A DNA stretch of 64,000 nucleotides from Eshraghiella crossota (GTDB lineage: Bacteria; Bacillota; Clostridia; Lachnospirales; Lachnospiraceae): contig NZ_CP102270.1 of assembly GCF_025148445.1 (NCBI RefSeq), forward strand, positions 2,026,001-2,090,000, given 5' to 3'. The position numbers and the translations under genes are program-made. The notes below the pieces were generated by a model. The model worked only from the letters and a program-made list of their open reading frames with translations. It was not told the DNA's origin and searched no databases. Below are positions 1 to 64,000 of the stretch, one piece after another. How positions within the stretch are numbered: position 1 is the stretch's first letter; each line of letters opens with the position of its first letter.

Positions 1-1515
1 TGATGTTTTATAGTCAGACACGATTTTTTTCATATCTGCTGCTGTCTCCATATTAGCTTTGGTCATTGCCACGGTATCTTTCATTGCTGCATCAAATTTA
101 TCTACCATATCTGCCACCGTAATTATCTCGGCACTGTTTTCTTCTGCTGCCGAACTTACAGACTCTATCGATGTCCTGAGTTCTTCAACAGACTCTCCGT
201 ACTTCTTAACTATATCAGATAAATTTTCCATATCGCGGTTCATAATTTCAGCATCACTTGCAAATTGTCTGTTTGTCTGTGAATAGTCACTGTAATCTTT
301 AAGTACATTGTCCCTTATATATGCAAGCATTTGTGCTGAAATTGATTCAAGTCCTTCTATAGCCTGCATTACCGTGTTACTTACGACCTGTATCTCATTA
401 GCTGCCTTATTGGTACTTTCTGCAAGAGTGCTTATCTCTGATGCAACTACCGCAAATCCCCTGCCTGCTTCTCCTGCCCTTGCTGCCTCTATGCTTGCAT
501 TAATTGCAAGAAGATTAGTCTGATCAGAAATCGCAAGTATGTCATTGGACAATGCATTAATCTTTTCAACAGACTTTGCATTAGCATCCTCTGTCTCGAG
601 TTTCCTGCTCATAATTTCATAATTGTCTGATGCTTTAACCTTTGCTTCATCAGAATGTTTTGCAATTTTTCCGGAAATATTGTTGATTTTCTTTGCAAGT
701 TCTGTATTTTTTTCGGTGAGTTCAGCTATTTTTTCGGTTCCCTGACAAAATTCTGTCACTTCGTTAAAAGCGGTTGCCGTTGACGCAGCTATTTCTTCTG
801 TGGCTGCTACCATATTATTCATATCATCATTGATTAATGTTACCTTAGCTTCTGCATCACTCATAACATTTCCAATAGATGTCATACTTTCATTAATATT
901 ATCTGTACCTTTTGCTATATTATTAATAATATATTGTACTCTGTCCAAAAGTTTGTTAAGCCCGCTGCCGAGAATCTCAAGTTCATCCCCGGAATGTATG
1001 TCAAGCTTGCGGGTAAGGTCACCATTCTCGCTTCCCAATTCTTTAATTGTCGTATTAATATTTCTGAAATTACGTCTTATCGTCAGCGACTCAAAGAAAT
1101 ACAATAAAAGAACCGCAGCAAATACCGCACATGCCACAAAGCATATATGCTTTACATAACCTGTAACCTCTTTATTGATATCAGCGGTATTCATAGCCAC
1201 AACTACTGCCTTGCTGTTTTCATCAATATATATGCTTTCTACATCTTCCGTTTCGGAATATTTATCCGCAAGTTTCTTAAAATCATCATAACTGCTGCTG
1301 TTTTCATCCTTGGCTGCAATGTCCTCTATGACATCATCTCCAAGTTCTTCCTGTATTACACTGGCAATAAAAGCTGCCTTGCCATCCCTCTCCTCTTTAA
1401 TTGAACTGCTCATGCTTTTCTTTGATACAATGCTTATTGCCAATGCGGTAAACAATGTGGATATAATTATAAAAAAGCACATTTTTCCCACTATACTTGA
1501 TTTACGTGTTCTCAT
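1..1515 (-). CDS. Methyl-accepting chemotaxis protein, C-terminus beyond window edge
   Basis: Transmembrane chemoreceptor that passes an extracellular signal to CheA/CheW. I translated it by hand: it starts ATG at 1515 after a GGAGG ribosome site and stays open for 505 codons to base 1. A membrane segment lies near residues 12-31, an extracellular sensor of about 90 residues follows, and a second membrane segment lies near 124-145. A HAMP-like linker comes next, then the cytoplasmic signalling coiled coil. The conserved hairpin tip, with [16 protein letters not shown], lies near residues 340-360 and is diagnostic for the family. The sensor domain is short and I cannot name its ligand. The receptor is monocistronic as far as can be seen. 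The stop and the end of the adaptation region lie outside the window. Confidence 0.93.
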
Positions 1516-1623
1516 ATGTAATCCTCCGGATTTATTTATAGTTTCATAATTTATACACCAATACGCTTGTATATATGATACCAAATTACCAACATAATCT
1601 CAATGATAAGTTATTATAAGGCA

Positions 1624-1665
1624 GAAAAAAGCCTCCCTCTGTGGCAAACTACACCACGAAGGGAG
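1624..1665 (-). terminator. Intrinsic terminator after eno
   Basis: On the minus strand an imperfect 12-bp stem (CTCCCTTCGTGG paired with CCACAGAGGGAG) is followed by a GCTTTTTT tract. It lies 24 bp past the enolase stop codon. Confidence 0.85.
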
Positions 1666-1688
1666 ACCCCCATAGTATCTGTACAGAA

Positions 1689-2990
<1,302 letters not shown>

Positions 2991-3017
2991 TCATATCTCC
3001 TTTTCATTTCATTTGGA

Positions 3018-3072
3018 AAAAAATAAGTGCAAGATGACTAACTGATACAAATTTATCATCTTACACTATTTT
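3018..3072 (-). terminator. Intrinsic terminator after ysxC
   Basis: On the minus strand the arms AGTGTAAGATGA and TCATCTTGCACT flank a 20-nt loop, and TATTTTTTT follows. It closes the tig-clpP-clpX-lon-ysxC cluster. The A-rich other side may also let it work in the opposite direction. Confidence 0.75.
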
Positions 3073-3089
3073 TGACTGTTTTTATTAAA

Positions 3090-3683
3090 TTATTCCGTTT
3101 TGAGTACGGCATTGTCTATTATTTCCCAGATATTTTCAAGGCCCTGTTTTGTTTCTGCCGAAAAGGGAACCAGTATTCCTTCTTTTGACATTCCAAGACC
3201 TTCTCTCAATATTTTTACCTGTTTCTGTATCTGGCTTCTTTTTATTTTATCCAGCTTAGTTGCAATAATTACAGGTTCATACCCTTCACTTACAATCCAT
3301 TCATACATAAGTCTGTCATTTTCAGATGGAGCGTGGCGGATATCGATAAGAAGAAACACTCTTTGCAGTTGTTTTGAAGTGCTAAGATAGCGTTCAATCA
3401 TCTTGCCCCATTTTGCCCTTGTCTCAAGGGTTGTCTTGGCATATCCGTATCCCGGAAGGTCCACGCAATAAAATACATTGTTGATATTGTAAAAATTAAT
3501 TGTCTGTGTCTTACCGGGCTGCGAAGATGTCTTTGCATAGGATTTCCGGTTCATTATGGCATTAATCAATGAGGATTTTCCTACATTGGACTTGCCTGCA
3601 AAAGCGACCTCCGGAAGTGTATTTTCGGGAAGTTTACTTGTTATTCCGCATACAGTTTCAAGATTTACACTTTTTATTACCAT
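3090..3683 (-). CDS. ysxC: Ribosome biogenesis GTPase YsxC/EngB
   Basis: Small Era-like GTPase needed for late assembly of the 50S subunit. The 197 residues carry G1 (GKSNVGKSS), G3 (DLPGYG) and G4 (TKLDK) in the right order. The family hallmark FAGKSNVGKSSLINAI is near residue 29. Its ATG follows the lon stop directly (TAAATG), and its ribosome site GGAGGAC lies inside the last codons of lon, so the two genes should be translationally coupled. The lon-ysxC pair is widespread in Firmicutes. Confidence 0.97.
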   Translation of the reverse strand: MVIKSVNLETVCGITSKLPENTLPEVAFAGKSNVGKSSLINAIMNRKSYAKTSSQPGKTQTINFYNINNVFYCVDLPGYGYAKTTLETRAKWGKMIERYLSTSKQLQRVFLLIDIRHAPSENDRLMYEWIVSEGYEPVIIATKLDKIKRSQIQKQVKILREGLGMSKEGILVPFSAETKQGLENIWEIIDNAVLKTE

Positions 3684-5999
3684 TTAGTCCTCCTTGCAAA
3701 GTGCTCTACGGATTACATCATCCATTTTCTTTACATAAATTATCTCAACATTTTCAAGAATTTCGGCTTCTATATCAAGAACATCTTTTTTATTTTTATC
3801 AGGAACAATAATCTTTTTTATTCCGGCATTTTTGGCTGCCAGAATCTTTTCTTTAAGTCCGCCTATAGGAAGCACATTACCATGAAGCGTTATTTCCCCG
3901 GTCATGGCATATTCATGGCTTACTTTACGGTTAGTATACGCGGACAGCATTGCCAGCGTCATTGTAATTCCTGCGGATGGTCCGTCTTTTGGCACCGCGC
4001 CCTCCGGAATGTGTATATGAATATCTTTATTTTCAAAAAGTTCCTTATCTATTCCGTATTCCGATGCTTTGGATCTTATATATCCCAGTGCGACTATTGC
4101 CGACTCTTTCATCACATCTCCAAGCTGTCCTGTAAGCGTAATCTCGCCTTTACCGTCCATAATGCAGGCTTCCACATCAAGAGTCACGCCTCCAACTGCT
4201 GTCCATGCAAGTCCTTTTACTATACCTACAGCATCGGATTTCAATGCTTCTTCTTTATCAAACTTAATGGTACCTAGATACTCTTTAAGATTAGAAGCTT
4301 TGATTTTGTTAGTCTGTGTCTCTCCGGAAACTATTTTTGCGGCTGCTTTACGGCATACTGCAGCAATGCTTCTTTCTAATTCCCTGACTCCTGCTTCTCT
4401 TGTATATCCGTTAATTATACCATTTACCGCATCTTTGCTGAATGATAGCTGTTTAGCCATTAAGCCATTTTTCTTAATCTGTTTTGGAATAAGGTGTTCT
4501 TTGGCTATATGAAACTTTTCAGTCTCTGTATAGCTGTTAATTTCGATAACCTCCATACGGTCAAGCAATGGCTTTGGAATTGTCTGTGTGTCATTTGCTG
4601 TTGCCATAAAAAAGCACTTTGACAAATCCACCGGTACTTCCATAAAATGGTCGTGAAACGCACTGTTTTCGGCACTGTCAAGTACCTCAAGAAGTGCTGA
4701 GGCAGTATCTCCTCTGCTGTCCGTTCCCACTTTATCAATTTCATCTAAAAGCATAAGCGGATTAAGTGTCCCTGCCTGGCTTATTCCTTCAACGATACGT
4801 CCGGGCATTGCACCTACATAGGTTCTTCTATGACCTCTTATCTCTGCTTCGTCCCTGACGCCGCCAAGGCATATTCTGACATATTTCCGGTTTAACGCCC
4901 TCGCTACCGATATGGCAACGGAGGTTTTACCTGTTCCCGGAGGTCCTACAAGGCAGATAATAGGTGCATCGCTTTCTTTACTGAGACTTTTTACCGCAAT
5001 AAACTCAAGAATTCTTTCTTTGACTTTGGCAAGTCCATAGTGGTCTTCATTGAGTATCTTCTCTGCGTGTTTTATATCGTTATTTTCTTCCGTAAAATTG
5101 CTCCACGGGAACTCAAGTAATGTGTCGATATAATTCTTGATTACCTGAAGCTCTGACGACATCTTAGGGCAGCTTTTGTATTTTTTCATCTCAGAAACAA
5201 GCTTTTCCTTTACACATTCCGGTGCGTTAAGATTCTTTACCCTTTCGTCAAGTTCTTCATCCTCATCCTCACCACCAAGCTCCTCTTTCAGAAGTCTTAT
5301 CTGTTCATTTATAAAATATTCCTTCTGCTGTTCACTGATTCTGGTCTTTATTTTGGAAATAATAAATTCTTTATAGTCGTTGATATCTGCTTCATTCATT
5401 ATGGAATGACTGAGGATAAAATATTTTTCTTCAATATCATCTGTTGCGAGGATTTCTTCCCTCAGCATAAAATCATCAAGTGTCTCCGCTGTTGCTTCAT
5501 ATACAAAACCGGCATCATCTTTTATCGTTTTTAAACGTCTTACGGTATTAGCAGATTTTATGCCCGAACTATTGCAGTAATCCTCCACGGCTTTTATTAC
5601 AACTTTCCGCCATGCTTCTCTTTCTACGTTGTCTTCAAACCCTCCGGATTCATCCACTTCTGTCGTCATCGCGTAATTAATTTCAGAATTCTCAAGCTCG
5701 TATTTGTCTGCTGATGCTTTATAAAGGCCCTCTACCGTTACCTGTGCAGGTCCTCCCGGAATTTTGATTACCTGCCTGATTTCGCATACGGTTCCGCATT
5801 CATAGATTTCATCTAATTTAGGTTCAACCGGTTCCGGTGTTTTCTGCGGAACAAGGAATACTCTCCGTTCATGCTTCATGGCATATTCAACGGCTTTTAT
5901 TGATTTTTTTCTGCTTATATCAAAACGAATGACCATACGTGGTAATATGGTCATTCCTCTTAGAGTTATAAGCGGTAATCTGATTACCTCATTATTCAT
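3684..5999 (-). CDS. lon: ATP-dependent protease La (Lon)
   Basis: Cytosolic AAA+ serine protease that degrades misfolded and regulatory proteins. Domains in order: N-terminal substrate-binding domain (about 1-200), coiled coil, AAA+ module with Walker [10 protein letters not shown] near residue 350, and the C-terminal protease with catalytic serine in KDGPSAG near residue 671. I prefer the ATG at 5999 (771 residues) to the one at 6011. A GGAG motif sits six bases before 5999, and this ATG overlaps the clpX stop by eight bases, a usual coupling arrangement. The 6011 start has no ribosome site. Confidence 0.96.
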
Positions 6000-7302
6000 G
6001 TTTTTCTCCATTTTTACTGTTAGCGGATTTGGCAGTGGATTTATCTACCTTAGTACTGCGGTATTCAATCTCAGGTTTGCCGTCCCCGGTAATAGTATTT
6101 TCAGTTACTATACATTTGGAAATATTATCATCTGACGGAATCTCGTACATAACATCCATCATTGCTTTTTCCATAATTGAACGAAGTCCTCTCGCGCCTG
6201 TCTTTCTTTCAAGACTCTTCTTGGCGATAGCCCTTACTGCCTCTTCTGTGATTTCTAACTGGACTTCATCGTATTCAAAAAGCTTTCTGTACTGTTTAAC
6301 AAGGGCATTCTTAGGCTCTGTAATGATTTTTACAAGAGCATCCTCATCCAACATATCAAGTGCCACGGTTACAGGAATTCGTCCTACAAATTCAGGTATT
6401 AATCCGAATTTGACAAGATCCTGTGGAAGAACCTTATCAAAAAATTCTCCGATTTCAAAATCTGTCTTATCCGCTATAATGGAATTAAATCCGATTGACT
6501 TCTGATCCATACGGTTCTCAATTATCTTTTCCAATCCGTCAAAGGCACCGCCACATATAAAGAGAATATTAGTTGTATCTATCTGTATAAGTTCCTGCTG
6601 TGGATGCTTTCTTCCGCCCTGAGGTGGAACCGAAGCCATTGTTCCTTCAAGGATCTTAAGGAGTGCCTGCTGTACTCCTTCTCCGGATACATCCCTCGTT
6701 ATTGAGACATTCTCTGATTTTTTGGTAATCTTATCTATCTCGTCTATGTATATAATACCTTTTTCGGCTTTATCTATATCATAATCCGCAGCCTGTATAA
6801 GCTTAAGGAGAATATTTTCTACATCTTCACCTACATATCCGGCCTCTGTAAGAGTCGTCGCATCTGCAATAGCAAACGGTACATTAAGTATCTTTGCAAG
6901 CGTCTGTGCAAGATATGTCTTACCTGAACCGGTTGGTCCTAACATAAGAATATTGCTCTTCTGAAGTTCAACTCCGTCATCTACAACAGAATCCTTATGT
7001 ATAATTCGTTTGTAATGATTATATACAGATACGGCAAGAACCTTCTTGGCATTATCCTGTCCAACTACATATTCATCAAGCAAAGCCTTTATCTCCATAG
7101 GCTTAAGCAGATTAATGTCCGTAAAAGTGCCCTTAGATGGTTCATCATCATATATCTGTTCCGCAAGAATCTCGTTGCAGACTTCTATACATTCATCACA
7201 GATAAATACGTCACCGGGTCCTGATATAAGTTTTCTAACCTGATTCTGATTTTTTTTACAAAAAGAACAACGACATCCTTTGTCTTCTCTGTTTCCGGCC
7301 AT
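5992..7302 (-). CDS. clpX: ATP-dependent Clp protease ATP-binding subunit ClpX
   Basis: AAA+ unfoldase that feeds substrates to ClpP. The N-terminal zinc-binding domain has CSFC and CDEC pairs within the first 40 residues. Walker A GPTGSGKT lies near residue 120, Walker B is in IIYIDEIDK, and the ClpP-contacting loop region and sensor motifs follow. The 436-residue length is normal. It lies 90 bp downstream of clpP, its partner, and overlaps lon. The ribosome site (GGGGGA) is weaker than in its neighbours. Confidence 0.97.
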
Positions 7303-7362
7303 TTCGGTCCCCCAATCTGTTATTTTTAATACATTTTGTTGCGTACTTATTACGCAAGAATA

Positions 7363-7384
7363 ACTCCCGCTGTCAGGCGGGAGT
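7363..7384 (-). terminator. Hairpin in the clpP-clpX gap
   Basis: A perfect 8-bp GC-rich stem (ACTCCCGC / GCGGGAGT) with a 6-nt loop lies just past the clpP stop. There is no clean T-tract, so it may be an attenuator or an RNA processing/stability element rather than a full terminator. Confidence 0.45.
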
Positions 7385-7392
7385 CTTCAATA

Positions 7393-7977
7393 TTATTTTC
7401 TGTTCTCAATAATACTGTCAATGAGACCATATTCAAGAGCTTCCTGTGCTGTCATATAATTATCTCTGTCAGTATCTCTTTCAATCACATCAATTGGCTT
7501 GCCGGTATTCTTAGCAAGGATTTCATTGAGTTTCTGTTTGGTCTTAAGAATCTGGTCTGCTACGATTTTCATATCAGAAGCCATACCTCTTGAACCGCCA
7601 CTTGGCTGATGAATCATTATCTCTGCATTAGGAAGTGCAAATCTCTTGCCCTTTGTTCCTCCCGATAAAAGGAAGGCTCCCATACTTGCCGCCATACCGA
7701 TACAAATCGTAGATACGTCACTCTTAATATAATTCATTGTATCGTAAATTGCCATTCCGGCTGTTACCGAACCGCCCGGACTGTTGATATATAACTGGAT
7801 ATCCTTGCCCGGATCTTCTGCTTCAAGGAATAAAAGCTGTGCAACAACAATATTTGCTGATACATCGGTTACTTCTTCTCCAAGAAAAATAATTCTGTCT
7901 TTTAAAAGTCTTGAATAAATATCATAAGATCTTTCTCCACGGCTTGTCTGTTCAATGACATAAGGTACTAAACTCAT
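7393..7977 (-). CDS. clpP: ATP-dependent Clp protease proteolytic subunit ClpP
   Basis: Serine peptidase that forms the tetradecameric proteolytic chamber. In its 194 residues the catalytic serine sits in GMAASMGAF (near 97), the histidine in MIHQPSGG (near 122), and an aspartate comes later in the usual spacing. It lies between tig and clpX, the normal gene order in Clostridia. The only membrane-related feature is the standard short N-terminal loop, and there is no long propeptide. Confidence 0.98.
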
Positions 7978-8013
7978 ATAAATCCCCTTTCTATCTGATT
8001 AATATGATTAAAA

Positions 8014-9327
8014 TTATTCTTCGTCTTCAGCTTTCTTTGGTGCTTTCTCAACAGCCTTGCTTCCAAGGAGTTCTGCTGCTTTCTGTACTGCAAGATCTTT
8101 CTTAATCTGGTCTTTTTCAGTATCACCGATAAATTCTTTAACTTTTTCAACTTCCATATTGTACATAGAAGCCATCTTCTCTATCTCTGCATCAATGTCT
8201 GCTTCTGTTACTTCAATCTTCTCTGCTTCAGCTACTGCTTCAAGTACAAGGCTGTTCTTGATTCTTGTTGTAGCTTCAGGCTTCATTGTCTCCATAAACT
8301 GTTCAGGAGAACCGCCTACATACTGCATATACTGTTCCATTGAAAGTCCCTGTGACTGTAATCTCTGTGCAAAGTCTTCAATCATACGGTTAACCTGTGT
8401 CTTAACCATTGCATCAGGAATTTCCATTGTTGCATTTTCAACTGCTGCAGCTACTGCAAGTCTTTCTCTTTCGCTCTTTGCAGCTTCTTTCTTCTTCTCT
8501 GTTAAGTTCTTCTTAATGTCAGCCTTGTAATCTGCAAGTGTATCAAATTCAGATACCTCCTGTGCAAATTCATCATCTAACTTAGGAAGTTCTTTTGCCT
8601 TGATTGCCTTAACAACTACCTTGAATGTAGCTGCCTTGCCTGCAAGGTTCTCTGCCTGGTAATTCTCAGGGAATGTTACATTAACTTCTACTTCTTTGCC
8701 AATCTTAGCTCCGATTAACTGTTCTTCAAATGTATCGATAAATGAATGAGAGCCGATTGTTAAAGGATAATCTGTTCCCTTTCCGCCTTCAAATGCTTCG
8801 CCGTCAACGAAACCTTCAAAGTCGATGATTGCCTGGTCTTTATCCTTAACGCCTCTTGTTGTTACATCAAGAAGTCTTGAATTCTGTTCTCTTACTTTCT
8901 CAAGTTCTGCCTTAACATCATCAGCCGTTACTTTTGTGTCTACCTTTTCGATTTCAACGCCAAGGTACTTACCGAGTGTTACTTCAGGCTTAACTGCAAC
9001 TGTTGCTGTAAAGATAAAATCTTTGCCCTTTTCAATCTGTGTTATATCAATTTCAGGCTGTGAAACGATATCAAGTCCGCACTCAGCGGCAGCATCTGAA
9101 TATGCTGAAGGAATAGCATAGTTGGCAGCATCTTCATAGAAGATTCCTGCTCCGTACATCTTCTCTATCATTGCACGAGGTACTTTACCTTTTCTGAAAC
9201 CAGGAACGCTGATTTTATTCTTATTCTTCATGTAAGATTCCTGAAGTGCTTTTTCAAAATCATCAGCTGAAACTGTGATTGTAAGCTTTGCCATGTTCTT
9301 TTCTAAATTCTCGACTGTAAAACTCAT
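8014..9327 (-). CDS. tig: Trigger factor, ribosome-associated chaperone and prolyl isomerase
   Basis: Binds nascent chains at the ribosome exit. The 437 residues show the ribosome-binding domain with the conserved PGFRKGKVPRAMIEKMYG signature near residue 43. A PPIase (FKBP-type) domain lies near 150-240, and a long helical C-terminal chaperone domain follows. The start is set by AGGAGG about ten bases upstream. It is the first gene of the clp/lon cluster and has its own consensus promoter. Confidence 0.97.
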   Translation of the reverse strand: MSFTVENLEKNMAKLTITVSADDFEKALQESYMKNKNKISVPGFRKGKVPRAMIEKMYGAGIFYEDAANYAIPSAYSDAAAECGLDIVSQPEIDITQIEKGKDFIFTATVAVKPEVTLGKYLGVEIEKVDTKVTADDVKAELEKVREQNSRLLDVTTRGVKDKDQAIIDFEGFVDGEAFEGGKGTDYPLTIGSHSFIDTFEEQLIGAKIGKEVEVNVTFPENYQAENLAGKAATFKVVVKAIKAKELPKLDDEFAQEVSEFDTLADYKADIKKNLTEKKKEAAKSERERLAVAAAVENATMEIPDAMVKTQVNRMIEDFAQRLQSQGLSMEQYMQYVGGSPEQFMETMKPEATTRIKNSLVLEAVAEAEKIEVTEADIDAEIEKMASMYNMEVEKVKEFIGDTEKDQIKKDLAVQKAAELLGSKAVEKAPKKAEDEE

Positions 9328-9394
9328 CTTAAATAATTCCTCCTAATATTACCGTCATCCGTTCTATATAGTTACAGACGGTTACACAGCGGAT

Positions 9395-9424
9395 ATTATA
9401 GCATATCGGTAAATTAAATGTCAA
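9395..9424 (-). promoter_or_regulatory. Sigma-A promoter for tig
   Basis: On the minus strand a perfect TTGACA (9419-9424) and a perfect TATAAT (9395-9400) are 18 bp apart. The -35 box lies inside the last codons of the upstream Ig-like surface protein gene. No terminator separates the two genes, so some read-through from the surface operon into tig is possible. Confidence 0.85.
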
Positions 9425-12400
9425 CAAAGGCGTTGCGGGTCTGTTTCTCCTGTGTTCCTTTTTTCTTCCTGTTCCTTGTAACCAGAACCACTATTCCGCC
9501 TGTCAGTAACACCACGCACACTATACTGCACACAAAAAGTGCCTTGTTGGCATACCATCGGATAAATATGTTAGTGGATATGGTTACATTTTTATTAAAA
9601 TCTGCCACATACTTTCCGTCTTCAGCCACATCGGTATCCGTGACATTTCCTGCCTTATCTGTAATAACCAGCCTTATGTGGCGGTTCATACCCTGTGAGA
9701 CGCTGAATGAACCAAGGTACTGTGTTATCTCTTCCACATCCGTTATCTCTTTTGTTCTGACTCCGTCTATGTAGACTTCCACTTTTGCTATTCCCATGGC
9801 ATCAAACAGTTCATACTTTACATCTATTTCCGAAGCGTTATAATTCTTCTTTCCAAGACCTGTCACCGATACAAGTTCCGGTTTGGTCGTGTCTACATAA
9901 AATACTGCGGCAAGCCTGTCCTCTTTCAGTGTCTCCGACTTGTTGCCGTCACTGTCCACGGTGGATATGACAATCCTGTAGATTCCGTCACTGCTAAAGT
10001 TGTCCCTGCTTATCACATATTCGTATTTATGCCATCCGTTTTTCTCCGACAGGTCATTGACACTGTACTCCGGATTCTGCATCATGGCGCCGTCCCTTGT
10101 TATCTGGACGGATACCTTATCATGGTCTATGCCGCCGGCATTGTATTCGCTTACGGTAAAATCTTCCTGCACATTTTTTACATACGGATTATTTAAAAGA
10201 TTTAACAGGCTCTCATTAAAGGTAAATACTGACCCGTATCCGTTGACGGTAAATTCAGTTATACTTTCCGATGTTTTTCCTGCCATGTCCTCTGCCGTCA
10301 CACTGAGAACATAAAGTCCGTCATTGCCGCGTTCCTTAGGTATTTCGATAACCAGGTCTCTTTCACGGCTGCTGCTTTCTTTTCCCGTCTTTACAAAAAG
10401 GTCCGTAACGTCTTCTTTATCGGTTATGTTAAGCCTGTCTGATGTTTCATCATATGTGACAGAGCTTCTTACAAGCTTTACTGTGCCTGTCCTGTAATAA
10501 TTATCTTTTATATTTATTTTTCCAGATACTGTGTCCGTATATGAAGCCCTGTCAAGTCCCGCAAGTGTTATTTCCGGATTGGCTGTATCCACCGTAAAGT
10601 GTATTCTTTCTGTTTTGGAGCTGTTGCCTGCCCCGTCTTCTGCCATAATCGTGATTTCATATTCACCTTCATCTGTAAATACTTTTTTCATCACGGACTC
10701 TTTTGTACTGCTTACAAAGCCTCCCATGTCAAGTACCTCAGTTATTCCGTTAAGGCTCCTTGTTCCACTTATCTTAACGTCATTATTCCTGTAATTAACC
10801 TCGACGGCTGAAAATTCAAGGGTTGCGGAATCTTTTACATAACTGCCGTCCGTTACTCCTGAAATCCTTACTACCGGGTTAGTATTGTCAATGATGAAAG
10901 ATATTTTTCTTTCGTCTGATTTATTTCCTGCAGCGTCTGTCGATACTGCGGAAACACTGTATGTGCCGTCTTCCGTGAATGTATATCTTCCGACAGTTTC
11001 CATCCTGTCAGACCTATCAGCCGTTATCACGTTTTCCGTTGTCTTCCCGTCAAGTTCTTTCCTGACGGTTATTACTGTGCCGTTGCCTTCTGCACTGAAA
11101 TGTTTTTCAGTTACGGGAATATTTATGGTCACGTTTCCCGCATTGTCGCTTCCCGGTTCCACGCCTGTGATTTCTCCTATTACCGGTGCCACTGTATCTA
11201 TATATACACTTGCTTCTTTTACCGAGGTATTTCCGGCATTATCAACTGCTTCTGCCCTGACAGTATACATTCCTTCTTCATTCATGGTTTCCATGATTAA
11301 CCTGTCATCAACAGTGACTTTATACTCTTTGTCAGATGTCGTCCTGTTATCGTATGCTTCTGCATTATACCTGACGTCGTTGACGGTAATTGTTACGTTT
11401 CTGATTCCCGATTTTTCGGATAACGACCTGTCGGCAGCTTTTACGGTGAATGTCACTTTTCCGTTATACCAGCCGTACTTTCCCGGCTTGCTGTCTGCCG
11501 CAACCATTATGTCAACAGGCAGTGTGTCCACGTCTATATAGCTGTTTTTAACGCCTCTGCCCGCACCTATTACTGTATATGGGACAGTATTTTTATTTCC
11601 CACTGAATCTTCAAGTACAAGTTCCGCATTTCCGCTTACATTGTCCCCCACATCAAAGGAGATTCCGTTTCCGGTAACATATCCCTGTATCGTCCTGTTT
11701 CCCACTTTTAACACGGCACTTTTAAGTCCTGATAATCCGTCACTTATGTCTGAAGTCATGGTAAACCTGCCGTTATAAAAAGTCCCGTAGGATGTCATTG
11801 TTTCTTTATTTCTTCCCGTGTTTCCAAAGGTTATTGTCATTCCTTCTGCCTGTGGTGCTTTTCTGTCCACATAGATGTCGTAACGCTTTGGTGTGGAAAC
11901 ATTGCCGGCAAAATCTTCTGATGAAACGGTTACCGCCAGATGCCTGCTTCTTTTATCGTCAATGACACCTGTCATGAAATCTGCGGTATCAAGCACTGCC
12001 TTGGCGGTATTGTCTGCGGCTGTAAAACTGCCTGTGCCGTCTGCATTGAATGTCTTTTCTTCTCCGTTGACTGTCACTGTTATCCTGCTGATTCCTGAAT
12101 AAACATCTCCGGCATCCTCGGATACGATTACTATTTCTGATTCCCCTGAAACATATATGTTTCCGTTTTCTGCGACATATTTATCGACATCCGGTCCGTT
12201 TTCCACGGAGAAGCTGTCATTTGCAGGTGTATTGTCTGATATAAGCACGTTGGTGTCTTCACCGCATTCAGCATTTCTTAATAGTCCTGCAAGTGACCTG
12301 ACGGTTTTTCTTCCTGCCTGGTCCCATACCACAACGGCATAATGTACTGCCGTGTTATTTTCAAACGGGATGTCAAACCCGACATTTGTTTCTTTAAGTG

Positions 12401-14483
12401 AAGCATCATTCTTTGCCAGTTCTTCCATTCCCACACTCTTAATCACATCTCCTGTCAGTGAATCTATCAGTTCCACTGCGTAGAGGTGTCCGTCTTTGTC
12501 TGCAGCCATGACATTTATGGATGCATTGCCGCTTGTGTAAAGTCCTTTACCGGTTATATTGATGTTTTCCTTCCTTACAAGAGTAAGTTCAGGGGCTTCA
12601 AGGTCTGTTCCGAAATATTCGTGAGCGAAAGATGCGTCATAGTTACTTTCTTCATTTTTCTCCCACAGGTAAAATGCGTGGTCTTTGTTGTATTTTTCTT
12701 CATTAAATGTTAAAAGTAAAATATCTGCCTTTCTTTCAGTTGTTTTTCCATTACTAAGCCTATAGTTTTCACTATCCAAAACACCAACTTTAACCTCATT
12801 GGTAAGTGCCCATCTTGTTCTTATTCCGTTAATCACTTTACCACTCACAAGAGATTTTTCTGTGCCGTTTTCTATGTAACTTACAGAATATATTGAACTG
12901 TTGTCTATTTCCTTTCCATTAATTATAAAGGATAATGTGACCTGTGATTCTTTATATCCCCATCCATAACCTTTTATTGTGATTTCAAAAGGTACATTTC
13001 TTTCAATGCTGTCAGTCTGTGATATGGTAATTCCCGAATCACTGATATCAACACTGATTCCCTGTGGTTTTGATGTCACAGTATATGACACATAATCTAA
13101 TTTTCTGCCATATTTATTATGCATATCAAGTGATACAGGCAATTTTACACTTTCATTCCGTATGTCATCCTCAGAGATTTCTATTGTCTCTGTAATGTCT
13201 TTTTCTATGCCATCCACATATACCTTAATATACGAATCAACAGCTTTTGATTCAATAGTGAATGTCTTTTCATATTTCTTCCATTCACCTTTCTTAGCCG
13301 CTGTCACGGATATGTGTGCTGTTCCTACTTCAAGTATGTGTATGCTTCCGTTTGTATCAATGGCTGCAATGTTTTCATTATCCGATGAATACACTATGTC
13401 AGTATAATCATCCTGATTCTCAATGTTTACAGGAATTGTATCCGTCCTGTAATCCGCTGCATTAATGCTTACCTTATTATCATAAGGGAGGGATTCTTTA
13501 TTAACACTAAGTATTATGTCATTACTTGTTTCAGGATATGCCGTAAGACTGTATGAAGCCTTTTCTCCTGTGTATCTGTCCCTTGCTGTTATTACTGCTT
13601 CTACCAAATCATATCCGGAGTCTTTATTTATTGCTACTCTGCCTGTGCTGTCCACACTTATTTCCGCATCAGAACTTTCATATATAATGCTGTTATCATA
13701 CTTACAGCTTAGATTCAGCCCGTTCCATGACTTCTTGTTCTTAAGCGTTACACCCGCAACAAGGTCTCCGCTTTTTTCAATAATTACGTTATTGTCATAA
13801 AATTTATTATTATCCACTCTGAATTCAGGAGTGTTATCAATATCAACAAGCAGATATACAGGAGTATATACCTTGTACCCGTCATCACGGACTGCTGTCA
13901 GCCTGACCTTAACATATCCCGGTGTACGGTAGTTGATTACACCATCTTCATAACCCGCGTAGTTGTATATACCGTCTTCTGTTTCATTGGATTCAATGTC
14001 TGTTGTATCCATGACAACACCTTCAGGCAGTTCATACTTTCCTTCCGGATCATATGGGACATGGACTGTATATGTGGATGTGGCTTCATCATATACCGAA
14101 CCCGTGATGTCTATAGGCGTAGCCATACTCATGGTAACGTCATACTCCGTCTTATCCGCACTGTAGGATTCAGTTTTAATGACATCACCCATTATTATGC
14201 TTACTTCAAGCCCTGCTGATTCACGGTTTCCTATATCAATGGTGTATTCATCATTGCTAAATACTGCCTCTGTTTCTTCATCACCGATTTTAAATTTAAG
14301 AATCTTTTCCTCATCAGGATCCTCTGAGTTCTTGATTATAGTCCCATCAAGGTCTTTAACAACAAACTTCATCTGTGTACCCTCTGGAAGTACATCTGCT
14401 TTTACTCGTTTCTCTGAAAATGGAATGGATGTAACAAGCATTGCTACTGTGATAATCCATGCCATGTATTTCTTTACTTTCAT
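9414..14483 (-). CDS. Giant Ig-like-repeat surface protein with C-terminal membrane anchor
   Basis: 1689 residues with a Sec signal peptide (about 1-29) and an otherwise extracellular body. A C-terminal membrane helix (about 1647-1668) is followed by the basic tail RNRKKKGTQEKQ, so the protein should be held in the membrane, not sortase-linked: no LPxTG is seen. From about residue 700 onward there are repeated beta-sandwich units of roughly 80-100 residues ending in variants of AEAVDNAGNTS...VDTTNP.I.I.G, the pattern of bacterial Ig-like/cadherin-like stalk domains. The N-terminal 600 residues look like diverged BIG2-type domains (IDTNGSIHILEVGTAHISVTA). An adhesin or surface stalk is the likely role, but no binding domain is recognised. 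It is the last gene of the riboswitch-led cluster, 53 bp after its neighbour. Confidence 0.85.
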   Translation of the reverse strand: MKVKKYMAWIITVAMLVTSIPFSEKRVKADVLPEGTQMKFVVKDLDGTIIKNSEDPDEEKILKFKIGDEETEAVFSNDEYTIDIGNRESAGLEVSIIMGDVIKTESYSADKTEYDVTMSMATPIDITGSVYDEATSTYTVHVPYDPEGKYELPEGVVMDTTDIESNETEDGIYNYAGYEDGVINYRTPGYVKVRLTAVRDDGYKVYTPVYLLVDIDNTPEFRVDNNKFYDNNVIIEKSGDLVAGVTLKNKKSWNGLNLSCKYDNSIIYESSDAEISVDSTGRVAINKDSGYDLVEAVITARDRYTGEKASYSLTAYPETSNDIILSVNKESLPYDNKVSINAADYRTDTIPVNIENQDDYTDIVYSSDNENIAAIDTNGSIHILEVGTAHISVTAAKKGEWKKYEKTFTIESKAVDSYIKVYVDGIEKDITETIEISEDDIRNESVKLPVSLDMHNKYGRKLDYVSYTVTSKPQGISVDISDSGITISQTDSIERNVPFEITIKGYGWGYKESQVTLSFIINGKEIDNSSIYSVSYIENGTEKSLVSGKVINGIRTRWALTNEVKVGVLDSENYRLSNGKTTERKADILLLTFNEEKYNKDHAFYLWEKNEESNYDASFAHEYFGTDLEAPELTLVRKENINITGKGLYTSGNASINVMAADKDGHLYAVELIDSLTGDVIKSVGMEELAKNDASLKETNVGFDIPFENNTAVHYAVVVWDQAGRKTVRSLAGLLRNAECGEDTNVLISDNTPANDSFSVENGPDVDKYVAENGNIYVSGESEIVIVSEDAGDVYSGISRITVTVNGEEKTFNADGTGSFTAADNTAKAVLDTADFMTGVIDDKRSRHLAVTVSSEDFAGNVSTPKRYDIYVDRKAPQAEGMTITFGNTGRNKETMTSYGTFYNGRFTMTSDISDGLSGLKSAVLKVGNRTIQGYVTGNGISFDVGDNVSGNAELVLEDSVGNKNTVPYTVIGAGRGVKNSYIDVDTLPVDIMVAADSKPGKYGWYNGKVTFTVKAADRSLSEKSGIRNVTITVNDVRYNAEAYDNRTTSDKEYKVTVDDRLIMETMNEEGMYTVRAEAVDNAGNTSVKEASVYIDTVAPVIGEITGVEPGSDNAGNVTINIPVTEKHFSAEGNGTVITVRKELDGKTTENVITADRSDRMETVGRYTFTEDGTYSVSAVSTDAAGNKSDERKISFIIDNTNPVVRISGVTDGSYVKDSATLEFSAVEVNYRNNDVKISGTRSLNGITEVLDMGGFVSSTKESVMKKVFTDEGEYEITIMAEDGAGNSSKTERIHFTVDTANPEITLAGLDRASYTDTVSGKINIKDNYYRTGTVKLVRSSVTYDETSDRLNITDKEDVTDLFVKTGKESSSRERDLVIEIPKERGNDGLYVLSVTAEDMAGKTSESITEFTVNGYGSVFTFNESLLNLLNNPYVKNVQEDFTVSEYNAGGIDHDKVSVQITRDGAMMQNPEYSVNDLSEKNGWHKYEYVISRDNFSSDGIYRIVISTVDSDGNKSETLKEDRLAAVFYVDTTKPELVSVTGLGKKNYNASEIDVKYELFDAMGIAKVEVYIDGVRTKEITDVEEITQYLGSFSVSQGMNRHIRLVITDKAGNVTDTDVAEDGKYVADFNKNVTISTNIFIRWYANKALFVCSIVCVVLLTGGIVVLVTRNRKKKGTQEKQTRNAFVDI

Positions 14484-14536
14484 TGTTTTATCCTCATTTC
14501 TATAGTTAATTATCAGATTTCAATTACTAGATTGGT

Positions 14537-15412
14537 TTAGTAAGTATCAAGTCCCTTATCCCCATCTATAAATATAATTCTGATTTTGCCTGTATCCTTA
14601 AAAAAGTTGAACGTAACATATATATCTGTATTTTTGTAATTATATTGCATAACCATACCGTTTTCTGTATCTTTTTCACATGATGATTTTCCAAAATATG
14701 CTTCAACATCTTCCTTAGTTGACTGGTTCATAATAAGACCTATTCCTAATATATCCTTAACGGCAGCATCATCATGCCATATCCCATAAAAGTGATTCTT
14801 TCCAAGTCTATCCTCCATCTCTTTTTTTGACTCTGGGAATTTTATTTTACTTCCATCTGATTTACATATATACAGCGTATCCAGAATCACCCCATCCTTT
14901 CCATGTATAACCGGTGCTGTTGTTGCCGGCTCTGTTGGGCGGGTTGGCTGTGGTTTTGTTGGCTTTGCCTGTGGTTTTGTTGGCTTTGTCTGTGGTTTTG
15001 TTGTCGGTGCTACATATGGTGTTGTTGGCTTTGCCTGTGGTTTCGTTGTCGGTGCTACATATGGTGTTGTTGGCTTTGCCTGTGGTTTCGTTGTCGGTGC
15101 CACATACGGTGTTGTTGGTTCTGCTGCCGCCGGAGTTGTCTCTTCTTCTACATTCTTATCATCCTTTGAGGTAGTCTCTTCTTCCTTATCCGCCTCTGTT
15201 GTGCTCTCCGATTCTTTTATAACATCGTCTTTCTTCGTTGTGACATCTTCCTTTGAACTTTCATTTATTACAACATCTGACTGATTACTGTCTGCCGGAT
15301 CTATTTTTGTCTGCTTAGTATTTAACGCGATTACTGTACCTATTCCTGCAAGTAATACTACTGCTACTGCTATAATGATTATTTTGATTTTATTTTCCTT
15401 AATCCAGTTCAT
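14537..15412 (-). CDS. Membrane-anchored Thr/Pro-rich protein of unknown function
   Basis: 291 residues. An uncleaved signal anchor (about 9-29) is followed by an acidic Ser/Thr/Glu-rich linker. Three 15-residue repeats of TTPYVAPTTKPQAKP type come next, with shorter TKPQAKP copies after them, and then a C-terminal globular domain of about 110 residues beginning VILDTLYICKSDGSKIKFP. The linker looks like a wall-spanning spacer that displays the C-terminal domain outside the cell. I do not recognise that domain. It lies between the lipoprotein array and the Ig-like protein in one orientation, with gaps of 45 and 53 bp. Confidence 0.75.
   Translation of the reverse strand: MNWIKENKIKIIIIAVAVVLLAGIGTVIALNTKQTKIDPADSNQSDVVINESSKEDVTTKKDDVIKESESTTEADKEEETTSKDDKNVEEETTPAAAEPTTPYVAPTTKPQAKPTTPYVAPTTKPQAKPTTPYVAPTTKPQTKPTKPQAKPTKPQPTRPTEPATTAPVIHGKDGVILDTLYICKSDGSKIKFPESKKEMEDRLGKNHFYGIWHDDAAVKDILGIGLIMNQSTKEDVEAYFGKSSCEKDTENGMVMQYNYKNTDIYVTFNFFKDTGKIRIIFIDGDKGLDTY
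14981..15115 (-). repeat. Three tandem 45-bp repeats coding TTPYVAPTTKPQAKP
   Basis: Units 14981-15025, 15026-15070 and 15071-15115 differ at only a few positions and stay in frame. Shorter 21-bp derivatives follow on the 14945-14980 side. Copy number could vary between strains by slippage. Confidence 0.85.
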
Positions 15413-15457
15413 TTTTTGCTCCTTTTAGCCCTTATTTCTATATTTTTGATATGAGGA

Positions 15458-16243
15458 TTATTTCTCTGTAAAATATCTGTTCCAATATGCCGTCTCGTCC
15501 ACGGTTTCAAATATCCTGCTTATCTCGCTGCATAAAAACTTCATCTTGTCTACTATACGGGGCAGATTTATTGCATTGTATTTTTCCATACATTCATCGT
15601 CCCACAGCATAGAGAACAACAACTGTACTTCGGTAATAGGATCTTCCATTGTCTCATCCAGCAGGAAATATCCGTTTTCAATATTACTGCTACTGCAAAG
15701 ATATTTTTTATTCTTGCTACTACTTCCATATGTAAATCCATCGGGATTGTAATCATTCCAGTCTGATAAAAAGCCGTCACGTTTCGGAGAATATTTTGCA
15801 TGAAACATCATGGAATACATCATATCTCCTGCCAGGTCCATATCCGTGTCACTTTCATTTACAAGCCAGTATTCATGTTCCCTGTCATTAAAGCTGACTC
15901 CCACAGAATCTTTTTTCAGAATTAAAATTACAATTTCTGTGGCATCATCCGAATCAAAAGTCGTAACTTCTTCTATGAAGCCTTCAGGCAGCTTTGAAAA
16001 ATAGTCATCAATCTCATCCAGAATGGCATCGACCTTACGTTCATTATCCAATAGTTTATATGATGACACGCTCTTTTCTTTTATTTTATCTTTGCCATAA
16101 CAAATGGTTATGCCGTACTTTGACTCTATTTTTTCTTTTTTATCAAGGCAGTAATCTGTCTCTTTGCTGTTACTGCATCCTGTAATGGTTAATATAAAAG
16201 ACATTATAATTGTTGATATTATTAATTTTTTTATCGGCTTCAT
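15458..16243 (-). CDS. Lipoprotein, paralogue 1 of a five-member array
   Basis: 261 residues with a lipoprotein signal ending in the lipobox ITGC. The mature domain shares its landmarks with the next four genes: an E.KYGI block after the lipobox, YFSKLPEGFIEE, a WNDYNPDGFTYGS block, a D/E-rich helix before LLFSMLW, and the C-terminal FETVDETAYWNRYF. It is the most diverged copy and the longest. An AGGAGGT ribosome site supports the start at 16243. The function is unknown. The block order resembles zinc metallopeptidases, but no HExxH is present here. It is part of the riboswitch-led cluster. Confidence 0.82.
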   Translation of the reverse strand: MKPIKKLIISTIIMSFILTITGCSNSKETDYCLDKKEKIESKYGITICYGKDKIKEKSVSSYKLLDNERKVDAILDEIDDYFSKLPEGFIEEVTTFDSDDATEIVILILKKDSVGVSFNDREHEYWLVNESDTDMDLAGDMMYSMMFHAKYSPKRDGFLSDWNDYNPDGFTYGSSSKNKKYLCSSSNIENGYFLLDETMEDPITEVQLLFSMLWDDECMEKYNAINLPRIVDKMKFLCSEISRIFETVDETAYWNRYFTEK

Positions 16244-16258
16244 TTTATACCTCCTGTG

Positions 16259-16987
16259 TTATTCTTTACCTGCAAAATGCCTGTTCCAATATGCGGTTGT
16301 GTCCACTGTATCAAATGAAAACTGGATTACATCACGTATATAAAGTGCCTTTTGACGGATTTTTGGTGCTTTATCAAGAATTTCAATACCTTTTTCATCT
16401 TCTGTCATAAGCAGTGAAAATATTCTGGCTTCATCATCAATATCATCTAGCGCAGGTTCATCCCCGATAAAATACGCTTCTTCCTGATTAACTTCATTAT
16501 ATAAATACTTAAAATATTCTGTGGTATCACTGTAATCATATCCATCCGGATTGAACAAAGGAATACTAAACATTGCCTCCATATGATTTTTTCTGTACTT
16601 TATGTTGTAATAAGCGGATTCCATTGTACAATAAGCTAACTGCCCATCAATCTCTCTGTTTTTATCTAATATCCAATAATCGCCGAGACTCAAATCATTT
16701 TTAACATCCGTTATCCCATCACCGCTTACATATATGTATATCTTTCTGTCCGGATATTCTTCATAATCCTGATATGTTTTCAATTCTTTAACAAAACCAT
16801 CAGGCAGTTTTGCAAAATAATCGTCTATTGTTTTTAAATCTTCTTCACGGCATTTTTCGATTTCTATTCCATATTTCTGTTCTATTTCCAATTCTCTTTC
16901 ATTTAATCTTTCGCTTTTATTTTTTCCACATCCGGATAATGTTATTGCCATTATCATTATCGCTATCGCAATAAATGTTTTTTTCAT
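16259..16987 (-). CDS. Lipoprotein, paralogue 2 of a five-member array
   Basis: 242 residues with lipobox LSGC. The block order is the same as in its neighbours: YGIEIEKC, YFAKLPDGFVKELKTY, FNPDGYDYSD, DDEARIFSLLM and a YWNRHF ending. I start it at ATG 16987, seven bases after GGAGGT. A TTG one codon earlier is also open. It lies 15 bp before paralogue 1. It is an extracellular, membrane-tethered protein of unknown role. Confidence 0.82.
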   Translation of the reverse strand: MKKTFIAIAIMIMAITLSGCGKNKSERLNERELEIEQKYGIEIEKCREEDLKTIDDYFAKLPDGFVKELKTYQDYEEYPDRKIYIYVSGDGITDVKNDLSLGDYWILDKNREIDGQLAYCTMESAYYNIKYRKNHMEAMFSIPLFNPDGYDYSDTTEYFKYLYNEVNQEEAYFIGDEPALDDIDDEARIFSLLMTEDEKGIEILDKAPKIRQKALYIRDVIQFSFDTVDTTAYWNRHFAGKE

Positions 16988-17001
16988 CAAGGTACCTCCT
17001 T

Positions 17002-17694
17002 CTATTCAAAATATCTGTTCCAGTATGCAGTTTCATCAGCCGTTTCAAACGCACGGTTTATTTCATCACAAAGGTACTTTGCTTTTGCACGGAGTTTAGA
17101 ATTCTTCTCAAAAACAGGGCTCGCATCTACATCATCATCCATAATAATTGCAAATATCTCTGCAGCATCATTCCTATCTGATTTCAATGCTTCTGTTGTT
17201 GTAAAATACACTTCTTCATTTTCACCTTTATTTAAAACATATTTTAAAAATTCATCCTCATTATACCCATATTTAAAATCTTCAGGGTTGTAATCATACC
17301 ATTCGTCAAGAAGTCCATTTCTGTATTTTCTTGTTGATATATTGTAACAGATAGAGTATCCCATAAAGTATCCCATTGCGTACTTAATATTTTCATCTTT
17401 TTTGATATTCCATATATCGCCTTTTCCAATATCTGAATAAAAGTTTGTTTCATCACCAATTTCTATATGTAATTTGCGGTCATCTATTCCTTCATATTTC
17501 TTCAATTCTTTTACAAAACCTTTCGGCAGATTGGCAAAATACTCATCTATTATTTTCAGAGTATCATTGTCGGCACCTTCAATTTCAATTCCGTATCTTT
17601 CCTCTATCTTCTCTTCGTATGACTTGCCACAGCCTGTTAGCGAAAAAATTACTGCTGTAAACAATATAATCTGTATCATTTTTTTAATTTTCAT
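17002..17694 (-). CDS. Lipoprotein, paralogue 3 of a five-member array
   Basis: 230 residues with lipobox LTGC. It shares GKSYEEKIEERYGIEIE, YFANLPKGFVKELKKYEG, DYNPEDFKYG, NDAAEIFAIIM and YWNRYF with the other copies. The frame stays open upstream to 17772, but that extension overlaps the previous gene. The start at 17694 has GGGAGA in front and the lipoprotein signal directly after it. The first 60 codons are nearly identical to paralogue 4 at the DNA level, which points to recent duplication or gene conversion. Confidence 0.82.
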   Translation of the reverse strand: MKIKKMIQIILFTAVIFSLTGCGKSYEEKIEERYGIEIEGADNDTLKIIDEYFANLPKGFVKELKKYEGIDDRKLHIEIGDETNFYSDIGKGDIWNIKKDENIKYAMGYFMGYSICYNISTRKYRNGLLDEWYDYNPEDFKYGYNEDEFLKYVLNKGENEEVYFTTTEALKSDRNDAAEIFAIIMDDDVDASPVFEKNSKLRAKAKYLCDEINRAFETADETAYWNRYFE

Positions 17695-17716
17695 CCTACC
17701 GTCTCCCTTGTATACA

Positions 17717-18424
17717 TCACTTGGTTTCTGTAAAGTATCTGTTCCAATATGCAGTCTCATCCACGGTTTCAAATGCTCTCTCTATTTCTTCACAAAGATA
17801 TTTTGCTTTTGCACGCACTTTAGGACATCTGTCATATATCACCTGCATATCATAATTTATCATACTTGAAAACATATCTGCCCAATCAGATGACTCCTGT
17901 TCCATTGACGGTTCAGTTACAAAGTAGATATCTTCATCATCATTACTATTGTCCGGCATGTTATTTTTAAACTTTTCCAAATTACCGTATTCAAATCCTT
18001 CAGGATTATAATCATTCCAGTCTGACAAAAAATTATTTGTATTCTTACGTGTTTCAACATTACATTTTATTGAATACATTGTGCAGCATCCTAATCCCAT
18101 ATCCATGTATTGACCATTTCCTATTGTCCAATAATCTCCCTTTCCAATATCAGAATAAAAATCCACATTCTCATTATGTTCATCACTTATCTTTATAAAT
18201 ATCTTGCGGTTATCTATTCCTTCATATTTCTTTAGTTCCTCCACAAATCCCTTTGGCAGTTTTGAAAAATACTCATCTATTATTTTCAGAGTATCATTGT
18301 CGGCACCTTCAATTTCTATTCCGTATTTTTCTTCTATCTTCTTTTCGTATGACTTGCCACAGCCTGTTAAGGAAAAAATTACTGCTGTAAACAATATAAA
18401 CTGTATCATTTTTCTAATTTTCAT
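17717..18424 (-). CDS. Lipoprotein, paralogue 4 of a five-member array
   Basis: 235 residues, lipobox LTGC, with the same block order (YFSKLPKGFVEELKKYEG, WNDYNPEGFEYG, SDWADMFSSMI, YWNRYF). I set the start at 18424 for the same reasons as in paralogue 3. Its 3' end, 17720 to about 17810, matches the 3' end of paralogue 5 base for base. It is separated from paralogue 3 by the same 22-bp gap as from paralogue 5. Confidence 0.82.
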   Translation of the reverse strand: MKIRKMIQFILFTAVIFSLTGCGKSYEKKIEEKYGIEIEGADNDTLKIIDEYFSKLPKGFVEELKKYEGIDNRKIFIKISDEHNENVDFYSDIGKGDYWTIGNGQYMDMGLGCCTMYSIKCNVETRKNTNNFLSDWNDYNPEGFEYGNLEKFKNNMPDNSNDDEDIYFVTEPSMEQESSDWADMFSSMINYDMQVIYDRCPKVRAKAKYLCEEIERAFETVDETAYWNRYFTETK

Positions 18425-18446
18425 CCTACCGTCTCCCTTGTATACA

Positions 18447-19160
18447 TCACTTGGTTTCTGTAAAGTATCTGTTCCAATATGCAGTCTCATCCACGGTTTC
18501 AAATGCTCTCTCTATTTCTTCACAAAGATATTTTGCTTTATCACGTATTTTAGGGCTGTTTTTGAATAAATCATCCAAATCATAATCCGATTTCATTAAA
18601 AGTATAAAAATAGTCGTTGCATCATCGCCTGCACTCTGTAATGGTTTTGGGTCTATAAAATATGCGTTTTCTTTACTTGTATTTCCGTAAAAATATTCAG
18701 CGTATTTATCATCATCTCCATATTTATAGTCCTCCGGATTGAAATCATTCCATTTTAAAAGCAATCCATCCCTGTCTTTTCTATTAACCATATTAAATAT
18801 AACTGACTGTATAACACAATATGAAATCTGGTCCTCCAAATCCTGACTGCTATCTATGTACCAGCAATCTCCTGTACTAATATCATATTTAACACGTGTC
18901 TGTTCGTCATATGACTTTTTTAGCACAATTTTTATTGTTCTATTGTCATAGTCATCATATTTTTTTAATTCTTCTATGAAACCTTTTGGCAATTTTGAAA
19001 AGTAAGTATCTACTTTCTTTAAATCATCTTTATCATCTGTTTCAATTTCTATTCCGTATTTTTCTTCTATCTTCTTTTCGTATGACTTGCCACAACCTGT
19101 TAATAAAAATATCGTTACCATTAATATAACAATTAATATATTTCTTTTTATATATCTCAT
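18447..19160 (-). CDS. Lipoprotein, paralogue 5, first gene of the riboswitch-led cluster
   Basis: 237 residues, lipobox LTGC, with the family blocks YFSKLPKGFIEELKKYDD, WNDFNPEDYKYGDD, DDATTIFILLM and YWNRYF. Of three in-frame starts (TTG 19175, ATG 19166, ATG 19160) only the last has a correctly spaced AGAGG. It lies about 110 bp past the c-di-GMP riboswitch terminator and is the first gene that the switch would control. Confidence 0.82.
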   Translation of the reverse strand: MRYIKRNILIVILMVTIFLLTGCGKSYEKKIEEKYGIEIETDDKDDLKKVDTYFSKLPKGFIEELKKYDDYDNRTIKIVLKKSYDEQTRVKYDISTGDCWYIDSSQDLEDQISYCVIQSVIFNMVNRKDRDGLLLKWNDFNPEDYKYGDDDKYAEYFYGNTSKENAYFIDPKPLQSAGDDATTIFILLMKSDYDLDDLFKNSPKIRDKAKYLCEEIERAFETVDETAYWNRYFTETK

Positions 19161-19267
19161 AAGCATACCTCTCAATTAACCAAACTTTCATATATAAATC
19201 CTCTCATACATTTTTCCAAACCATAAGTTTCATTTTTAAATACTATCCACCCTTCCTTTTCTCAACG

Positions 19268-19298
19268 TAAAAAAAGACTGCAACAATTTATGTTGCAG
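19268..19298 (-). terminator. Expression-platform terminator of the c-di-GMP riboswitch
   Basis: Perfect 8-bp stem CTGCAACA / TGTTGCAG with a 5-nt loop, then TCTTTTTTT on the minus strand. Its 5' arm overlaps the 3' end of the aptamer, so ligand-bound aptamer and terminator should exclude each other. Confidence 0.88.
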
Positions 19299-19380
19299 CC
19301 GAGCTATCATAGAAATATAAATCCCCTTAGACCCCTAGCTTTGCGACCCCACATTTCTGCGGGTATGCCCATTCATAATT
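19290..19380 (-). ncRNA. Class I cyclic di-GMP riboswitch (GEMM-I)
   Basis: Read on the minus strand, GGGCATACC is followed by the hairpin CGCA-GAAA-TGTG with a GAAA tetraloop, then GGGTCGCAAAGC, then GGTCTAAGG and CTATGATAGC. This is the conserved GEMM-I order, including a TCTAAG/CTATGA pair that fits the 11-nt tetraloop receptor. The aptamer sits between a consensus promoter and a terminator that it overlaps. The 5' segment AATTATG can pair with CATAAATT inside the terminator, so ligand binding probably allows read-through (an ON switch). That direction is inference. It controls the lipoprotein cluster. Confidence 0.9.
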
Positions 19381-19388
19381 ATGACTTA

Positions 19389-19418
19389 AGTATAGTATTT
19401 CCGGTCGAAATTTGTCAA
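19389..19418 (-). promoter_or_regulatory. Sigma-A promoter of the riboswitch-led surface cluster
   Basis: Perfect -35 TTGACA (19413-19418), 18-bp spacer and -10 TATACT (19389-19394) on the minus strand. Transcription would start just upstream of the c-di-GMP aptamer. Confidence 0.85.
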
Positions 19419-19505
19419 GTAATATTCATTTGAGTTTCCGTACTTTTATCCGCAAAACCCCGTTTCATAGGCATCGTTATAAATTTTACGGGATGGGGTT
19501 TGTTT

Positions 19506-19852
19506 TCTCTACCTAATCGGCGGAAATCGGCCAAAAAGGTAGAGTTTCCAAGAGCCACCGTCCGGATATCTCTACCCAAACAGTGGAAATCAGCCGAAAA
19601 GGTAGAGATTCCTGATGCCGCTTGTCGCATATCTCTACCCAAACAGCGAAAATCAGCCGAAAAGGTAGAGATTCCCAGTGCCCCCCGGCCGCATATCTCT
19701 ACCCAAAAGGCAGAAATCAGCCGAAAAAGGTAGAGATTCCTGATGCCGCTTGTCGCATATCTCTACCCAAACAGTGGAAATCAGCCGAAAAAGGTAGAGA
19801 TTCCCAGTGTCCCCGTCCGGATATCTCTACCCAAACAGCGAAAATCAGCCGA
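19506..19852. repeat. Tandem array of stem-loop repeats, about 63-bp period
   Basis: Five full units and one truncated unit. Each full unit is a hairpin of roughly 40 bp, TCTCTACCC ... GGTAGAGA, with a conserved loop close to AAACAGTGGAAATCAGCCGAAAA. Linkers of 23-24 bp come in two or three types, one of which occurs twice unchanged (TTCCTGATGCCGCTTGTCG). Single copies in the opposite orientation lie at 49886-49925 and 51333-51373, so this is a dispersed repeat family of the genome. Open frames across it are a product of the repeat period. The stretch between the riboswitch promoter and the ABC operon holds nothing else I can see. Confidence 0.9.
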
Positions 19853-19877
19853 CATTTGTATTTCCGTACAGTAATAT

Positions 19878-19914
19878 TTTACAAGTCATGTGTGTATATG
19901 ATAAAATACACACA
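19878..19914 (+). promoter_or_regulatory. Promoter with palindromic operator for the ABC exporter operon
   Basis: A perfect inverted repeat TGTGTGTAT-N8-ATACACACA spans 19889-19914. It covers the likely -10 box TAAAAT, which lies 18 bp after TTTACA (19878-19883). A repressor bound here would block transcription. The GTGTAT/ATACAC half-sites are like those of YtrA-type GntR regulators of ABC operons, but no regulator gene is in this window. A second perfect inverted repeat GTGAAGA-TTT-TCTTCAC (19929-19945) sits in the leader. Confidence 0.65.
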
Positions 19915-19963
19915 CTGAATTGAATTTTGTGAAGATTTTCTTCACATAACAGGAGAATAGGAA

Positions 19964-20647
19964 ATGGCGTTTATTGAAGTAACTGACATCAGTAAGAAAT
20001 ACGGCAGAAAGCAGGTTCTTACCGATATTAATTTTACGGCGGAAAAAGGAGACTGTATCGGTATTGTGGGAGCAAACGGATGCGGTAAGTCCACGCTGCT
20101 CAAGATTCTGCAGGGCGGACTTAAGCCCAATGGCGGAACAATTACATACGATGGTAACAACCCCCTTGCCAATCACAGGTTTTTTCAGAAATATATAGGT
20201 TATGTTCCACAGGACAATCCACTTTTTGCAAACCTTACGGTAATGGATAACCTTAAATTATGGTACTGCGACAGCAGCCGTGACCTGAAGCAGGACATCG
20301 AATCTGGGATTATAAAAGATTTTAAAATTGATTCCTTCATTAAATCGAAGGTAGCAAATCTTTCCGGAGGCATGAAGAAAAGGCTCAGCATTGCCTGTGC
20401 TTTGGCCACTGATCCGCAGATACTGATTATGGATGAACCGGGAGCTTCCCTTGACATTATTGCCAAAAATGACATTGTAACCTATATGAAAAAATATATT
20501 GCAGGCGGCGGAACGATTATTATATCAAGTCATGAAGAATGTGAACTTTCTGTCTGTACTAAAATGTACCTTATGAAAGACGGAGTCCTTGAATCATTAA
20601 ACGGCAGTTGCTCCCTTTCTTCGATAATGGAAAGGATGGTTAAATGA
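19964..20647 (+). CDS. ABC transporter ATP-binding protein
   Basis: 227-residue nucleotide-binding subunit of an exporter. Walker A is GANGCGKST (near 39), the signature is LSGGMKKRL and Walker B is ILIMDEPG. The H-loop is in SSHEE. GGAGAATAGGAA precedes the ATG. The stop overlaps the start of the next gene by four bases (ATGA). The two following genes are its probable membrane partners. The substrate is unknown. Confidence 0.93.
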   Translation: MAFIEVTDISKKYGRKQVLTDINFTAEKGDCIGIVGANGCGKSTLLKILQGGLKPNGGTITYDGNNPLANHRFFQKYIGYVPQDNPLFANLTVMDNLKLWYCDSSRDLKQDIESGIIKDFKIDSFIKSKVANLSGGMKKRLSIACALATDPQILIMDEPGASLDIIAKNDIVTYMKKYIAGGGTIIISSHEECELSVCTKMYLMKDGVLESLNGSCSLSSIMERMVK

Positions 20648-21852
20648 AAAAGCATCTTTTATTCCTGTTATTCCAGCTTAAAGCTTCCCTGAGGGCATTG
20701 CCACGCATTCTTTTTTCAACGGTGATTCTTGCCTTGGTTGTTATCTCGGTAGGTTTCTGCGGCAGCAAAATAATGAGCACGGATGCAAAAAAAGTAAATG
20801 CCAACATAGAAATTGTTATCCCGCCTGATGATACAACCCTTCTTATGGCATTTCAGATATATACCAATATGGACAGTATTGCCTCAATAGCCACATGTCA
20901 TCTGTCAGAAAGTAAAGAAGCGGCTTTTGATGCTCTTGAAAAGGGCAGGGCTGCTGCCGTTGTTGTCATTCCGTCAGGTTTTATCGGCGGTATCCTTAAC
21001 GGCACCAATATTCCAGCCAATGTATATCTGCCCCCTAATGCCGGAATTGAATCCACAATTTTTACGTCTGTTGTTGATGCAGGGGTTAAATCCTTAGCTT
21101 ATGTCCAGTCAGCCATATATGCCGTAACGGACGTTGTACTTGCCCACAACATGGGCAATGACGTATTAACCGAAGCCGAGGACTACCTCAATGACGTTAA
21201 TATTGACCTCGCTCTTGTAAGGTCACGTTTTTACACCCCTGTTGTTATTACAAGCACAGGTGTAAGCACCATAAATTATTATTTTGCAACCGTTATCCTG
21301 CTGCTTGTCATCTTATCAGGATTGTCGATTGCGGGAATTTTCAACGAAAACTCAGAGGCGGTACTCCACTCTATGAAAATCAACGGTATTTCAAAAGGCT
21401 ATATAAGAACGAGCCAGTACATTGGCGTCGGAATTACTTTTTCACTGTTATTTTCCATAATTACAATTGCCGCCGCGACTGTTATTAATAAAGGACACTT
21501 TGTAGTTTCCCCTTCGGGGATTTTCGCATTTATAGCGGTAATATTCAGCGTGATGGCATTTATAATGTTTATATGTCTTTTATCCGACTGTGGGCTGATA
21601 AGCACCCTGCTTATATTCCTTATGGCGGTTGTAATGACCTACGCCTGCGGACGTATACTTCCGGCGGTATTCCTGCCTGAGAAAGTTGCGGCTATAGGTA
21701 ACTACCTGCCGTTAAAACATTGGTGCAATGTTTTTGAAACCATAGTGACCAACGGAAATAACTATTCATCAATGAAATATGTACTACTCTACGGCACAGT
21801 ATTTTTTGCCGGCTCCATCGGTCTTACATATTTAAGAAAGGGGGAGAGGTAA
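20644..21852 (+). CDS. ABC-2-type permease, subunit 1
   Basis: 402 residues. One N-terminal membrane segment (about 17-37), a long extracytoplasmic domain (about 40-210) and five or six membrane segments in the C-terminal half give the ABC-2 exporter topology (NatB/YhgE-like). It is translationally coupled to the ATPase gene. Together with the next gene it probably forms a heterodimeric channel for an unknown substrate, possibly a peptide, drug or lipid. Confidence 0.85.
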   Translation: MKKHLLFLLFQLKASLRALPRILFSTVILALVVISVGFCGSKIMSTDAKKVNANIEIVIPPDDTTLLMAFQIYTNMDSIASIATCHLSESKEAAFDALEKGRAAAVVVIPSGFIGGILNGTNIPANVYLPPNAGIESTIFTSVVDAGVKSLAYVQSAIYAVTDVVLAHNMGNDVLTEAEDYLNDVNIDLALVRSRFYTPVVITSTGVSTINYYFATVILLLVILSGLSIAGIFNENSEAVLHSMKINGISKGYIRTSQYIGVGITFSLLFSIITIAAATVINKGHFVVSPSGIFAFIAVIFSVMAFIMFICLLSDCGLISTLLIFLMAVVMTYACGRILPAVFLPEKVAAIGNYLPLKHWCNVFETIVTNGNNYSSMKYVLLYGTVFFAGSIGLTYLRKGER

Positions 21853-21857
21853 GCGCT

Positions 21858-22922
21858 ATGAAAAAATTTTTTACATGGTTACATATTCTTGTAAAAAGAC
21901 AGTTTAAAAATCCTTTTCTCATAGTCATGCTTGTGCTTATACCCGTAACGGCATTTATTATTTCCCTTGTTCCTGAAAAGGAAAAAGAAAGCGGATATAT
22001 TGCAGGGCTTTATGTTGAAGGGACTTCTGAAGATGACTTTGCCGGCGAAATCGTCGATAATCTTGTAGCGGGACACGATTCGATCCGTTTTGTACGTTTT
22101 GATGATTTGGAATCAATGCGTAAAAGCGTTACTGCGGAGGATATAATCTGTGGTTATGTCATACCTGCGGATATTAAATATAAACTTTCTTCTGAGGAGG
22201 ATGCCAAGGGATGTATTACTTCATATATCCTGCCTGCTTCTTCTCTCCAGCCTGCAATTAATGAGTTGGTATATGCCGAGTTGATAAGGCTGTATGGCTA
22301 TTACCTTATGGATAACTATATGAGCACCTCCGATATTTTTCCTAAAGGTGACTACACCTCCGAAGCTTTTAAATATTATGAAAAATATCTGGCAAGTGAT
22401 GAAACAATCCATATTATATATGAAGAATACGGAACAGGCAGAAAAATAGAATCCGATATTAAAAATGCTTCTTTTACTTTCCCTGTAAGAGGTATTCTTT
22501 CAATTCTTGTATTTCTTTCGGGAATGTACGGATGTGTACTGTTCCTAAAAGATAATGAGAACGGTATTTTTCAGACTATAACCGGAAATATGCGTACAAT
22601 GGTGCGTTTTATGTATATTATGATACCAACGGTATTATTCGGTATCTGCGAAGTGCTGACGATTTTTATTTCAGGAAATGCTGCTGCCCCGGGAAAAGAA
22701 TTATGTGGAATGTTAATCTACATTATATTGATTACAGTCTTTTGTTTTATTCTTATCAGCGTAGTAAGAAAAAGCAAAATACTAAGTGCCTGTATTCCTG
22801 TAATATTGCTTTGCTCCCTTGTATTCTGCCCGGTATTCATTAATGCGGATATATACATCCCTGCCATAAAATATGTGCAGAAGCTTTTTATGCCGTACTA
22901 CTATTTGAAATTCTTTATGTAA
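21858..22922 (+). CDS. ABC-2-type permease, subunit 2
   Basis: 354 residues with the same layout as the preceding permease: one N-terminal membrane helix, an extracytoplasmic region of about 170 residues and five C-terminal membrane helices. The ribosome site GGGGGAGAGG overlaps the end of the previous gene, and the gap is 5 bp. The substrate is unknown. Confidence 0.85.
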   Translation: MKKFFTWLHILVKRQFKNPFLIVMLVLIPVTAFIISLVPEKEKESGYIAGLYVEGTSEDDFAGEIVDNLVAGHDSIRFVRFDDLESMRKSVTAEDIICGYVIPADIKYKLSSEEDAKGCITSYILPASSLQPAINELVYAELIRLYGYYLMDNYMSTSDIFPKGDYTSEAFKYYEKYLASDETIHIIYEEYGTGRKIESDIKNASFTFPVRGILSILVFLSGMYGCVLFLKDNENGIFQTITGNMRTMVRFMYIMIPTVLFGICEVLTIFISGNAAAPGKELCGMLIYIILITVFCFILISVVRKSKILSACIPVILLCSLVFCPVFINADIYIPAIKYVQKLFMPYYYLKFFM

Positions 22923-22927
22923 AAAAA

Positions 22928-22977
22928 TATAGCTGTAAAAGATATTACACCGGTAAGTGTTACCTTTTACAGCTATT
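22928..22977. terminator. Bidirectional terminator between convergent operons
   Basis: Arms ATAGCTGTAAAAG and CTTTTACAGCTAT enclose a loop of about 22 nt. The minus-strand side ends in TATATTTTTTT, so it serves the DUF3793 operon best, and the plus side may stop the ABC operon. Confidence 0.75.
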
Positions 22978-23000
22978 TCTCTATGAAACATAAATATGTT

Positions 23001-23552
23001 TTACACTGTCATTTTCGATATTTCCATCCCATTGTTGAAGAATCTCATATACGCTTCTGTGCATCGTTTCATCTTGCAGAAAAAGTGCATCTTTTCTTCC
23101 GGATTACAATATACCTTCCATGCTCCGCATTTTACGCAGTTTTCTCCTTTGTTCTCGATGAAGCCTTTTACATCTTCAACCGGATATCCAAGAAAAAGTC
23201 CTATTTCGTGAGGAAAGGTTTTGCTGCTGTTAATTCTTATCCTGAGATTTCTGATACATAAGCCCATCTGTGGGTTCTCATAACCATACTTTTTCAATAA
23301 ATTATTATTATTTTCACTTTCAAGCATCTCTATAAGCATCCTACACCTGAATACATATATAAGAACAGCTTCTTCTTCCCATTTCAGAGGAACGATATAT
23401 ATTCCTTTTACGTTAAGCTTATAATTTACATCCCTGATATCTTTGATTCCCTGTTCTTTTTTGCAATAATAACGGAACAGACTTCCGCATTTCATACCCG
23501 CCAGTGTGGGTGCACAGTAAGATATTATTTCTTTTTCAAGATTACGGTTCAA
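23001..23552 (-). CDS. DUF3793 family protein
   Basis: 183 residues. The C-terminal block EIGLFLGYPVEDVKGFIENK and the following CGAWKVYCNPEE match what I know of DUF3793, a clostridial family usually found next to flavodoxins or iron-uptake genes. The N-terminal block CAPTLAGMKCGSLFRY is also typical. The two cysteine regions could bind a metal or a cofactor. The function is unknown. It is the second gene after flavodoxin, with a 23-bp gap. Confidence 0.85.
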   Translation of the reverse strand: MNRNLEKEIISYCAPTLAGMKCGSLFRYYCKKEQGIKDIRDVNYKLNVKGIYIVPLKWEEEAVLIYVFRCRMLIEMLESENNNNLLKKYGYENPQMGLCIRNLRIRINSSKTFPHEIGLFLGYPVEDVKGFIENKGENCVKCGAWKVYCNPEEKMHFFCKMKRCTEAYMRFFNNGMEISKMTV

Positions 23553-23575
23553 AACGTTGCTCCCTTAAATTTCTT

Positions 23576-24007
23576 TTATTCTGCTGCAATCTGTTTTCCG
23601 AGATTTTCACATTCAGAAATCATTGCATCATCAGGTGTTTCATGACAGATTAAACCGGCACCGTTTATGATTGCCGCACCGCATCCGCTCATTCTTTCTT
23701 CCCAGTCTCTCATCCACTGTCCGTCGCCCCATCCGTATGAACCGAAAAGAGCAATCTTTTTGCCTGCCGCAATTCCTTCTACTTCGCTTACAAATGGTTC
23801 CATCTCTCCTTCTTCAAGTACCTCAGCTCCCATTGCAGGACATCCGAGAGCGAATACTTTTGCATCCTGTAATTCTGAAACAGATGCTTCGGATACATAC
23901 TGTACTACAGCTTCTTTTCCCGAATCATTAATTCCTTTTGCTATTGCTTCTGCCATTGCCTGTGTATTTCCTGACATTGACCAATAAATTACATAAATCT
24001 TTTCCAT
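23576..24007 (-). CDS. Flavodoxin
   Basis: 143-residue FMN-binding electron carrier. The phosphate-binding loop WSMSGNTQAMA lies at residues 9-19, and the flavin-contacting loops SYGWGDGQWM and ALGCPAMG are present. The ribosome site is AGGAGATAG. It is the first gene of a two-gene operon with DUF3793. A promoter with a palindrome just downstream suggests regulated expression, possibly by iron or redox state. Confidence 0.95.
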   Translation of the reverse strand: MEKIYVIYWSMSGNTQAMAEAIAKGINDSGKEAVVQYVSEASVSELQDAKVFALGCPAMGAEVLEEGEMEPFVSEVEGIAAGKKIALFGSYGWGDGQWMRDWEERMSGCGAAIINGAGLICHETPDDAMISECENLGKQIAAE

Positions 24008-24036
24008 AGTTCTATCTCCTGACTTTTCGCATTTTG

Positions 24037-24088
24037 GTTAGTTGTGACTAACTGTTTGAAGAATATCATATAAAAAGATTTATTTCAA
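24037..24088 (-). promoter_or_regulatory. Promoter and palindromic operator of the flavodoxin operon
   Basis: -35 TTGAAA (24083-24088), 17-bp spacer and -10 TATTCT (24060-24065). Directly downstream is the perfect palindrome GTTAGT-CACA-ACTAAC (24037-24052), placed where a bound repressor would block initiation. Confidence 0.65.
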
Positions 24089-24133
24089 TTCTCGCAGACG
24101 CATAATTTTTATCAATAATATCTCTAATCATTA

Positions 24134-24194
24134 AACAGCGCCGGTTATTATCATATAACCGGCGCTGTTTGTCAAAAAGGCTGCTGCCTTTTTA
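24134..24194 (-). terminator. Two hairpins after the SASP gene
   Basis: The first hairpin on the minus strand is AAAAAGGC-AGCA-GCCTTTTT (24175-24194). A strong 15-bp GC-rich stem, ACAGCGCCGGTTAT / ATAACCGGCGCTGT, comes second (24134-24170). Either could end transcription of the upstream gene. Confidence 0.7.
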
Positions 24195-24206
24195 TATTAC
24201 CAGAGA

Positions 24207-24410
24207 TTACTTCTCTGACATCTGCTCTTCCTGTTTCTTAATCATTTTACGAACCATTTCTCCACCTACGGAACCGGCTTCTTTTGAAGTTAAATCTCCG
24301 TTATAGCCTTCCTTAAGGTCAACACCTAATTCGTTTGCTACTTCCATTTTAAACTTGTCCATGGCACCCTTAGCCGATGGAACTGTCATTCTGCTACTTG
24401 ACTTATTCAT
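24207..24410 (-). CDS. Alpha/beta-type small acid-soluble spore protein
   Basis: 67-residue DNA-binding protein that coats and protects spore DNA. The family signature is clear: KMEVANELGV, with the germination protease site in KMEVANE, followed by GDLTSKEAGSVGGEMVRKMI. The ribosome site GCGGAGG lies just upstream. Its presence shows that the organism can form spores, or descends from one that could. It is expected to be sigma-G dependent, but I cannot pick out a convincing promoter. Confidence 0.96.
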   Translation of the reverse strand: MNKSSSRMTVPSAKGAMDKFKMEVANELGVDLKEGYNGDLTSKEAGSVGGEMVRKMIKKQEEQMSEK

Positions 24411-24495
24411 GTCATGTTACCTCCGCAAAATATAATAATCTATACAACAGTTGTTTTCTGTTGTGGTATTATTATGTACAAAGGCAATGAGAATA

Positions 24496-25044
24496 TTATA
24501 CCAGATATTGGATTGCGTTACCGATTCTTACTGCCGTTTCGTTGCCGTCAAGAATCTCTAAAAGTTTAAGTCCCAGGTCAATGGTTTTGCCCATTCCTCT
24601 TGCAGTTATGATTTTGCCGTCAACAACTACTCCGTCACCTCTGTAATCAGCGCCGATAAGTTCTGACTCAAATCCCGGAAAACAGGTTGCTTTTTTTCCT
24701 TTTAAAAGACCATAGTGTCCGAGAATACTTGGAGCCGCACATATTGCTGCAATGTATTTGTCACGGTCATAATAATCCAGAATTACTTTTTTCAGTCCTT
24801 CGTGGGCAAGGAGATTTTTGGTGCCGTTTCCTCCGCCCGGCAGAAAAATCATATCTCCGTCCGTATAGTCTGATTCATCAAACATAATATCCGCTTTCAC
24901 TTCTATGTTATGTGATGTCATTACACTTTTTGAAGTTCCTACGGAAACAGTTACTACGTCAAGCTTGGCTCTTCTTAAAATATCAATTACTCCAAGTGCC
25001 TCAACTGTCTCAAATCCGTCTGCAAGATACGCATAAATTTTCAT
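24496..25044 (-). CDS. DJ-1/PfpI family protein
   Basis: 182 residues with the DJ-1 fold. The nucleophile-elbow cysteine is in AAICAAPSILG (near 99), the conserved glutamate in ADGFETVEA (near 12), and the FLPGG motif is present. Members act as glyoxalases, deglycases or stress chaperones, and the exact activity cannot be told here. Single gene, divergent from the CYTH gene. Confidence 0.93.
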   Translation of the reverse strand: MKIYAYLADGFETVEALGVIDILRRAKLDVVTVSVGTSKSVMTSHNIEVKADIMFDESDYTDGDMIFLPGGGNGTKNLLAHEGLKKVILDYYDRDKYIAAICAAPSILGHYGLLKGKKATCFPGFESELIGADYRGDGVVVDGKIITARGMGKTIDLGLKLLEILDGNETAVRIGNAIQYLV

Positions 25045-25116
25045 ATTTATATTTATCCTTCCTATGGTTATTTTATCTATATTATGGTATTTTAATACTT
25101 ATGGGAGGTATCTTCA

Positions 25117-25563
25117 ATGGAAATCGAAAGAAAATTTTTAATAAAAAAATTACCTGATAATCTTACTTCATATAAAGCGAGAAAAATTGAGCAGGCATAT
25201 CTTTGCACCGACCCTGTTGTCAGGGTGCGCCGCGATAATGATGACTACTACCTGACATATAAGTCAAAGGGCATGATAGTCCGTGAGGAGTACAATCTTC
25301 CTCTCACTAAAGAAGCCTATGGACATCTTCTTGCCAAGGCCGATGGTAATATCATAACCAAAACCCGTTATGAAATTCCCGAAAAAGATAATCTTACCAT
25401 TGAGCTTGATGTTTTTGAGGGAAAATTCGACGGACTTCTACTTGCTGAAGTTGAGTTTGCTTCCGAAGAAGAAGCTCTCGGTTATATTCCGCCTGAATGG
25501 TTCGGAGAGGATGTGAGTAACAGTACAAAATACCACAACAGCACACTCAGCAGGTTACCTTAA
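25117..25563 (+). CDS. CYTH domain protein (triphosphate tunnel family)
   Basis: 148 residues. The defining ExExK motif is in MEIERKF at the N-terminus. Alternating basic and acidic strands follow (VRVRRDNDDYYLTYKSKG, TKTRYEI, IELDVFEGKFDGLLLAEVEF). Members hydrolyse inorganic triphosphate or other triphosphates. The ribosome site is GGGAGG. The gene ends one base before the convergent PP-loop gene. Confidence 0.93.
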   Translation: MEIERKFLIKKLPDNLTSYKARKIEQAYLCTDPVVRVRRDNDDYYLTYKSKGMIVREEYNLPLTKEAYGHLLAKADGNIITKTRYEIPEKDNLTIELDVFEGKFDGLLLAEVEFASEEEALGYIPPEWFGEDVSNSTKYHNSTLSRLP

Positions 25564-25564
25564 C

Positions 25565-26767
25565 CTACATATCATCAAGTATGCTGTGTGTAACTCCGTC
25601 AATTTTATAACTAAGCACATGTTCAAGGTCTATGCCTGACATGCTTCCGAATATATTGGCGGGAACGGCAGGGTTTTCATTTGTTAAATCACGAATTAAT
25701 TTCTTGATTCTAAGGCGTATTGTATCCTCTCCGCCGTCTTTTGTATTAAGTCTGCATGCACATTTAACAAAATTCAGATTATTCCTGTTTTTCCATAAAT
25801 TAATATCATCTTCTCTTATAAGATACATGGGTCTTATAAGCTTCATATCTTCAATGTTATCGCTTTTGATAACCGGAAGCATTGTTCTTGCCTGCGCACC
25901 GTATAGCATACTCATGAGAGTGGTTTCTATCACGTCATCGTAATGATGTCCAAGGGCTATTTTATTGCAGCCAAGCTCTTTTGCCTTTCTGTAAAGATGT
26001 CCTCTTCTCATTCTTGAGCAGAAAAAGCATGGATTTTTGCCTATTTCATCCACATCATCAAATACATTTGTATTAAAATACGAGACCGGAATATCAAAAA
26101 GCAGATTATTGAACTCCATCTGCTTCATATCTCTTTCCATATATCCCGGATTCATCATTATGTACTCCGGCGAAAAATCGTACAGCCTGTAATCCTTTGC
26201 CATTTTAAGCATCCTTGCTAAAAGCATTGAATCCTTTCCCCCGGAAATACATACCGCGATTCTGTCGCCGTCTTTTATAAGCTTATATTTTTCTATCGCT
26301 TCCACAAAGGGATTCCATAAAGTTCTTTTAAATTCTCCCGTTATACTGCGTTCGATATAGTACAGGTCTTTTTCATAGGCGTGCCAGCGGTGTCCGTAAA
26401 GTTCACATTCTCCTGCCTTTGTGAAGCCAAGTTTTGCATAGGAATTTACAGCCCTCAGATTATCCGGACTTACAAGGTAATGTACTGCTTTATAACCTCT
26501 GTTTTTTAATACAGTCATCGCCTTAAGTATCATTTTTGCAGCAATTCCCTGATTTCTGTAACTGTCTTTTACAACGAGTCTTGCAAGTTCCCTTGCTTTA
26601 TTCCTGTACTTTTTATTCCACAGTTCGAGATTATCCACCACATCATCACTGTCAAAGGAAATTGCCGCTATAATTGTGCCATTATCCTCAAGGCAGAGCA
26701 GGCTTTCCGTCTCTATGTCCTTTTTGCAGATACCGGTGTCAGGTAACTGTCGTCCCATGTACACCAT
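25565..26767 (-). CDS. GNAT acetyltransferase fused to TtcA-like PP-loop ATPase (N-terminus frameshifted)
   Basis: The 400-codon frame holds most of an N-terminal GNAT domain (acetyl-CoA loop VVKDSYRNQGIAAKMI, about 80-95) and a C-terminal N-type ATP pyrophosphatase. The PP-loop is ISGGKDS (near 175), followed by CFFC and GHHYDDVIETTLMSMLYG, as in TtcA-type tRNA thiolases. The proper GNAT start lies in another frame, at ATG 26841. That reading frame joins this one if a -1 shift, or a restored A, occurs at the A5 run (T5 on the plus strand, 26721-26725). The start at 26767 would cut off the first GNAT strand and helix, so I regard it as an artefact of the shift. Confidence 0.85.
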   Translation of the reverse strand: MVYMGRQLPDTGICKKDIETESLLCLEDNGTIIAAISFDSDDVVDNLELWNKKYRNKARELARLVVKDSYRNQGIAAKMILKAMTVLKNRGYKAVHYLVSPDNLRAVNSYAKLGFTKAGECELYGHRWHAYEKDLYYIERSITGEFKRTLWNPFVEAIEKYKLIKDGDRIAVCISGGKDSMLLARMLKMAKDYRLYDFSPEYIMMNPGYMERDMKQMEFNNLLFDIPVSYFNTNVFDDVDEIGKNPCFFCSRMRRGHLYRKAKELGCNKIALGHHYDDVIETTLMSMLYGAQARTMLPVIKSDNIEDMKLIRPMYLIREDDINLWKNRNNLNFVKCACRLNTKDGGEDTIRLRIKKLIRDLTNENPAVPANIFGSMSGIDLEHVLSYKIDGVTHSILDDM

Positions 26768-26841
26768 TCATTTAACGAGGCTTCTTTGTAAAGTCCCATG
26801 ATTTCGTCTAAATCTTTAATTTCGGCATATCTGTATATCAT
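26713..26841 (-). pseudogene. N-terminal piece of the GNAT/PP-loop gene, out of frame
   Basis: Reads MIYRYAEIKDLDEIMGLY, a typical GNAT first strand and helix, then EASLNEWCTWDDSYLTP, and stops at 26713. Its ATG overlaps the stop of the upstream HD-GYP gene by four bases (ATGA), which supports it as the true start of the gene at 25565. The frame breaks at or just after the A5 run. Sequencing error, a real mutation or programmed -1 frameshifting are all possible. Confidence 0.75.
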
Positions 26842-29114
26842 AATATTTTTTCCATCTCTCCCTGCACCGCACTCTTGGTATATCCTCGTCTGTAGCAGAA
26901 TGTATGTGTGTGCCAGTTATCTCCTTCAGGTATTGTTATCCTGGCAAATCCTTCATCTGCTGCCATTTTTTCTATTTCGTCCAGAAATTTTGAACCGTTT
27001 TCGGACCTTCGGAGTTCTTTTTTTATAAATAATTCAACAACATCCAGAGTATCGTCTTTTTCCCTTAAAACAACACTTCCTATAATTTCATTATTTCCGT
27101 TTGTAAAAATATACAGATTATTCTCACATGCGCAGGCTATTTTATGCTGTTCCTCTACTGTTCTGCCTGTTATGGCTGCTACGCCGGCTTCATCTGAATA
27201 TACATATTTTCTTATGAATGTTTCGTCTTTTTTGCTGTATTTTACGACCGGCTTTACCATATTGTAATATATATCATAGTACACATGCTGTCTTTCAATC
27301 TCTGTAAGTCTTTCAATCTCTTTTTTAAGTTTTTCGTTACCTGAAATAAAATCCACAAGCCTGTCCGAATATTTCGTTCCTTTGTCAATTTCAAATTCGG
27401 CTAACACATCCTTAAATTTCTTCGTCCTTGCATAATTTCTTCCAAGTCCATCTGTGACTGCGTCAATGCAGTCGCACAATTTTATAATATCGATAAAAAT
27501 ACGGTATTCCGACTTCGTATTGTCAAATTCTTGCGGATATCCGCCTTTTCCATTGTAATCCTTATGATGTCCAAGAACCACGTCATTATATTCTGCCAGT
27601 GCCGGTATATACTTAATCATCTCGCTTCCCCGACTGGCGTGTTTCTTAACAATATCAAATTCAAGATCACAAATCTTTCTGAACTGCAGATTTACCACGT
27701 CAGTACACATAATTTTGCCTATATCATGTATCAGTCCTGCGTTCTGTGCATAGTGCATAATTCTGTCCCTGTTCACATTGACACCCGATTCGGAAGTTAT
27801 CCCAAATGTTCCCACAAACATGGACGGAGCTTCATCAAGGATGTAACCTGTTATAAGGCTTGCCAGCCTGCTTACCATATTCTCATGTATAAGGGTAACT
27901 ATCTGCCTGTTCATAAATATTTTTTCAAAGAGATTAATTACAGTTTCTTCATCTTTTGTATATCTAAAAATCTTTTTAATATTATTTTCGATAAGGTAAT
28001 CGATTATGTAATTACGGGTAAGTACAGGAAATTCACTGTAATATGTCATTAGTTCATCAATATAATCATTCTTTCTGAATATATTAATCATTTCAGGAAT
28101 AAGTGCATCTATATATGTAAATGACCTGTTCATATAACTTACGTCATTTACATCATATTCCTCATCACTGACCTCATCATCATATAACTGCAGAAAATTC
28201 TTAGTGTAATATGTAAACTTCTGCTGCAGTACCTTCTCATATTCATACTTTTTGCATATCTGTATATTATATTCACCCCTTGTAATTGCACCGGACATAT
28301 GACGGAGCTTATAATAGACAACAAAAATCCTGTTATCCACACCATAAAAACTGCCTGTTCTGTCCGCCTGTACACAAAACTCCTGTTCTATTATATTCTT
28401 GAACCACTGTTCGGGATCAGTACCTTTTACTATATATTTCTCAACATACATACACACAAGCATATTAAACATGCCTTTTATGCCCTGTTTTTTCTTATCT
28501 GTCACAAAATTAACAAGGGGATGTTCCACCCATATATCCAAAGCTGTCTTATAATACTCAATAACTGTCCGTGCTCCTGCGTTTTTGTCACATACCGCTG
28601 CTACAAGCCTGTAATAATATGATGCCATTATCCTGAACTGTCTGTAATCCTCCTTACACACAGATACGTCCGGGTAAAGTTCCAATGCCCTTCTGAAATA
28701 CTCACAGGCTTTCTCATATTCATTGACTTCCATTAAAGTCATGCCCATAAAATAGTAACAGTCAAAAAGTCTGTAAAGCGGCTCATGGTTCTTATAATAC
28801 CCTATAAGAAGATTAAGTGCCGATGCCGTTACATTGTAATCCCTATATCCTTCAGAAATAAAAAAATCCACATGTGTTATCATCATATCAGCAACTTCCG
28901 GCGTAAGATTTTCTTCTTTCAGGCTTAGGAAATCTCTCACATGCTTATTATTTTCATCATAGATGTACCTTATCATCTCTGATTTGCTATTTAGGGCATC
29001 TGACCACTTTTCAAAAGAATAGGAGCATTTCAATAATTTTCTCTCAATTGATTGTATGTCGCTCAGCCCTTTTTTATAAAAATTATAAAATTTCTCAATT
29101 GTCTTTGTATCCAT
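26838..29114 (-). CDS. TPR / HD-GYP phosphodiesterase / GNAT fusion protein
   Basis: 758 residues without membrane segments. An N-terminal helical region has a TPR-like unit (FMGMTLMEVNEYEKACEYFRRALELYP written in parts, about 125-155). An HD-GYP domain has HDIGK near 463 and HHKDYNGKGGYP near 520, the motifs of c-di-GMP phosphodiesterases. A C-terminal GNAT-like domain (about 640-758) ends in NWHTHTFCYRRGYTK. It likely breaks down c-di-GMP in response to a signal sensed by the other domains. It is coupled by ATGA to the GNAT/PP-loop gene. The window also has a c-di-GMP riboswitch at 19.3 kb. Confidence 0.88.
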   Translation of the reverse strand: MDTKTIEKFYNFYKKGLSDIQSIERKLLKCSYSFEKWSDALNSKSEMIRYIYDENNKHVRDFLSLKEENLTPEVADMMITHVDFFISEGYRDYNVTASALNLLIGYYKNHEPLYRLFDCYYFMGMTLMEVNEYEKACEYFRRALELYPDVSVCKEDYRQFRIMASYYYRLVAAVCDKNAGARTVIEYYKTALDIWVEHPLVNFVTDKKKQGIKGMFNMLVCMYVEKYIVKGTDPEQWFKNIIEQEFCVQADRTGSFYGVDNRIFVVYYKLRHMSGAITRGEYNIQICKKYEYEKVLQQKFTYYTKNFLQLYDDEVSDEEYDVNDVSYMNRSFTYIDALIPEMINIFRKNDYIDELMTYYSEFPVLTRNYIIDYLIENNIKKIFRYTKDEETVINLFEKIFMNRQIVTLIHENMVSRLASLITGYILDEAPSMFVGTFGITSESGVNVNRDRIMHYAQNAGLIHDIGKIMCTDVVNLQFRKICDLEFDIVKKHASRGSEMIKYIPALAEYNDVVLGHHKDYNGKGGYPQEFDNTKSEYRIFIDIIKLCDCIDAVTDGLGRNYARTKKFKDVLAEFEIDKGTKYSDRLVDFISGNEKLKKEIERLTEIERQHVYYDIYYNMVKPVVKYSKKDETFIRKYVYSDEAGVAAITGRTVEEQHKIACACENNLYIFTNGNNEIIGSVVLREKDDTLDVVELFIKKELRRSENGSKFLDEIEKMAADEGFARITIPEGDNWHTHTFCYRRGYTKSAVQGEMEKIL

Positions 29115-29144
29115 TTGTTTCCTCTTTAAACACGCATATATTTA

Positions 29145-29174
29145 ATTATAATCCATGGCATAATACAGTGTCAA
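29145..29174 (-). promoter_or_regulatory. Sigma-A promoter of the HD-GYP gene
   Basis: Perfect TTGACA (29169-29174), 18-bp spacer and perfect TATAAT (29145-29150) on the minus strand, 30 bp upstream of the ATG. Confidence 0.85.
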
Positions 29175-29219
29175 ATGAGCAGGATGTTTACATTCTTTTT
29201 ACTTTTTGTTTACAAAGTG

Positions 29220-29248
29220 ATGACATTTTCCCCAAAAAAGTGTATGAT
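29220..29248 (+). promoter_or_regulatory. Probable promoter of the Na/Pi transporter gene
   Basis: ATGACA (29220-29225), 17-bp spacer and TATGAT (29243-29248), 45 bp upstream of the start codon. It is divergent from the HD-GYP promoter. Confidence 0.65.
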
Positions 29249-29293
29249 GGAAGAGATGGCATTTTATGCACTTAATCCAACGGAGGAAAAATA

Positions 29294-30919
29294 ATGCAGA
29301 TTACAGACATATTTAAACTGCTTGGAGGCGTGGGCCTCTTCCTATTCGGTATGAGTATTATGTCAACCGGATTAAAGAACGCATGTGGAGATAATCTCCA
29401 GAACATTTTGGAATGTGCTACCAAAAATAAAGTTGTGGCGGTCTTTGCCGGTCTGTTAATGACAGTCCTCGTTCAAAGTTCTTCCGCTATCGATGTTATG
29501 GTTATCGGATTTGTTAATTCGGGCATGATGAATCTTTCACAGGCAATCGGAGTAATTATGGGTGCTAATATCGGTACAACCATTACAGCACAGATTACGG
29601 CTTTTAACCTTGCCCTTTACACACCGCTCATTCTTTTTGCCGGAGCGGTTATGTATCTTTTTTTCAAAAAATCAATCGTCAAGCACATCGGCTCAATCAT
29701 TATGGGCTTCGGTATGTTGTTTGCCGGTATCACAATGATAAAAGAAGTCGTGGGACCTCTTAGTGATTCAGATGAATTTATCAGTTTCATCTCGACTCTT
29801 AACAATCCAGCTCTTGCAGTTGCTTTTGGTGTGGGATTTACGGCTTTACTTCAGAGTTCATCTTCTTCAATAGTAATTTTCCAGACTTTTGCAGTCCAGG
29901 AAATTTTGACATATAATACAGCGGTATACCTTGTAATAGGTGCTGCCATAGGTTCTGTCACACCTAATCTTTTAGCCGGACTTACCGCTAACAGAGAGGG
30001 TAAAAGAACGGCAGTGCTCAATCTTTTATTCAACCTCATACGAGCCATACTGCTTATAACGCTTATTAATATTATTCCGCTTACTGACTGGATATGCCGT
30101 CTCTCACCTAATGATGTTGGACGTCAGGTTGCGAATACACATACAATTTTTGCTGTTATTGCAGTTCTTGTGGAATTGCCTTTTACCAAATTTATTATCC
30201 GTCTTGCGGAAAAGATTATTCCTGTCAACCCGGAGGAGAACAAAACACGTTCGGACAGGTCCCTTGTGTATATGAACCAGCTTGATAACATTCCTGTATC
30301 TGTTGCGCTTCACCAGACACAGCGTGAGATATGCCGTATGGGACGTATCGCTGCCAACAACCTTAACAATGCAATTAAGTGTTTCTTTGATTACAACGCT
30401 GAAAAAGCCGCAGATGTCCGCAACAACGAGGAAACGGTCAATATACTTAACCACTCCATCGCTGATGCAATGCTCCAGTTAAAGACACTTGACCTGACTA
30501 CGGAAAACATGCGACGTGTTTCAATGATGACAATTGCCGTTACGGATATTGAAAGACTTTCAGACCATGCCGAGAACATCGTTGAGTACATTGAAGAGAT
30601 GAATTCCAAAAAGGCTTCTCTGTCCGAATCTGCCCTGGACGAGCTTAAGTCAATGGCTAAAGATACAATAGATGCGGTTTTCCTTTCAATAGATATTTTT
30701 GAAACAGAGGATTACAGCAAGCTTGATGAAATCGAGCTGCTTGAAAGCAATGTTGATAATTACGAAAAAGAACTAATTCATAACCATGTTGAACGTCTTA
30801 TGAACTCCAACTGTGATGCTTTGTCAGGAATTATTTTTTCCGATATTGTTACAGATCTTGAAAGATGTTCTGACCACGCAATTAATCTTGCTTATGCGCT
30901 TAAAGAAAGAAATAATTAA
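29294..30919 (+). CDS. Na/Pi cotransporter family protein with C-terminal PhoU-like domain
   Basis: 541-residue inner membrane transporter (NptA/YjbB type, PF02690). Two inverted QSSS repeats, in LVQSSSAIDV (near 56) and LLQSSSSSIV (near 188), and GANIGTT (near 90) are the phosphate/sodium site motifs. About eight membrane helices span residues 1-310. The C-terminal 200 residues form PhoU-type helical bundles (RLSDHAENI, DLERCSDHA) that sense or regulate. CGGAGG lies before the start. Single-gene unit with its own terminator. Confidence 0.95.
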   Translation: MQITDIFKLLGGVGLFLFGMSIMSTGLKNACGDNLQNILECATKNKVVAVFAGLLMTVLVQSSSAIDVMVIGFVNSGMMNLSQAIGVIMGANIGTTITAQITAFNLALYTPLILFAGAVMYLFFKKSIVKHIGSIIMGFGMLFAGITMIKEVVGPLSDSDEFISFISTLNNPALAVAFGVGFTALLQSSSSSIVIFQTFAVQEILTYNTAVYLVIGAAIGSVTPNLLAGLTANREGKRTAVLNLLFNLIRAILLITLINIIPLTDWICRLSPNDVGRQVANTHTIFAVIAVLVELPFTKFIIRLAEKIIPVNPEENKTRSDRSLVYMNQLDNIPVSVALHQTQREICRMGRIAANNLNNAIKCFFDYNAEKAADVRNNEETVNILNHSIADAMLQLKTLDLTTENMRRVSMMTIAVTDIERLSDHAENIVEYIEEMNSKKASLSESALDELKSMAKDTIDAVFLSIDIFETEDYSKLDEIELLESNVDNYEKELIHNHVERLMNSNCDALSGIIFSDIVTDLERCSDHAINLAYALKERNN

Positions 30920-30921
30920 AA

Positions 30922-30966
30922 ATAAAGGTCTTGTCCCCTTCTCATGTGGGGCAAGGCCTTTATTAA
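30922..30966 (+). terminator. Terminator after the Na/Pi transporter gene
   Basis: Long stem AATAAAGGTCTTGTCCCC / GGGGCAAGGCCTTTATT with small bulges. T-rich flanks on both strands make it bidirectional between convergent genes. Confidence 0.85.
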
Positions 30967-30979
30967 TACCATATTACGG

Positions 30980-31804
30980 CTATGCTTCAAATCCTATGAG
31001 TATAGAACCCGGTTCTGCGTAATAGCTGCAAAGTGCTCTTGTCTTATTTATCTTTCCATTAAATAACCCAAATTCATCCTCAATTAATTTACTTAATTCT
31101 TCCGCTCCTGTTTCGTTGTTATTATGAGCTATGATAATTTTGCCATTTTTATAACCACATTTTTTAAGATGATTAACAAGCTTGTTTAATGCCTTTTTCT
31201 CACCTCTGCACTTGTCCATTGGGAGCAGGGTTCCCTCTTCGCTTGCCTTTCCAACAATTTTAATTCCTAAGAAATCAATTCCGGTAGCTACTACGGGGTT
31301 AATTCTTCCGTTTTTTGCAAAATTTTTGACCGATGCCAATGAAAAATACAAATGTGTCTTCTCTTTATATTCAATAAGTCTGTTATAAATTTCATCAGGT
31401 GAAGCTCCTGTGCCAATAAGCTCCTGTGCCTTTTCTGCAATTAATTCTATCTCCGGTCCTGTAGACAATGAATCAATAATAAAAACACGGCTTCCCTTGT
31501 GTTCGCTTTCATATTTACCTTTAGCTGCAAGAGCACTGTTATAAGTTCCTGACAGCCCACTTGTTATTGTTATACAGAATATAATATCATCATTTCCAAA
31601 TGCCCGTTCCCATTCCTCAGGACTTGGGCTTGCAGTTGATGTTTTTCCCTTATATGAAGATAGTTTCTTCTGCATTGCATCGATATCCACCATATCATCA
31701 TCTACATAATCCATATCTCCAACAATTATATGAAGCGGTGCCACACCTAAATTCATATCTTTATAATCAACAATATTTGCTGAAGAGTCCGTTACTATTC
31801 TCAT
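30980..31804 (-). CDS. DegV family fatty acid-binding protein
   Basis: 274 residues. DegV/FakB proteins hold a fatty acid and present it to the kinase FakA. The motifs are IVTDSSANI at the start, TSTASPSPEEW (the TSQPS-like loop), TITSGLSGTYNSA (near 80), a GRI block (AKNGRINPVVATG) and a C-terminal GPGSIL-like EPGSILIGF. The length is normal. No fakA gene lies in the window. Single gene with a consensus promoter. Confidence 0.95.
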   Translation of the reverse strand: MRIVTDSSANIVDYKDMNLGVAPLHIIVGDMDYVDDDMVDIDAMQKKLSSYKGKTSTASPSPEEWERAFGNDDIIFCITITSGLSGTYNSALAAKGKYESEHKGSRVFIIDSLSTGPEIELIAEKAQELIGTGASPDEIYNRLIEYKEKTHLYFSLASVKNFAKNGRINPVVATGIDFLGIKIVGKASEEGTLLPMDKCRGEKKALNKLVNHLKKCGYKNGKIIIAHNNNETGAEELSKLIEDEFGLFNGKINKTRALCSYYAEPGSILIGFEA

Positions 31805-31869
31805 TTCAAAAAACCTTTCATATCGTTGTAAAATTTTTTTATAAGTTTTTAAATAACCTTATATAAGTT

Positions 31870-31898
31870 ATATTAAACCTCTAATATGGTTCTGTCAA
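31870..31898 (-). promoter_or_regulatory. Sigma-A promoter of the degV gene
   Basis: Perfect TTGACA (31893-31898), 17-bp spacer and TAATAT (31870-31875) on the minus strand. Confidence 0.82.
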
Positions 31899-31973
31899 TA
31901 GGATGCGGCATTGCATTTTCCCAACAACGGATATATAATAATTAATATGTTTATAGTCAGTTTAAATAAAAAA

Positions 31974-31987
31974 ACCAACATGTTGGT
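31974..31987. promoter_or_regulatory. Perfect 14-bp palindrome upstream of the DUF1836 gene
   Basis: ACCAACATGTTGGT lies 43 bp before the DUF1836 start. A T7 run on the minus strand would let it act as a terminator in that direction, but no minus-strand gene ends here, so an operator for the neighbouring regulator-like gene is more likely. Confidence 0.45.
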
Positions 31988-32029
31988 ATTACAACACGCC
32001 GGTTCTTTCGCACGAGGTTAATTTAAAAT

Positions 32030-32527
32030 ATGAATAATATTACAGAAAATTTCAGATTGCCAAGGTATAAAGAAATTCCTGATATCGGTCTGTATCTTGA
32101 GCAGACCGTCAGCTATATCAATAACATACTTTCAATAATTGACATATCAATCACATCTTCAATGTTAAGCAATTATGTAAAAAAAGGGTATGTTACCCAT
32201 CCTGTCAGGAAAAAATACTATCCTGACCAGATATCTTACATTATATTTATTGTAATCGTAAAGCAGGTACTTTCCATGGAAAATATATCCGCTTTATTTT
32301 CGTTGCAGAAATCAACATATCCGCTTTCTGTTGCCTATGATTTTTTTTGCTCAAAGCTTGAAAAAACCCTTTCTGAAATCTATGAAGGCAATTCGGATTT
32401 CGCAACATCTCCTGTCCAGTTTCCTTTTGAAAAAAAGATAATCAACAGTGTAATCACAACTACAGCCCAGATTATCTATCTGAATGACTGTTTTAAAAAC
32501 TTGATATCAGATTCGCCCATCTCTTAG
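32030..32527 (+). CDS. DUF1836 domain protein
   Basis: 165 residues. The DUF1836 pattern is visible: LPRYKEIPDIGLYLEQTV, then SMLSNYVKKGYV....KKYYPDQI, which reads like a MerR-type helix-turn-helix with a wing. A transcription factor role is plausible but not shown. Single gene. Its last 21 bases overlap the convergent Nudix gene. Confidence 0.87.
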   Translation: MNNITENFRLPRYKEIPDIGLYLEQTVSYINNILSIIDISITSSMLSNYVKKGYVTHPVRKKYYPDQISYIIFIVIVKQVLSMENISALFSLQKSTYPLSVAYDFFCSKLEKTLSEIYEGNSDFATSPVQFPFEKKIINSVITTTAQIIYLNDCFKNLISDSPIS

Positions 32528-33019
32528 CATCTCAAGAAATCTCGTATCTCTCTCGCAGGTAACATCCTTCCCAAGCCTGCGGTTGTTCTCTATTATATCA
32601 TCAAGCTTTGCAAAAACAGGATGGAATCCTTTTTCTATCTCCGATAAAGTCATGTGGGTATGCTGCTGCCCCTCCTCCACATCACAGAAATAAAAAAAAG
32701 TACGGCACTCATATTTGTTATCTTCTTCAAAAAGGTCACGGCGCAACTCCAGCACATCCCCGATTTCCCTGACAGAATCCCTTATAACAACAAGTCCTGT
32801 TTCCTCTAAAGTTTCCCTGCATAAAGTATCCAGAAGGCTCTCATTATTCTCCACACCGCCACCGGGAATCTTATATATTCCATCCCGGTTCTGCTGCATA
32901 GCATATCTGCCGTCACGACATATGATTGCCCTCACGGTATTTTTCACGGTTACGCTGTGCGTATCATCATAATCCTTTGAATCAAGTACAAAAAGTCTTC
33001 TCATATGCAATCCATCCAT
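32507..33019 (-). CDS. Nudix hydrolase
   Basis: 170 residues. The Nudix box GGGVENNESLLDTLCRETLEETGL (written here as one motif with G, E, RE and EE in place) lies near residues 47-70. Members hydrolyse nucleoside diphosphates linked to another group, and the substrate is unknown. Two starts are possible: ATG 33019, and ATG 33004 (MRRLFVL) after GGATGG. Neither ribosome site is strong. The gene follows another Nudix gene 37 bp upstream, so the two may form a pair. Confidence 0.9.
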   Translation of the reverse strand: MDGLHMRRLFVLDSKDYDDTHSVTVKNTVRAIICRDGRYAMQQNRDGIYKIPGGGVENNESLLDTLCRETLEETGLVVIRDSVREIGDVLELRRDLFEEDNKYECRTFFYFCDVEEGQQHTHMTLSEIEKGFHPVFAKLDDIIENNRRLGKDVTCERDTRFLEMLRDGRI

Positions 33020-33056
33020 TCCTAAATTTTCCCGATTAACTTAAAAATAAATATTT

Positions 33057-33527
33057 TCAAACATGCCTGTTATGCAGAAGATACTCCATAACATAGTTTT
33101 CTCTCAATACCCACGGAAACTTTTCGTAATCCTTTATGCCGGAATTAATTGCAAAGGCTTCCTTAAGGGTAAGCCAGACAGGAACGTAGTCTCCATTATG
33201 TACTTCGCTTTTTCCGGTAACACAGCAGGTAAAATAATGGGACAGCATTACCACAGTCCCGGTCTTTTTACGGAGCTCCTTTACGGTTCCGAAATCTCTT
33301 ATGGTTCCACCGGCTATTTCATAACCGGTCTCCTCCATAACTTCCCTGCAAAGTGTTTTTGAAAGGTTCTCTCCATTTTCCTGTCCGCCGCCCGGGAACT
33401 TGAAATCGCCCTCAGGTCCGCGGACAAGTAAAAATCTGTCGCCATCCTTAATAATGGCTCTTGCTGCCTTTCTTTCCTTAAATGTATCAAACGAAATATA
33501 ATTATCTATTTCTATTTCAATCTGCAT
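33057..33527 (-). CDS. Nudix hydrolase
   Basis: 156 residues. The Nudix box starts GGGQENGENLSKTLCREV and continues with MEETGYEI, near residues 46-70. A strong ribosome site GGGAGGTGG precedes the ATG. It has the same general layout as the next gene (N-terminal strand, VRAII/ARAII block, box), so the two may be paralogues from an old duplication. The substrate is unknown. Confidence 0.92.
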   Translation of the reverse strand: MQIEIEIDNYISFDTFKERKAARAIIKDGDRFLLVRGPEGDFKFPGGGQENGENLSKTLCREVMEETGYEIAGGTIRDFGTVKELRKKTGTVVMLSHYFTCCVTGKSEVHNGDYVPVWLTLKEAFAINSGIKDYEKFPWVLRENYVMEYLLHNRHV

Positions 33528-33564
33528 TTAGGAACCACCTCCCAAACCAAATGGTACTATGATT

Positions 33565-34335
33565 CTATTTTAACACACTTTTCATACTTTTTACATAATC
33601 ATATATGTGGGAAATACAATTTTCTCCATATTCCGCACATTTATTTACAATGGCAGAACCGACTATAACGCCGTCGGCATATTTTGCCATTTCAGCCGCC
33701 TGTTCGGGCGTTGAAATACCAAATCCCACAGCACAAGGAATATCCTTTGCTTCTTTAACACTTTTTACCATTTTTGAAATGTCCGTTGTTATTTTGCTTC
33801 TTGTTCCTGTTACTCCAAGTGAAGATACACAGTATACAAATCCCTCGGCTTCTTTTGCAATCATACCGATTCTGTCACAGCTTGTCGGTGCAATTAATGA
33901 AATAAAATCAATTCCGTATCTGCTGCTTACCGAATTAAACTCTTCTTTTTCCTCATAAGGAACATCGGCAATAATAATGCCGTCTATTCCCACTTCTGCA
34001 GAGTTTTTCATAAATCTTTCCGTTCCATAGGAAAATACAACATTCGCATAGGTCATAAATACAAGAGGAATTTTTACATCCTTTCTGATTTCTTTTACCA
34101 TGTCAAAAACTTTATCCGTTGTAATTCCGTTTTTAAGAGCCCTTATATTGGCTTTCTGAATCACAGGTCCCTCTGCCGTAGGGTCTGAAAAAGGTATTCC
34201 AAGCTCTATGATGTCAGCCCCCGCTTCCGCCATTGCCTTTACGGCTTTGATTGTTGTATTAACATCAGGGTCTCCGCTTGTAATAAACGGAATAAATGCT
34301 TTTTTATTGTTAAATGCGTCACTAATTCTACTCAT
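33565..34335 (-). CDS. trpA: Tryptophan synthase alpha chain
   Basis: Cleaves indole-3-glycerol phosphate to indole. 256 residues in a TIM barrel. The conserved block [17 protein letters not shown] lies near residue 43, with catalytic Glu and Asp in ELG and SDP. The phosphate site is GFGISTPEQ. It overlaps the end of trpB by eight bases and is the last gene of the trp operon. I see no clear terminator in the 37 bp before the Nudix gene. Confidence 0.98.
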
Positions 34336-35512
34336 AGATATTTTCTCCTCTATATCTTGCTATTGCTGCACAGTCTTTGTCGCCTCTGCCTGATACAGTT
34401 ATAATCATTATCTGGTCTTTATCCATTGTCGGTGCAAGTTTAATCGCATGTGCAACCGCATGGGCACTTTCAATGGCAGGAATAATTCCCTCTGTTCTTG
34501 ACAAATATTCAAAAGCATTTACCGCTTCGTCATCTGTTATTGCAACATATTCTGCCCTTCCTCTGTCATAAAGGTCCGCATGTTCAGGTCCTACTCCGGG
34601 ATAATCAAGTCCTGCCGAAATAGAATATACAGGTGCAATCTGTCCATAATCATCCTGACAGAAGTATGATTTCATTCCGTGGAAAATACCAAGTTTACCT
34701 GTTGAAATCGTGGCTGCAGTATCTTTGGTATCAATACCTCTTCCCGCGGCTTCACAGCCTATAAGTCTTACACTCTCGTCTTCAATGTAATTATAGAAAG
34801 AACCGATTGCATTGGAGCCGCCGCCTACACAGGCAAGTACGGCATCCGGAAGCCTTCCCTCAAGTTCAAGAATCTGTGCTTTGCTTTCCTTTGAAATTAC
34901 TGCCTGAAAATCACGAACTATTGTAGGGAAAGGATGTGGTCCCATAACAGAACCGAGTACATAATGGGTATCATCTATTCTCTCTGTCCATGCTCTCATC
35001 GCCTCCGATACAGCATCCTTAAGTGTTGCCGTACCTGTTTTGACTGCATGGACTTTTGCTCCGAGGAGTCTCATTCTATATACATTAAGTGCCTGTCTTA
35101 TTGTATCTTCTTCTCCCATATAGATTTCACATTCCATACCGAAAAGTGCTGCTGCCGTTGCTGTTGCAACACCGTGCTGGCCTGCTCCGGTTTCCGCTAT
35201 TACTCTTGTTTTACCCATTTTTTTTGCTAATAACACCTGTCCGAGAACGTTGTTTAACTTATGTGATCCTGTATGGTTCAGATCCTCTCTTTTAAGATAA
35301 ATCTTAGCGCCCCCAAGGTCTTTTGTCATCCTGTCGGCATAGTAAAGAATGGATGGTCTGCCTGCGTAATTTTTTAAAAGTCCGTCAAGCTCCTTATTAA
35401 ATTCTTCATCATTTTTATAATGTTCGTATGCTTCTTCCAATTCATTAATTGCATTCATCAGTGTTTCGGGTATGTACTGTCCACCGTGAATACCAAATCT
35501 TCCTTTTGACAT
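34328..35512 (-). CDS. trpB: Tryptophan synthase beta chain
   Basis: PLP enzyme that joins indole and serine. 394 residues. The PLP lysine is in [13 protein letters not shown] (near 84), the phosphate-binding loop is GGGSNAIG, and EHADL and GRGDKD lie towards the C-terminus. This is the TrpB1 type that pairs with TrpA. The gap to trpF is one base. Confidence 0.98.
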
Positions 35513-35513
35513 T

Positions 35514-36116
35514 TTATAATTCCTTTCTGCATTTATTTATTATTTTTCTTATTTTATCTTCATCTTTGAAGCCATCGGTTTCGACTCCGCCTGATACATC
35601 AACAGCGTAAGGTGATATGGCAATTGCTTCATCAATATTGGATTCGTTAATTCCTCCTGCAAGGAAAAACGGTTTTGTCACATTTCCTATAAGCTTCCAG
35701 TCAAAACATTTTCCTGTCCCTCCTTTTCCGTTATCCAAAAGAATATAGTCGGCACCGCTTTCGTTATATTTTTCACAATCTGATTGTGTTTCTACGGAAA
35801 CAGCTTTAATTACAGGTCTGCCCGTCATCTTCTTTATGAACAGGATATCCTCCTCCGGTTCAGTTCCGTGAAGCTGTGCAATATCTATTACGCCGTCATT
35901 GAGGTATTCAGCCACAATTTCAGGCTTTTCATTTACAAACACCCCAACGGTTTTTATTTCCGGCAGAAGTCTTTTCCTTAATTCCATTGCATCGGCTTCA
36001 GATATGTATCTTTTGGATTTTTTATAAAATATAAACCCTATATAATCGGGGCGGTATTTATTGACGATTTCAATATCTGCTGCTCTTCTTATACCGCATA
36101 TTTTTATTTTCTGCAT
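35514..36116 (-). CDS. trpF: Phosphoribosylanthranilate isomerase
   Basis: 200-residue TIM barrel that converts phosphoribosylanthranilate to CdRP. KICGIRR with the catalytic Cys is at residues 4-10, VGVFVN near 58, QLHG near 80, and [11 protein letters not shown] carries the phosphate site. The catalytic Asp is in [11 protein letters not shown]. It sits two bases after trpC as a separate gene, not fused as in enterobacteria. Confidence 0.97.
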
Positions 36117-36118
36117 TG

Positions 36119-36895
36119 TCAGATACCTCTTAATGCTGCTATTGTATTTTTCTTATCCGCGGAACGCATAAGGGTTTCTCCTATCAATACGGCATCAGTT
36201 CCGTTTTCGTATAATCTTTTAATATCCTCCGCATTTTTTATTCCGCTTTCCGATACATAAAGATAATCCTTGGGTACCATATTCCTGAGTCTTAAGCTTG
36301 TGTTGATATCCACTTCAAAAGTCTTTAAATTTCTATTATTAACCCCGATTATTCTGCCGTATCTGAGAGCTGTTTCAACTTCTTTTTCCGTATGGGCCTC
36401 AATAAGCACCGACAATCCGAGTTCTCCTGCAAGTTCTGAATATTCTTTAATCTCAGCCTCCGTAAGTATGGCGCATATTAAAAGAATTGCAGAAGCACCC
36501 ATTATTTTAGCTTCATATACCATATATCTGTCAACGGTAAAATCTTTACGGAGCACGGGGATTTTTACTTCTTTTGCAATTTCTTTAAGATAATCGTTGC
36601 TTCCTTTAAAATAAAAGGGTTCTGTAAGACATGAGATTGCGTCTGCCCCGGCATTTTCGTACTCTTTTGCTATTTCCAGATACGGAAAATTCTCTGCTAT
36701 CACGCCTTTTGACGGCGAGGCTTTTTTTACTTCACATATAAAAGACAGTCCTTTTTTGGAAAGTGCTTTTTCAAAAGGGAAATCATTGTTTATTTCCATT
36801 GAAAAAGCTTTTTTTTCAAGCTCTTCCATGGTCGTAATTTCTTTTAACTTTGCTATTCTTTCCTTTGTCTTTCCTGCTATTTCGTCGAGAATCAT
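36119..36895 (-). CDS. trpC: Indole-3-glycerol phosphate synthase
   Basis: Closes the indole ring. 258-residue TIM barrel. FICEVKKASPSKGVI holds the catalytic lysines and glutamate near residue 52, and VLRKDFTVD, IGVNNRNLKTF and VSESGI follow at normal spacing. It is one base after trpD, in operon order. Confidence 0.98.
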   Translation of the reverse strand: MILDEIAGKTKERIAKLKEITTMEELEKKAFSMEINNDFPFEKALSKKGLSFICEVKKASPSKGVIAENFPYLEIAKEYENAGADAISCLTEPFYFKGSNDYLKEIAKEVKIPVLRKDFTVDRYMVYEAKIMGASAILLICAILTEAEIKEYSELAGELGLSVLIEAHTEKEVETALRYGRIIGVNNRNLKTFEVDINTSLRLRNMVPKDYLYVSESGIKNAEDIKRLYENGTDAVLIGETLMRSADKKNTIAALRGI

Positions 36896-36896
36896 T

Positions 36897-37910
36897 CTAT
36901 GCCTCCCCGTTGCTTAATTTGACAAACTGTTCAAGTTTTCTCATTGCCGCACCGTTATCTATTAATTCTTCCGCCAGTCTTATACCGGATTTGATTGACT
37001 CTGCTTTTCCTGCAACATACAAAGCAGCTCCCGCATTAATGACAACAGCGGTTCTTCTTCCACTTTTTTCTCCATTAAGGACAGCTTTGCTTATTTCGGC
37101 ATTCTCTTCTCCTGTTCCTCCGGTAAGTTCTTCTTTGGTACAACGTGTAAGCGAAAACTGTTCCGGCGTAATTTCATAACTTTTAAATTCTCCATCCATA
37201 ACTTCACATACCTTTGTAGGTGCGGATGCTGAAATCTCGTCCATGCCGTCTTCACCGTACACAACCATAGCTCTTTTTACACCAAGATTGTAAAGGACAT
37301 GTGCAAGACTTTCTACAAACTTTTCGGAAAAAACACCCATAAGCTGCATTGACGCATTGGCAGGATTCGTCAGCGGTCCGAGGATATTAAACACCGTTCT
37401 GAACCCAAGTTTTTTTCTGATTGGTGCAACATATTTCATTGCCGAATGATACTTCTGTGCATGTAAGAAACAGATATCCGCTTCATCAAGGCATTTCTTA
37501 CTAACTTTTTCATCTGCAAGAATATTGACGCCAAGTGCCTCAAGGCAATCCGCAGCACCGGATTTGCTTGAAGCTGCCCTGTTGCCGTGTTTGGTTACCG
37601 GTACTCCTGCCGCAGCAATTATAAAAGATGCTGTTGTAGAAATATTGAAAGAGTTGGAACCGTCTCCGCCTGTGCCTACAATTTCAAAGGTTTCTTTGTC
37701 TGTTAAAAGGTGTGTTCCTGCTGCTCTCATTCCCTTGGCCGATGCGGTTATCTCTTCAACAGTCTCCCCTTTCATTGTAAGTGCCGTAAGGTAAGAGCTT
37801 ATTAATACGGGATCTGTTTCCCCCGACATAATTTCATCCATTACTTTTTTTGCCATATCTTCTGTAAGATTTTCTTTATTTATAAGTTTGATTATTGCTT
37901 CATTTATCAT
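36897..37910 (-). CDS. trpD: Anthranilate phosphoribosyltransferase
   Basis: Transfers phosphoribose to anthranilate. 337 residues. VGTGGDGSNSFNIST (PRPP loop, near 78), KHGNRAASSKSGAADCLEALG and LGPLTNPA are family signatures. It stands alone, not fused to trpG. It starts 5 bp after the trpG stop. Confidence 0.98.
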   Translation of the reverse strand: MINEAIIKLINKENLTEDMAKKVMDEIMSGETDPVLISSYLTALTMKGETVEEITASAKGMRAAGTHLLTDKETFEIVGTGGDGSNSFNISTTASFIIAAAGVPVTKHGNRAASSKSGAADCLEALGVNILADEKVSKKCLDEADICFLHAQKYHSAMKYVAPIRKKLGFRTVFNILGPLTNPANASMQLMGVFSEKFVESLAHVLYNLGVKRAMVVYGEDGMDEISASAPTKVCEVMDGEFKSYEITPEQFSLTRCTKEELTGGTGEENAEISKAVLNGEKSGRRTAVVINAGAALYVAGKAESIKSGIRLAEELIDNGAAMRKLEQFVKLSNGEA

Positions 37911-37915
37911 AATTC

Positions 37916-38488
37916 TTATCTCCTGCTGTTAATAAAATTTTCCATCATTCTTTTACCATCTTTTGTAAGAATGGATTCCGGATGGAATTGCAAGCCGTAT
38001 ACCGGATACTCTTTATGCTCTACCGCCATTATCTCTCCGTCATCCGTTTCTGCCGTTATCTTAAGGCAGTCAGGCAGGGTTTCTTTAACGGCCGCTAAAG
38101 AATGATATCTTGCAACAGATATTTTATTATCAAATCCTTTAAAAATCACCGAATCCGTATCTGCATTTATAACGGAAGTCTTACCGTGCATAAGTTCTTT
38201 TGCATAAGATACCGTTGCACCGAAGGCTTTGCATATTGCCTGATGTCCGAGGCATACGCCAAGAATTGGTATTCTGCCTGCAAAATATTTAATAATATCT
38301 ATACATATTCCGGCATTTTCAGGTCTTCCCGGCCCCGGCGATATAATTATTAAATCAGGATTTAATAATTTAATTTCTTTTACAGTCATTTCATCATTTC
38401 TTATAACCTTTATATCAGGTTCTATCTCACCTGTAAGCTGGTATAAATTATAGGAAAAGCTGTCATAATTATCTACAAGTAATATCAT
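37916..38488 (-). CDS. trpG: Anthranilate synthase glutamine amidotransferase subunit
   Basis: Supplies ammonia from glutamine to TrpE. 190 residues from ATG 38488. The catalytic Cys is in GVCLGHQA (near 80), with GPGRPENAG upstream and QFHPES (His and Glu of the triad) near 170. GGAGG eight bases before 38488 makes this ATG better than the in-frame TTG at 38494. The gene overlaps the end of trpE by 20 bases. Confidence 0.97.
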   Translation of the reverse strand: MILLVDNYDSFSYNLYQLTGEIEPDIKVIRNDEMTVKEIKLLNPDLIIISPGPGRPENAGICIDIIKYFAGRIPILGVCLGHQAICKAFGATVSYAKELMHGKTSVINADTDSVIFKGFDNKISVARYHSLAAVKETLPDCLKITAETDDGEIMAVEHKEYPVYGLQFHPESILTKDGKRMMENFINSRR

Positions 38489-39956
38489 TGTCAATTCCTC
38501 CCTCTGCTTCTTTTAAAGCATTCATTACAGCCTTAGCTTTATTAATGCATTCTTCAAATTCATTTTCGGGAACCGAATCGGCAACAATTCCTGCTCCCGA
38601 CCTTACAAACACTTTTCCGTTTTTGGCAAATGCCAGTCTTATCGCAATACATGTATCAAGATTTCCTGTGAAATCTATGTAACCTATGGCACCGCCATAA
38701 ATTCCTCTTTTATTATTTTCAAGCTCACATATAAGCTCGCAGGCCTTAAGTTTCGGTGCCCCGGAAAGCGTTCCCGCAGGCAGTATTGAATCCACTGCAT
38801 TTAAAGCATCCATATCGTCTCTTATGATACCTCTTACCGTTGAACCGATGTGCATTACATGGGAGTATCTTTGTATCTCCATATATCTTTCAACTTCAAC
38901 AGAACCGATTCTGCTTATTCTGCCTATATCGTTTCTTCCCAGATCAACAAGCATATTGTGTTCGGCAAGTTCTTTTTCGTCCTGCAGAAGTTCTTTTTCA
39001 AGTCTTAAATCTTCTTCTGTATCCGCCCCTCTTTTTCTTGTTCCTGCAAGAGGAAAAGTATGAAGCTCTCCGTTTTCAAGTTTTACAAGGGTCTCCGGTG
39101 ACGCACCTGCGATTTCCACATCATCACTTGAAAAATAAAACATATAAGGCGATGGGTTGGTTGTTCTTAGTACCCTGTAAGTGTCAAAAAGACTTCCTTC
39201 AATATCTGCCTCAACCCTGTTTGAAAGGACAATCTGGAATATGTCACCTTCAAAAATATGTCTTTTGCCCTTCTTGACCATTTCACAATACTGTTCTTTG
39301 TCAAAAAGATACCTGAAATCACTTTTAAGCTGCAATGGTCTGTTTTCTTCCATTTCACCCTCAAGCAGCAGTTTCTTCATATTTTCAAGTTCCATTACCC
39401 CTTTATTATAAGAGGTGTCAAAATTCTCTGTTCTGACATTCACAATCAGTATTATTTTCTGTCTGTAATTATCAAAACATATTATTTTGTCAAAAAGCAT
39501 AAGGTCAACGTCCTTAAAGGATTCCTCGTCCTTAGCGCTTAACTTTAACGAAGGCTCACTGTATTTTATATAATCGTAAGAAAAATATCCTACCAGTCCG
39601 CCTGCAAAAGGTGGAAGGCCTTCAAGTACAGGTGTTTTATTGTCTTTGATGATTTTTCTTATATATTCCATGGGATGGGTCACTTTTTCGATAATCTCAA
39701 ATCCGCTTTTTATTTTTAAAACTCCATCCTGGCAGGTAAGTTCAAGTGTAGGGTCGAATCCCAAAAAAGTATATCTTCCCCACTTCTTATCTGCCTCAGC
39801 GCTTTCTAACATAAAACAGTGATGGCTTACTTTCTTAAGTCTTTTCACTGCCATAACAGGTGTTACCATATCGGAATTAAGTTCCATGGTTACAGGAATT
39901 CTCTTATAATCGCCTGTTGCAATAATTTTCTTAGCTTCCTCCGGTGTCGGATACAT
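38469..39956 (-). CDS. trpE: Anthranilate synthase component I
   Basis: Makes anthranilate from chorismate with TrpG. 495 residues. The N-terminal feedback region has LLESAEADKKWGRYTFLG (the LLES tryptophan-binding motif). The chorismate domain shows GDIFQIVLSNR, SPYMFYF, HTFPLAGTRKRG, DLGRNDIGR and PAGTLSGAPK. It is the first gene of the operon behind the Trp T-box. Confidence 0.98.
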   Translation of the reverse strand: MYPTPEEAKKIIATGDYKRIPVTMELNSDMVTPVMAVKRLKKVSHHCFMLESAEADKKWGRYTFLGFDPTLELTCQDGVLKIKSGFEIIEKVTHPMEYIRKIIKDNKTPVLEGLPPFAGGLVGYFSYDYIKYSEPSLKLSAKDEESFKDVDLMLFDKIICFDNYRQKIILIVNVRTENFDTSYNKGVMELENMKKLLLEGEMEENRPLQLKSDFRYLFDKEQYCEMVKKGKRHIFEGDIFQIVLSNRVEADIEGSLFDTYRVLRTTNPSPYMFYFSSDDVEIAGASPETLVKLENGELHTFPLAGTRKRGADTEEDLRLEKELLQDEKELAEHNMLVDLGRNDIGRISRIGSVEVERYMEIQRYSHVMHIGSTVRGIIRDDMDALNAVDSILPAGTLSGAPKLKACELICELENNKRGIYGGAIGYIDFTGNLDTCIAIRLAFAKNGKVFVRSGAGIVADSVPENEFEECINKAKAVMNALKEAEGGIDNDITCR

Positions 39957-39981
39957 ATTTTCCTCTCTTTCCTGTCAGGAA

Positions 39982-40255
39982 GCAATAAAAAAGCCCCTGA
40001 CAATATCATTAATATTGTCAAGGGCGAATATTCAATCCGCGGTGCCACCTTGATTCACATAAAATGTGCTCTCTTCGAGATACCAACATATCCCAGGCAA
40101 CTAACGTATGCCCTACGTCATAGAATACTAAGCCCTTAGCTGTTCACTATGCCCTCAGTGGTCCATTTGATAATCTGCGTTCAACCCAGCTCTCACCATC
40201 CCAGGCTCTCTGTGTGTGCAACAACTAACGTTATCTCCACTTCAACGGTTTAAAG
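39982..40255 (-). ncRNA. Tryptophan-specific T-box riboswitch with terminator
   Basis: On the minus strand the T-box AAGGTGGCACCGCGG (40037-40052) precedes the terminator CCTTGACAATATTAATG / ATATTGTCAGGGG with a T6 run (39986-40024). Stem I shows the usual GAGAGCCTGGGATGGTGAGAG elements, and a TGG specifier codon (40163-40165) sits in AAATGGACC just before the closing CTGAGGGC. Uncharged tRNA-Trp would stabilise the antiterminator and turn on trpE and the genes after it. Confidence 0.93.
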
Positions 40256-40274
40256 TGTTCAATTTATTTCTTAT

Positions 40275-40303
40275 AAATTACCATAGGGCACCTGTATTGT
40301 CAA
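40275..40303 (-). promoter_or_regulatory. Sigma-A promoter of the trp operon
   Basis: Perfect TTGACA (40298-40303), 17-bp spacer and TAATTT (40275-40280). The TGA stop of the upstream glycosyltransferase gene lies inside the -35 box. Confidence 0.78.
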
Positions 40304-41463
40304 TGATATTTTTTAAGATTATTATCAATTTCCACTGCCCTGTGTCTCCACAGATGGCCGCTGCATACAAGCATATGCCCCTGTTTTGCAATGTCGTCCC
40401 TATGTACTGCACTGTTTACTATGTCAGGAATCTCCTGCATATTATCAAGACTGAATCTTAGATATTCTACACCATCTTTTGCTATCTCATCTATATAGAG
40501 GGAACTGTCAGATACCACAACTGAGCCCTGTGCCATGCCATTAAAAAATCTGTCATGGACACCGTCTTTAAACCAAGGCATAATATTTACCGATACTTTG
40601 CTTCTTTTCATATATCTGAGGCATTCCAAAGAATCCCTTTGTCCTATCAGAACCAGATTTTCAGGTTTCTTACATCCGGCTTTTTCCCAGTCTTTCCCGA
40701 TAATATGTACCTTAATTCCATTTTCCGCAAGATTACATATAATCTTTTGCCTGAAATATGACCTTATATACAAGTCAATTACCATCATCTTATTAGTAAC
40801 CATAAGCATATCTTCTCTTGTAATATCAGGTATATCAGCTCTTACATGCTCCTCAATTACTTCATCTATTCCTTTGCCTGTATTGGTCTTTAAATCCTCA
40901 ATCATTGAATAACAAAATTCCCTGTTGTCCTTATCCAGCATATTTATTCTGTCTTCAAGCGGTTTGATATTCACATAATTTCCCGCAAAAAATACATCAA
41001 TATCCCTTTTTTGCCCACCTTCGTCAAGGGAAGTTCCCGCAAGAGGTAAAAAATCAACCTTCTTACCGGGATAATATCTTCTTATAAAATCCACATGCTG
41101 CCTGTCAATACAATACAGCATACAATCATTAATCATTTCCAGCTGGTCCCTGTAATAAAGAGGATGGTCAACCATGATGCAGACTTTTTTAATACCATAA
41201 TAATCCCAGACAGAAGTCTCTTTACCATCTGTTCCCTCAGCCATAAACTGGCTTTCCCCGCTTAGTCCGATAAAATTAAAAGTTATAAGTACAGCCTTTT
41301 CTCTTATGTTTTCAATAAAGTGCCTGCTCTCAAGAGGTTTTTTCATATCCCATGCAATTACGTTTTTATTTAATTCCGTATAAAATGTCTCCGCCAGCCT
41401 CTCCGAAAAAAAAGACAGTGTTTCCACCGGACCTTTTATAATTATAACGTCAGTATAATCCAT
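40300..41463 (-). CDS. CgeB-like glycosyltransferase (DUF3880-type N-terminus)
   Basis: 387 residues from ATG 41463, chosen because GGAGGGC precedes it. The frame is open further upstream, but that extension runs through a terminator and a tRNA gene. The N-terminal half (VCIMVDHPLYYRD, about 145) looks like DUF3880. The C-terminal half, with VSVNIMPWFKDGVHDRFFNGMAQGSV read in parts and VVVSDSSLYIDE, matches the CgeB-type GT4 domain. Such enzymes glycosylate spore coat or surface proteins. The target is unknown, and it has no related neighbour genes. Confidence 0.82.
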   Translation of the reverse strand: MDYTDVIIIKGPVETLSFFSERLAETFYTELNKNVIAWDMKKPLESRHFIENIREKAVLITFNFIGLSGESQFMAEGTDGKETSVWDYYGIKKVCIMVDHPLYYRDQLEMINDCMLYCIDRQHVDFIRRYYPGKKVDFLPLAGTSLDEGGQKRDIDVFFAGNYVNIKPLEDRINMLDKDNREFCYSMIEDLKTNTGKGIDEVIEEHVRADIPDITREDMLMVTNKMMVIDLYIRSYFRQKIICNLAENGIKVHIIGKDWEKAGCKKPENLVLIGQRDSLECLRYMKRSKVSVNIMPWFKDGVHDRFFNGMAQGSVVVSDSSLYIDEIAKDGVEYLRFSLDNMQEIPDIVNSAVHRDDIAKQGHMLVCSGHLWRHRAVEIDNNLKKYH

Positions 41464-41486
41464 AATATGCCCTCCGTTTACATTTA

Positions 41487-41522
41487 CAAAAAAAGTACCG
41501 GGAAATCCCATTTCCGGTACTC
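41487..41522 (-). terminator. Terminator after tRNA-Leu(UAG)
   Basis: Stem AGTACCGGAAAT / ATTTCCCGGTACT followed by T7 on the minus strand, just past the tRNA 3' end and before the glycosyltransferase gene. Confidence 0.88.
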
Positions 41523-41529
41523 TTAAAAA

Positions 41530-41611
41530 TGCGGATAACAGGAGTTGAACCTGCACGGGTGTTCCCACTAGAACCTAAATCTAGCGCGTCTGCCAATTCC
41601 GCCATATCCGC
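41530..41611 (-). tRNA. tRNA-Leu (UAG)
   Basis: Cloverleaf with acceptor GCGGATA / TATCCGC plus discriminator A, and anticodon loop TTTAGGT between CTAGA and TCTAG. A variable arm is present, as in type II tRNAs. Confidence 0.96.
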
Positions 41612-41659
41612 CCGCAGCATTTATTGACTGCTCCTATGATTATATCCTTTTTTATTATT

Positions 41660-42841
41660 TTATTCAACTGTTTTATCAGCAGCTTCATATATTGCCTGCG
41701 CAAGACTTGAAAGTGCCGCTTTATCGCTTTCCTTAACCGTGGACTTAATCGTTACAACAGGTTCAACCACTGTAATATTTTTGAAGGTATCAACAATGTT
41801 TCTCATCACTCTTGCCGCACATGGTGCCCAGGAACCGTTCTCAACCATTCCCACAGTTCTGTTCTGATAAGCCTTTGACTGCAGGCGTAAAAGGAAATCC
41901 TGCATGCAAGGGAACACCCCTCCGTCATAACTTGCGGCACAAAGAATCATTCTGTCATATCTGAAAGCATCTTCAATTACCTCTGCCATATCTTCTCTTG
42001 ATAAATCACTTACTACAACCTTATCTTCACCTGCTTTTTTAAGCATATCGGCAAGTTCATGTGCAGCCTTAGCCGTATTACCATGAATGGACGCATAAGC
42101 TATCAATACGCCTTTATTTTCAGGTTCATATCTGCTCCATGTATCATAAAGTCCTATGTAATATCCAAGATTATCTTTAAGTACAGGTCCGTGAAGCGGG
42201 CATATCATATTGACATCAAGTCCTGCTGCTTTTTTTAAGAGCTGCTGTACAGGTCCGCCGTATTTGCCTACTATGTTAAAATAATATCTTCTTGCTTCAC
42301 AAGCCCAGTCTTTATCCTTGGTAAGCTCTATCGCTCCGAATTTGCCGAAACCATCAGCCGAAAATAGAATTTTCTCGGTTGCTTCGTATGTGACCATTAC
42401 CTCAGGCCAGTGAACCATCGGTGCCATGTAAAAGACTAATTTATGTGTTCCCAGTGAAAGTTCTTCTCCTTCTTTTACGACAATGCTTCTTTCTGAAAAA
42501 TCCATGTCAAAAAACTGGGGAAGCATCTGAAATGTCTTGGCATTGCCTACAAGCTTCATATCCGGATATCTGACTGCAAGTCTTTCAATATTGGACGAAT
42601 GATCAGGTTCCAGATGTGATATCACAAGATAGTCCGGATGTCTGTCTTCAAAAACTTCTGTAAGATTACTAAACCACTCATCCGTCTTTCTTTCATCAAC
42701 AGTATCCATAACTGCAATTTTATCATCTAAAATTACGTAGGAATTATATGAAACACCATCAGGTACCAGATACTGGCTCTCAAACAAATCTATGTCAGTA
42801 TCATCAACGCCTATATATTTAACACTATCCGAAACTATCAT
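41660..42841 (-). CDS. FprA family A-type flavoprotein (flavo-diiron oxygen/NO reductase)
   Basis: 393 residues. The N-terminal metallo-beta-lactamase-like domain has the diiron motif HLEPDHSSN (near 80) and later MVHWPEVM and CPLHGPVL histidines. The C-terminal flavodoxin domain has FMN loop YASIHGNTAKAA near 255. These enzymes reduce O2 to water, or NO to N2O, in anaerobes. It begins 41 bp after agrA and could be read through from the agr operon. It has its own GAGGTAGA ribosome site. Confidence 0.96.
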   Translation of the reverse strand: MIVSDSVKYIGVDDTDIDLFESQYLVPDGVSYNSYVILDDKIAVMDTVDERKTDEWFSNLTEVFEDRHPDYLVISHLEPDHSSNIERLAVRYPDMKLVGNAKTFQMLPQFFDMDFSERSIVVKEGEELSLGTHKLVFYMAPMVHWPEVMVTYEATEKILFSADGFGKFGAIELTKDKDWACEARRYYFNIVGKYGGPVQQLLKKAAGLDVNMICPLHGPVLKDNLGYYIGLYDTWSRYEPENKGVLIAYASIHGNTAKAAHELADMLKKAGEDKVVVSDLSREDMAEVIEDAFRYDRMILCAASYDGGVFPCMQDFLLRLQSKAYQNRTVGMVENGSWAPCAARVMRNIVDTFKNITVVEPVVTIKSTVKESDKAALSSLAQAIYEAADKTVE

Positions 42842-42882
42842 TTTATCTACCTCGTTTCTAAAAATATTTTACTATAGTAACA

Positions 42883-43608
42883 TCATATGGATTTTTCCAC
42901 ATAATTTATAAATGCCTCTTTAATACTTGTATATCTGTTTCTTGATAAATATGCTACATATTTATCGCCGCAAAGATACACTGTGTTTTTGTCAATCCTT
43001 GATACATACTTAAGATTGATTATGAAACTCCGATGGCACATTACAAACATAAGCGGATTCAGTCCTATCAGAAAATCATTAATTGTTCCCATAACCCTTA
43101 TTACTTCGCCATTCTTCATATATAGTTTCAGTCTTCTTGAATCTTTCTCAACCATAACGATATTATATGTATTAACTTTGCGGTACACACAATTCCCCTC
43201 ATCAATCACAACATTAATTCTTCTCTTACACAGAATATTAAATGCATCACATATACATTTTACAATACGTTCCTGATTCAATGGTTTAGATATATATCTG
43301 AATACACAAAAGCTCATCGCATCATCCAGAAATTCAGTATGTGACGTTACATATGCTATAAGCACATCGGAATCATCCTGCTTTAATGCTCTGCCGACAC
43401 TAATCCCATCAGCCCCCGGCATCTCTATATCCAGAAAAACAAGATCCTTTTCGCCTTCATCTTCTAACAAATCTTTTCCGTTGTCATATTCGTCACATTC
43501 CAGCAGTCCCTGATAACCGCTTTTTCTCATACTTTTGAAAGCCAGTCTGATATTATCATGTAATCTCTGTCTTATGTATTCGTCATCATCACATATTATT
43601 ACTCTCAT
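42883..43608 (-). CDS. agrA: LytTR-family response regulator (AgrA-like)
   Basis: 241 residues from ATG 43608 (GGAG eight bases upstream). The receiver domain has the acidic pair DDD at 7-9, phospho-acceptor D60 in VFLDIEMPGADG, and a lysine in ISKPLNQE. The C-terminal LytTR domain has NIVMVEKDSRRLKLYM and MCHRSFIINLKYVSRI. It should bind pairs of 9-bp direct repeats. Two such pairs lie upstream of the duplicated lipoprotein genes at 49.8 and 51.3 kb. It is the last gene of the agr locus, one base after agrC. Confidence 0.92.
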   Translation of the reverse strand: MRVIICDDDEYIRQRLHDNIRLAFKSMRKSGYQGLLECDEYDNGKDLLEDEGEKDLVFLDIEMPGADGISVGRALKQDDSDVLIAYVTSHTEFLDDAMSFCVFRYISKPLNQERIVKCICDAFNILCKRRINVVIDEGNCVYRKVNTYNIVMVEKDSRRLKLYMKNGEVIRVMGTINDFLIGLNPLMFVMCHRSFIINLKYVSRIDKNTVYLCGDKYVAYLSRNRYTSIKEAFINYVEKSI

Positions 43609-43609
43609 A

Positions 43610-44896
43610 TTATTTCTCCACATACAATATTACAACTGCATGAAAGACCTTATCTTCAGGACTATAATAAGCTGAAAATTCTCCGCCGTTTTTCTTAATC
43701 GTACTCTTAATGCTCTTAAGCCCAAGACCATGCATTGTTTTATCCGGTTTGTCTGAAATAAAGTCCCCATATTTATTCTGGACAGGTTTCTTTATGCTTC
43801 TGTTCAATATATTTATATTAACATAACTGTCATTTTTTTTCTGAATAGATATATTTATAAAAGGAGACTCGCCTCCACAATTCTCTATTGCGTTATCAAG
43901 CAGGTTATATAGTATCGTAGTAATGGTCATTTCATCAATGCCTTCAATACACTTATCCCTTATATCGCAGTTCATTCTTATATTCTTTTCTTTGGCCTTT
44001 AATGTATATCTGTAAAGAATCGCACCCAGAAAAGTATTGTTGGAAATATCCTCTACGGACTTCACATCCGAATCTTCCAACAGGTTATCCAGATATTTAT
44101 TAACCTTGTCCACTTCACCGTATTCATTCATAAGCTTAAGCGTCTGAAAATGTTTTTTCATATCATGGATGAGAATTCTCATCTTCTCGTCCTTTTCCGA
44201 AGCAGTTTTTAAAAGCACTTCATCGCCTTCACGTTTCTGAATTGCAAGCTGTGCCATTCTGAGTTCTTCATTCCTCTTATTTGCCAATGAGAGCAATGAC
44301 ATAGTAAGAATCAACACTATCGAAGAAATCAACAGTGCAATAAATACCATCAAGCCTCCATTATCAATATCAGGAATTATCATCAAAACCTTGGTAAGAG
44401 CCGCATATAATACCAATATGCATAACACAATTCCGGTCGCAAGAAATCCTTCTATTTCGGCTTTTTCAGACTGTTTCCTCTTTTTCTGGAAATATACAAT
44501 TACCATTGCAACCAAAAAAAGAACAGCTCTTGCCAGTAGCATTAAAAATTTCAGATTACTGCTATACACTTCGTTCAAAAAGCCTGTATGAAAGTAATTA
44601 ATTATATTAACAATTTCCAGTTCACACAAGAAATTAACGGCAACAAGTACTGTAGCGTTAAAAAAAGAGTCTGCCGGATCACCGGAATATGCAAACCCTA
44701 ATACAAGTACCCCTGCCATAACATCCGCAAATGCGTTAAGCATGGAATTATCCGAATGGGTAAGTGCGGCACACCCGTATAATACAATATATATCAATAT
44801 ACGAATCGGAAGCTTAAACCTTGGTATATACATACACCTTGCAAATATAACCGTTACAAAAGCCTCCAGGAAATATGACATTATAATTACGTCCAT
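43610..44896 (-). CDS. agrC: AgrC-like sensor histidine kinase
   Basis: 428 residues. Five to six N-terminal membrane helices (1-205) form the peptide-sensing part. A coiled coil leads to the phospho-acceptor block ILIHDMKKHF (near 244). A GHKL ATPase domain has the N-box NLLDNAIENC (near 337) and the G-box GLGLKSIKSTIKKNGG (near 395). AAGGA ten bases before ATG 44896 supports this start. It detects the peptide made by agrD/agrB and phosphorylates the LytTR regulator. Confidence 0.92.
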   Translation of the reverse strand: MDVIIMSYFLEAFVTVIFARCMYIPRFKLPIRILIYIVLYGCAALTHSDNSMLNAFADVMAGVLVLGFAYSGDPADSFFNATVLVAVNFLCELEIVNIINYFHTGFLNEVYSSNLKFLMLLARAVLFLVAMVIVYFQKKRKQSEKAEIEGFLATGIVLCILVLYAALTKVLMIIPDIDNGGLMVFIALLISSIVLILTMSLLSLANKRNEELRMAQLAIQKREGDEVLLKTASEKDEKMRILIHDMKKHFQTLKLMNEYGEVDKVNKYLDNLLEDSDVKSVEDISNNTFLGAILYRYTLKAKEKNIRMNCDIRDKCIEGIDEMTITTILYNLLDNAIENCGGESPFINISIQKKNDSYVNINILNRSIKKPVQNKYGDFISDKPDKTMHGLGLKSIKSTIKKNGGEFSAYYSPEDKVFHAVVILYVEK

Positions 44897-44963
44897 TATT
44901 ACTTTATCCTTAATCGTTAATTATCCCAAAAATTACTAAATAATTATACATTTTTTTAGTAAA

Positions 44964-45527
44964 TCAGTCAATAATATGTGAGCCTCCTATACACGGCCAT
45001 TGTAACGATGCAGTAAGTAACATTCCCAACGTAAGAAACCTTGAAAAATACCCTATATGCATGATAAAAAGTACAAATACCACAATTAAAATAATCGTGG
45101 ACAAAATAATTGCTGTTAATTTAAAATGTATAATTCTGCCGGAGTCTATCTTCTTATCAGGAGATACAATTGGACTCAACGCATCAATGGATACAGCGCT
45201 TATAACTGCTGTAACATAATAAAATATATCGCATGATACAAAAACGCCGATTGAGAATATTGCAAGATATGACAATGTAGAAACCACAAGACACAATTTA
45301 ATACTTTTCAAGTGAAATCCTCCGCAGAAACTGCGGAGGACTACATAGGGAACTGCCATAAGTAAAGCCTCTGCCACCATCCTGAACACCATTCCCACAA
45401 CAAGTGCAATTACAAACGGTGCAAACAGAAAGACAAGGCTTCTACAGGCATAATCGTACAAATCTCTGTCTTCTGCCTGTATTACATTACTCTTTATAAG
45501 CCAATCAGTGATTTTCCCTTTTTTCAC
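44964..45527 (-). CDS. agrB: AgrB-like peptide-processing membrane protease
   Basis: 187 residues with about five membrane helices. The catalytic block RSFCGGFHLKSIKLC has His72 and Cys79 with the same seven-residue spacing as His77/Cys84 of the staphylococcal enzyme. It cuts and cyclises the AgrD precursor and helps export it. The start is GTG at 45527, inside the 3' end of agrD (23-bp overlap), so the two are translationally coupled. No ATG lies upstream of the conserved region. Confidence 0.93.
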   Translation of the reverse strand: MKKGKITDWLIKSNVIQAEDRDLYDYACRSLVFLFAPFVIALVVGMVFRMVAEALLMAVPYVVLRSFCGGFHLKSIKLCLVVSTLSYLAIFSIGVFVSCDIFYYVTAVISAVSIDALSPIVSPDKKIDSGRIIHFKLTAIILSTIILIVVFVLFIMHIGYFSRFLTLGMLLTASLQWPCIGGSHIID

Positions 45528-45660
45528 GTTCTACAACTCTTTCGTACAAATTATCAGGTGTCTTTTCCTGATATGTAATAGGTGATGAAACAGTCACCAC
45601 CTCGTTCCTGAGGACAACGTCAAGAAGTTTCTTAACTACATTTGCTGTTTTAGTTTTCAT
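45505..45660 (-). CDS. agrD: AgrD-like autoinducer peptide precursor lacking cysteine
   Basis: 51 codons, found by hand translation upstream of agrB. It has an amphipathic N-terminal helix (about 3-22, VVKKLLDVVLRNEVV). The short core SSPIT (25-29) is followed by the conserved acidic tail YQEKTPDNLYE, which matches the YQPEEPKSL-type tail of clostridial AgrD. The position normally held by Cys is Ser25, so the product would be a serine lactone, as in Staphylococcus intermedius. AAGGGTGG precedes ATG 45660. The core borders are inferred from alignment by eye. Confidence 0.82.
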   Translation of the reverse strand: MKTKTANVVKKLLDVVLRNEVVTVSSPITYQEKTPDNLYERVVEREKRENH

Positions 45661-45768
45661 ATAAACTACCACCCTTTCTAACTTTTGTAATACACATTGT
45701 AATTTATTTTTCTTCTAATGAAAAGGAAAAATTCGCTACAGATTGTGCAAAAATTGTATTTTTGTGGA

Positions 45769-46476
45769 TTATATCTTTTTGTCTCCAATCCATTTAAGAT
45801 ATGCATCTTCAACATTTTCTTCATCATCAAGGGTACAAAGGAACTTTCCGTGGTTCATAATAATAATTTCATTGGCTATCATTTCTATATCTGAAATAAT
45901 ATGTGTGGATATTAGGACAATTCTGTCTTTTGCAATACTATGGATATAATTTCTTATATTAACTCTTTCCTGCGGATCAACCCCTGCTGTCGGTTCGTCA
46001 AGAACTAACAGACTTGGATTGTTAAGAAGTGATTGTGCCAGTAAAACTCTCTGTTTCATTCCTCCTGACATCTTTTCCAATGTTTTATTGCGGAATTCAT
46101 ACATATTTACTTCATTAAGAAGTTCTTCCGTTCTGGTTTTTGCCTCTTTTTTATCAAGTCCTTTTAATCCGGCAAGATACATCATAAAAGCATAGGCCGT
46201 AAATTCACCATAATAACCCTGCTGCTGTGGCATATACCCCAGTTCATTTCTGTATTTCTTTCCCAGTCTGAGAATTTCATTTCCATTCCAGAGAATACTT
46301 CCGGAATCTCTCTTTATGTTATCTGTAATTGCATTAATTAACGTGCTTTTACCGGCACCGTTAGGTCCTAACAAACCATATATTCCATTATGAAAAGTAT
46401 AATTTATATTGTTTAACGCCTTAACGTCCTTGAACTGTTTATTTAAGTTGATAATTTCTAATTCATTTTTCATCAT
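45769..46476 (-). CDS. ABC transporter ATP-binding protein
   Basis: 235 residues. Walker A is GPNGAGKST (near 38), the signature is MSGGMKQRV, Walker B is LLVLDEPTAG and the H-loop is in ISTHIISD. It overlaps the end of the permease gene by four bases. It is the energy subunit for the large membrane protein next to it. The agr genes lie 109 bp downstream. The substrate is unknown. Confidence 0.95.
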   Translation of the reverse strand: MMKNELEIINLNKQFKDVKALNNINYTFHNGIYGLLGPNGAGKSTLINAITDNIKRDSGSILWNGNEILRLGKKYRNELGYMPQQQGYYGEFTAYAFMMYLAGLKGLDKKEAKTRTEELLNEVNMYEFRNKTLEKMSGGMKQRVLLAQSLLNNPSLLVLDEPTAGVDPQERVNIRNYIHSIAKDRIVLISTHIISDIEMIANEIIIMNHGKFLCTLDDEENVEDAYLKWIGDKKI

Positions 46477-48545
46477 TTACACCATTTCCTATAAGCAATA
46501 TGATACACCGAAGCTGTTGCAGCCGTTAAAAATACCATAGCATATATTATTGCATTTACACTGCCATGTCTGACAATATACGGAGAGACCGACATTACAT
46601 CAATTATTGATAATTTTTCCATAAAATTAATCCCGATAAGGTACAATAATGATGGTATACAAAGAATAAAGGCAAACATAAACGAAATTGTCTGGCTTGT
46701 AATAACTGACAGCGAAGCAGCTACCATTGCAATCATCACAGTTATTGCTATTCTCATAAGGCACACGAATATGTAAAACATACCAATACTGCAATTCCAT
46801 TTTACAAACCAGAACGTCTCAAGACTCTGTACAGGAGCTTTCATAACAATCGCTCCATATCCGTGTATAGCAGAACTTACTTCAAGTATTATTTCAAAAA
46901 TTCCTACGGCTGACGCCGTCAGAACGGCATATCTCATCTTTTTGTTAAAAAGCTTCTCTCTACCGTTAATGCACTGCCTCAGGAGTCCATTCATGCCTTT
47001 TTTGCGCTCATAGTAAAAGATACCGCTGCATAACAATACAACAGTCACAAACGTAACAAGGTTTACCATGGTATTATCATTTTTAAACAGTCTGCCATAT
47101 TTGTATTTATTGACATACCATCCATTTTTTGTATTTTCCTTAAGATAATCTGTCTGACTTTCTATTTCCTGCAAAAACATTTTATCTTCCATATATGTCT
47201 GCATAACAAGCTGCATATTTATATATTCCGAATCACTGACAAGGCCTTTACTATGGGCTTCTTCAACTCTTTGATACTGTGCATCCACTTCGTCAAGTGT
47301 ATTCCTTAAATCATCGATTTCTTTTGCCGAATCATATCCCGGAACACCTTCATACTTGTCCATAAATGCAAAATACATATCCTTTGCCCTGTTTTTTTCA
47401 TTGACTCCAAAATATGTGCTTCTTATAACAACAAAAGCAAGCACAGCCAGTATGATTAATCCTTTTTCTATCCACATTATTTTATATGTTTCAGGAATTT
47501 TTAACTGGACCGAATTTCTTATATTACCTATTGTCTTACCAAGGATATTTATTTTTAAACCTTTAACGTAAGTTCTTTTGCAATGGCTTACCAGTATGCC
47601 CGTTAATGAGGCTATAACAATGTTAATGCCCACAAATCCTGCCATCATTACATTTTTACCGACAGCCTTATTAAACACATTAATATTTTTGTACCTGGTA
47701 AAAAATGTATTGCTCGATGCGAGACAGTACAAATTACAATATTTCAAAATATTACATGCCGTATTATCATTAGTGAGTCTCGTCATTCCATACTGGATTC
47801 CACCTATAATGGCAGCAATTCCCAGAGGAATAATTTCATTATTAAAAATAGTAAACAGCATATACAATATTGCAGATATTGCAAATAGAATAAATACTCT
47901 ATATACATAATATTTCAGCAAAAAGATTCCTATCGTATCTGTTGCCGTCCAGTTTTTAAATATTTCTATTGATTGTATAGGATATGTAAGGCTTGTAAAC
48001 ACATTACCTTTTAATATTATTCCGCTGCATATAAGATTAGCCCCATAAAACGCCATGACAATTAAAGCATCCCATAAGAGAATAGCTGTCAGGCGTCTGG
48101 CTGCCATCACGCCCCGCCCATTTTTTGTCGCATATAAGAGTCCTTTTATACCCTTTTCCTTTTCGGGTTTGTATACAAATACCACCAAAATTCCTGCAAT
48201 AAGTACAAATCCAAAAAGTTCCTTATATTGGAAATGAGCGGTCATAAAATTGTCATCAAAGGAAGCAATCTTTACATCCTGCAGTTTCTTATAGTCTTTC
48301 AAAGTCTTTTCAATATTCGCCTTTGAAAACGAATCCGCTTTATAAAATATGCTTACTTTGGACATACTTTCTGCTTTTTTTACCACTTCTCCAACATAAT
48401 CCGAATAATTCAGGGTATAATTTTCATCATGTACAGTTTTGACGTAATTCCTATTGATATATGCAAAAAACAGCAACTGTAAAATACATAAAAAGGCTAT
48501 TCCTGCAAATATTTTTTTATAAATAATTACCTTCTTAAATTCCAT
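46473..48545 (-). CDS. Large ABC-2-like membrane protein, probably two fused permease halves
   Basis: 690 residues with about twelve membrane helices in two sets. Each half holds a similar cytoplasmic block: VYKPEKEKGIKGLLYATKNGR near 125, and YERKKGMNGLLRQCINGRE near 505. A hydrophilic segment (about 385-490) with a coiled coil lies between. The repeat suggests that two ABC-2 permeases fused into one chain. The gene starts one base after the lipoprotein stop and runs into the ATPase gene, so all three are probably one transcript and one system. The substrate is unknown. Confidence 0.8.
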   Translation of the reverse strand: MEFKKVIIYKKIFAGIAFLCILQLLFFAYINRNYVKTVHDENYTLNYSDYVGEVVKKAESMSKVSIFYKADSFSKANIEKTLKDYKKLQDVKIASFDDNFMTAHFQYKELFGFVLIAGILVVFVYKPEKEKGIKGLLYATKNGRGVMAARRLTAILLWDALIVMAFYGANLICSGIILKGNVFTSLTYPIQSIEIFKNWTATDTIGIFLLKYYVYRVFILFAISAILYMLFTIFNNEIIPLGIAAIIGGIQYGMTRLTNDNTACNILKYCNLYCLASSNTFFTRYKNINVFNKAVGKNVMMAGFVGINIVIASLTGILVSHCKRTYVKGLKINILGKTIGNIRNSVQLKIPETYKIMWIEKGLIILAVLAFVVIRSTYFGVNEKNRAKDMYFAFMDKYEGVPGYDSAKEIDDLRNTLDEVDAQYQRVEEAHSKGLVSDSEYINMQLVMQTYMEDKMFLQEIESQTDYLKENTKNGWYVNKYKYGRLFKNDNTMVNLVTFVTVVLLCSGIFYYERKKGMNGLLRQCINGREKLFNKKMRYAVLTASAVGIFEIILEVSSAIHGYGAIVMKAPVQSLETFWFVKWNCSIGMFYIFVCLMRIAITVMIAMVAASLSVITSQTISFMFAFILCIPSLLYLIGINFMEKLSIIDVMSVSPYIVRHGSVNAIIYAMVFLTAATASVYHIAYRKWCK

Positions 48546-48546
48546 A

Positions 48547-49728
48547 TCAATTCTCTGTCTCGTAAACTTCTATCGGTACAAACGTGTCATCAGAAGCTAT
48601 CTTAAAATATCCTAGTCCTTTTATTCCTTTAATTCCCGGTTCTCCCTTCTTGTAAATATATACAAAAACAGTATCTCCGTCTATTCCATATATACTGCTG
48701 ATATTATCTTTATCCAGATTTCTTTCATACACCTTTTTGCCCGTAAAATCATATACCTGCATATTACTTTTATCATATACCGTTACATATTTATCGGATA
48801 CAAGCATACTCTGTTCTTCGTAAATCTTACCAATAAACTCTTCAGATGTTTTCTTCTCAAAATCATACACCTGTACACCGCCATCCAGACTGTAATATAG
48901 CCTGTTAATGCCTATCCCATAGTAGGAAACCGCATTTTCCACTACTTTTTCAACCTTACCGGTATCAATGTCATACGAAAAAATGCTGGCATTTATATCA
49001 ATATTATCTGCCAAGAAATTACCTGCCTGAAAGAAAATATGATTTCCATAGGCTCTTATTCTGTACAGATTCTGTCTGTCTCCTGTCATCTCATACACAG
49101 TCTCTGCTTCCTTACTTCCCAGTTTCATTCTCTGAAGTTTCATTGTACTTTGGAATGGAATCACATAATACACATATCCTCTGTGTATGCATATCTCAGG
49201 ATATCCCGGAGTTTCATCATCATTTACCTCCAGCCTGTATAATGTCATATACTTTTCAAAAGATGTTCCATCATCTTTCAATCTGTATAAGTTAATGTCA
49301 CATCCGGTATTTTCAACTTTTTCTACACCGGTCTCATATACATATCCATCATTATAATAAACAGATGAAGATAATGATATACCGTTTCTGTCAATATACG
49401 ATACACATTCCTCAGTATTGTGTGTACAATCGGGATTACTGCAAAGCGGTACACAATTTTCAAGCTTACTATCTAAAAATTTAAGGTTATTTTGTAGCGA
49501 AACATAGTAACCGTCATGTGATTCACTCATATATCCCCATTCATATCCAACGGATGAATCAGTCTTTTCGTTATAGCTAAAGTCATAGTCTCCCACAACA
49601 TAATTTATATTATTGTCAACATTATTATCTATATCTTTGTTTGTATTATTGTCATTGTTGTTTTTCCCACTACATCCACATAATAATAACCCTACAGCAA
49701 TAAATGCTGCCAATGTTCTTTTTTTCAT
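48547..49728 (-). CDS. Beta-propeller-like lipoprotein, copy A
   Basis: 393 residues with lipobox LLCGCSG, then an Asn/Asp-rich linker (about 22-45). The body has repeated short strands of the type VYYVIPFQSTMKLQRMKLGSKEA, DNIDINASIFSYDIDTGKVEKV and LYYSLDGGVQVYDFEKK, as in DUF5050-like propellers. A single CSNPDCTHNTEECVSY block may bind a metal. It is extracellular and membrane-tethered. It is the first gene of the unit with the ABC transporter and carries the LytTR-type repeats in its promoter. It is about 90 percent identical to copy B by eye. Confidence 0.85.
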   Translation of the reverse strand: MKKRTLAAFIAVGLLLCGCSGKNNNDNNTNKDIDNNVDNNINYVVGDYDFSYNEKTDSSVGYEWGYMSESHDGYYVSLQNNLKFLDSKLENCVPLCSNPDCTHNTEECVSYIDRNGISLSSSVYYNDGYVYETGVEKVENTGCDINLYRLKDDGTSFEKYMTLYRLEVNDDETPGYPEICIHRGYVYYVIPFQSTMKLQRMKLGSKEAETVYEMTGDRQNLYRIRAYGNHIFFQAGNFLADNIDINASIFSYDIDTGKVEKVVENAVSYYGIGINRLYYSLDGGVQVYDFEKKTSEEFIGKIYEEQSMLVSDKYVTVYDKSNMQVYDFTGKKVYERNLDKDNISSIYGIDGDTVFVYIYKKGEPGIKGIKGLGYFKIASDDTFVPIEVYETEN

Positions 49729-49817
49729 GATAAATTACCTCCATTTAAATTTAATTTTATACTTGACCGGTCGCTTGTATTCTAACATAATTATTAATGC
49801 ACAAAAACCCTCTTTGC

Positions 49818-49847
49818 ATAAACGGTGCGATTTCGTGCATAAACGGT
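49818..49847 (-). promoter_or_regulatory. LytTR (AgrA-type) direct-repeat site upstream of copy A
   Basis: On the minus strand ACCGTTTAT occurs twice (49839-49847 and 49818-49826) with a 12-bp spacer. Both copies match the LytTR consensus [TA][AC][CA]GTTN[AG][TG] at all nine positions. A -10-like TAGAAT follows about 45 bp downstream, so the site lies in the usual activator place before the -35 region. Confidence 0.82.
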
Positions 49848-49885
49848 ATTACTATTAGTGAATAGTAAATGATATGTCATAGAAT

Positions 49886-49925
49886 TCTCTACCTTTTCGG
49901 CTGATTTCCGCTATTTTGGTAGAGA
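49886..49925. repeat. Single stem-loop repeat at the duplication junction
   Basis: TTCTCTACC ... GGTAGAGA with inner sequence CTTTTCGGCTGATTTCCGC, the reverse complement of the units in the 19.5-19.85 kb array. It lies exactly between the two lipoprotein duplicates. Confidence 0.85.
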
Positions 49926-49935
49926 TTTACGGACG

Positions 49936-49993
49936 GCAACAATGGCAATTCCTGCAAATATTTTTTATAACTAATTGCCTTCTTAAATTCCAT
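49936..49993 (-). pseudogene. Remnant of the permease gene 5' end
   Basis: Starts at ATG 49993 with MEFKKAISYKK, matching MEFKKVIIYKK of the 690-residue permease, then loses frame and runs into the stem-loop repeat. It shows that the duplicated block included the first 50-60 bases of the downstream gene. Confidence 0.85.
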
Positions 49994-49994
49994 A

Positions 49995-51176
49995 TCAATT
50001 CTCTATCTCGTAAATATCTACCTGTACAAGTGCATCATCAGAAGATATCTTAAAATATCCCAATCCCTGTATTCCTTTGATTTCAGGTTTTCCTTTTCTG
50101 TTAATATATACAAAGACCGTATCTCCGTCTATTCCATATATCGCACTGATATCATCTTTATCCAGATTTCTTTCATACACCTTTTTGCCCGTAAAATCAT
50201 ATACCTGCATATTACTTTTATCATATACCGTTACATATTTATCGGATACAAGCATACTCTGGTCTTCGTAAATCTTACTAATAAATTCTTCAGATGCTTT
50301 CTTCTCAAAATCATACACCTGTACACCGCCATCCAGACTGTAATATAGCCTGTTAATGCCTATCCCATAGTAGGAAACCGCATTTTCCACTACTTTTTCA
50401 ACCTTACCGGTATCAATGTCATACGAAAAAATGCTGGCATTTATATCAATATTATCTGCCAAGAAATTGCCTGCCTGAAAGAAAATATGATTCCCATAGG
50501 CTTTTATTCTGTACAGATTCTGTCTGTCTCCTGTCATCTCATACACAGTCTCTGCTTCCTTACTTCCCAGTTTCATTCTCTGAAGTTTCATTGTACTTTG
50601 GAATGGAATCACATAATACACATATCCTCTGTGTATGCACACTTCCGGATATGGTGTAACTTCACCGTCGCCTGCCTCCAGTCTGTACAATGTCATATAC
50701 TTTTCAAATGATGTTCCGTCATCTTTCAATCTGTATAAATTAGTGTCACATCCTTTATTTTCAACTGTTTTCTTTCCTACCTCATATATATATCCATCGT
50801 AATAATAAACTTGTGAAACTAATGATATATCATTCCTATAAAAATACGATACACATTCTTCAGTATTATGGGTACAATCGGGATTACTGCAAAGCGGAAC
50901 ACAATTTTCAAGCTTACTATCCAAAAATTTAATGTTCCCTAGTATCGGAACATAGTAACCGTCATGTGATTCACTCATATCTCCCCATTCATATCCAACC
51001 GGTGAATCAGTCTTTTCGTTATAGCTAAAGTCATAGTCTCCCACAACATAATTTATATTATTGTCAACATTATTATCTATATCTTTGTTTGTATTATTGT
51101 CATTGTTGTTTTTCCCACTACATCCACATAATAATAACCCTGCAGCAATAAATACTACCAGTGTTCTTTTTTTCAT
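49995..51176 (-). CDS. Beta-propeller-like lipoprotein, copy B
   Basis: 393 residues from ATG 51176 (GGAGG eight bases upstream). A start five codons further up is not needed. It has the same lipobox, Asn-rich linker, CSNPDCTHNTEECVSY block and propeller strands as copy A. Differences concentrate near residues 90-140 and at the C-terminus. It has its own LytTR-type promoter site. Its downstream permease is only a remnant, so it may be expressed alone or read through into copy A. Confidence 0.85.
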   Translation of the reverse strand: MKKRTLVVFIAAGLLLCGCSGKNNNDNNTNKDIDNNVDNNINYVVGDYDFSYNEKTDSPVGYEWGDMSESHDGYYVPILGNIKFLDSKLENCVPLCSNPDCTHNTEECVSYFYRNDISLVSQVYYYDGYIYEVGKKTVENKGCDTNLYRLKDDGTSFEKYMTLYRLEAGDGEVTPYPEVCIHRGYVYYVIPFQSTMKLQRMKLGSKEAETVYEMTGDRQNLYRIKAYGNHIFFQAGNFLADNIDINASIFSYDIDTGKVEKVVENAVSYYGIGINRLYYSLDGGVQVYDFEKKASEEFISKIYEDQSMLVSDKYVTVYDKSNMQVYDFTGKKVYERNLDKDDISAIYGIDGDTVFVYINRKGKPEIKGIQGLGYFKISSDDALVQVDIYEIEN

Positions 51177-51264
51177 ATAAATTACCTCCATTTAAATTTA
51201 ATTTTTTATTTGACCGGTCACTCGTATTCTAACATAATTATTAATGCACAAAAACCCCCTTTGC

Positions 51265-51294
51265 ATAAACGGTACGATTTCGTGCATAAACGGT
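51265..51294 (-). promoter_or_regulatory. LytTR (AgrA-type) direct-repeat site upstream of copy B
   Basis: The same two perfect ACCGTTTAT repeats (51286-51294 and 51265-51273) with a 12-bp spacer. The spacer differs by one base from the copy A site while both repeats are unchanged, which suggests that the repeats are under selection. Confidence 0.82.
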
Positions 51295-51332
51295 ATTACT
51301 ATTAGTGAATTGTAAATGATATATCATAGGAT

Positions 51333-51373
51333 TCTCTACCTTTTCCGCCGTTTTTTTGCTGTTTGGGTAGAGA
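51333..51373. repeat. Single stem-loop repeat upstream of copy B
   Basis: TTCTCTACC ... GGGTAGAGA with a more diverged loop than the others. Together with the copy at 49886 it brackets the duplicated 1.4-kb block. Confidence 0.8.
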
Positions 51374-51412
51374 TTTCCGATTTTTGCATAAGAAATTTAC
51401 TACAAAGTAAAA

Positions 51413-51443
51413 TAAAAAAGGACTGCATCGTAATGCAATCCTC
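51413..51443 (-). terminator. Terminator of the six-tRNA cluster
   Basis: Stem AGGATTGCAT / ATGCAGTCCT with a TACG loop, then TTTTTTATTTT on the minus strand, directly after tRNA-Lys. Confidence 0.88.
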
Positions 51444-51451
51444 TAACTTAG

Positions 51452-51524
51452 TGAGCCATCGGGGACTCGAACCCCGGACAACTTGATTAAAAGTCAAGTG
51501 CTCTACCACCTGAGCTAATGGCCC
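51452..51524 (-). tRNA. tRNA-Lys (UUU)
   Basis: Acceptor GGGCCAT / ATGGCTC plus A. Anticodon stem-loop CTTGA-CTTTTAA-TCAAG. Confidence 0.96.
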
Positions 51525-51548
51525 ATATTAAATTATTGTTGACCTTAA

Positions 51549-51620
51549 CTGGGCTAGTTGGATTCGAACCAACGTATGCAGCAGTCAAAGTGCTGTGCCT
51601 TACCGCTTGGCGATAGCCCA
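51549..51620 (-). tRNA. tRNA-Gln (UUG)
   Basis: Acceptor TGGGCTA / TAGCCCA plus G. Anticodon stem-loop CAGCA-CTTTGAC-TGCTG. Confidence 0.96.
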
Positions 51621-51632
51621 ATGGATTAAAAA

Positions 51633-51708
51633 GGGTGGATAAAGGGATTCGAACCCTTGACCTCCAGAGCCACAATCTGGCGCGCTAACCAACTGCGCTA
51701 TACCCACC
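51633..51708 (-). tRNA. tRNA-His (GUG)
   Basis: Anticodon stem-loop CCAGA-TTGTGGC-TCTGG. The 5' end carries the extra G expected at position -1 of tRNA-His. Confidence 0.95.
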
Positions 51709-51750
51709 ATAATGTAAACGCCCATTGTATCAGCGTACTCGCAAAGCGAA

Positions 51751-51824
<74 letters not shown>

Positions 51825-51853
51825 ACATCATATTCACATAAAAGCGAATATTA

Positions 51854-51924
51854 AGCGGGTGATGGGAATCGAACCCACGTATCTAGCTTGGAAGGCTAGT
51901 GTTCTACCATTGAACTACACCCGC
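51854..51924 (-). tRNA. tRNA-Gly (UCC)
   Basis: Acceptor GCGGGTG / CACCCGC plus T. Anticodon stem-loop CTAGC-CTTCCAA-GCTAG. Confidence 0.96.
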
Positions 51925-51928
51925 AAAG

Positions 51929-52003
51929 TCGGGGTGACAGGATTCGAACCTGCGACCTCTTGATCCCAAATCAAGCGCTCTAGCCAAGCTGAGCCACACC
52001 CCG
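51929..52003 (-). tRNA. tRNA-Pro (UGG)
   Basis: Acceptor CGGGGTG / CACCCCG plus A. Anticodon stem-loop CTTGA-TTTGGGA-TCAAG. First gene of the cluster. Confidence 0.96.
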
Positions 52004-52044
52004 GTATTCTGTTGTGTTTGTCGTCTCTGTCAGACGCAAGTGTT

Positions 52045-52073
52045 ATTATAGGGTATAAGTCCCATAATGTCAA
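52045..52073 (-). promoter_or_regulatory. Consensus sigma-A promoter of the tRNA cluster
   Basis: Perfect TTGACA (52068-52073), 17-bp spacer and perfect TATAAT (52045-52050), with an A/T-rich UP-like stretch directly upstream. This is the strongest promoter match in the window, as expected for stable RNA. Confidence 0.93.
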
Positions 52074-52178
52074 CACTTTTTTTAAAAAAATTTTAAAAAT
52101 TTTTAAAGAGCCTGAAAGCCCGCTTAAATACTGTCTTTCACAAGGACACTTTTGAAAAACAACCGATTGAGAGACACG

Positions 52179-52207
52179 CAGCCCGCTGACAATAAATCAG
52201 CGGGCTG
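52179..52207 (-). terminator. GC-rich hairpin after the subtilase gene
   Basis: Perfect 11-bp stem CAGCCCGCTGA / TCAGCGGGCTG with a 7-nt loop, 79 bp past the subtilase stop. The T-tract is poor on both strands, so terminator activity is uncertain. Confidence 0.5.
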
Positions 52208-52285
52208 TGTGCTTTGTTATTGGCTTCACTTAAAGTAACACAAAGCTACGGTAGAGGTATTATTGCTGATTATGAAAAATCAACT

Positions 52286-53851
52286 TTACTGCTCCCAAGC
52301 CAGTCCAACACGGTCAGACGATGTTTTAGCCGTGCCATATCTAACGATTTTTGCAGTATAATATCCTGCGCCATATTGAGCAATTTTCGAGGCCGGAATA
52401 ATAATCACTTCATTGTTCCGGACTCCAGTGCTGGACGCCACTAAAGTATTTCCCTTGTAAATATAGAGATCATAATCTGTTACTTTGTTGGTGTTGTTAA
52501 CTATCTCACCTTCCCATGCAATACTAATTCGAAATGCTTTGCTGGTATAATCCGCATAGATTGAATGCGTTTGTGAAGATGCACTACTTGGGGTAAAATC
52601 GAAATGCCATCTGCGTCCATTTTGAGCCACTCTGTATGTAAAATTAGCATCTACAACGCCGGCACCTTCCTTATTTGAAATGTTATTTGTGAAACCAGTT
52701 CTTGCATTAAAGTAACAACTTGCCATGACCGCAGCTTTGAGTATTTGTGGTTTATCACTCATTCCAGAATTACGATCTATCATTTGTGCAACAATGCCCG
52801 TGATAAGTGGTGTTGCCATGCTTGTTCCACTCCAACCGGTGTAACCGTATAAATTCAGATTTTCACCTGGGGCACAAACATCAGGCTTATTAATCACTCC
52901 AGAAGCTTCTGCATAATCCGAAAAAGATGAGAAGGTATATGTGGACGAGGACGCAGTAGTATATCCACGGTGATTTACTGAGCCAACAGTAATAACATTA
53001 TTTGCAACTCCATACCCACTAACATAAGTGTTGTTATTACCAGCGGCAACGACAACGGTCACTTTGTTCTGTCTTACTAATCGATCCAGTCTGCGAGAGG
53101 CATCGTTATACTGTCCATAGCTGTTAAAGCCGAGTGACATATTGATGACTTGAACCTTATTTACCGTCATAAGCCGTTCCAATGCGTCCAAATCAGCAAC
53201 AGTAGTGTTCGAAGCTGACTTAATCAAGTAGATATTTGCTCCCGGAACTAATGTGTGAATTTCTCCGGCAACAAATGTCGCATGATCATCTGTGCCTGTT
53301 GTTGGACCTCCAACATTTGTGAGTTTAGAGCCAATCAGATTTCGATTTGCCCAACCATGTTCCACAACACCAATTTTGACACCTGTACCATCATAACCAT
53401 TGTTTCTACTGGTGTTAGAACGAATACAAGAATCTGCAGAAGAAAGACTATATCCGCATGAATATGTTTCGTAAATATCGACAATATCAATTCTTTCAAC
53501 CGAATTGTCTTTTGAAATATTTTCGATTTCTTCTGCTGTTAAGTAGACGAGATTAATGTCAGGTAAAGAAAGGGAGACACTTTCAGCTTGGATATTATAT
53601 TTTTGCAAAAATGACTGGTTAATATCCGCCACCTCATCGCATATTTCATCAATTCTAATCTGACGATACTCTTCATACTTAACTTCTATTTGTGCCTTGT
53701 CAAGAGTGGCGTCTATATTAAAATCGGAATTTTGCTTTACTGCGAAAGGTGTGATCACATTTGCATCAACAGAATAATTTTCTGCAACAAATACACTTGC
53801 ATCCAATTCGACATAAGCAATTTCCTGCTCAGAAATATTGGACATATCCAT
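52286..53851 (-). CDS. S8 (subtilisin-like) serine peptidase, catalytic part downstream of an in-frame stop
   Basis: 521 codons in the same frame as the signal-peptide piece at 53873-54076, from which a single TAG separates it. Catalytic landmarks: IGVVEHGW (near 160) where most subtilases have VIDTG, so Glu replaces Asp. His is in DDHATFVAGEI (near 188), the oxyanion Asn in VVAAGNN and Ser in GTSMATP (near 345). A C-terminal beta domain follows. The first 130 residues look like a propeptide. Without the upstream piece this part would have no secretion signal, and no good ribosome site precedes ATG 53851. Confidence 0.85.
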   Translation of the reverse strand: MDMSNISEQEIAYVELDASVFVAENYSVDANVITPFAVKQNSDFNIDATLDKAQIEVKYEEYRQIRIDEICDEVADINQSFLQKYNIQAESVSLSLPDINLVYLTAEEIENISKDNSVERIDIVDIYETYSCGYSLSSADSCIRSNTSRNNGYDGTGVKIGVVEHGWANRNLIGSKLTNVGGPTTGTDDHATFVAGEIHTLVPGANIYLIKSASNTTVADLDALERLMTVNKVQVINMSLGFNSYGQYNDASRRLDRLVRQNKVTVVVAAGNNNTYVSGYGVANNVITVGSVNHRGYTTASSSTYTFSSFSDYAEASGVINKPDVCAPGENLNLYGYTGWSGTSMATPLITGIVAQMIDRNSGMSDKPQILKAAVMASCYFNARTGFTNNISNKEGAGVVDANFTYRVAQNGRRWHFDFTPSSASSQTHSIYADYTSKAFRISIAWEGEIVNNTNKVTDYDLYIYKGNTLVASSTGVRNNEVIIIPASKIAQYGAGYYTAKIVRYGTAKTSSDRVGLAWEQ

Positions 53852-53872
53852 AGCTTGTTTCTCAACAGATAC

Positions 53873-54076
53873 CTAATCGACAGTATCCTTTAGCTGTATC
53901 TGAACAGGTATTTTCGCAGAAGAATCAGAACTTTTCTGTTCCATAACACTCATCAACCGGCTGGAGATTGTGTCAGCATTGCTGATGGGCAATGCTTGTG
54001 CAGATGCACCCAATGTGAACGGAACAATAGCAATTGAGAGAGCGAGAATAGTGCTAATAAATCGGATTCGTTTCAT
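53873..54076 (-). pseudogene. Signal peptide and propeptide start of the S8 peptidase, cut off by TAG
   Basis: 67 codons: MKRIRFISTILALSIAIV begins a Sec signal ending near ASAQA, then a propeptide start up to QLKDTVD and TAG at 53873-53875. The next codons in the same frame, VSVEKQAMDMSN, run into the peptidase. AAGGAGTG precedes the ATG. One base change (for example CAG to TAG) explains the split. The full reading would be 596 codons. Confidence 0.82.
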
Positions 54077-54091
54077 ACCTTACACTCCTTT

Positions 54092-54733
54092 TCATTGTTT
54101 TTTCATGTTGTTTGGCAACAAATTGTAGACAGCCGAGAAATCAACAAGCTGTGCGCCGTCTTCTATGGTGTACAAAACATTCTTATCTTTATCAAAAAGA
54201 TATAAAGCAAATGCTGAAGGCTGATAGCGTGTACCGGACACAATCGTATATCCTTGATATGTCTGATAAGTCATAATTGAATCGCCGCTTGCATTTTCCG
54301 GAATGATTTCATACAATTCGAATTTTGTACTAATCGTACCCAGCAATTTCACATTTTGTTCGGACAGAGATACAGAAGTCTGATCTCCTTTCTCTTTCCA
54401 TAGTGAACGAAATGCTGAGATGACAAGACTATTGGATGTCGCCGGAGTATCTGATGCTTGCTCAGAACGCACATCATTTGCAATTGCTGATTTATTATCT
54501 GCCACTTCTTTTTTGTCTGCCTCCTCTTTGGGGAAATCCGGTTGTATGGTTGGCTGTTCTTCAGCCGATTTCACAGGATCAACAGGTGAAGAAATAATAT
54601 CGTCCGGCGACGAAATCCCCATGCCTTTTGCCACATCCACATCCGAAGTGTTTGCAGAATGATTAGAACAACCGGAGAAAACAAAACAGCAACTCAATGC
54701 AAAACCCCCAACCAAAATCAAGAATCGTTTCAT
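54092..54733 (-). CDS. Lipoprotein of unknown function
   Basis: 213 residues with lipobox VFSGCSN (Cys near 22). An acidic, low-complexity linker (about 25-95) follows, then a C-terminal domain of about 110 residues (KFELYEIIPENASGDSIMTY, GYTIVSGTRYQPSAFALYLF). I do not recognise the family. AGGAGG precedes the ATG. The subtilase signal peptide begins 15 bp downstream, so lipoprotein and protease were probably one operon. Composition is less A/T-biased than in the flanking genes. Confidence 0.75.
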   Translation of the reverse strand: MKRFLILVGGFALSCCFVFSGCSNHSANTSDVDVAKGMGISSPDDIISSPVDPVKSAEEQPTIQPDFPKEEADKKEVADNKSAIANDVRSEQASDTPATSNSLVISAFRSLWKEKGDQTSVSLSEQNVKLLGTISTKFELYEIIPENASGDSIMTYQTYQGYTIVSGTRYQPSAFALYLFDKDKNVLYTIEDGAQLVDFSAVYNLLPNNMKKQ

Positions 54734-55232
54734 ATAAATACCTCCTTTATTGAGCGCTCAAAAAAAACAAAAGTGCATAAACCGATTGTCGTTCGGCTTA
54801 TGCGCTCTATCTGTTAAAAATCAAATGAAACCTTACGCTATTTAATAGAAGATCATATGATGTAAACCGCCCTTCACCGAAACATGAATAATTATAAACA
54901 AACACCATTGGACTCACCTCCTAAAAAAAATTTCTTCTTAACTGTTGTGTACCACATATGTCGGCAAGTTGCAATAGCTACTTTGCATAAATTTAAGATA
55001 TTTTGTGCAATTTTTCATACGCCTGTTAAGTTGCTAAGTATAGTATCCAGAGTTTTCGTACTCATTATAACCATACACTACTACAGCGTGTTGCCCTGCA
55101 TTTGGCAAATCTCCAAAAAGAATACAAGGCCTTTTGTTGTTTTTGATTTCACCTGTAATTCCCCAGCAGCCAACAGCCTAACTTGCATTTTGAGGAAGGG
55201 ATCTGTTTTTACAGAAAGTATTCATTACTCTT
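54734..55232. other. Intergenic stretch in the accessory region
   Basis: About 500 bp with no gene that I can support. It holds a palindrome TTGAGCGCTCAA (54750-54761) in front of the lipoprotein gene, an imperfect inverted repeat GCATAACCGA / TCGGCTTATGC (54776-54803), and an isolated AGGAGGTGAG followed by ATG but only four codons before a stop. It ends in the serine recombinase remnant and may itself be decayed mobile-element DNA. Confidence 0.5.
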
Positions 55233-55391
55233 GCAAAAAAGTTCACCCGGATTTCCGAACTGACGCCGGAAGTCCTGCACACCTTCATTGACAAAATCGT
55301 TGTCCACGAGCGCGCAGAACGCTACAAGCAAAAGTCCGAGCAGCAGATTGATATCTACTTCACGCACATCGGAAACTTGAATGAGTTTTAG
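55233..55391 (+). pseudogene. 3' remnant of a large serine recombinase
   Basis: The plus-strand frame reads KKFTRISELTPEVLHTFIDK and continues IVVHERAERYKQKSEQQIDI, YFTHIGNLNEF, then TAG. This is the typical C-terminal end (DUF4368 region) of TnpX/Tn4451-type large serine recombinases. No catalytic domain is upstream. The fragment is richer in G and C than its neighbours. It marks a former integrative or mobilisable element. Confidence 0.8.
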
Positions 55392-55404
55392 CCACAAAAC
55401 CACC

Positions 55405-55440
55405 GCAGGACAGGCGGCGCATAAGCACTTCCTGTCCTGC
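55405..55440. terminator. Hairpin between the recombinase remnant and the phosphoesterase gene
   Basis: Perfect 10-bp arms GCAGGACAGG / CCTGTCCTGC with a 16-nt loop. Convergent position and T-rich DNA on the plus side suggest the old terminator of the recombinase gene. Confidence 0.55.
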
Positions 55441-55452
55441 AATGTCCTTCTT

Positions 55453-55938
55453 TTACAGATACTTTAACTGAAACTCCGGATTCCCTTTCTCGTCAATTTC
55501 TGCAACAATATAACTAGGATCATGTCCCGGCTGTCTCGGATATGTCAGACTGCCCGGATTAAGCATGGTAATTCTGCCCATTTTACGGATTTCGGGAATA
55601 TGAGTATGTCCGTACATAGCAATATCGCAATCGTTAAATTCTGCATGTTCCCTTAAATCTTCATTTTTGCCGTCAGGATACACATTATAATAGTGTCCGT
55701 GGGTAATAAAGGCCCTGTGACAGCCTACCATAACGATGCTCTCGGAAGGCAGGGCAGACCCCCAGTCATTGTTGCCTCTGACCGCAAAGCATGGAATTCC
55801 CGTCACATGCTCAATATAATCTACATTTTCACAAATATCTCCAAGATGTATTATTTTACAAACCGGTTTTTCCTTTTCTATGGCTCTTAATAAATTACCA
55901 TCTTTGCCATGGGTATCACTTACGATAAGTATTTTCAT
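55453..55938 (-). CDS. YfcE/MJ0936-type metallophosphoesterase
   Basis: 161-residue calcineurin-like phosphodiesterase. Metal-binding motifs in order: SDTHG (7-11), HLGDI, GNNDW, THGHYYN and GHTHIPE. The closing NPGSLTYPR block is typical of the YfcE family. The gene overlaps rdgB by four bases (ATGA) and is the last gene of a four-gene operon. The physiological substrate is unknown. Confidence 0.94.
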   Translation of the reverse strand: MKILIVSDTHGKDGNLLRAIEKEKPVCKIIHLGDICENVDYIEHVTGIPCFAVRGNNDWGSALPSESIVMVGCHRAFITHGHYYNVYPDGKNEDLREHAEFNDCDIAMYGHTHIPEIRKMGRITMLNPGSLTYPRQPGHDPSYIVAEIDEKGNPEFQLKYL

Positions 55939-56525
55939 ATCAGTGATTTTTCCTTTAATATCTTTTTCATCGCCATCAATGCTTTTCCTCTGTGGCTGAT
56001 AGAATTTTTAAGTTCAGGTGACATTTCTCCCGTGGTCATACCATACTCCGGCACATATACAATAGGATCGTATCCGAAACCATTTTCTCCTTTTGGTTCG
56101 TCCGCTATTATTCCTTCGATTGTACCTCTGGTTGTAATCACTTCACCATCAGGCAATACTGCTGCTATTGCACACACAAATCTTGCACTTCTCTTATCGC
56201 CCTCAAGACCCTTAAGATTATCAATAATAGCCCTGTTTTTTACCTCGTAAGAAGTATCTTTTCCCATGAATCTGGCAGAGTATATTCCCGGCTGTTTGTC
56301 CATGGCATCCACTTCAAGTCCGGAATCGTCGGCGAGAACCATCTGTCCTGTCATTTCCATAATCGTCTTTGCTTTAATGATTGCATTTTCTTCAAAAGTC
56401 TTTCCGTTTTCAACAATATCAACATCGATTCCTGCTTCTTTCAGCGAAACAATATCTTCGTTAATATCTCCTAATATTTCTTTAATTTCTTTAATTTTTC
56501 CTTGATTAGTTGTTGCAAATATCAT
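55935..56525 (-). CDS. rdgB: XTP/dITP diphosphatase (RdgB/HAM1 family)
   Basis: Removes deaminated purine nucleotides from the pool. 196 residues from ATG 56525, where GGAG lies eight bases upstream. A longer frame to 56564 would overlap the protease gene. ATTNQGKIKEI (4-14), LADDSGLEVDAM, FGYDPIVYVPEYG and SHRGKALM are the family signatures. Confidence 0.96.
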   Translation of the reverse strand: MIFATTNQGKIKEIKEILGDINEDIVSLKEAGIDVDIVENGKTFEENAIIKAKTIMEMTGQMVLADDSGLEVDAMDKQPGIYSARFMGKDTSYEVKNRAIIDNLKGLEGDKRSARFVCAIAAVLPDGEVITTRGTIEGIIADEPKGENGFGYDPIVYVPEYGMTTGEMSPELKNSISHRGKALMAMKKILKEKSLI

Positions 56526-56530
56526 CTTAA

Positions 56531-58240
56531 TCACTCCATATCGTCTGTATAAAATTTTAAACAAATATTACAATTCTGCGTCTCTTCAACTCTTTCCCAG
56601 CTTCGTCCATTCGCACTTATGTAACCCTCTCCATCGTCAATCACAACATCCGTTGTTACATCCGTCTTACATTCCACCGCCACAGGATGAACGGAATTAG
56701 GAGTCTTAATGTATACAACTACTGCATATTTGATGTCTTTTTTCATAATTAAATCATCATTTAATTTAATAGTGTAATATCCTGCATTTTTTAAAAGGCC
56801 TTTTGCTGCAAGCCTTTTGGTATTGAAAGATTCCGTTCCTTGAAAATTCTCAATAAAATACACTTCATATTCGGTATCTTCACCTATTGCATAAAAACCA
56901 ACGCTCTTTAAAATTTCATCTTTATTTGTAGTATATACATTGGCAAAATATGCACTATCCTGATTATATCCTATTTTGCCTGTCCACCCAAGTTCGTCGC
57001 TCTGGTATATATTATCATAATTATTTCTGTCTTCAACTACCGTATAGACAATATTTCTTATTCCAATGTTGCTGTCAAAATATGATACGTAAAAATATCC
57101 GTTCTCGCCGAATTTGTCACCCCAGCTGTTCACACAGATAAAAGCTCCATCCTGTTCCGGTTTGGTGGCAAAATTATCTGCAGGGTACGAATCATCCCAG
57201 CCAACTATAACAATATCATGGTTAGGTTTTTCCATTCCGATATAGCAGTATGCGCTGCTCTCCGGATTATAATACTGTGATTTTTTACCTCCTGCATCGT
57301 TAACGGACATATACAGTGAACTTTGAACTCCTCCGTATAAAAACACAGCCTCTTTAATTGCATTGTAATCCTTGCTTCCGATTATCTGCATTTCCTGGAC
57401 ATGTACTGCGGCTTTAAGATTATCCGGAGAATGTCCGTCTCCGTAAGGGTCTTCCACTTCAAGAACCGGTCCTTTCCATGCCGCAAGGTATGCCATGGAC
57501 ATTGTATATTCGCCACCATCCATCTGTCCCAGATTATAACCATTATGAAAGCTCATATGATCTGCTGAAAATTCAAACCTGTGTTCCGGTAAAAGAGTAG
57601 ATGACAATGCCGTAAGACTGGCAAATGCCCAGCATGTACCAAAATCTTCCTGATTGCGTACTGTGGTTACCTTCCCGTCTTTTCTGTAATCATAACAATA
57701 CGGGTATATCTTTTCACCGCTTTTTTTATTGCTTATCTCAATACAGTTCTGTTCATAATTCCATTTGTAATCATAGTTAAATTTTTCACAAATAAACCTG
57801 AGCGGAACATATATATCATTGTCTACCATAGCAACGGAGACAGCCATCTTTTCATCCGTGCCGTTAACGCTTACGGTATCGCTGCCTGCCGTAAAAATAA
57901 GCCTGTTGGCACTCTTTTCAAGTACAAGCATGGTATTATAATATCTGTTGGATGCACAGGATATCGTATCTTTAAGGATATTGTAATTAACCATTATATT
58001 ACGTTTATCATCCATATATATTTTTTCCTGTGTAACATTAAACGGACTTCCGTCTACAGACATTTTGATACCTGTCATATTAACATAATTGGCAATTACG
58101 TAATTCCAGTCAGACGATTTCTCAATGACAGTCTGGCCTTTAACAATCTTTGCATGTCTTGACGTTATTACAAATCTGGCAACAAAAATCAAAGCAATGG
58201 CAAAGATAATATACAAGTAAAACTTTTTTCCAGGTCTCAC
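56531..58240 (-). CDS. Membrane-anchored papain-like (C1) cysteine peptidase
   Basis: 569 residues. One N-terminal membrane helix (about 7-25). A copper-amine-oxidase-N-like binding domain (about 85-170, with VPLRFICEKFNYDYKWN) follows, then a C1A peptidase. Catalytic Cys is in DFGTCWAFAS (near 200), His in NHDIVIVGWDD (near 344) and Asn in VNSWGDKFGENGYFYVSY (near 367). A beta-rich C-terminal domain comes last. It is probably outside the membrane. It is in one operon with the methyltransferase (2-bp gap) and rdgB (5-bp gap), an odd setting for a surface protease. Confidence 0.9.
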   Translation of the reverse strand: MRPGKKFYLYIIFAIALIFVARFVITSRHAKIVKGQTVIEKSSDWNYVIANYVNMTGIKMSVDGSPFNVTQEKIYMDDKRNIMVNYNILKDTISCASNRYYNTMLVLEKSANRLIFTAGSDTVSVNGTDEKMAVSVAMVDNDIYVPLRFICEKFNYDYKWNYEQNCIEISNKKSGEKIYPYCYDYRKDGKVTTVRNQEDFGTCWAFASLTALSSTLLPEHRFEFSADHMSFHNGYNLGQMDGGEYTMSMAYLAAWKGPVLEVEDPYGDGHSPDNLKAAVHVQEMQIIGSKDYNAIKEAVFLYGGVQSSLYMSVNDAGGKKSQYYNPESSAYCYIGMEKPNHDIVIVGWDDSYPADNFATKPEQDGAFICVNSWGDKFGENGYFYVSYFDSNIGIRNIVYTVVEDRNNYDNIYQSDELGWTGKIGYNQDSAYFANVYTTNKDEILKSVGFYAIGEDTEYEVYFIENFQGTESFNTKRLAAKGLLKNAGYYTIKLNDDLIMKKDIKYAVVVYIKTPNSVHPVAVECKTDVTTDVVIDDGEGYISANGRSWERVEETQNCNICLKFYTDDME

Positions 58241-58242
58241 GT

Positions 58243-59403
58243 TCAGTCTCCCATAGTTTTATTTCTTTTAGGTGGTTTTGGTCCCAAAAACTGATAATAA
58301 AATGTTTTTATCATTCCATTATATATTTTTCTGTTCTTATCCGCCTTACGTCCGATATATTTTTCCGCATCTTCGTATGACGTAATCATATATGCTGACC
58401 ATGTATCAAGCAAAGCAAACTGTCTTCCCAGGTCCGAATATATAGCAGGAAGTGTGGCAGCCTCTTCAAGTCTTTCGCCATAAGGCGGATTGGTAATGAT
58501 AAATCCGTATTTGCCATGATGTGACAGCTCACTCACAGGTCTTACCTGAAAATGAACCAGTTTCTCAACACCTGCCCTGACAGCGTTCTCCTTAGCTGTT
58601 CTGATCACCTCAGGGTCAATATCATATCCCTGTATATCTGTATCTATATTGGTATTTATCTCGTCTTCAGCATCACTTACCGCATCATACCATAATTTTT
58701 TTTCAATAAAATTTGTCCATTTTTCTGCGGTAAACTCCCTGTTCATACCGGGTGCAATATTGGCTGCAATCATTGCGGCTTCAATAACAAAAGTTCCGCT
58801 TCCGCAAAACGGATCTACAAGTATTCTGTCTTTTCTCCAAGGTGTCATCAATATAAGAGCCGCTGCAAGAGTCTCTGATATAGGTGCTTTTCCGGCCTTA
58901 ATCCTGTAACCTCTCTTATGAAGTGAATCTCCCGTTGTATCAAGACAAACTGTTACTTCATCTTTATTGATAAATACTCTTACAGGGTAATCTGCTCCGC
59001 TTTCATCAAACCATTCCTTGTCATATGTCTGTTTAAGTTTCTCCACCATAGCTTTTTTCACTATTGACTGTATATCTGAAGGGCTGTAAAGCGTACTGTT
59101 CACCGTACTTGCTTTTGTTACCCAGAACCTGCCGTCCTCCGGAATAAATTCATCCCATGGACACGCTTTTACATTTTCAAACAGCTCATCATATGTAAAT
59201 GCCTTAAATCTTCCTACGCATATCAGAACTCTTTCTGCTGTTCTTAAAAAAATATTAGTACGGCATACCGCATCCGCATCTCCAAGGATTGTAACACGTC
59301 CATCTTCGACCTGTTCTATATCATATCCTAAATCATTAATTTCTCTCTTTAAAACTGCCTCAAGTCCAAAATGGCATGGCAGAATAATTGGGAATGTTCT
59401 CAT
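58243..59403 (-). CDS. THUMP-domain 23S rRNA (guanine-N2)-type methyltransferase
   Basis: 386 residues. An N-terminal THUMP RNA-binding region (about 45-155) is followed by a Rossmann SAM-dependent methyltransferase. DPFCGSGTFVIEAA (near 200) is the SAM loop, and NPPYGERL (near 305) is the catalytic motif. It matches the YpsC/RlmL-N family that makes m2G in 23S rRNA. The exact target base is not certain. First gene of the operon with the papain-like protease, rdgB and the phosphoesterase. Confidence 0.93.
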   Translation of the reverse strand: MRTFPIILPCHFGLEAVLKREINDLGYDIEQVEDGRVTILGDADAVCRTNIFLRTAERVLICVGRFKAFTYDELFENVKACPWDEFIPEDGRFWVTKASTVNSTLYSPSDIQSIVKKAMVEKLKQTYDKEWFDESGADYPVRVFINKDEVTVCLDTTGDSLHKRGYRIKAGKAPISETLAAALILMTPWRKDRILVDPFCGSGTFVIEAAMIAANIAPGMNREFTAEKWTNFIEKKLWYDAVSDAEDEINTNIDTDIQGYDIDPEVIRTAKENAVRAGVEKLVHFQVRPVSELSHHGKYGFIITNPPYGERLEEAATLPAIYSDLGRQFALLDTWSAYMITSYEDAEKYIGRKADKNRKIYNGMIKTFYYQFLGPKPPKRNKTMGD

Positions 59404-59472
59404 CGTATATATCCTATCTTATTTTCTAAACTGTATTAACTATATTCTTTTTATCCTTATAATGTCAATGGT

Positions 59473-59784
59473 TTATTCCGATTCAATATAATTTCCGTCA
59501 TATGCATTAATGCCTCCAAGTAATGCCCTGGTTATATGTCCTCTGTCAAAAAGCTCTTTAGCCGCAAGTATTCCTGTCCCCCCGCCATTACAGTAAAGTA
59601 CATAGATAAAATCCTTAGGCATTTTGTCATACATCGCTTCAAGCTTTTCTATTGGAATATTAACGGCATCCGTAATGTGCATCTCATTAAACTCTGTTTT
59701 ATCTCTTACATCAATTATCATAGCATGTTTGTTTCCCACATACTTATCCATTTCTTTGGAATTAATCAGTTCAAATCTAAGCAT
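59473..59784 (-). CDS. Rhodanese-like domain protein
   Basis: 103 residues, a single rhodanese domain. The conserved IIDVRDKTEFNEMHITDAVNIP (read in parts) lies near 24-45, and the active-site Cys is in VLYCNGGGTG (near 70). It may carry sulfane sulfur. It is a stand-alone gene, 69 bp from the methyltransferase. Confidence 0.93.
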   Translation of the reverse strand: MLRFELINSKEMDKYVGNKHAMIIDVRDKTEFNEMHITDAVNIPIEKLEAMYDKMPKDFIYVLYCNGGGTGILAAKELFDRGHITRALLGGINAYDGNYIESE

Positions 59785-59882
59785 ATTCCTCTACCTCACC
59801 CATATATTATAGTGTATTCATGCGGTTTTTATTGTTACATGTAAGTATTAAAAAATTTTTTAAAAAAAATTCAAAAAAGGTA

Positions 59883-60018
59883 TTGCATTTTTCGACAGAA
59901 TAGTATATTATAACACTTGTAAGGAGCAACGGAAGCTTCTTACAACCCCTTATTAATTATTTATACTCCCCTCATGAAAATAGTGAGTGACCTTTTAGGT
60001 CACTCGCTATTTTCGTTA
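59883..60018 (+). ncRNA. Candidate small RNA with its own promoter
   Basis: The plus strand has TTGCAT (59883-59888), a 17-bp spacer and TATTAT (59906-59911), a good sigma-A promoter with no gene after it. The predicted RNA from about 59918 has the hairpin TTGTAAGGAGC / GCTTCTTACAA (59917-59945). A second, perfect or near-perfect 17-bp hairpin GAAAATAGTGAGTGACC / GGTCACTCGCTATTTTC (59976-60013) follows and could end it. No open frame with a ribosome site is inside, only an unsupported 15-codon frame. The family is not recognised. Confidence 0.5.
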
Positions 60019-60047
60019 TAGGACTTTTTTCTCTACAAATAATATAC

Positions 60048-60081
60048 AAAAAACGAATGGGCATTGCTTCCCATTCGTTTT
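60048..60081 (-). terminator. Terminator after the LPG-synthase-like gene
   Basis: Stem AAAACGAATGGG / CCCATTCGTTTT with a 7-nt loop and trailing Ts on the minus strand, right after the stop codon. Confidence 0.88.
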
Positions 60082-60086
60082 AATTT

Positions 60087-61157
60087 TTATATTCTTATAT
60101 TGTCATAATCCAACTCTGTCTTTTTCTTTTCTTCTTCAGCCTTTTTCATTTTTCTTAAACCTTTCCCTATAAATGCCATCATAACAAGGCTGAACAAAAA
60201 AGGAATATAATAAGTAGAAAGTCTGTAAAGTACCATACTTGATCCTGCTACTACTTTTCCGAATACAGCCGCAAAAAGCACCGAAAAAACTACTTCAAGA
60301 GAGCCTACGCCACCTGATGTAGGAAGTACCCCCATCAAAAGCTGCATAAGAGACGTTACGGTAAGGCCCTGTGCAAAACTTACACCGCCTAAATCTCCTC
60401 CCAGTGCATAGATTGCAAGCGTCGGGATTACATACCAGCAGCTCATCTTTAAAGCATCAATCAGCGTCAAAGAAATCCACGCTGCCGGCTTTTTGATAAT
60501 CTTTACCGTTGCTTCCCTTAAAAGAACAATCTGTGTCTTGATTTTTTCATTGACTTCTTTAAAACGTGTTTTTCCAAGTGTCGCATCAAGTATTTTGCAT
60601 ACAAGTCTATGAAACCATTCTGCAGAACACAAAAGTATCATAAATACAATTATGGCAATACTTAGTCCCACACCCATATACATATATCTGAATGAACTCG
60701 AAAAATTTGTTACTACGAAATTATTGTTAAGAATAAGCATAATTACAGCATATACAACAATAACTGTCTTGTGAAAAATATATGGCATCATAGTTATGCT
60801 ACAGGCTGTTCCGGTATCGACACCATTCTTATGGAGAAACAAAATCTGAGCAGGTTTAATACCTGCACCAAATGATGTAACGTTAAAAAAGATACTCATA
60901 TATGCAATCGGTATAAACTTGGAAAATTTAATTTTAATACCCTGTCTGACTGTAATACCATAATATACAACCGCATCAATCAGATAATAACAATTTCCCA
61001 ACAATACCATTCCGGCAAATATATACATATTCGTTTTAGACAAACTGTCCACAATGTCTTCATAGGAATCCCTGAACATCCTATACAAAATAAAAAACAT
61101 CAGCAGTACAACTGCAATACAAAATATTACTTTTATGGTTTTTTTCTTATTATTCAT
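60087..61157 (-). CDS. LPG synthase transmembrane-domain (UPF0104) family protein
   Basis: 356 residues from ATG 61157 (AAGGAAA eight bases upstream). About eight membrane helices. The conserved block VTSFGAGIKPAQILFLHKNG (near 108) and the later GGVGSLEVVF match the flippase-like part of MprF without the catalytic domain. Members may move lipids across the membrane. The C-terminal tail is rich in Lys/Glu. Single gene. Confidence 0.9.
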   Translation of the reverse strand: MNNKKKTIKVIFCIAVVLLMFFILYRMFRDSYEDIVDSLSKTNMYIFAGMVLLGNCYYLIDAVVYYGITVRQGIKIKFSKFIPIAYMSIFFNVTSFGAGIKPAQILFLHKNGVDTGTACSITMMPYIFHKTVIVVYAVIMLILNNNFVVTNFSSSFRYMYMGVGLSIAIIVFMILLCSAEWFHRLVCKILDATLGKTRFKEVNEKIKTQIVLLREATVKIIKKPAAWISLTLIDALKMSCWYVIPTLAIYALGGDLGGVSFAQGLTVTSLMQLLMGVLPTSGGVGSLEVVFSVLFAAVFGKVVAGSSMVLYRLSTYYIPFLFSLVMMAFIGKGLRKMKKAEEEKKKTELDYDNIRI

Positions 61158-61224
61158 ACGATTTCCTTTTTTATATAAATGCAATATCAAATAAAAAAAC
61201 CTGTCATGTCGACAGGTTATAAAA

Positions 61225-61298
61225 CGCGCCAGAGAGGATTCGAACCCCCGACACCTTGGTCCGTAGCCAAGTGCTCTATCCAGCTGAGCTACCAGCGC
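61225..61298 (-). tRNA. tRNA-Arg (ACG)
   Basis: Acceptor GCGCTGG / CTGGCGC plus G. Anticodon stem-loop CTTGG-CTACGGA-CCAAG. A34 should be edited to inosine. Confidence 0.96.
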
Positions 61299-61376
61299 AT
61301 CCTGTAAATCAGTACATTACCAATTCACAATATTGTTTTTAAATTTCAAAAACACCACCTTAGTGATGTTTCCAAA

Positions 61377-61462
61377 TGCCGGCGACCGGAGTCGAACCGG
61401 TACGGGAAGTTAATCCCACGGGATTTTAAGTCCCGGGCGTCTGCCAATTCCGCCACGCCGGC
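61377..61462 (-). tRNA. tRNA-Leu (UAA)
   Basis: Acceptor GCCGGCG / CGCCGGC plus A. Anticodon stem-loop CGGGA-CTTAAAA-TCCCG, with a long variable arm. Confidence 0.96.
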
Positions 61463-61482
61463 ATAATAACTATTCAGTTAAA

Positions 61483-61555
61483 TGGGACCTACAGGGCTCG
61501 AACCTGTGACCCTCTGCTTGTAAGGCAGATGCTCTCCCAGCTGAGCTAAGATCCC
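61483..61555 (-). tRNA. tRNA-Val (UAC)
   Basis: Acceptor GGGATCT / AGGTCCC plus A. Anticodon stem-loop TCTGC-CTTACAA-GCAGA. Confidence 0.96.
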
Positions 61556-61571
61556 AGAAAATTTATAAAAA

Positions 61572-61645
61572 CGACCCGGATGGGGTTCGAACCCACGACC
61601 TCCGCCGTGACAGGGCGGCGCTCTAACCAGCTGAGCCACCAGGCC
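61572..61645 (-). tRNA. tRNA-Asp (GUC)
   Basis: Acceptor GGCCTGG / CCGGGTC plus G. Anticodon stem-loop CCGCC-CTGTCAC-GGCGG. Confidence 0.96.
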
Positions 61646-61676
61646 AAGTTGTTTTTACTGTGATATTAAATTATAG

Positions 61677-61750
61677 TGGACCTTCGGGGACTCGAACCCA
61701 GGACCGACCGGTTATGAGCCGGTTGCTCTAACCAACTGAGCTAAAGGTCC
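61677..61750 (-). tRNA. tRNA with CAU anticodon (Met, or Ile2 after lysidine modification)
   Basis: Acceptor GGACCTT / AAGGTCC plus A. Anticodon stem-loop ACCGG-CTCATAA-CCGGT. The GGACCTTTAGCTCAG 5' end is like bacterial tRNA-Ile(CAU), whose C34 is changed to lysidine, but elongator Met cannot be excluded. It is not the initiator: the anticodon stem lacks its three G-C pairs. Confidence 0.9.
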
Positions 61751-61785
61751 GAAGCATTTTTAGACTGCTAAAAAGCTTTATTAAG

Positions 61786-61858
61786 AGCCGACAATCGGAA
61801 TCGAACCGATAACCTGCTGATTACAAATCAGCTGCTCTGCCAATTGAGCCATGTCGGC
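61786..61858 (-). tRNA. tRNA-Thr (UGU)
   Basis: Acceptor GCCGACA / TGTCGGC plus T. Anticodon stem-loop GCTGA-TTTGTAA-TCAGC. Confidence 0.96.
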
Positions 61859-61930
61859 ATATGCTATTATTTACTTTACAAAATGTCGACAAAAACAAAA
61901 TGCCAAACCATTTTCAGATTCGGCTTACAA

Positions 61931-62002
61931 TGACCCCAACGAGATTCGAACTCGTGTTACCGCCGTGAAAGGGCGATGTCTTAACCGCTTGACCATGGGG
62001 CC
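61931..62002 (-). tRNA. tRNA-Glu (UUC)
   Basis: Acceptor GGCCCCA / TGGGGTC plus A. Anticodon loop CTTTCAC. Confidence 0.96.
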
Positions 62003-62007
62003 ATAAA

Positions 62008-62079
62008 CTCCCTGAGTAGGGCTCGAACCTACAACAACTCGGTTAACAGCCGAGTGCTCTACCATTGAGCTATCAAGGA
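62008..62079 (-). tRNA. tRNA-Asn (GUU)
   Basis: Acceptor TCCTTGA / TCAGGGA plus G. Anticodon stem-loop CTCGG-CTGTTAA-CCGAG. It lies about 85 bp past the 23S rRNA 3' end, with no 5S gene between. Confidence 0.96.
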
Positions 62080-62164
62080 ATAAGCAATGAACTGTTCCTT
62101 CAAAACCACATACTAAAAACTTTTCTGAAATATCTTAACATTTCCAACAACCTCTATAAGCCGT

Positions 62165-64000
<1,836 letters not shown>

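What the first reader, a model, noticed from the sequence alone, without database searches (positions are those of the whole stretch)
49818..51294. Perfect LytTR direct repeats in front of both duplicated lipoprotein genes link them to the adjacent agr circuit
ACCGTTTAT-N12-ACCGTTTAT occurs upstream of each copy. Both repeats fit the LytTR consensus fully and have the exact AgrA-type spacing. The repeats are unchanged between the two copies although the DNA around them has changed. A LytTR regulator is encoded 6 kb away on the same strand. The Agr system may therefore switch on a lipoprotein/ABC transporter module, a target set that I do not know from other Agr systems.
Basis: partly seen in the sequence, partly recalled or inferred. 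Interest (0 to 1): 0.8.

Follow-up and report, generated by a model that had tools for sequence, protein, structure and literature searches.

The report
Agr-linked switch for lipoprotein transporter module
The same DNA repeat pair sits in front of both copies of a duplicated lipoprotein gene beside an agr-like cell-signalling locus, and it is predicted to let that locus switch on the lipoproteins and the transporter genes behind them.

Summary
The repeats are real, exact and rare: the only two exact copies in the 2.52-Mb genome. A motif written from own-genome sites hits five places there (<=2 mismatches; reversed control none), each 102-119 bp before a gene's first start codon, with promoter-like elements about 10 bp downstream: both lipoprotein copies, a secreted-protein/FtsX-ABC operon, and two promoters of a second kinase/LytTR/lipoprotein locus whose regulator is the closest paralogue (42%) of the window's. 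In 396 other family genomes the motif hits near background, but 5 of 9 intergenic hits lie beside LytTR genes (1 of 16 intragenic), so it behaves as a LytTR box. Reading: agr-type circuit -> LytTR regulator -> lipoprotein/ABC operon, possibly reading through into agrDBCA as feedback. Binding, activation and cognate pairing are inferred. Corrections: the two sites are one tandem duplication (promoter + gene + permease stub), so their mutual identity is weak evidence; permease and ATPase directly follow copy 2; LytTR control of ABC transporters is known (sil, pln, LRS). New details: a predicted Ser-type AgrD without Cys, beta-propeller lipoproteins, and a second locus with ACCGCTTA instead of ACCGTTTA boxes.

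The parts
51265..51294 (-). direct-repeat pair (predicted LytTR box) of lipoprotein copy 1
   Evidence: exact match; 103 bp before the first start codon of the ORF (51191), 118 bp before the ATG at 51176
51249..51254 (-). predicted weak -35 (TTTTTG), 10 bp after the repeat pair; TTTTGT one base on scores equally
   Evidence: 2 of 6 match to TTGACA
51226..51231 (-). predicted -10 (TAGAAT)
49995..51176 (-). lipoprotein copy 1, 393 aa, lipobox LLLCGC (read by eye), beta-propeller model
49944..49993 (-). remnant of the 5' end of the permease gene behind copy 1 (duplication scar, one-base gap)
49818..49847 (-). direct-repeat pair (predicted LytTR box) of lipoprotein copy 2, 119 bp before its ATG
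   Evidence: exact match
49802..49807 (-). predicted weak -35 (TTTTTG) of copy 2; TTTTGT one base on scores equally
49779..49784 (-). predicted -10 (TAGAAT) of copy 2
48547..49728 (-). lipoprotein copy 2, 393 aa, 344 of 393 residues identical to copy 1
46473..48545 (-). predicted ABC permease, 690 aa, no Pfam or NCBIfam family; 1-bp gap to copy 2
45769..46476 (-). ABC transporter ATPase, overlaps the permease gene by 4 bp
   Evidence: (PF00005)
45505..45660 (-). predicted AgrD precursor, 51 aa, Ser in place of Cys
   Evidence: no Pfam family
44964..45527 (-). AgrB family protein
   Evidence: PF04647, 110.5 bits, cut-off 23
43610..44896 (-). AgrC-like histidine kinase (HATPase_c_5)
42883..43608 (-). 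AgrA-like LytTR response regulator, predicted binder of the boxes
   Evidence: PF00072, PF04397; paralogue comparison

Best explanation
The two repeat pairs are predicted LytTR activator boxes through which the neighbouring agr-type circuit (predicted AgrD-AgrB peptide signal, kinase, LytTR regulator at 42883-43608) likely switches on the lipoprotein genes and the ABC transporter genes behind copy 2. Shown: exact repeats here, and a shared box (up to 2 mismatches to one motif) with one layout (9-12-9 repeat, about 10 bp, -35-like, 16-17 bp, -10-like) at five promoter regions of this genome. Inferred: (a) AgrB cyclises AgrD through Ser and the kinase senses the peptide; (b) the phosphorylated regulator binds the pair as a dimer and helps RNA polymerase at the weak -35; (c) transcription from the copy-2 promoter runs through permease and ATPase and possibly into agrDBCA, giving positive feedback; (d) the secreted-protein/FtsX-ABC operon at genome position 144758 belongs to the same regulon; (e) the paralogous kinase/regulator locus at 2.356 Mb uses its own variant box (ACCGCTTA).
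For: Exact repeats, 0.11 expected per window at <=3 mismatches. The motif gives 5 sites in this genome and 0 reversed-control hits; the other 396 genomes give 25 hits in 24 genomes against 21 control hits. The 5 own sites start 102-119 bp before the first start codon of an ORF. Best -35/-10 match over gaps of 4-13 bp: gap 10 at both L024 sites and L031; gaps 10 and 11 tie at the two window sites. A scan given geometry, a TT in the half-site core and promoter scores, but not the motif, returned 4 distinct sites from 47 stretches: the L024 pair, L031, and L160. The two L024 boxes are 27/30 identical but 15/60 upstream (best 30-mer 27; maximum of 40 shuffles 21), so that conservation is not a duplication effect. 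L024's regulator is the only other own-genome match to the window's at E <= 1e-30 (42% identity; DNA-binding part 41%). Foreign motif hits: 5 of 9 intergenic have a LytTR gene on the ~3-kb locus against 1 of 16 intragenic (post hoc Fisher p 0.012; Pfam LytTR for the five). No terminator predicted between ATPase and agrD. PMC6193735 (passages): LytTR-system repeats mostly 12 bp apart with a strong bias to 10 bp before -35.
Against: The genome has 11 LytTR-domain matches, so the cognate regulator is inferred from neighbourhood. The motif was written from sites it then finds. The two window sites are one duplication and count once. The L031 site overlaps a 60-aa ORF that I take for spurious. No box was found before agrD or before the kinase gene; promoter-like sites exist there (45724-45696, 9 of 12; 44971-44943, 11 of 12), so read-through feedback is uncertain. 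The 18 foreign loci of the regulator clade show no ACCGYTTA-type box near the regulator. The window promoters fall below the cut-off of the scan, since the -35 matches only 2 of 6. The AgrD candidate hits no Pfam family.
Confidence: 0.66

Rival explanations
1. The boxes are real LytTR sites, but another LytTR protein of the genome (for example the paralogue at 2.356 Mb, or one at the other agr loci at 0.37 and 1.99 Mb) is the regulator, alone or jointly.
For: 11 LytTR-domain matches in the genome. The paralogue's half-sites differ mainly by T to C at one position. In two other genomes such pairs stand upstream of LytTR regulators that are closer to the genome's L030 type than to the window's (L100, L107). 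PlnC and PlnD share one set of repeats (PMC2714321, passages).
Against: No such intergenic pair was found in the L027 and L030 agr stretches; the only weak hit there, 3 mismatches at L030 5319-5348, lies inside a 170-aa ORF. All four half-sites of the window locus carry GTTTA and all four of the L024 locus GCTTA.
Confidence: 0.22
2. The repeats serve only the lipoprotein/ABC operon, as a downstream target; agrDBCA is transcribed from its own promoters and there is no feedback loop. (This overlaps with the best explanation and differs only in step c.)
For: Promoter-like sites before agrD (9 of 12) and before the kinase gene (11 of 12); 108-bp gap between ATPase and agrD.
Against: No predicted terminator in that gap and all genes on one strand. 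The promoter scan found 45 sites against 47.2 in shuffles, so its hits carry little weight.
Confidence: 0.35
3. The repeats are a by-product of the duplication, or chance, without regulatory function.
For: Promoter flanks of the copies are 93% identical, so the repeats' conservation between copies is expected; loosened matches to the plain pattern are at background.
Against: Does not explain three unlinked promoter regions with the same box and layout, nor the LytTR neighbours of foreign hits.
Confidence: 0.04

Closest known systems
Staphylococcal agr (AgrBDCA with AgrA-activated P2/P3 and psm promoters)
   Same: AgrB family protein, predicted AgrD, GHKL kinase, LytTR regulator; [quoted passage not shown]
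   Different: Not an AgrA orthologue by NCBIfam (quorum_RR_AgrA 28.8 bits, cut-off 400); box ACCGTTTAT; target is a lipoprotein/ABC module; no box found before agrD; an Rfam scan of 41000-54000 at gathering thresholds found only tRNAs
sil locus of streptococci (SilA box before an ABC transporter)
   Same: LytTR regulator, direct repeats, ABC transporter operons in the regulon (PMC2766830, passages)
   Different: sil repeats are 10-11-10 and its peptide SilCR is thought to be exported by an ABC transporter; here AgrB/AgrD and 9-12-9
pln regulon of Lactobacillus plantarum (PlnC/PlnD, TACGTTAAT repeats)
   Same: Two homologous LytTR regulators, 9-12-9 repeats directly upstream of -35, an ABC transporter operon (PMC2714321, passages)
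   Different: There both regulators bind the same repeats; here the two loci carry different boxes
LytTR Regulatory Systems (LRS)
   Same: Repeats mostly 12 bp apart with a bias to 10 bp before -35, linked ABC transporters (PMC6193735, passages); the foreign hit L097 stands before a LytTR/DUF3021 pair (Pfam) followed by an ABC ATPase ORF (BLAST)
   Different: The window regulator has a receiver domain and a kinase, not a membrane inhibitor
S. pseudintermedius and Enterococcus Fsr lactone peptides
   Same: Lactone ring instead of thiolactone (PMC3673130, passages); Ser predicted as ring residue here
   Different: Sequence and host differ; ring not demonstrated here

Membership tests
Agr-type quorum-sensing locus | AgrB family peptidase gene | tested here: met
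   PF04647 110.5 bits over cut-off 23
Agr-type quorum-sensing locus | AgrD precursor next to agrB | tested here: inconclusive
   51-aa ORF overlapping agrB; C-terminal part resembles AgrD-like ORFs at 6 relatives (aligned by eye), but no Pfam family and Ser for Cys
Agr-type quorum-sensing locus | GHKL sensor kinase plus LytTR response regulator | tested here: met
   PF14501; PF00072 and PF04397
Agr-type quorum-sensing locus | Positive feedback on agr transcription | not testable with these tools
   no box found directly before agrD; read-through possible
AgrA (NCBIfam equivalog) | score over the curated cut-off | tested here: not met
   28.8 bits against 400; so AgrA-like, not AgrA
LytTR-activated promoter | two 9-bp direct repeats 12 bp apart | tested here: met
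LytTR-activated promoter | box just upstream of the -35 element | tested here: inconclusive
   best promoter match lies 10 bp on at L024 x2 and L031, and 10 or 11 bp on at the two window sites, where the -35 matches only 2 of 6
LytTR-activated promoter | bound by a LytTR protein | not testable with these tools
   needs a binding assay; 5 of 9 intergenic foreign hits beside LytTR genes
LytTR Regulatory System (LRS) | membrane inhibitor instead of kinase | tested here: not met
   kinase gene precedes the regulator gene
Bacteriocin regulon of sil/pln/blp type | bacteriocin peptide genes under the same box | not tested
   not searched

The most novel reading that the evidence does not exclude
One genome carries two descendant LytTR circuits that have split their promoter code by one base (ACCGTTTA against ACCGCTTA). 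One of them is an agr circuit with a serine-lactone signal whose autoinduction promoter sits in front of a beta-propeller lipoprotein/ABC transporter, so the transporter module is built into the quorum-sensing loop and has been duplicated in part together with its switch.
Probability: 0.3. Interest if true: 0.68.

Novelty: new variant of a known kind. Interest (0 to 1): 0.5.

Why it matters
If true, this gives an agr-type circuit of the window's bacterial family a proposed direct regulon with an explicit box, made of surface lipoproteins and ABC transporters rather than toxins or a regulatory RNA. The paired loci, whose boxes differ mainly by one base, offer a test of how duplicated LytTR circuits become insulated.

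Tried and rejected
Between-copy conservation as evidence of selection: rejected. Flanks are 137/148 identical and p is about 0.25; the copies are a tandem duplication with a permease stub; dS along the genes is patchy, 0.03 to 0.47 per 65-codon block, which suggests but does not prove gene conversion.

Box in relatives: the 18 foreign loci of the regulator clade (all that one search returned) showed no ACCGYTTA-type box near the regulator; L087 and L088 gave one weak generic-consensus pair each, and a few weak direct repeats of other sequence appeared. In 10 of the 11 relatives where the FhRhHRS motif was read its third residue is Gln (one Arg; 7 not read), while the window has Met and the paralogue Val. 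A changed specificity would explain the absence; this is inference.

Presence/absence: 4 of 4 same-genus genomes lack the lipoprotein (E <= 0.001) and a regulator match at E <= 1e-30. One of 4 has a 22% permease match. The L031 permease has only 28-32% matches there. So no orthologous promoter was left to compare.

A mistake found on checking: the row L029 was a response-regulator ORF of that stretch, not its LytTR protein. The right ORF matches the window regulator at 22% (E 0.008) and has no ABC or AgrB hit within 6 kb, so the ranking and the counts below stand. The L026 row is a LytTR fragment.

Exact-motif scan of viral contigs: 0. Permease scan of genome contigs: 2 distant loci, no ACCG-type box in the held stretches. 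A first genome pattern was mis-registered and found 1 site; it was replaced by that. Rfam scan of 41000-54000: tRNAs only. Folding of the ATPase-agrD gap: z -1.27, no terminator-like hairpin. Solved-structure search with the regulator: the 60 of 79 rows shown match the receiver part. Literature searches for this combination showed nothing on it in the rows listed (15 of 19, 6 of 6, 9 of 9, 12 of 69, 12 of 4,620); I saw listings and abstract starts, and passages of the papers cited.

Neighbourhood counts (ABC ATPase in 12, AgrB in 7 of 20 clade loci within 6 kb; 3 and 3 of 9 other own LytTR loci) include truncated contigs and have no proper background; the lipoprotein detector of that script was crude and is not used.

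Full report
What is there. On the minus strand the order is: six tRNA genes; repeat pair 1; lipoprotein copy 1; a stub of the permease gene; repeat pair 2; lipoprotein copy 2; permease; ATPase; predicted agrD; agrB; kinase; LytTR regulator. The repeats are exact and are the only exact copies in the genome.

How the two sites relate. Segments 51167-51354 and 49720-49907 (91%), and 49961-50260 and 48513-48812 (90%), repeat at a 1447-1448 bp step. Behind copy 1 about 50 bp of the permease start survive with a one-base gap. So promoter, gene and permease start were duplicated as one unit, and the two sites count as one observation. Both copies look to be under purifying pressure (dN 0.067, dS 0.204).

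Beyond the window. A motif written from the own-genome sites hits 5 places here with <=2 mismatches and 0 in the reversed control; 396 other family genomes give 25 hits in 24 genomes against 21 control hits. The site starts lie 102-119 bp before the first start codon of the next ORF. Promoter elements read as repeat pair, gap, -35-like, 16-17 bp, -10-like. When gaps of 4-13 bp are tried, the best match has gap 10 at both L024 sites (TTGAAA) and at L031 (TTGACA), and gaps 10 and 11 tie at the two window sites (TTTTTG or TTTTGT). The L031 site overlaps a 60-aa ORF, which I take for spurious. A scan told the geometry, a TT in the half-site core and promoter scores, but not the motif, over 47 stretches returned 7 rows = 4 sites: two in L024, one in L031, and one in L160 that I take for chance. 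The window promoters miss that scan's cut-off because of their weak -35, which fits activator dependence but does not prove it.

The paralogous locus. L024 (genome 2.350-2.362 Mb) carries a kinase, a LytTR regulator and two further genes with lipoprotein-like starts, read by eye. One box stands before the kinase and one before the first of these; they are 27/30 identical although their upstream flanks match at only 15/60. Its regulator is the only other own-genome match to the window's at E <= 1e-30 (42.2% over 244 aa; next by score L028 with 25.6%). Its kinase is the closest to the window's of the four other own kinases compared (28.9% over 425 aa). Half-sites of the window locus read GTTTA, those of L024 GCTTA. 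That each regulator reads its own box is inference.

The third target. L031 (genome 144758) has a box followed by a 163-aa ORF with a signal-like start and an FtsX-type ABC transporter operon. The 10 bp after its box match those of the lipoprotein promoters 9/10.

Check of the motif in other genomes. The 25 foreign hits split into 9 intergenic and 16 inside ORFs of 60 aa or more. A LytTR gene lies on the same ~3-kb locus for 5 of 9 intergenic and 1 of 16 intragenic hits (Fisher p 0.012, a post hoc test). The profile used contained sequences from two of the five, but Pfam gives LytTR for all five. So the repeat behaves as a LytTR box as a class, though not necessarily of this regulator.

The agr circuit. 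AgrB and kinase/regulator families are met. The small ORF before agrB contains VSSPITYQEKTPDNLYE near its end. AgrD-like ORFs at six relatives of the regulator clade read SASCIISYQPKAP, TASCVIMYQPKAP, STSCIIMHQPKAP, SASSVVAYQPKAP, SNSSIIMNQPKVP and SNSTLLCHEPSAP. Aligned by eye, the ring position is Cys in three, Ser in two and Thr in one (which has a Cys three residues on), and predicted Ser here. Lactone signals are known from S. pseudintermedius and Enterococcus (PMC3673130, passages).

The lipoprotein/ABC module. The lipoprotein model is nearly all beta strand where it is ordered (pLDDT 81, pTM 0.79), and its best Foldseek matches are proteins that I recall as propeller-bearing (best E 7.9e-8; TM to query 0.24-0.57 in the 50 rows shown). 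Of the ten stretches fetched for lipoprotein relatives (L154-L163), 7 show lipoprotein, permease and ATPase matches in one run (L154, L156-L158, L160-L162). A LytTR response-regulator gene lies near the lipoprotein gene in L157 and L163, and other two-component-like genes in L154, L161 and L162 (read by eye). In L073 AgrB and kinase matches stand beside lipoprotein and ATPase matches. What the module transports is unknown; my guess is export of, or protection from, a peptide or lipid at the envelope (inference only).

Against prior art. LytTR repeats with a bias to 10 bp before -35 are the reported layout of LRS operons (PMC6193735, passages). LytTR control of ABC transporters is known in sil (PMC2766830, passages) and pln (PMC2714321, passages). 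I saw no print of an agr-type circuit with a propeller-lipoprotein/ABC target in the rows listed (open-licence papers only, lists partly capped). So: a new variant of a known kind.

Noticed in passing
45505-45660: Predicted AgrD without cysteine; by eye, Ser or Thr also stands at the Cys position in 3 of 6 AgrD-like ORFs beside related regulators.
   Followed up: partly
L024 5906-5935 and 7987-8016 (genome 2350000-2362000): Second kinase/LytTR/lipoprotein locus with ACCGCTTA boxes before the kinase and before a lipoprotein-like gene; no AgrB hit within 6 kb of its regulator.
   Followed up: yes
49944-49993: Stub of the permease gene behind lipoprotein copy 1: scar of a tandem duplication of promoter plus gene.
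   Followed up: yes
49765-49772 and 51212-51219: Perfect palindrome GACCGGTC just downstream of both predicted -10 elements (0.07 expected per window); the two are copies of one duplication; no role assigned.
   Followed up: no
48547-51176: Divergence between the two lipoprotein genes is patchy (dS 0.03-0.47 per 65 codons), and 83 database variants of 390-400 aa at 78-94% identity exist, mostly single-member clusters; gene conversion or diversification possible.
   Followed up: partly
L073 151-9112: Kinase and AgrB matches followed by a secreted-like protein, lipoproteins, two membrane proteins and an ATPase: another agr-lipoprotein-ABC neighbourhood in a different genus.
   Followed up: partly
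L164 2-1450: LytTR/DUF3021 pair followed by an ABC ATPase ORF, with an ACCGTTTAT pair 119 bp upstream.
   Followed up: partly
42883-51191: The module has lower G+C (0.34-0.37) than the window (0.384), lies between tRNA genes, and its lipoprotein and regulator are missing from four congeners: possibly acquired.
   Followed up: partly
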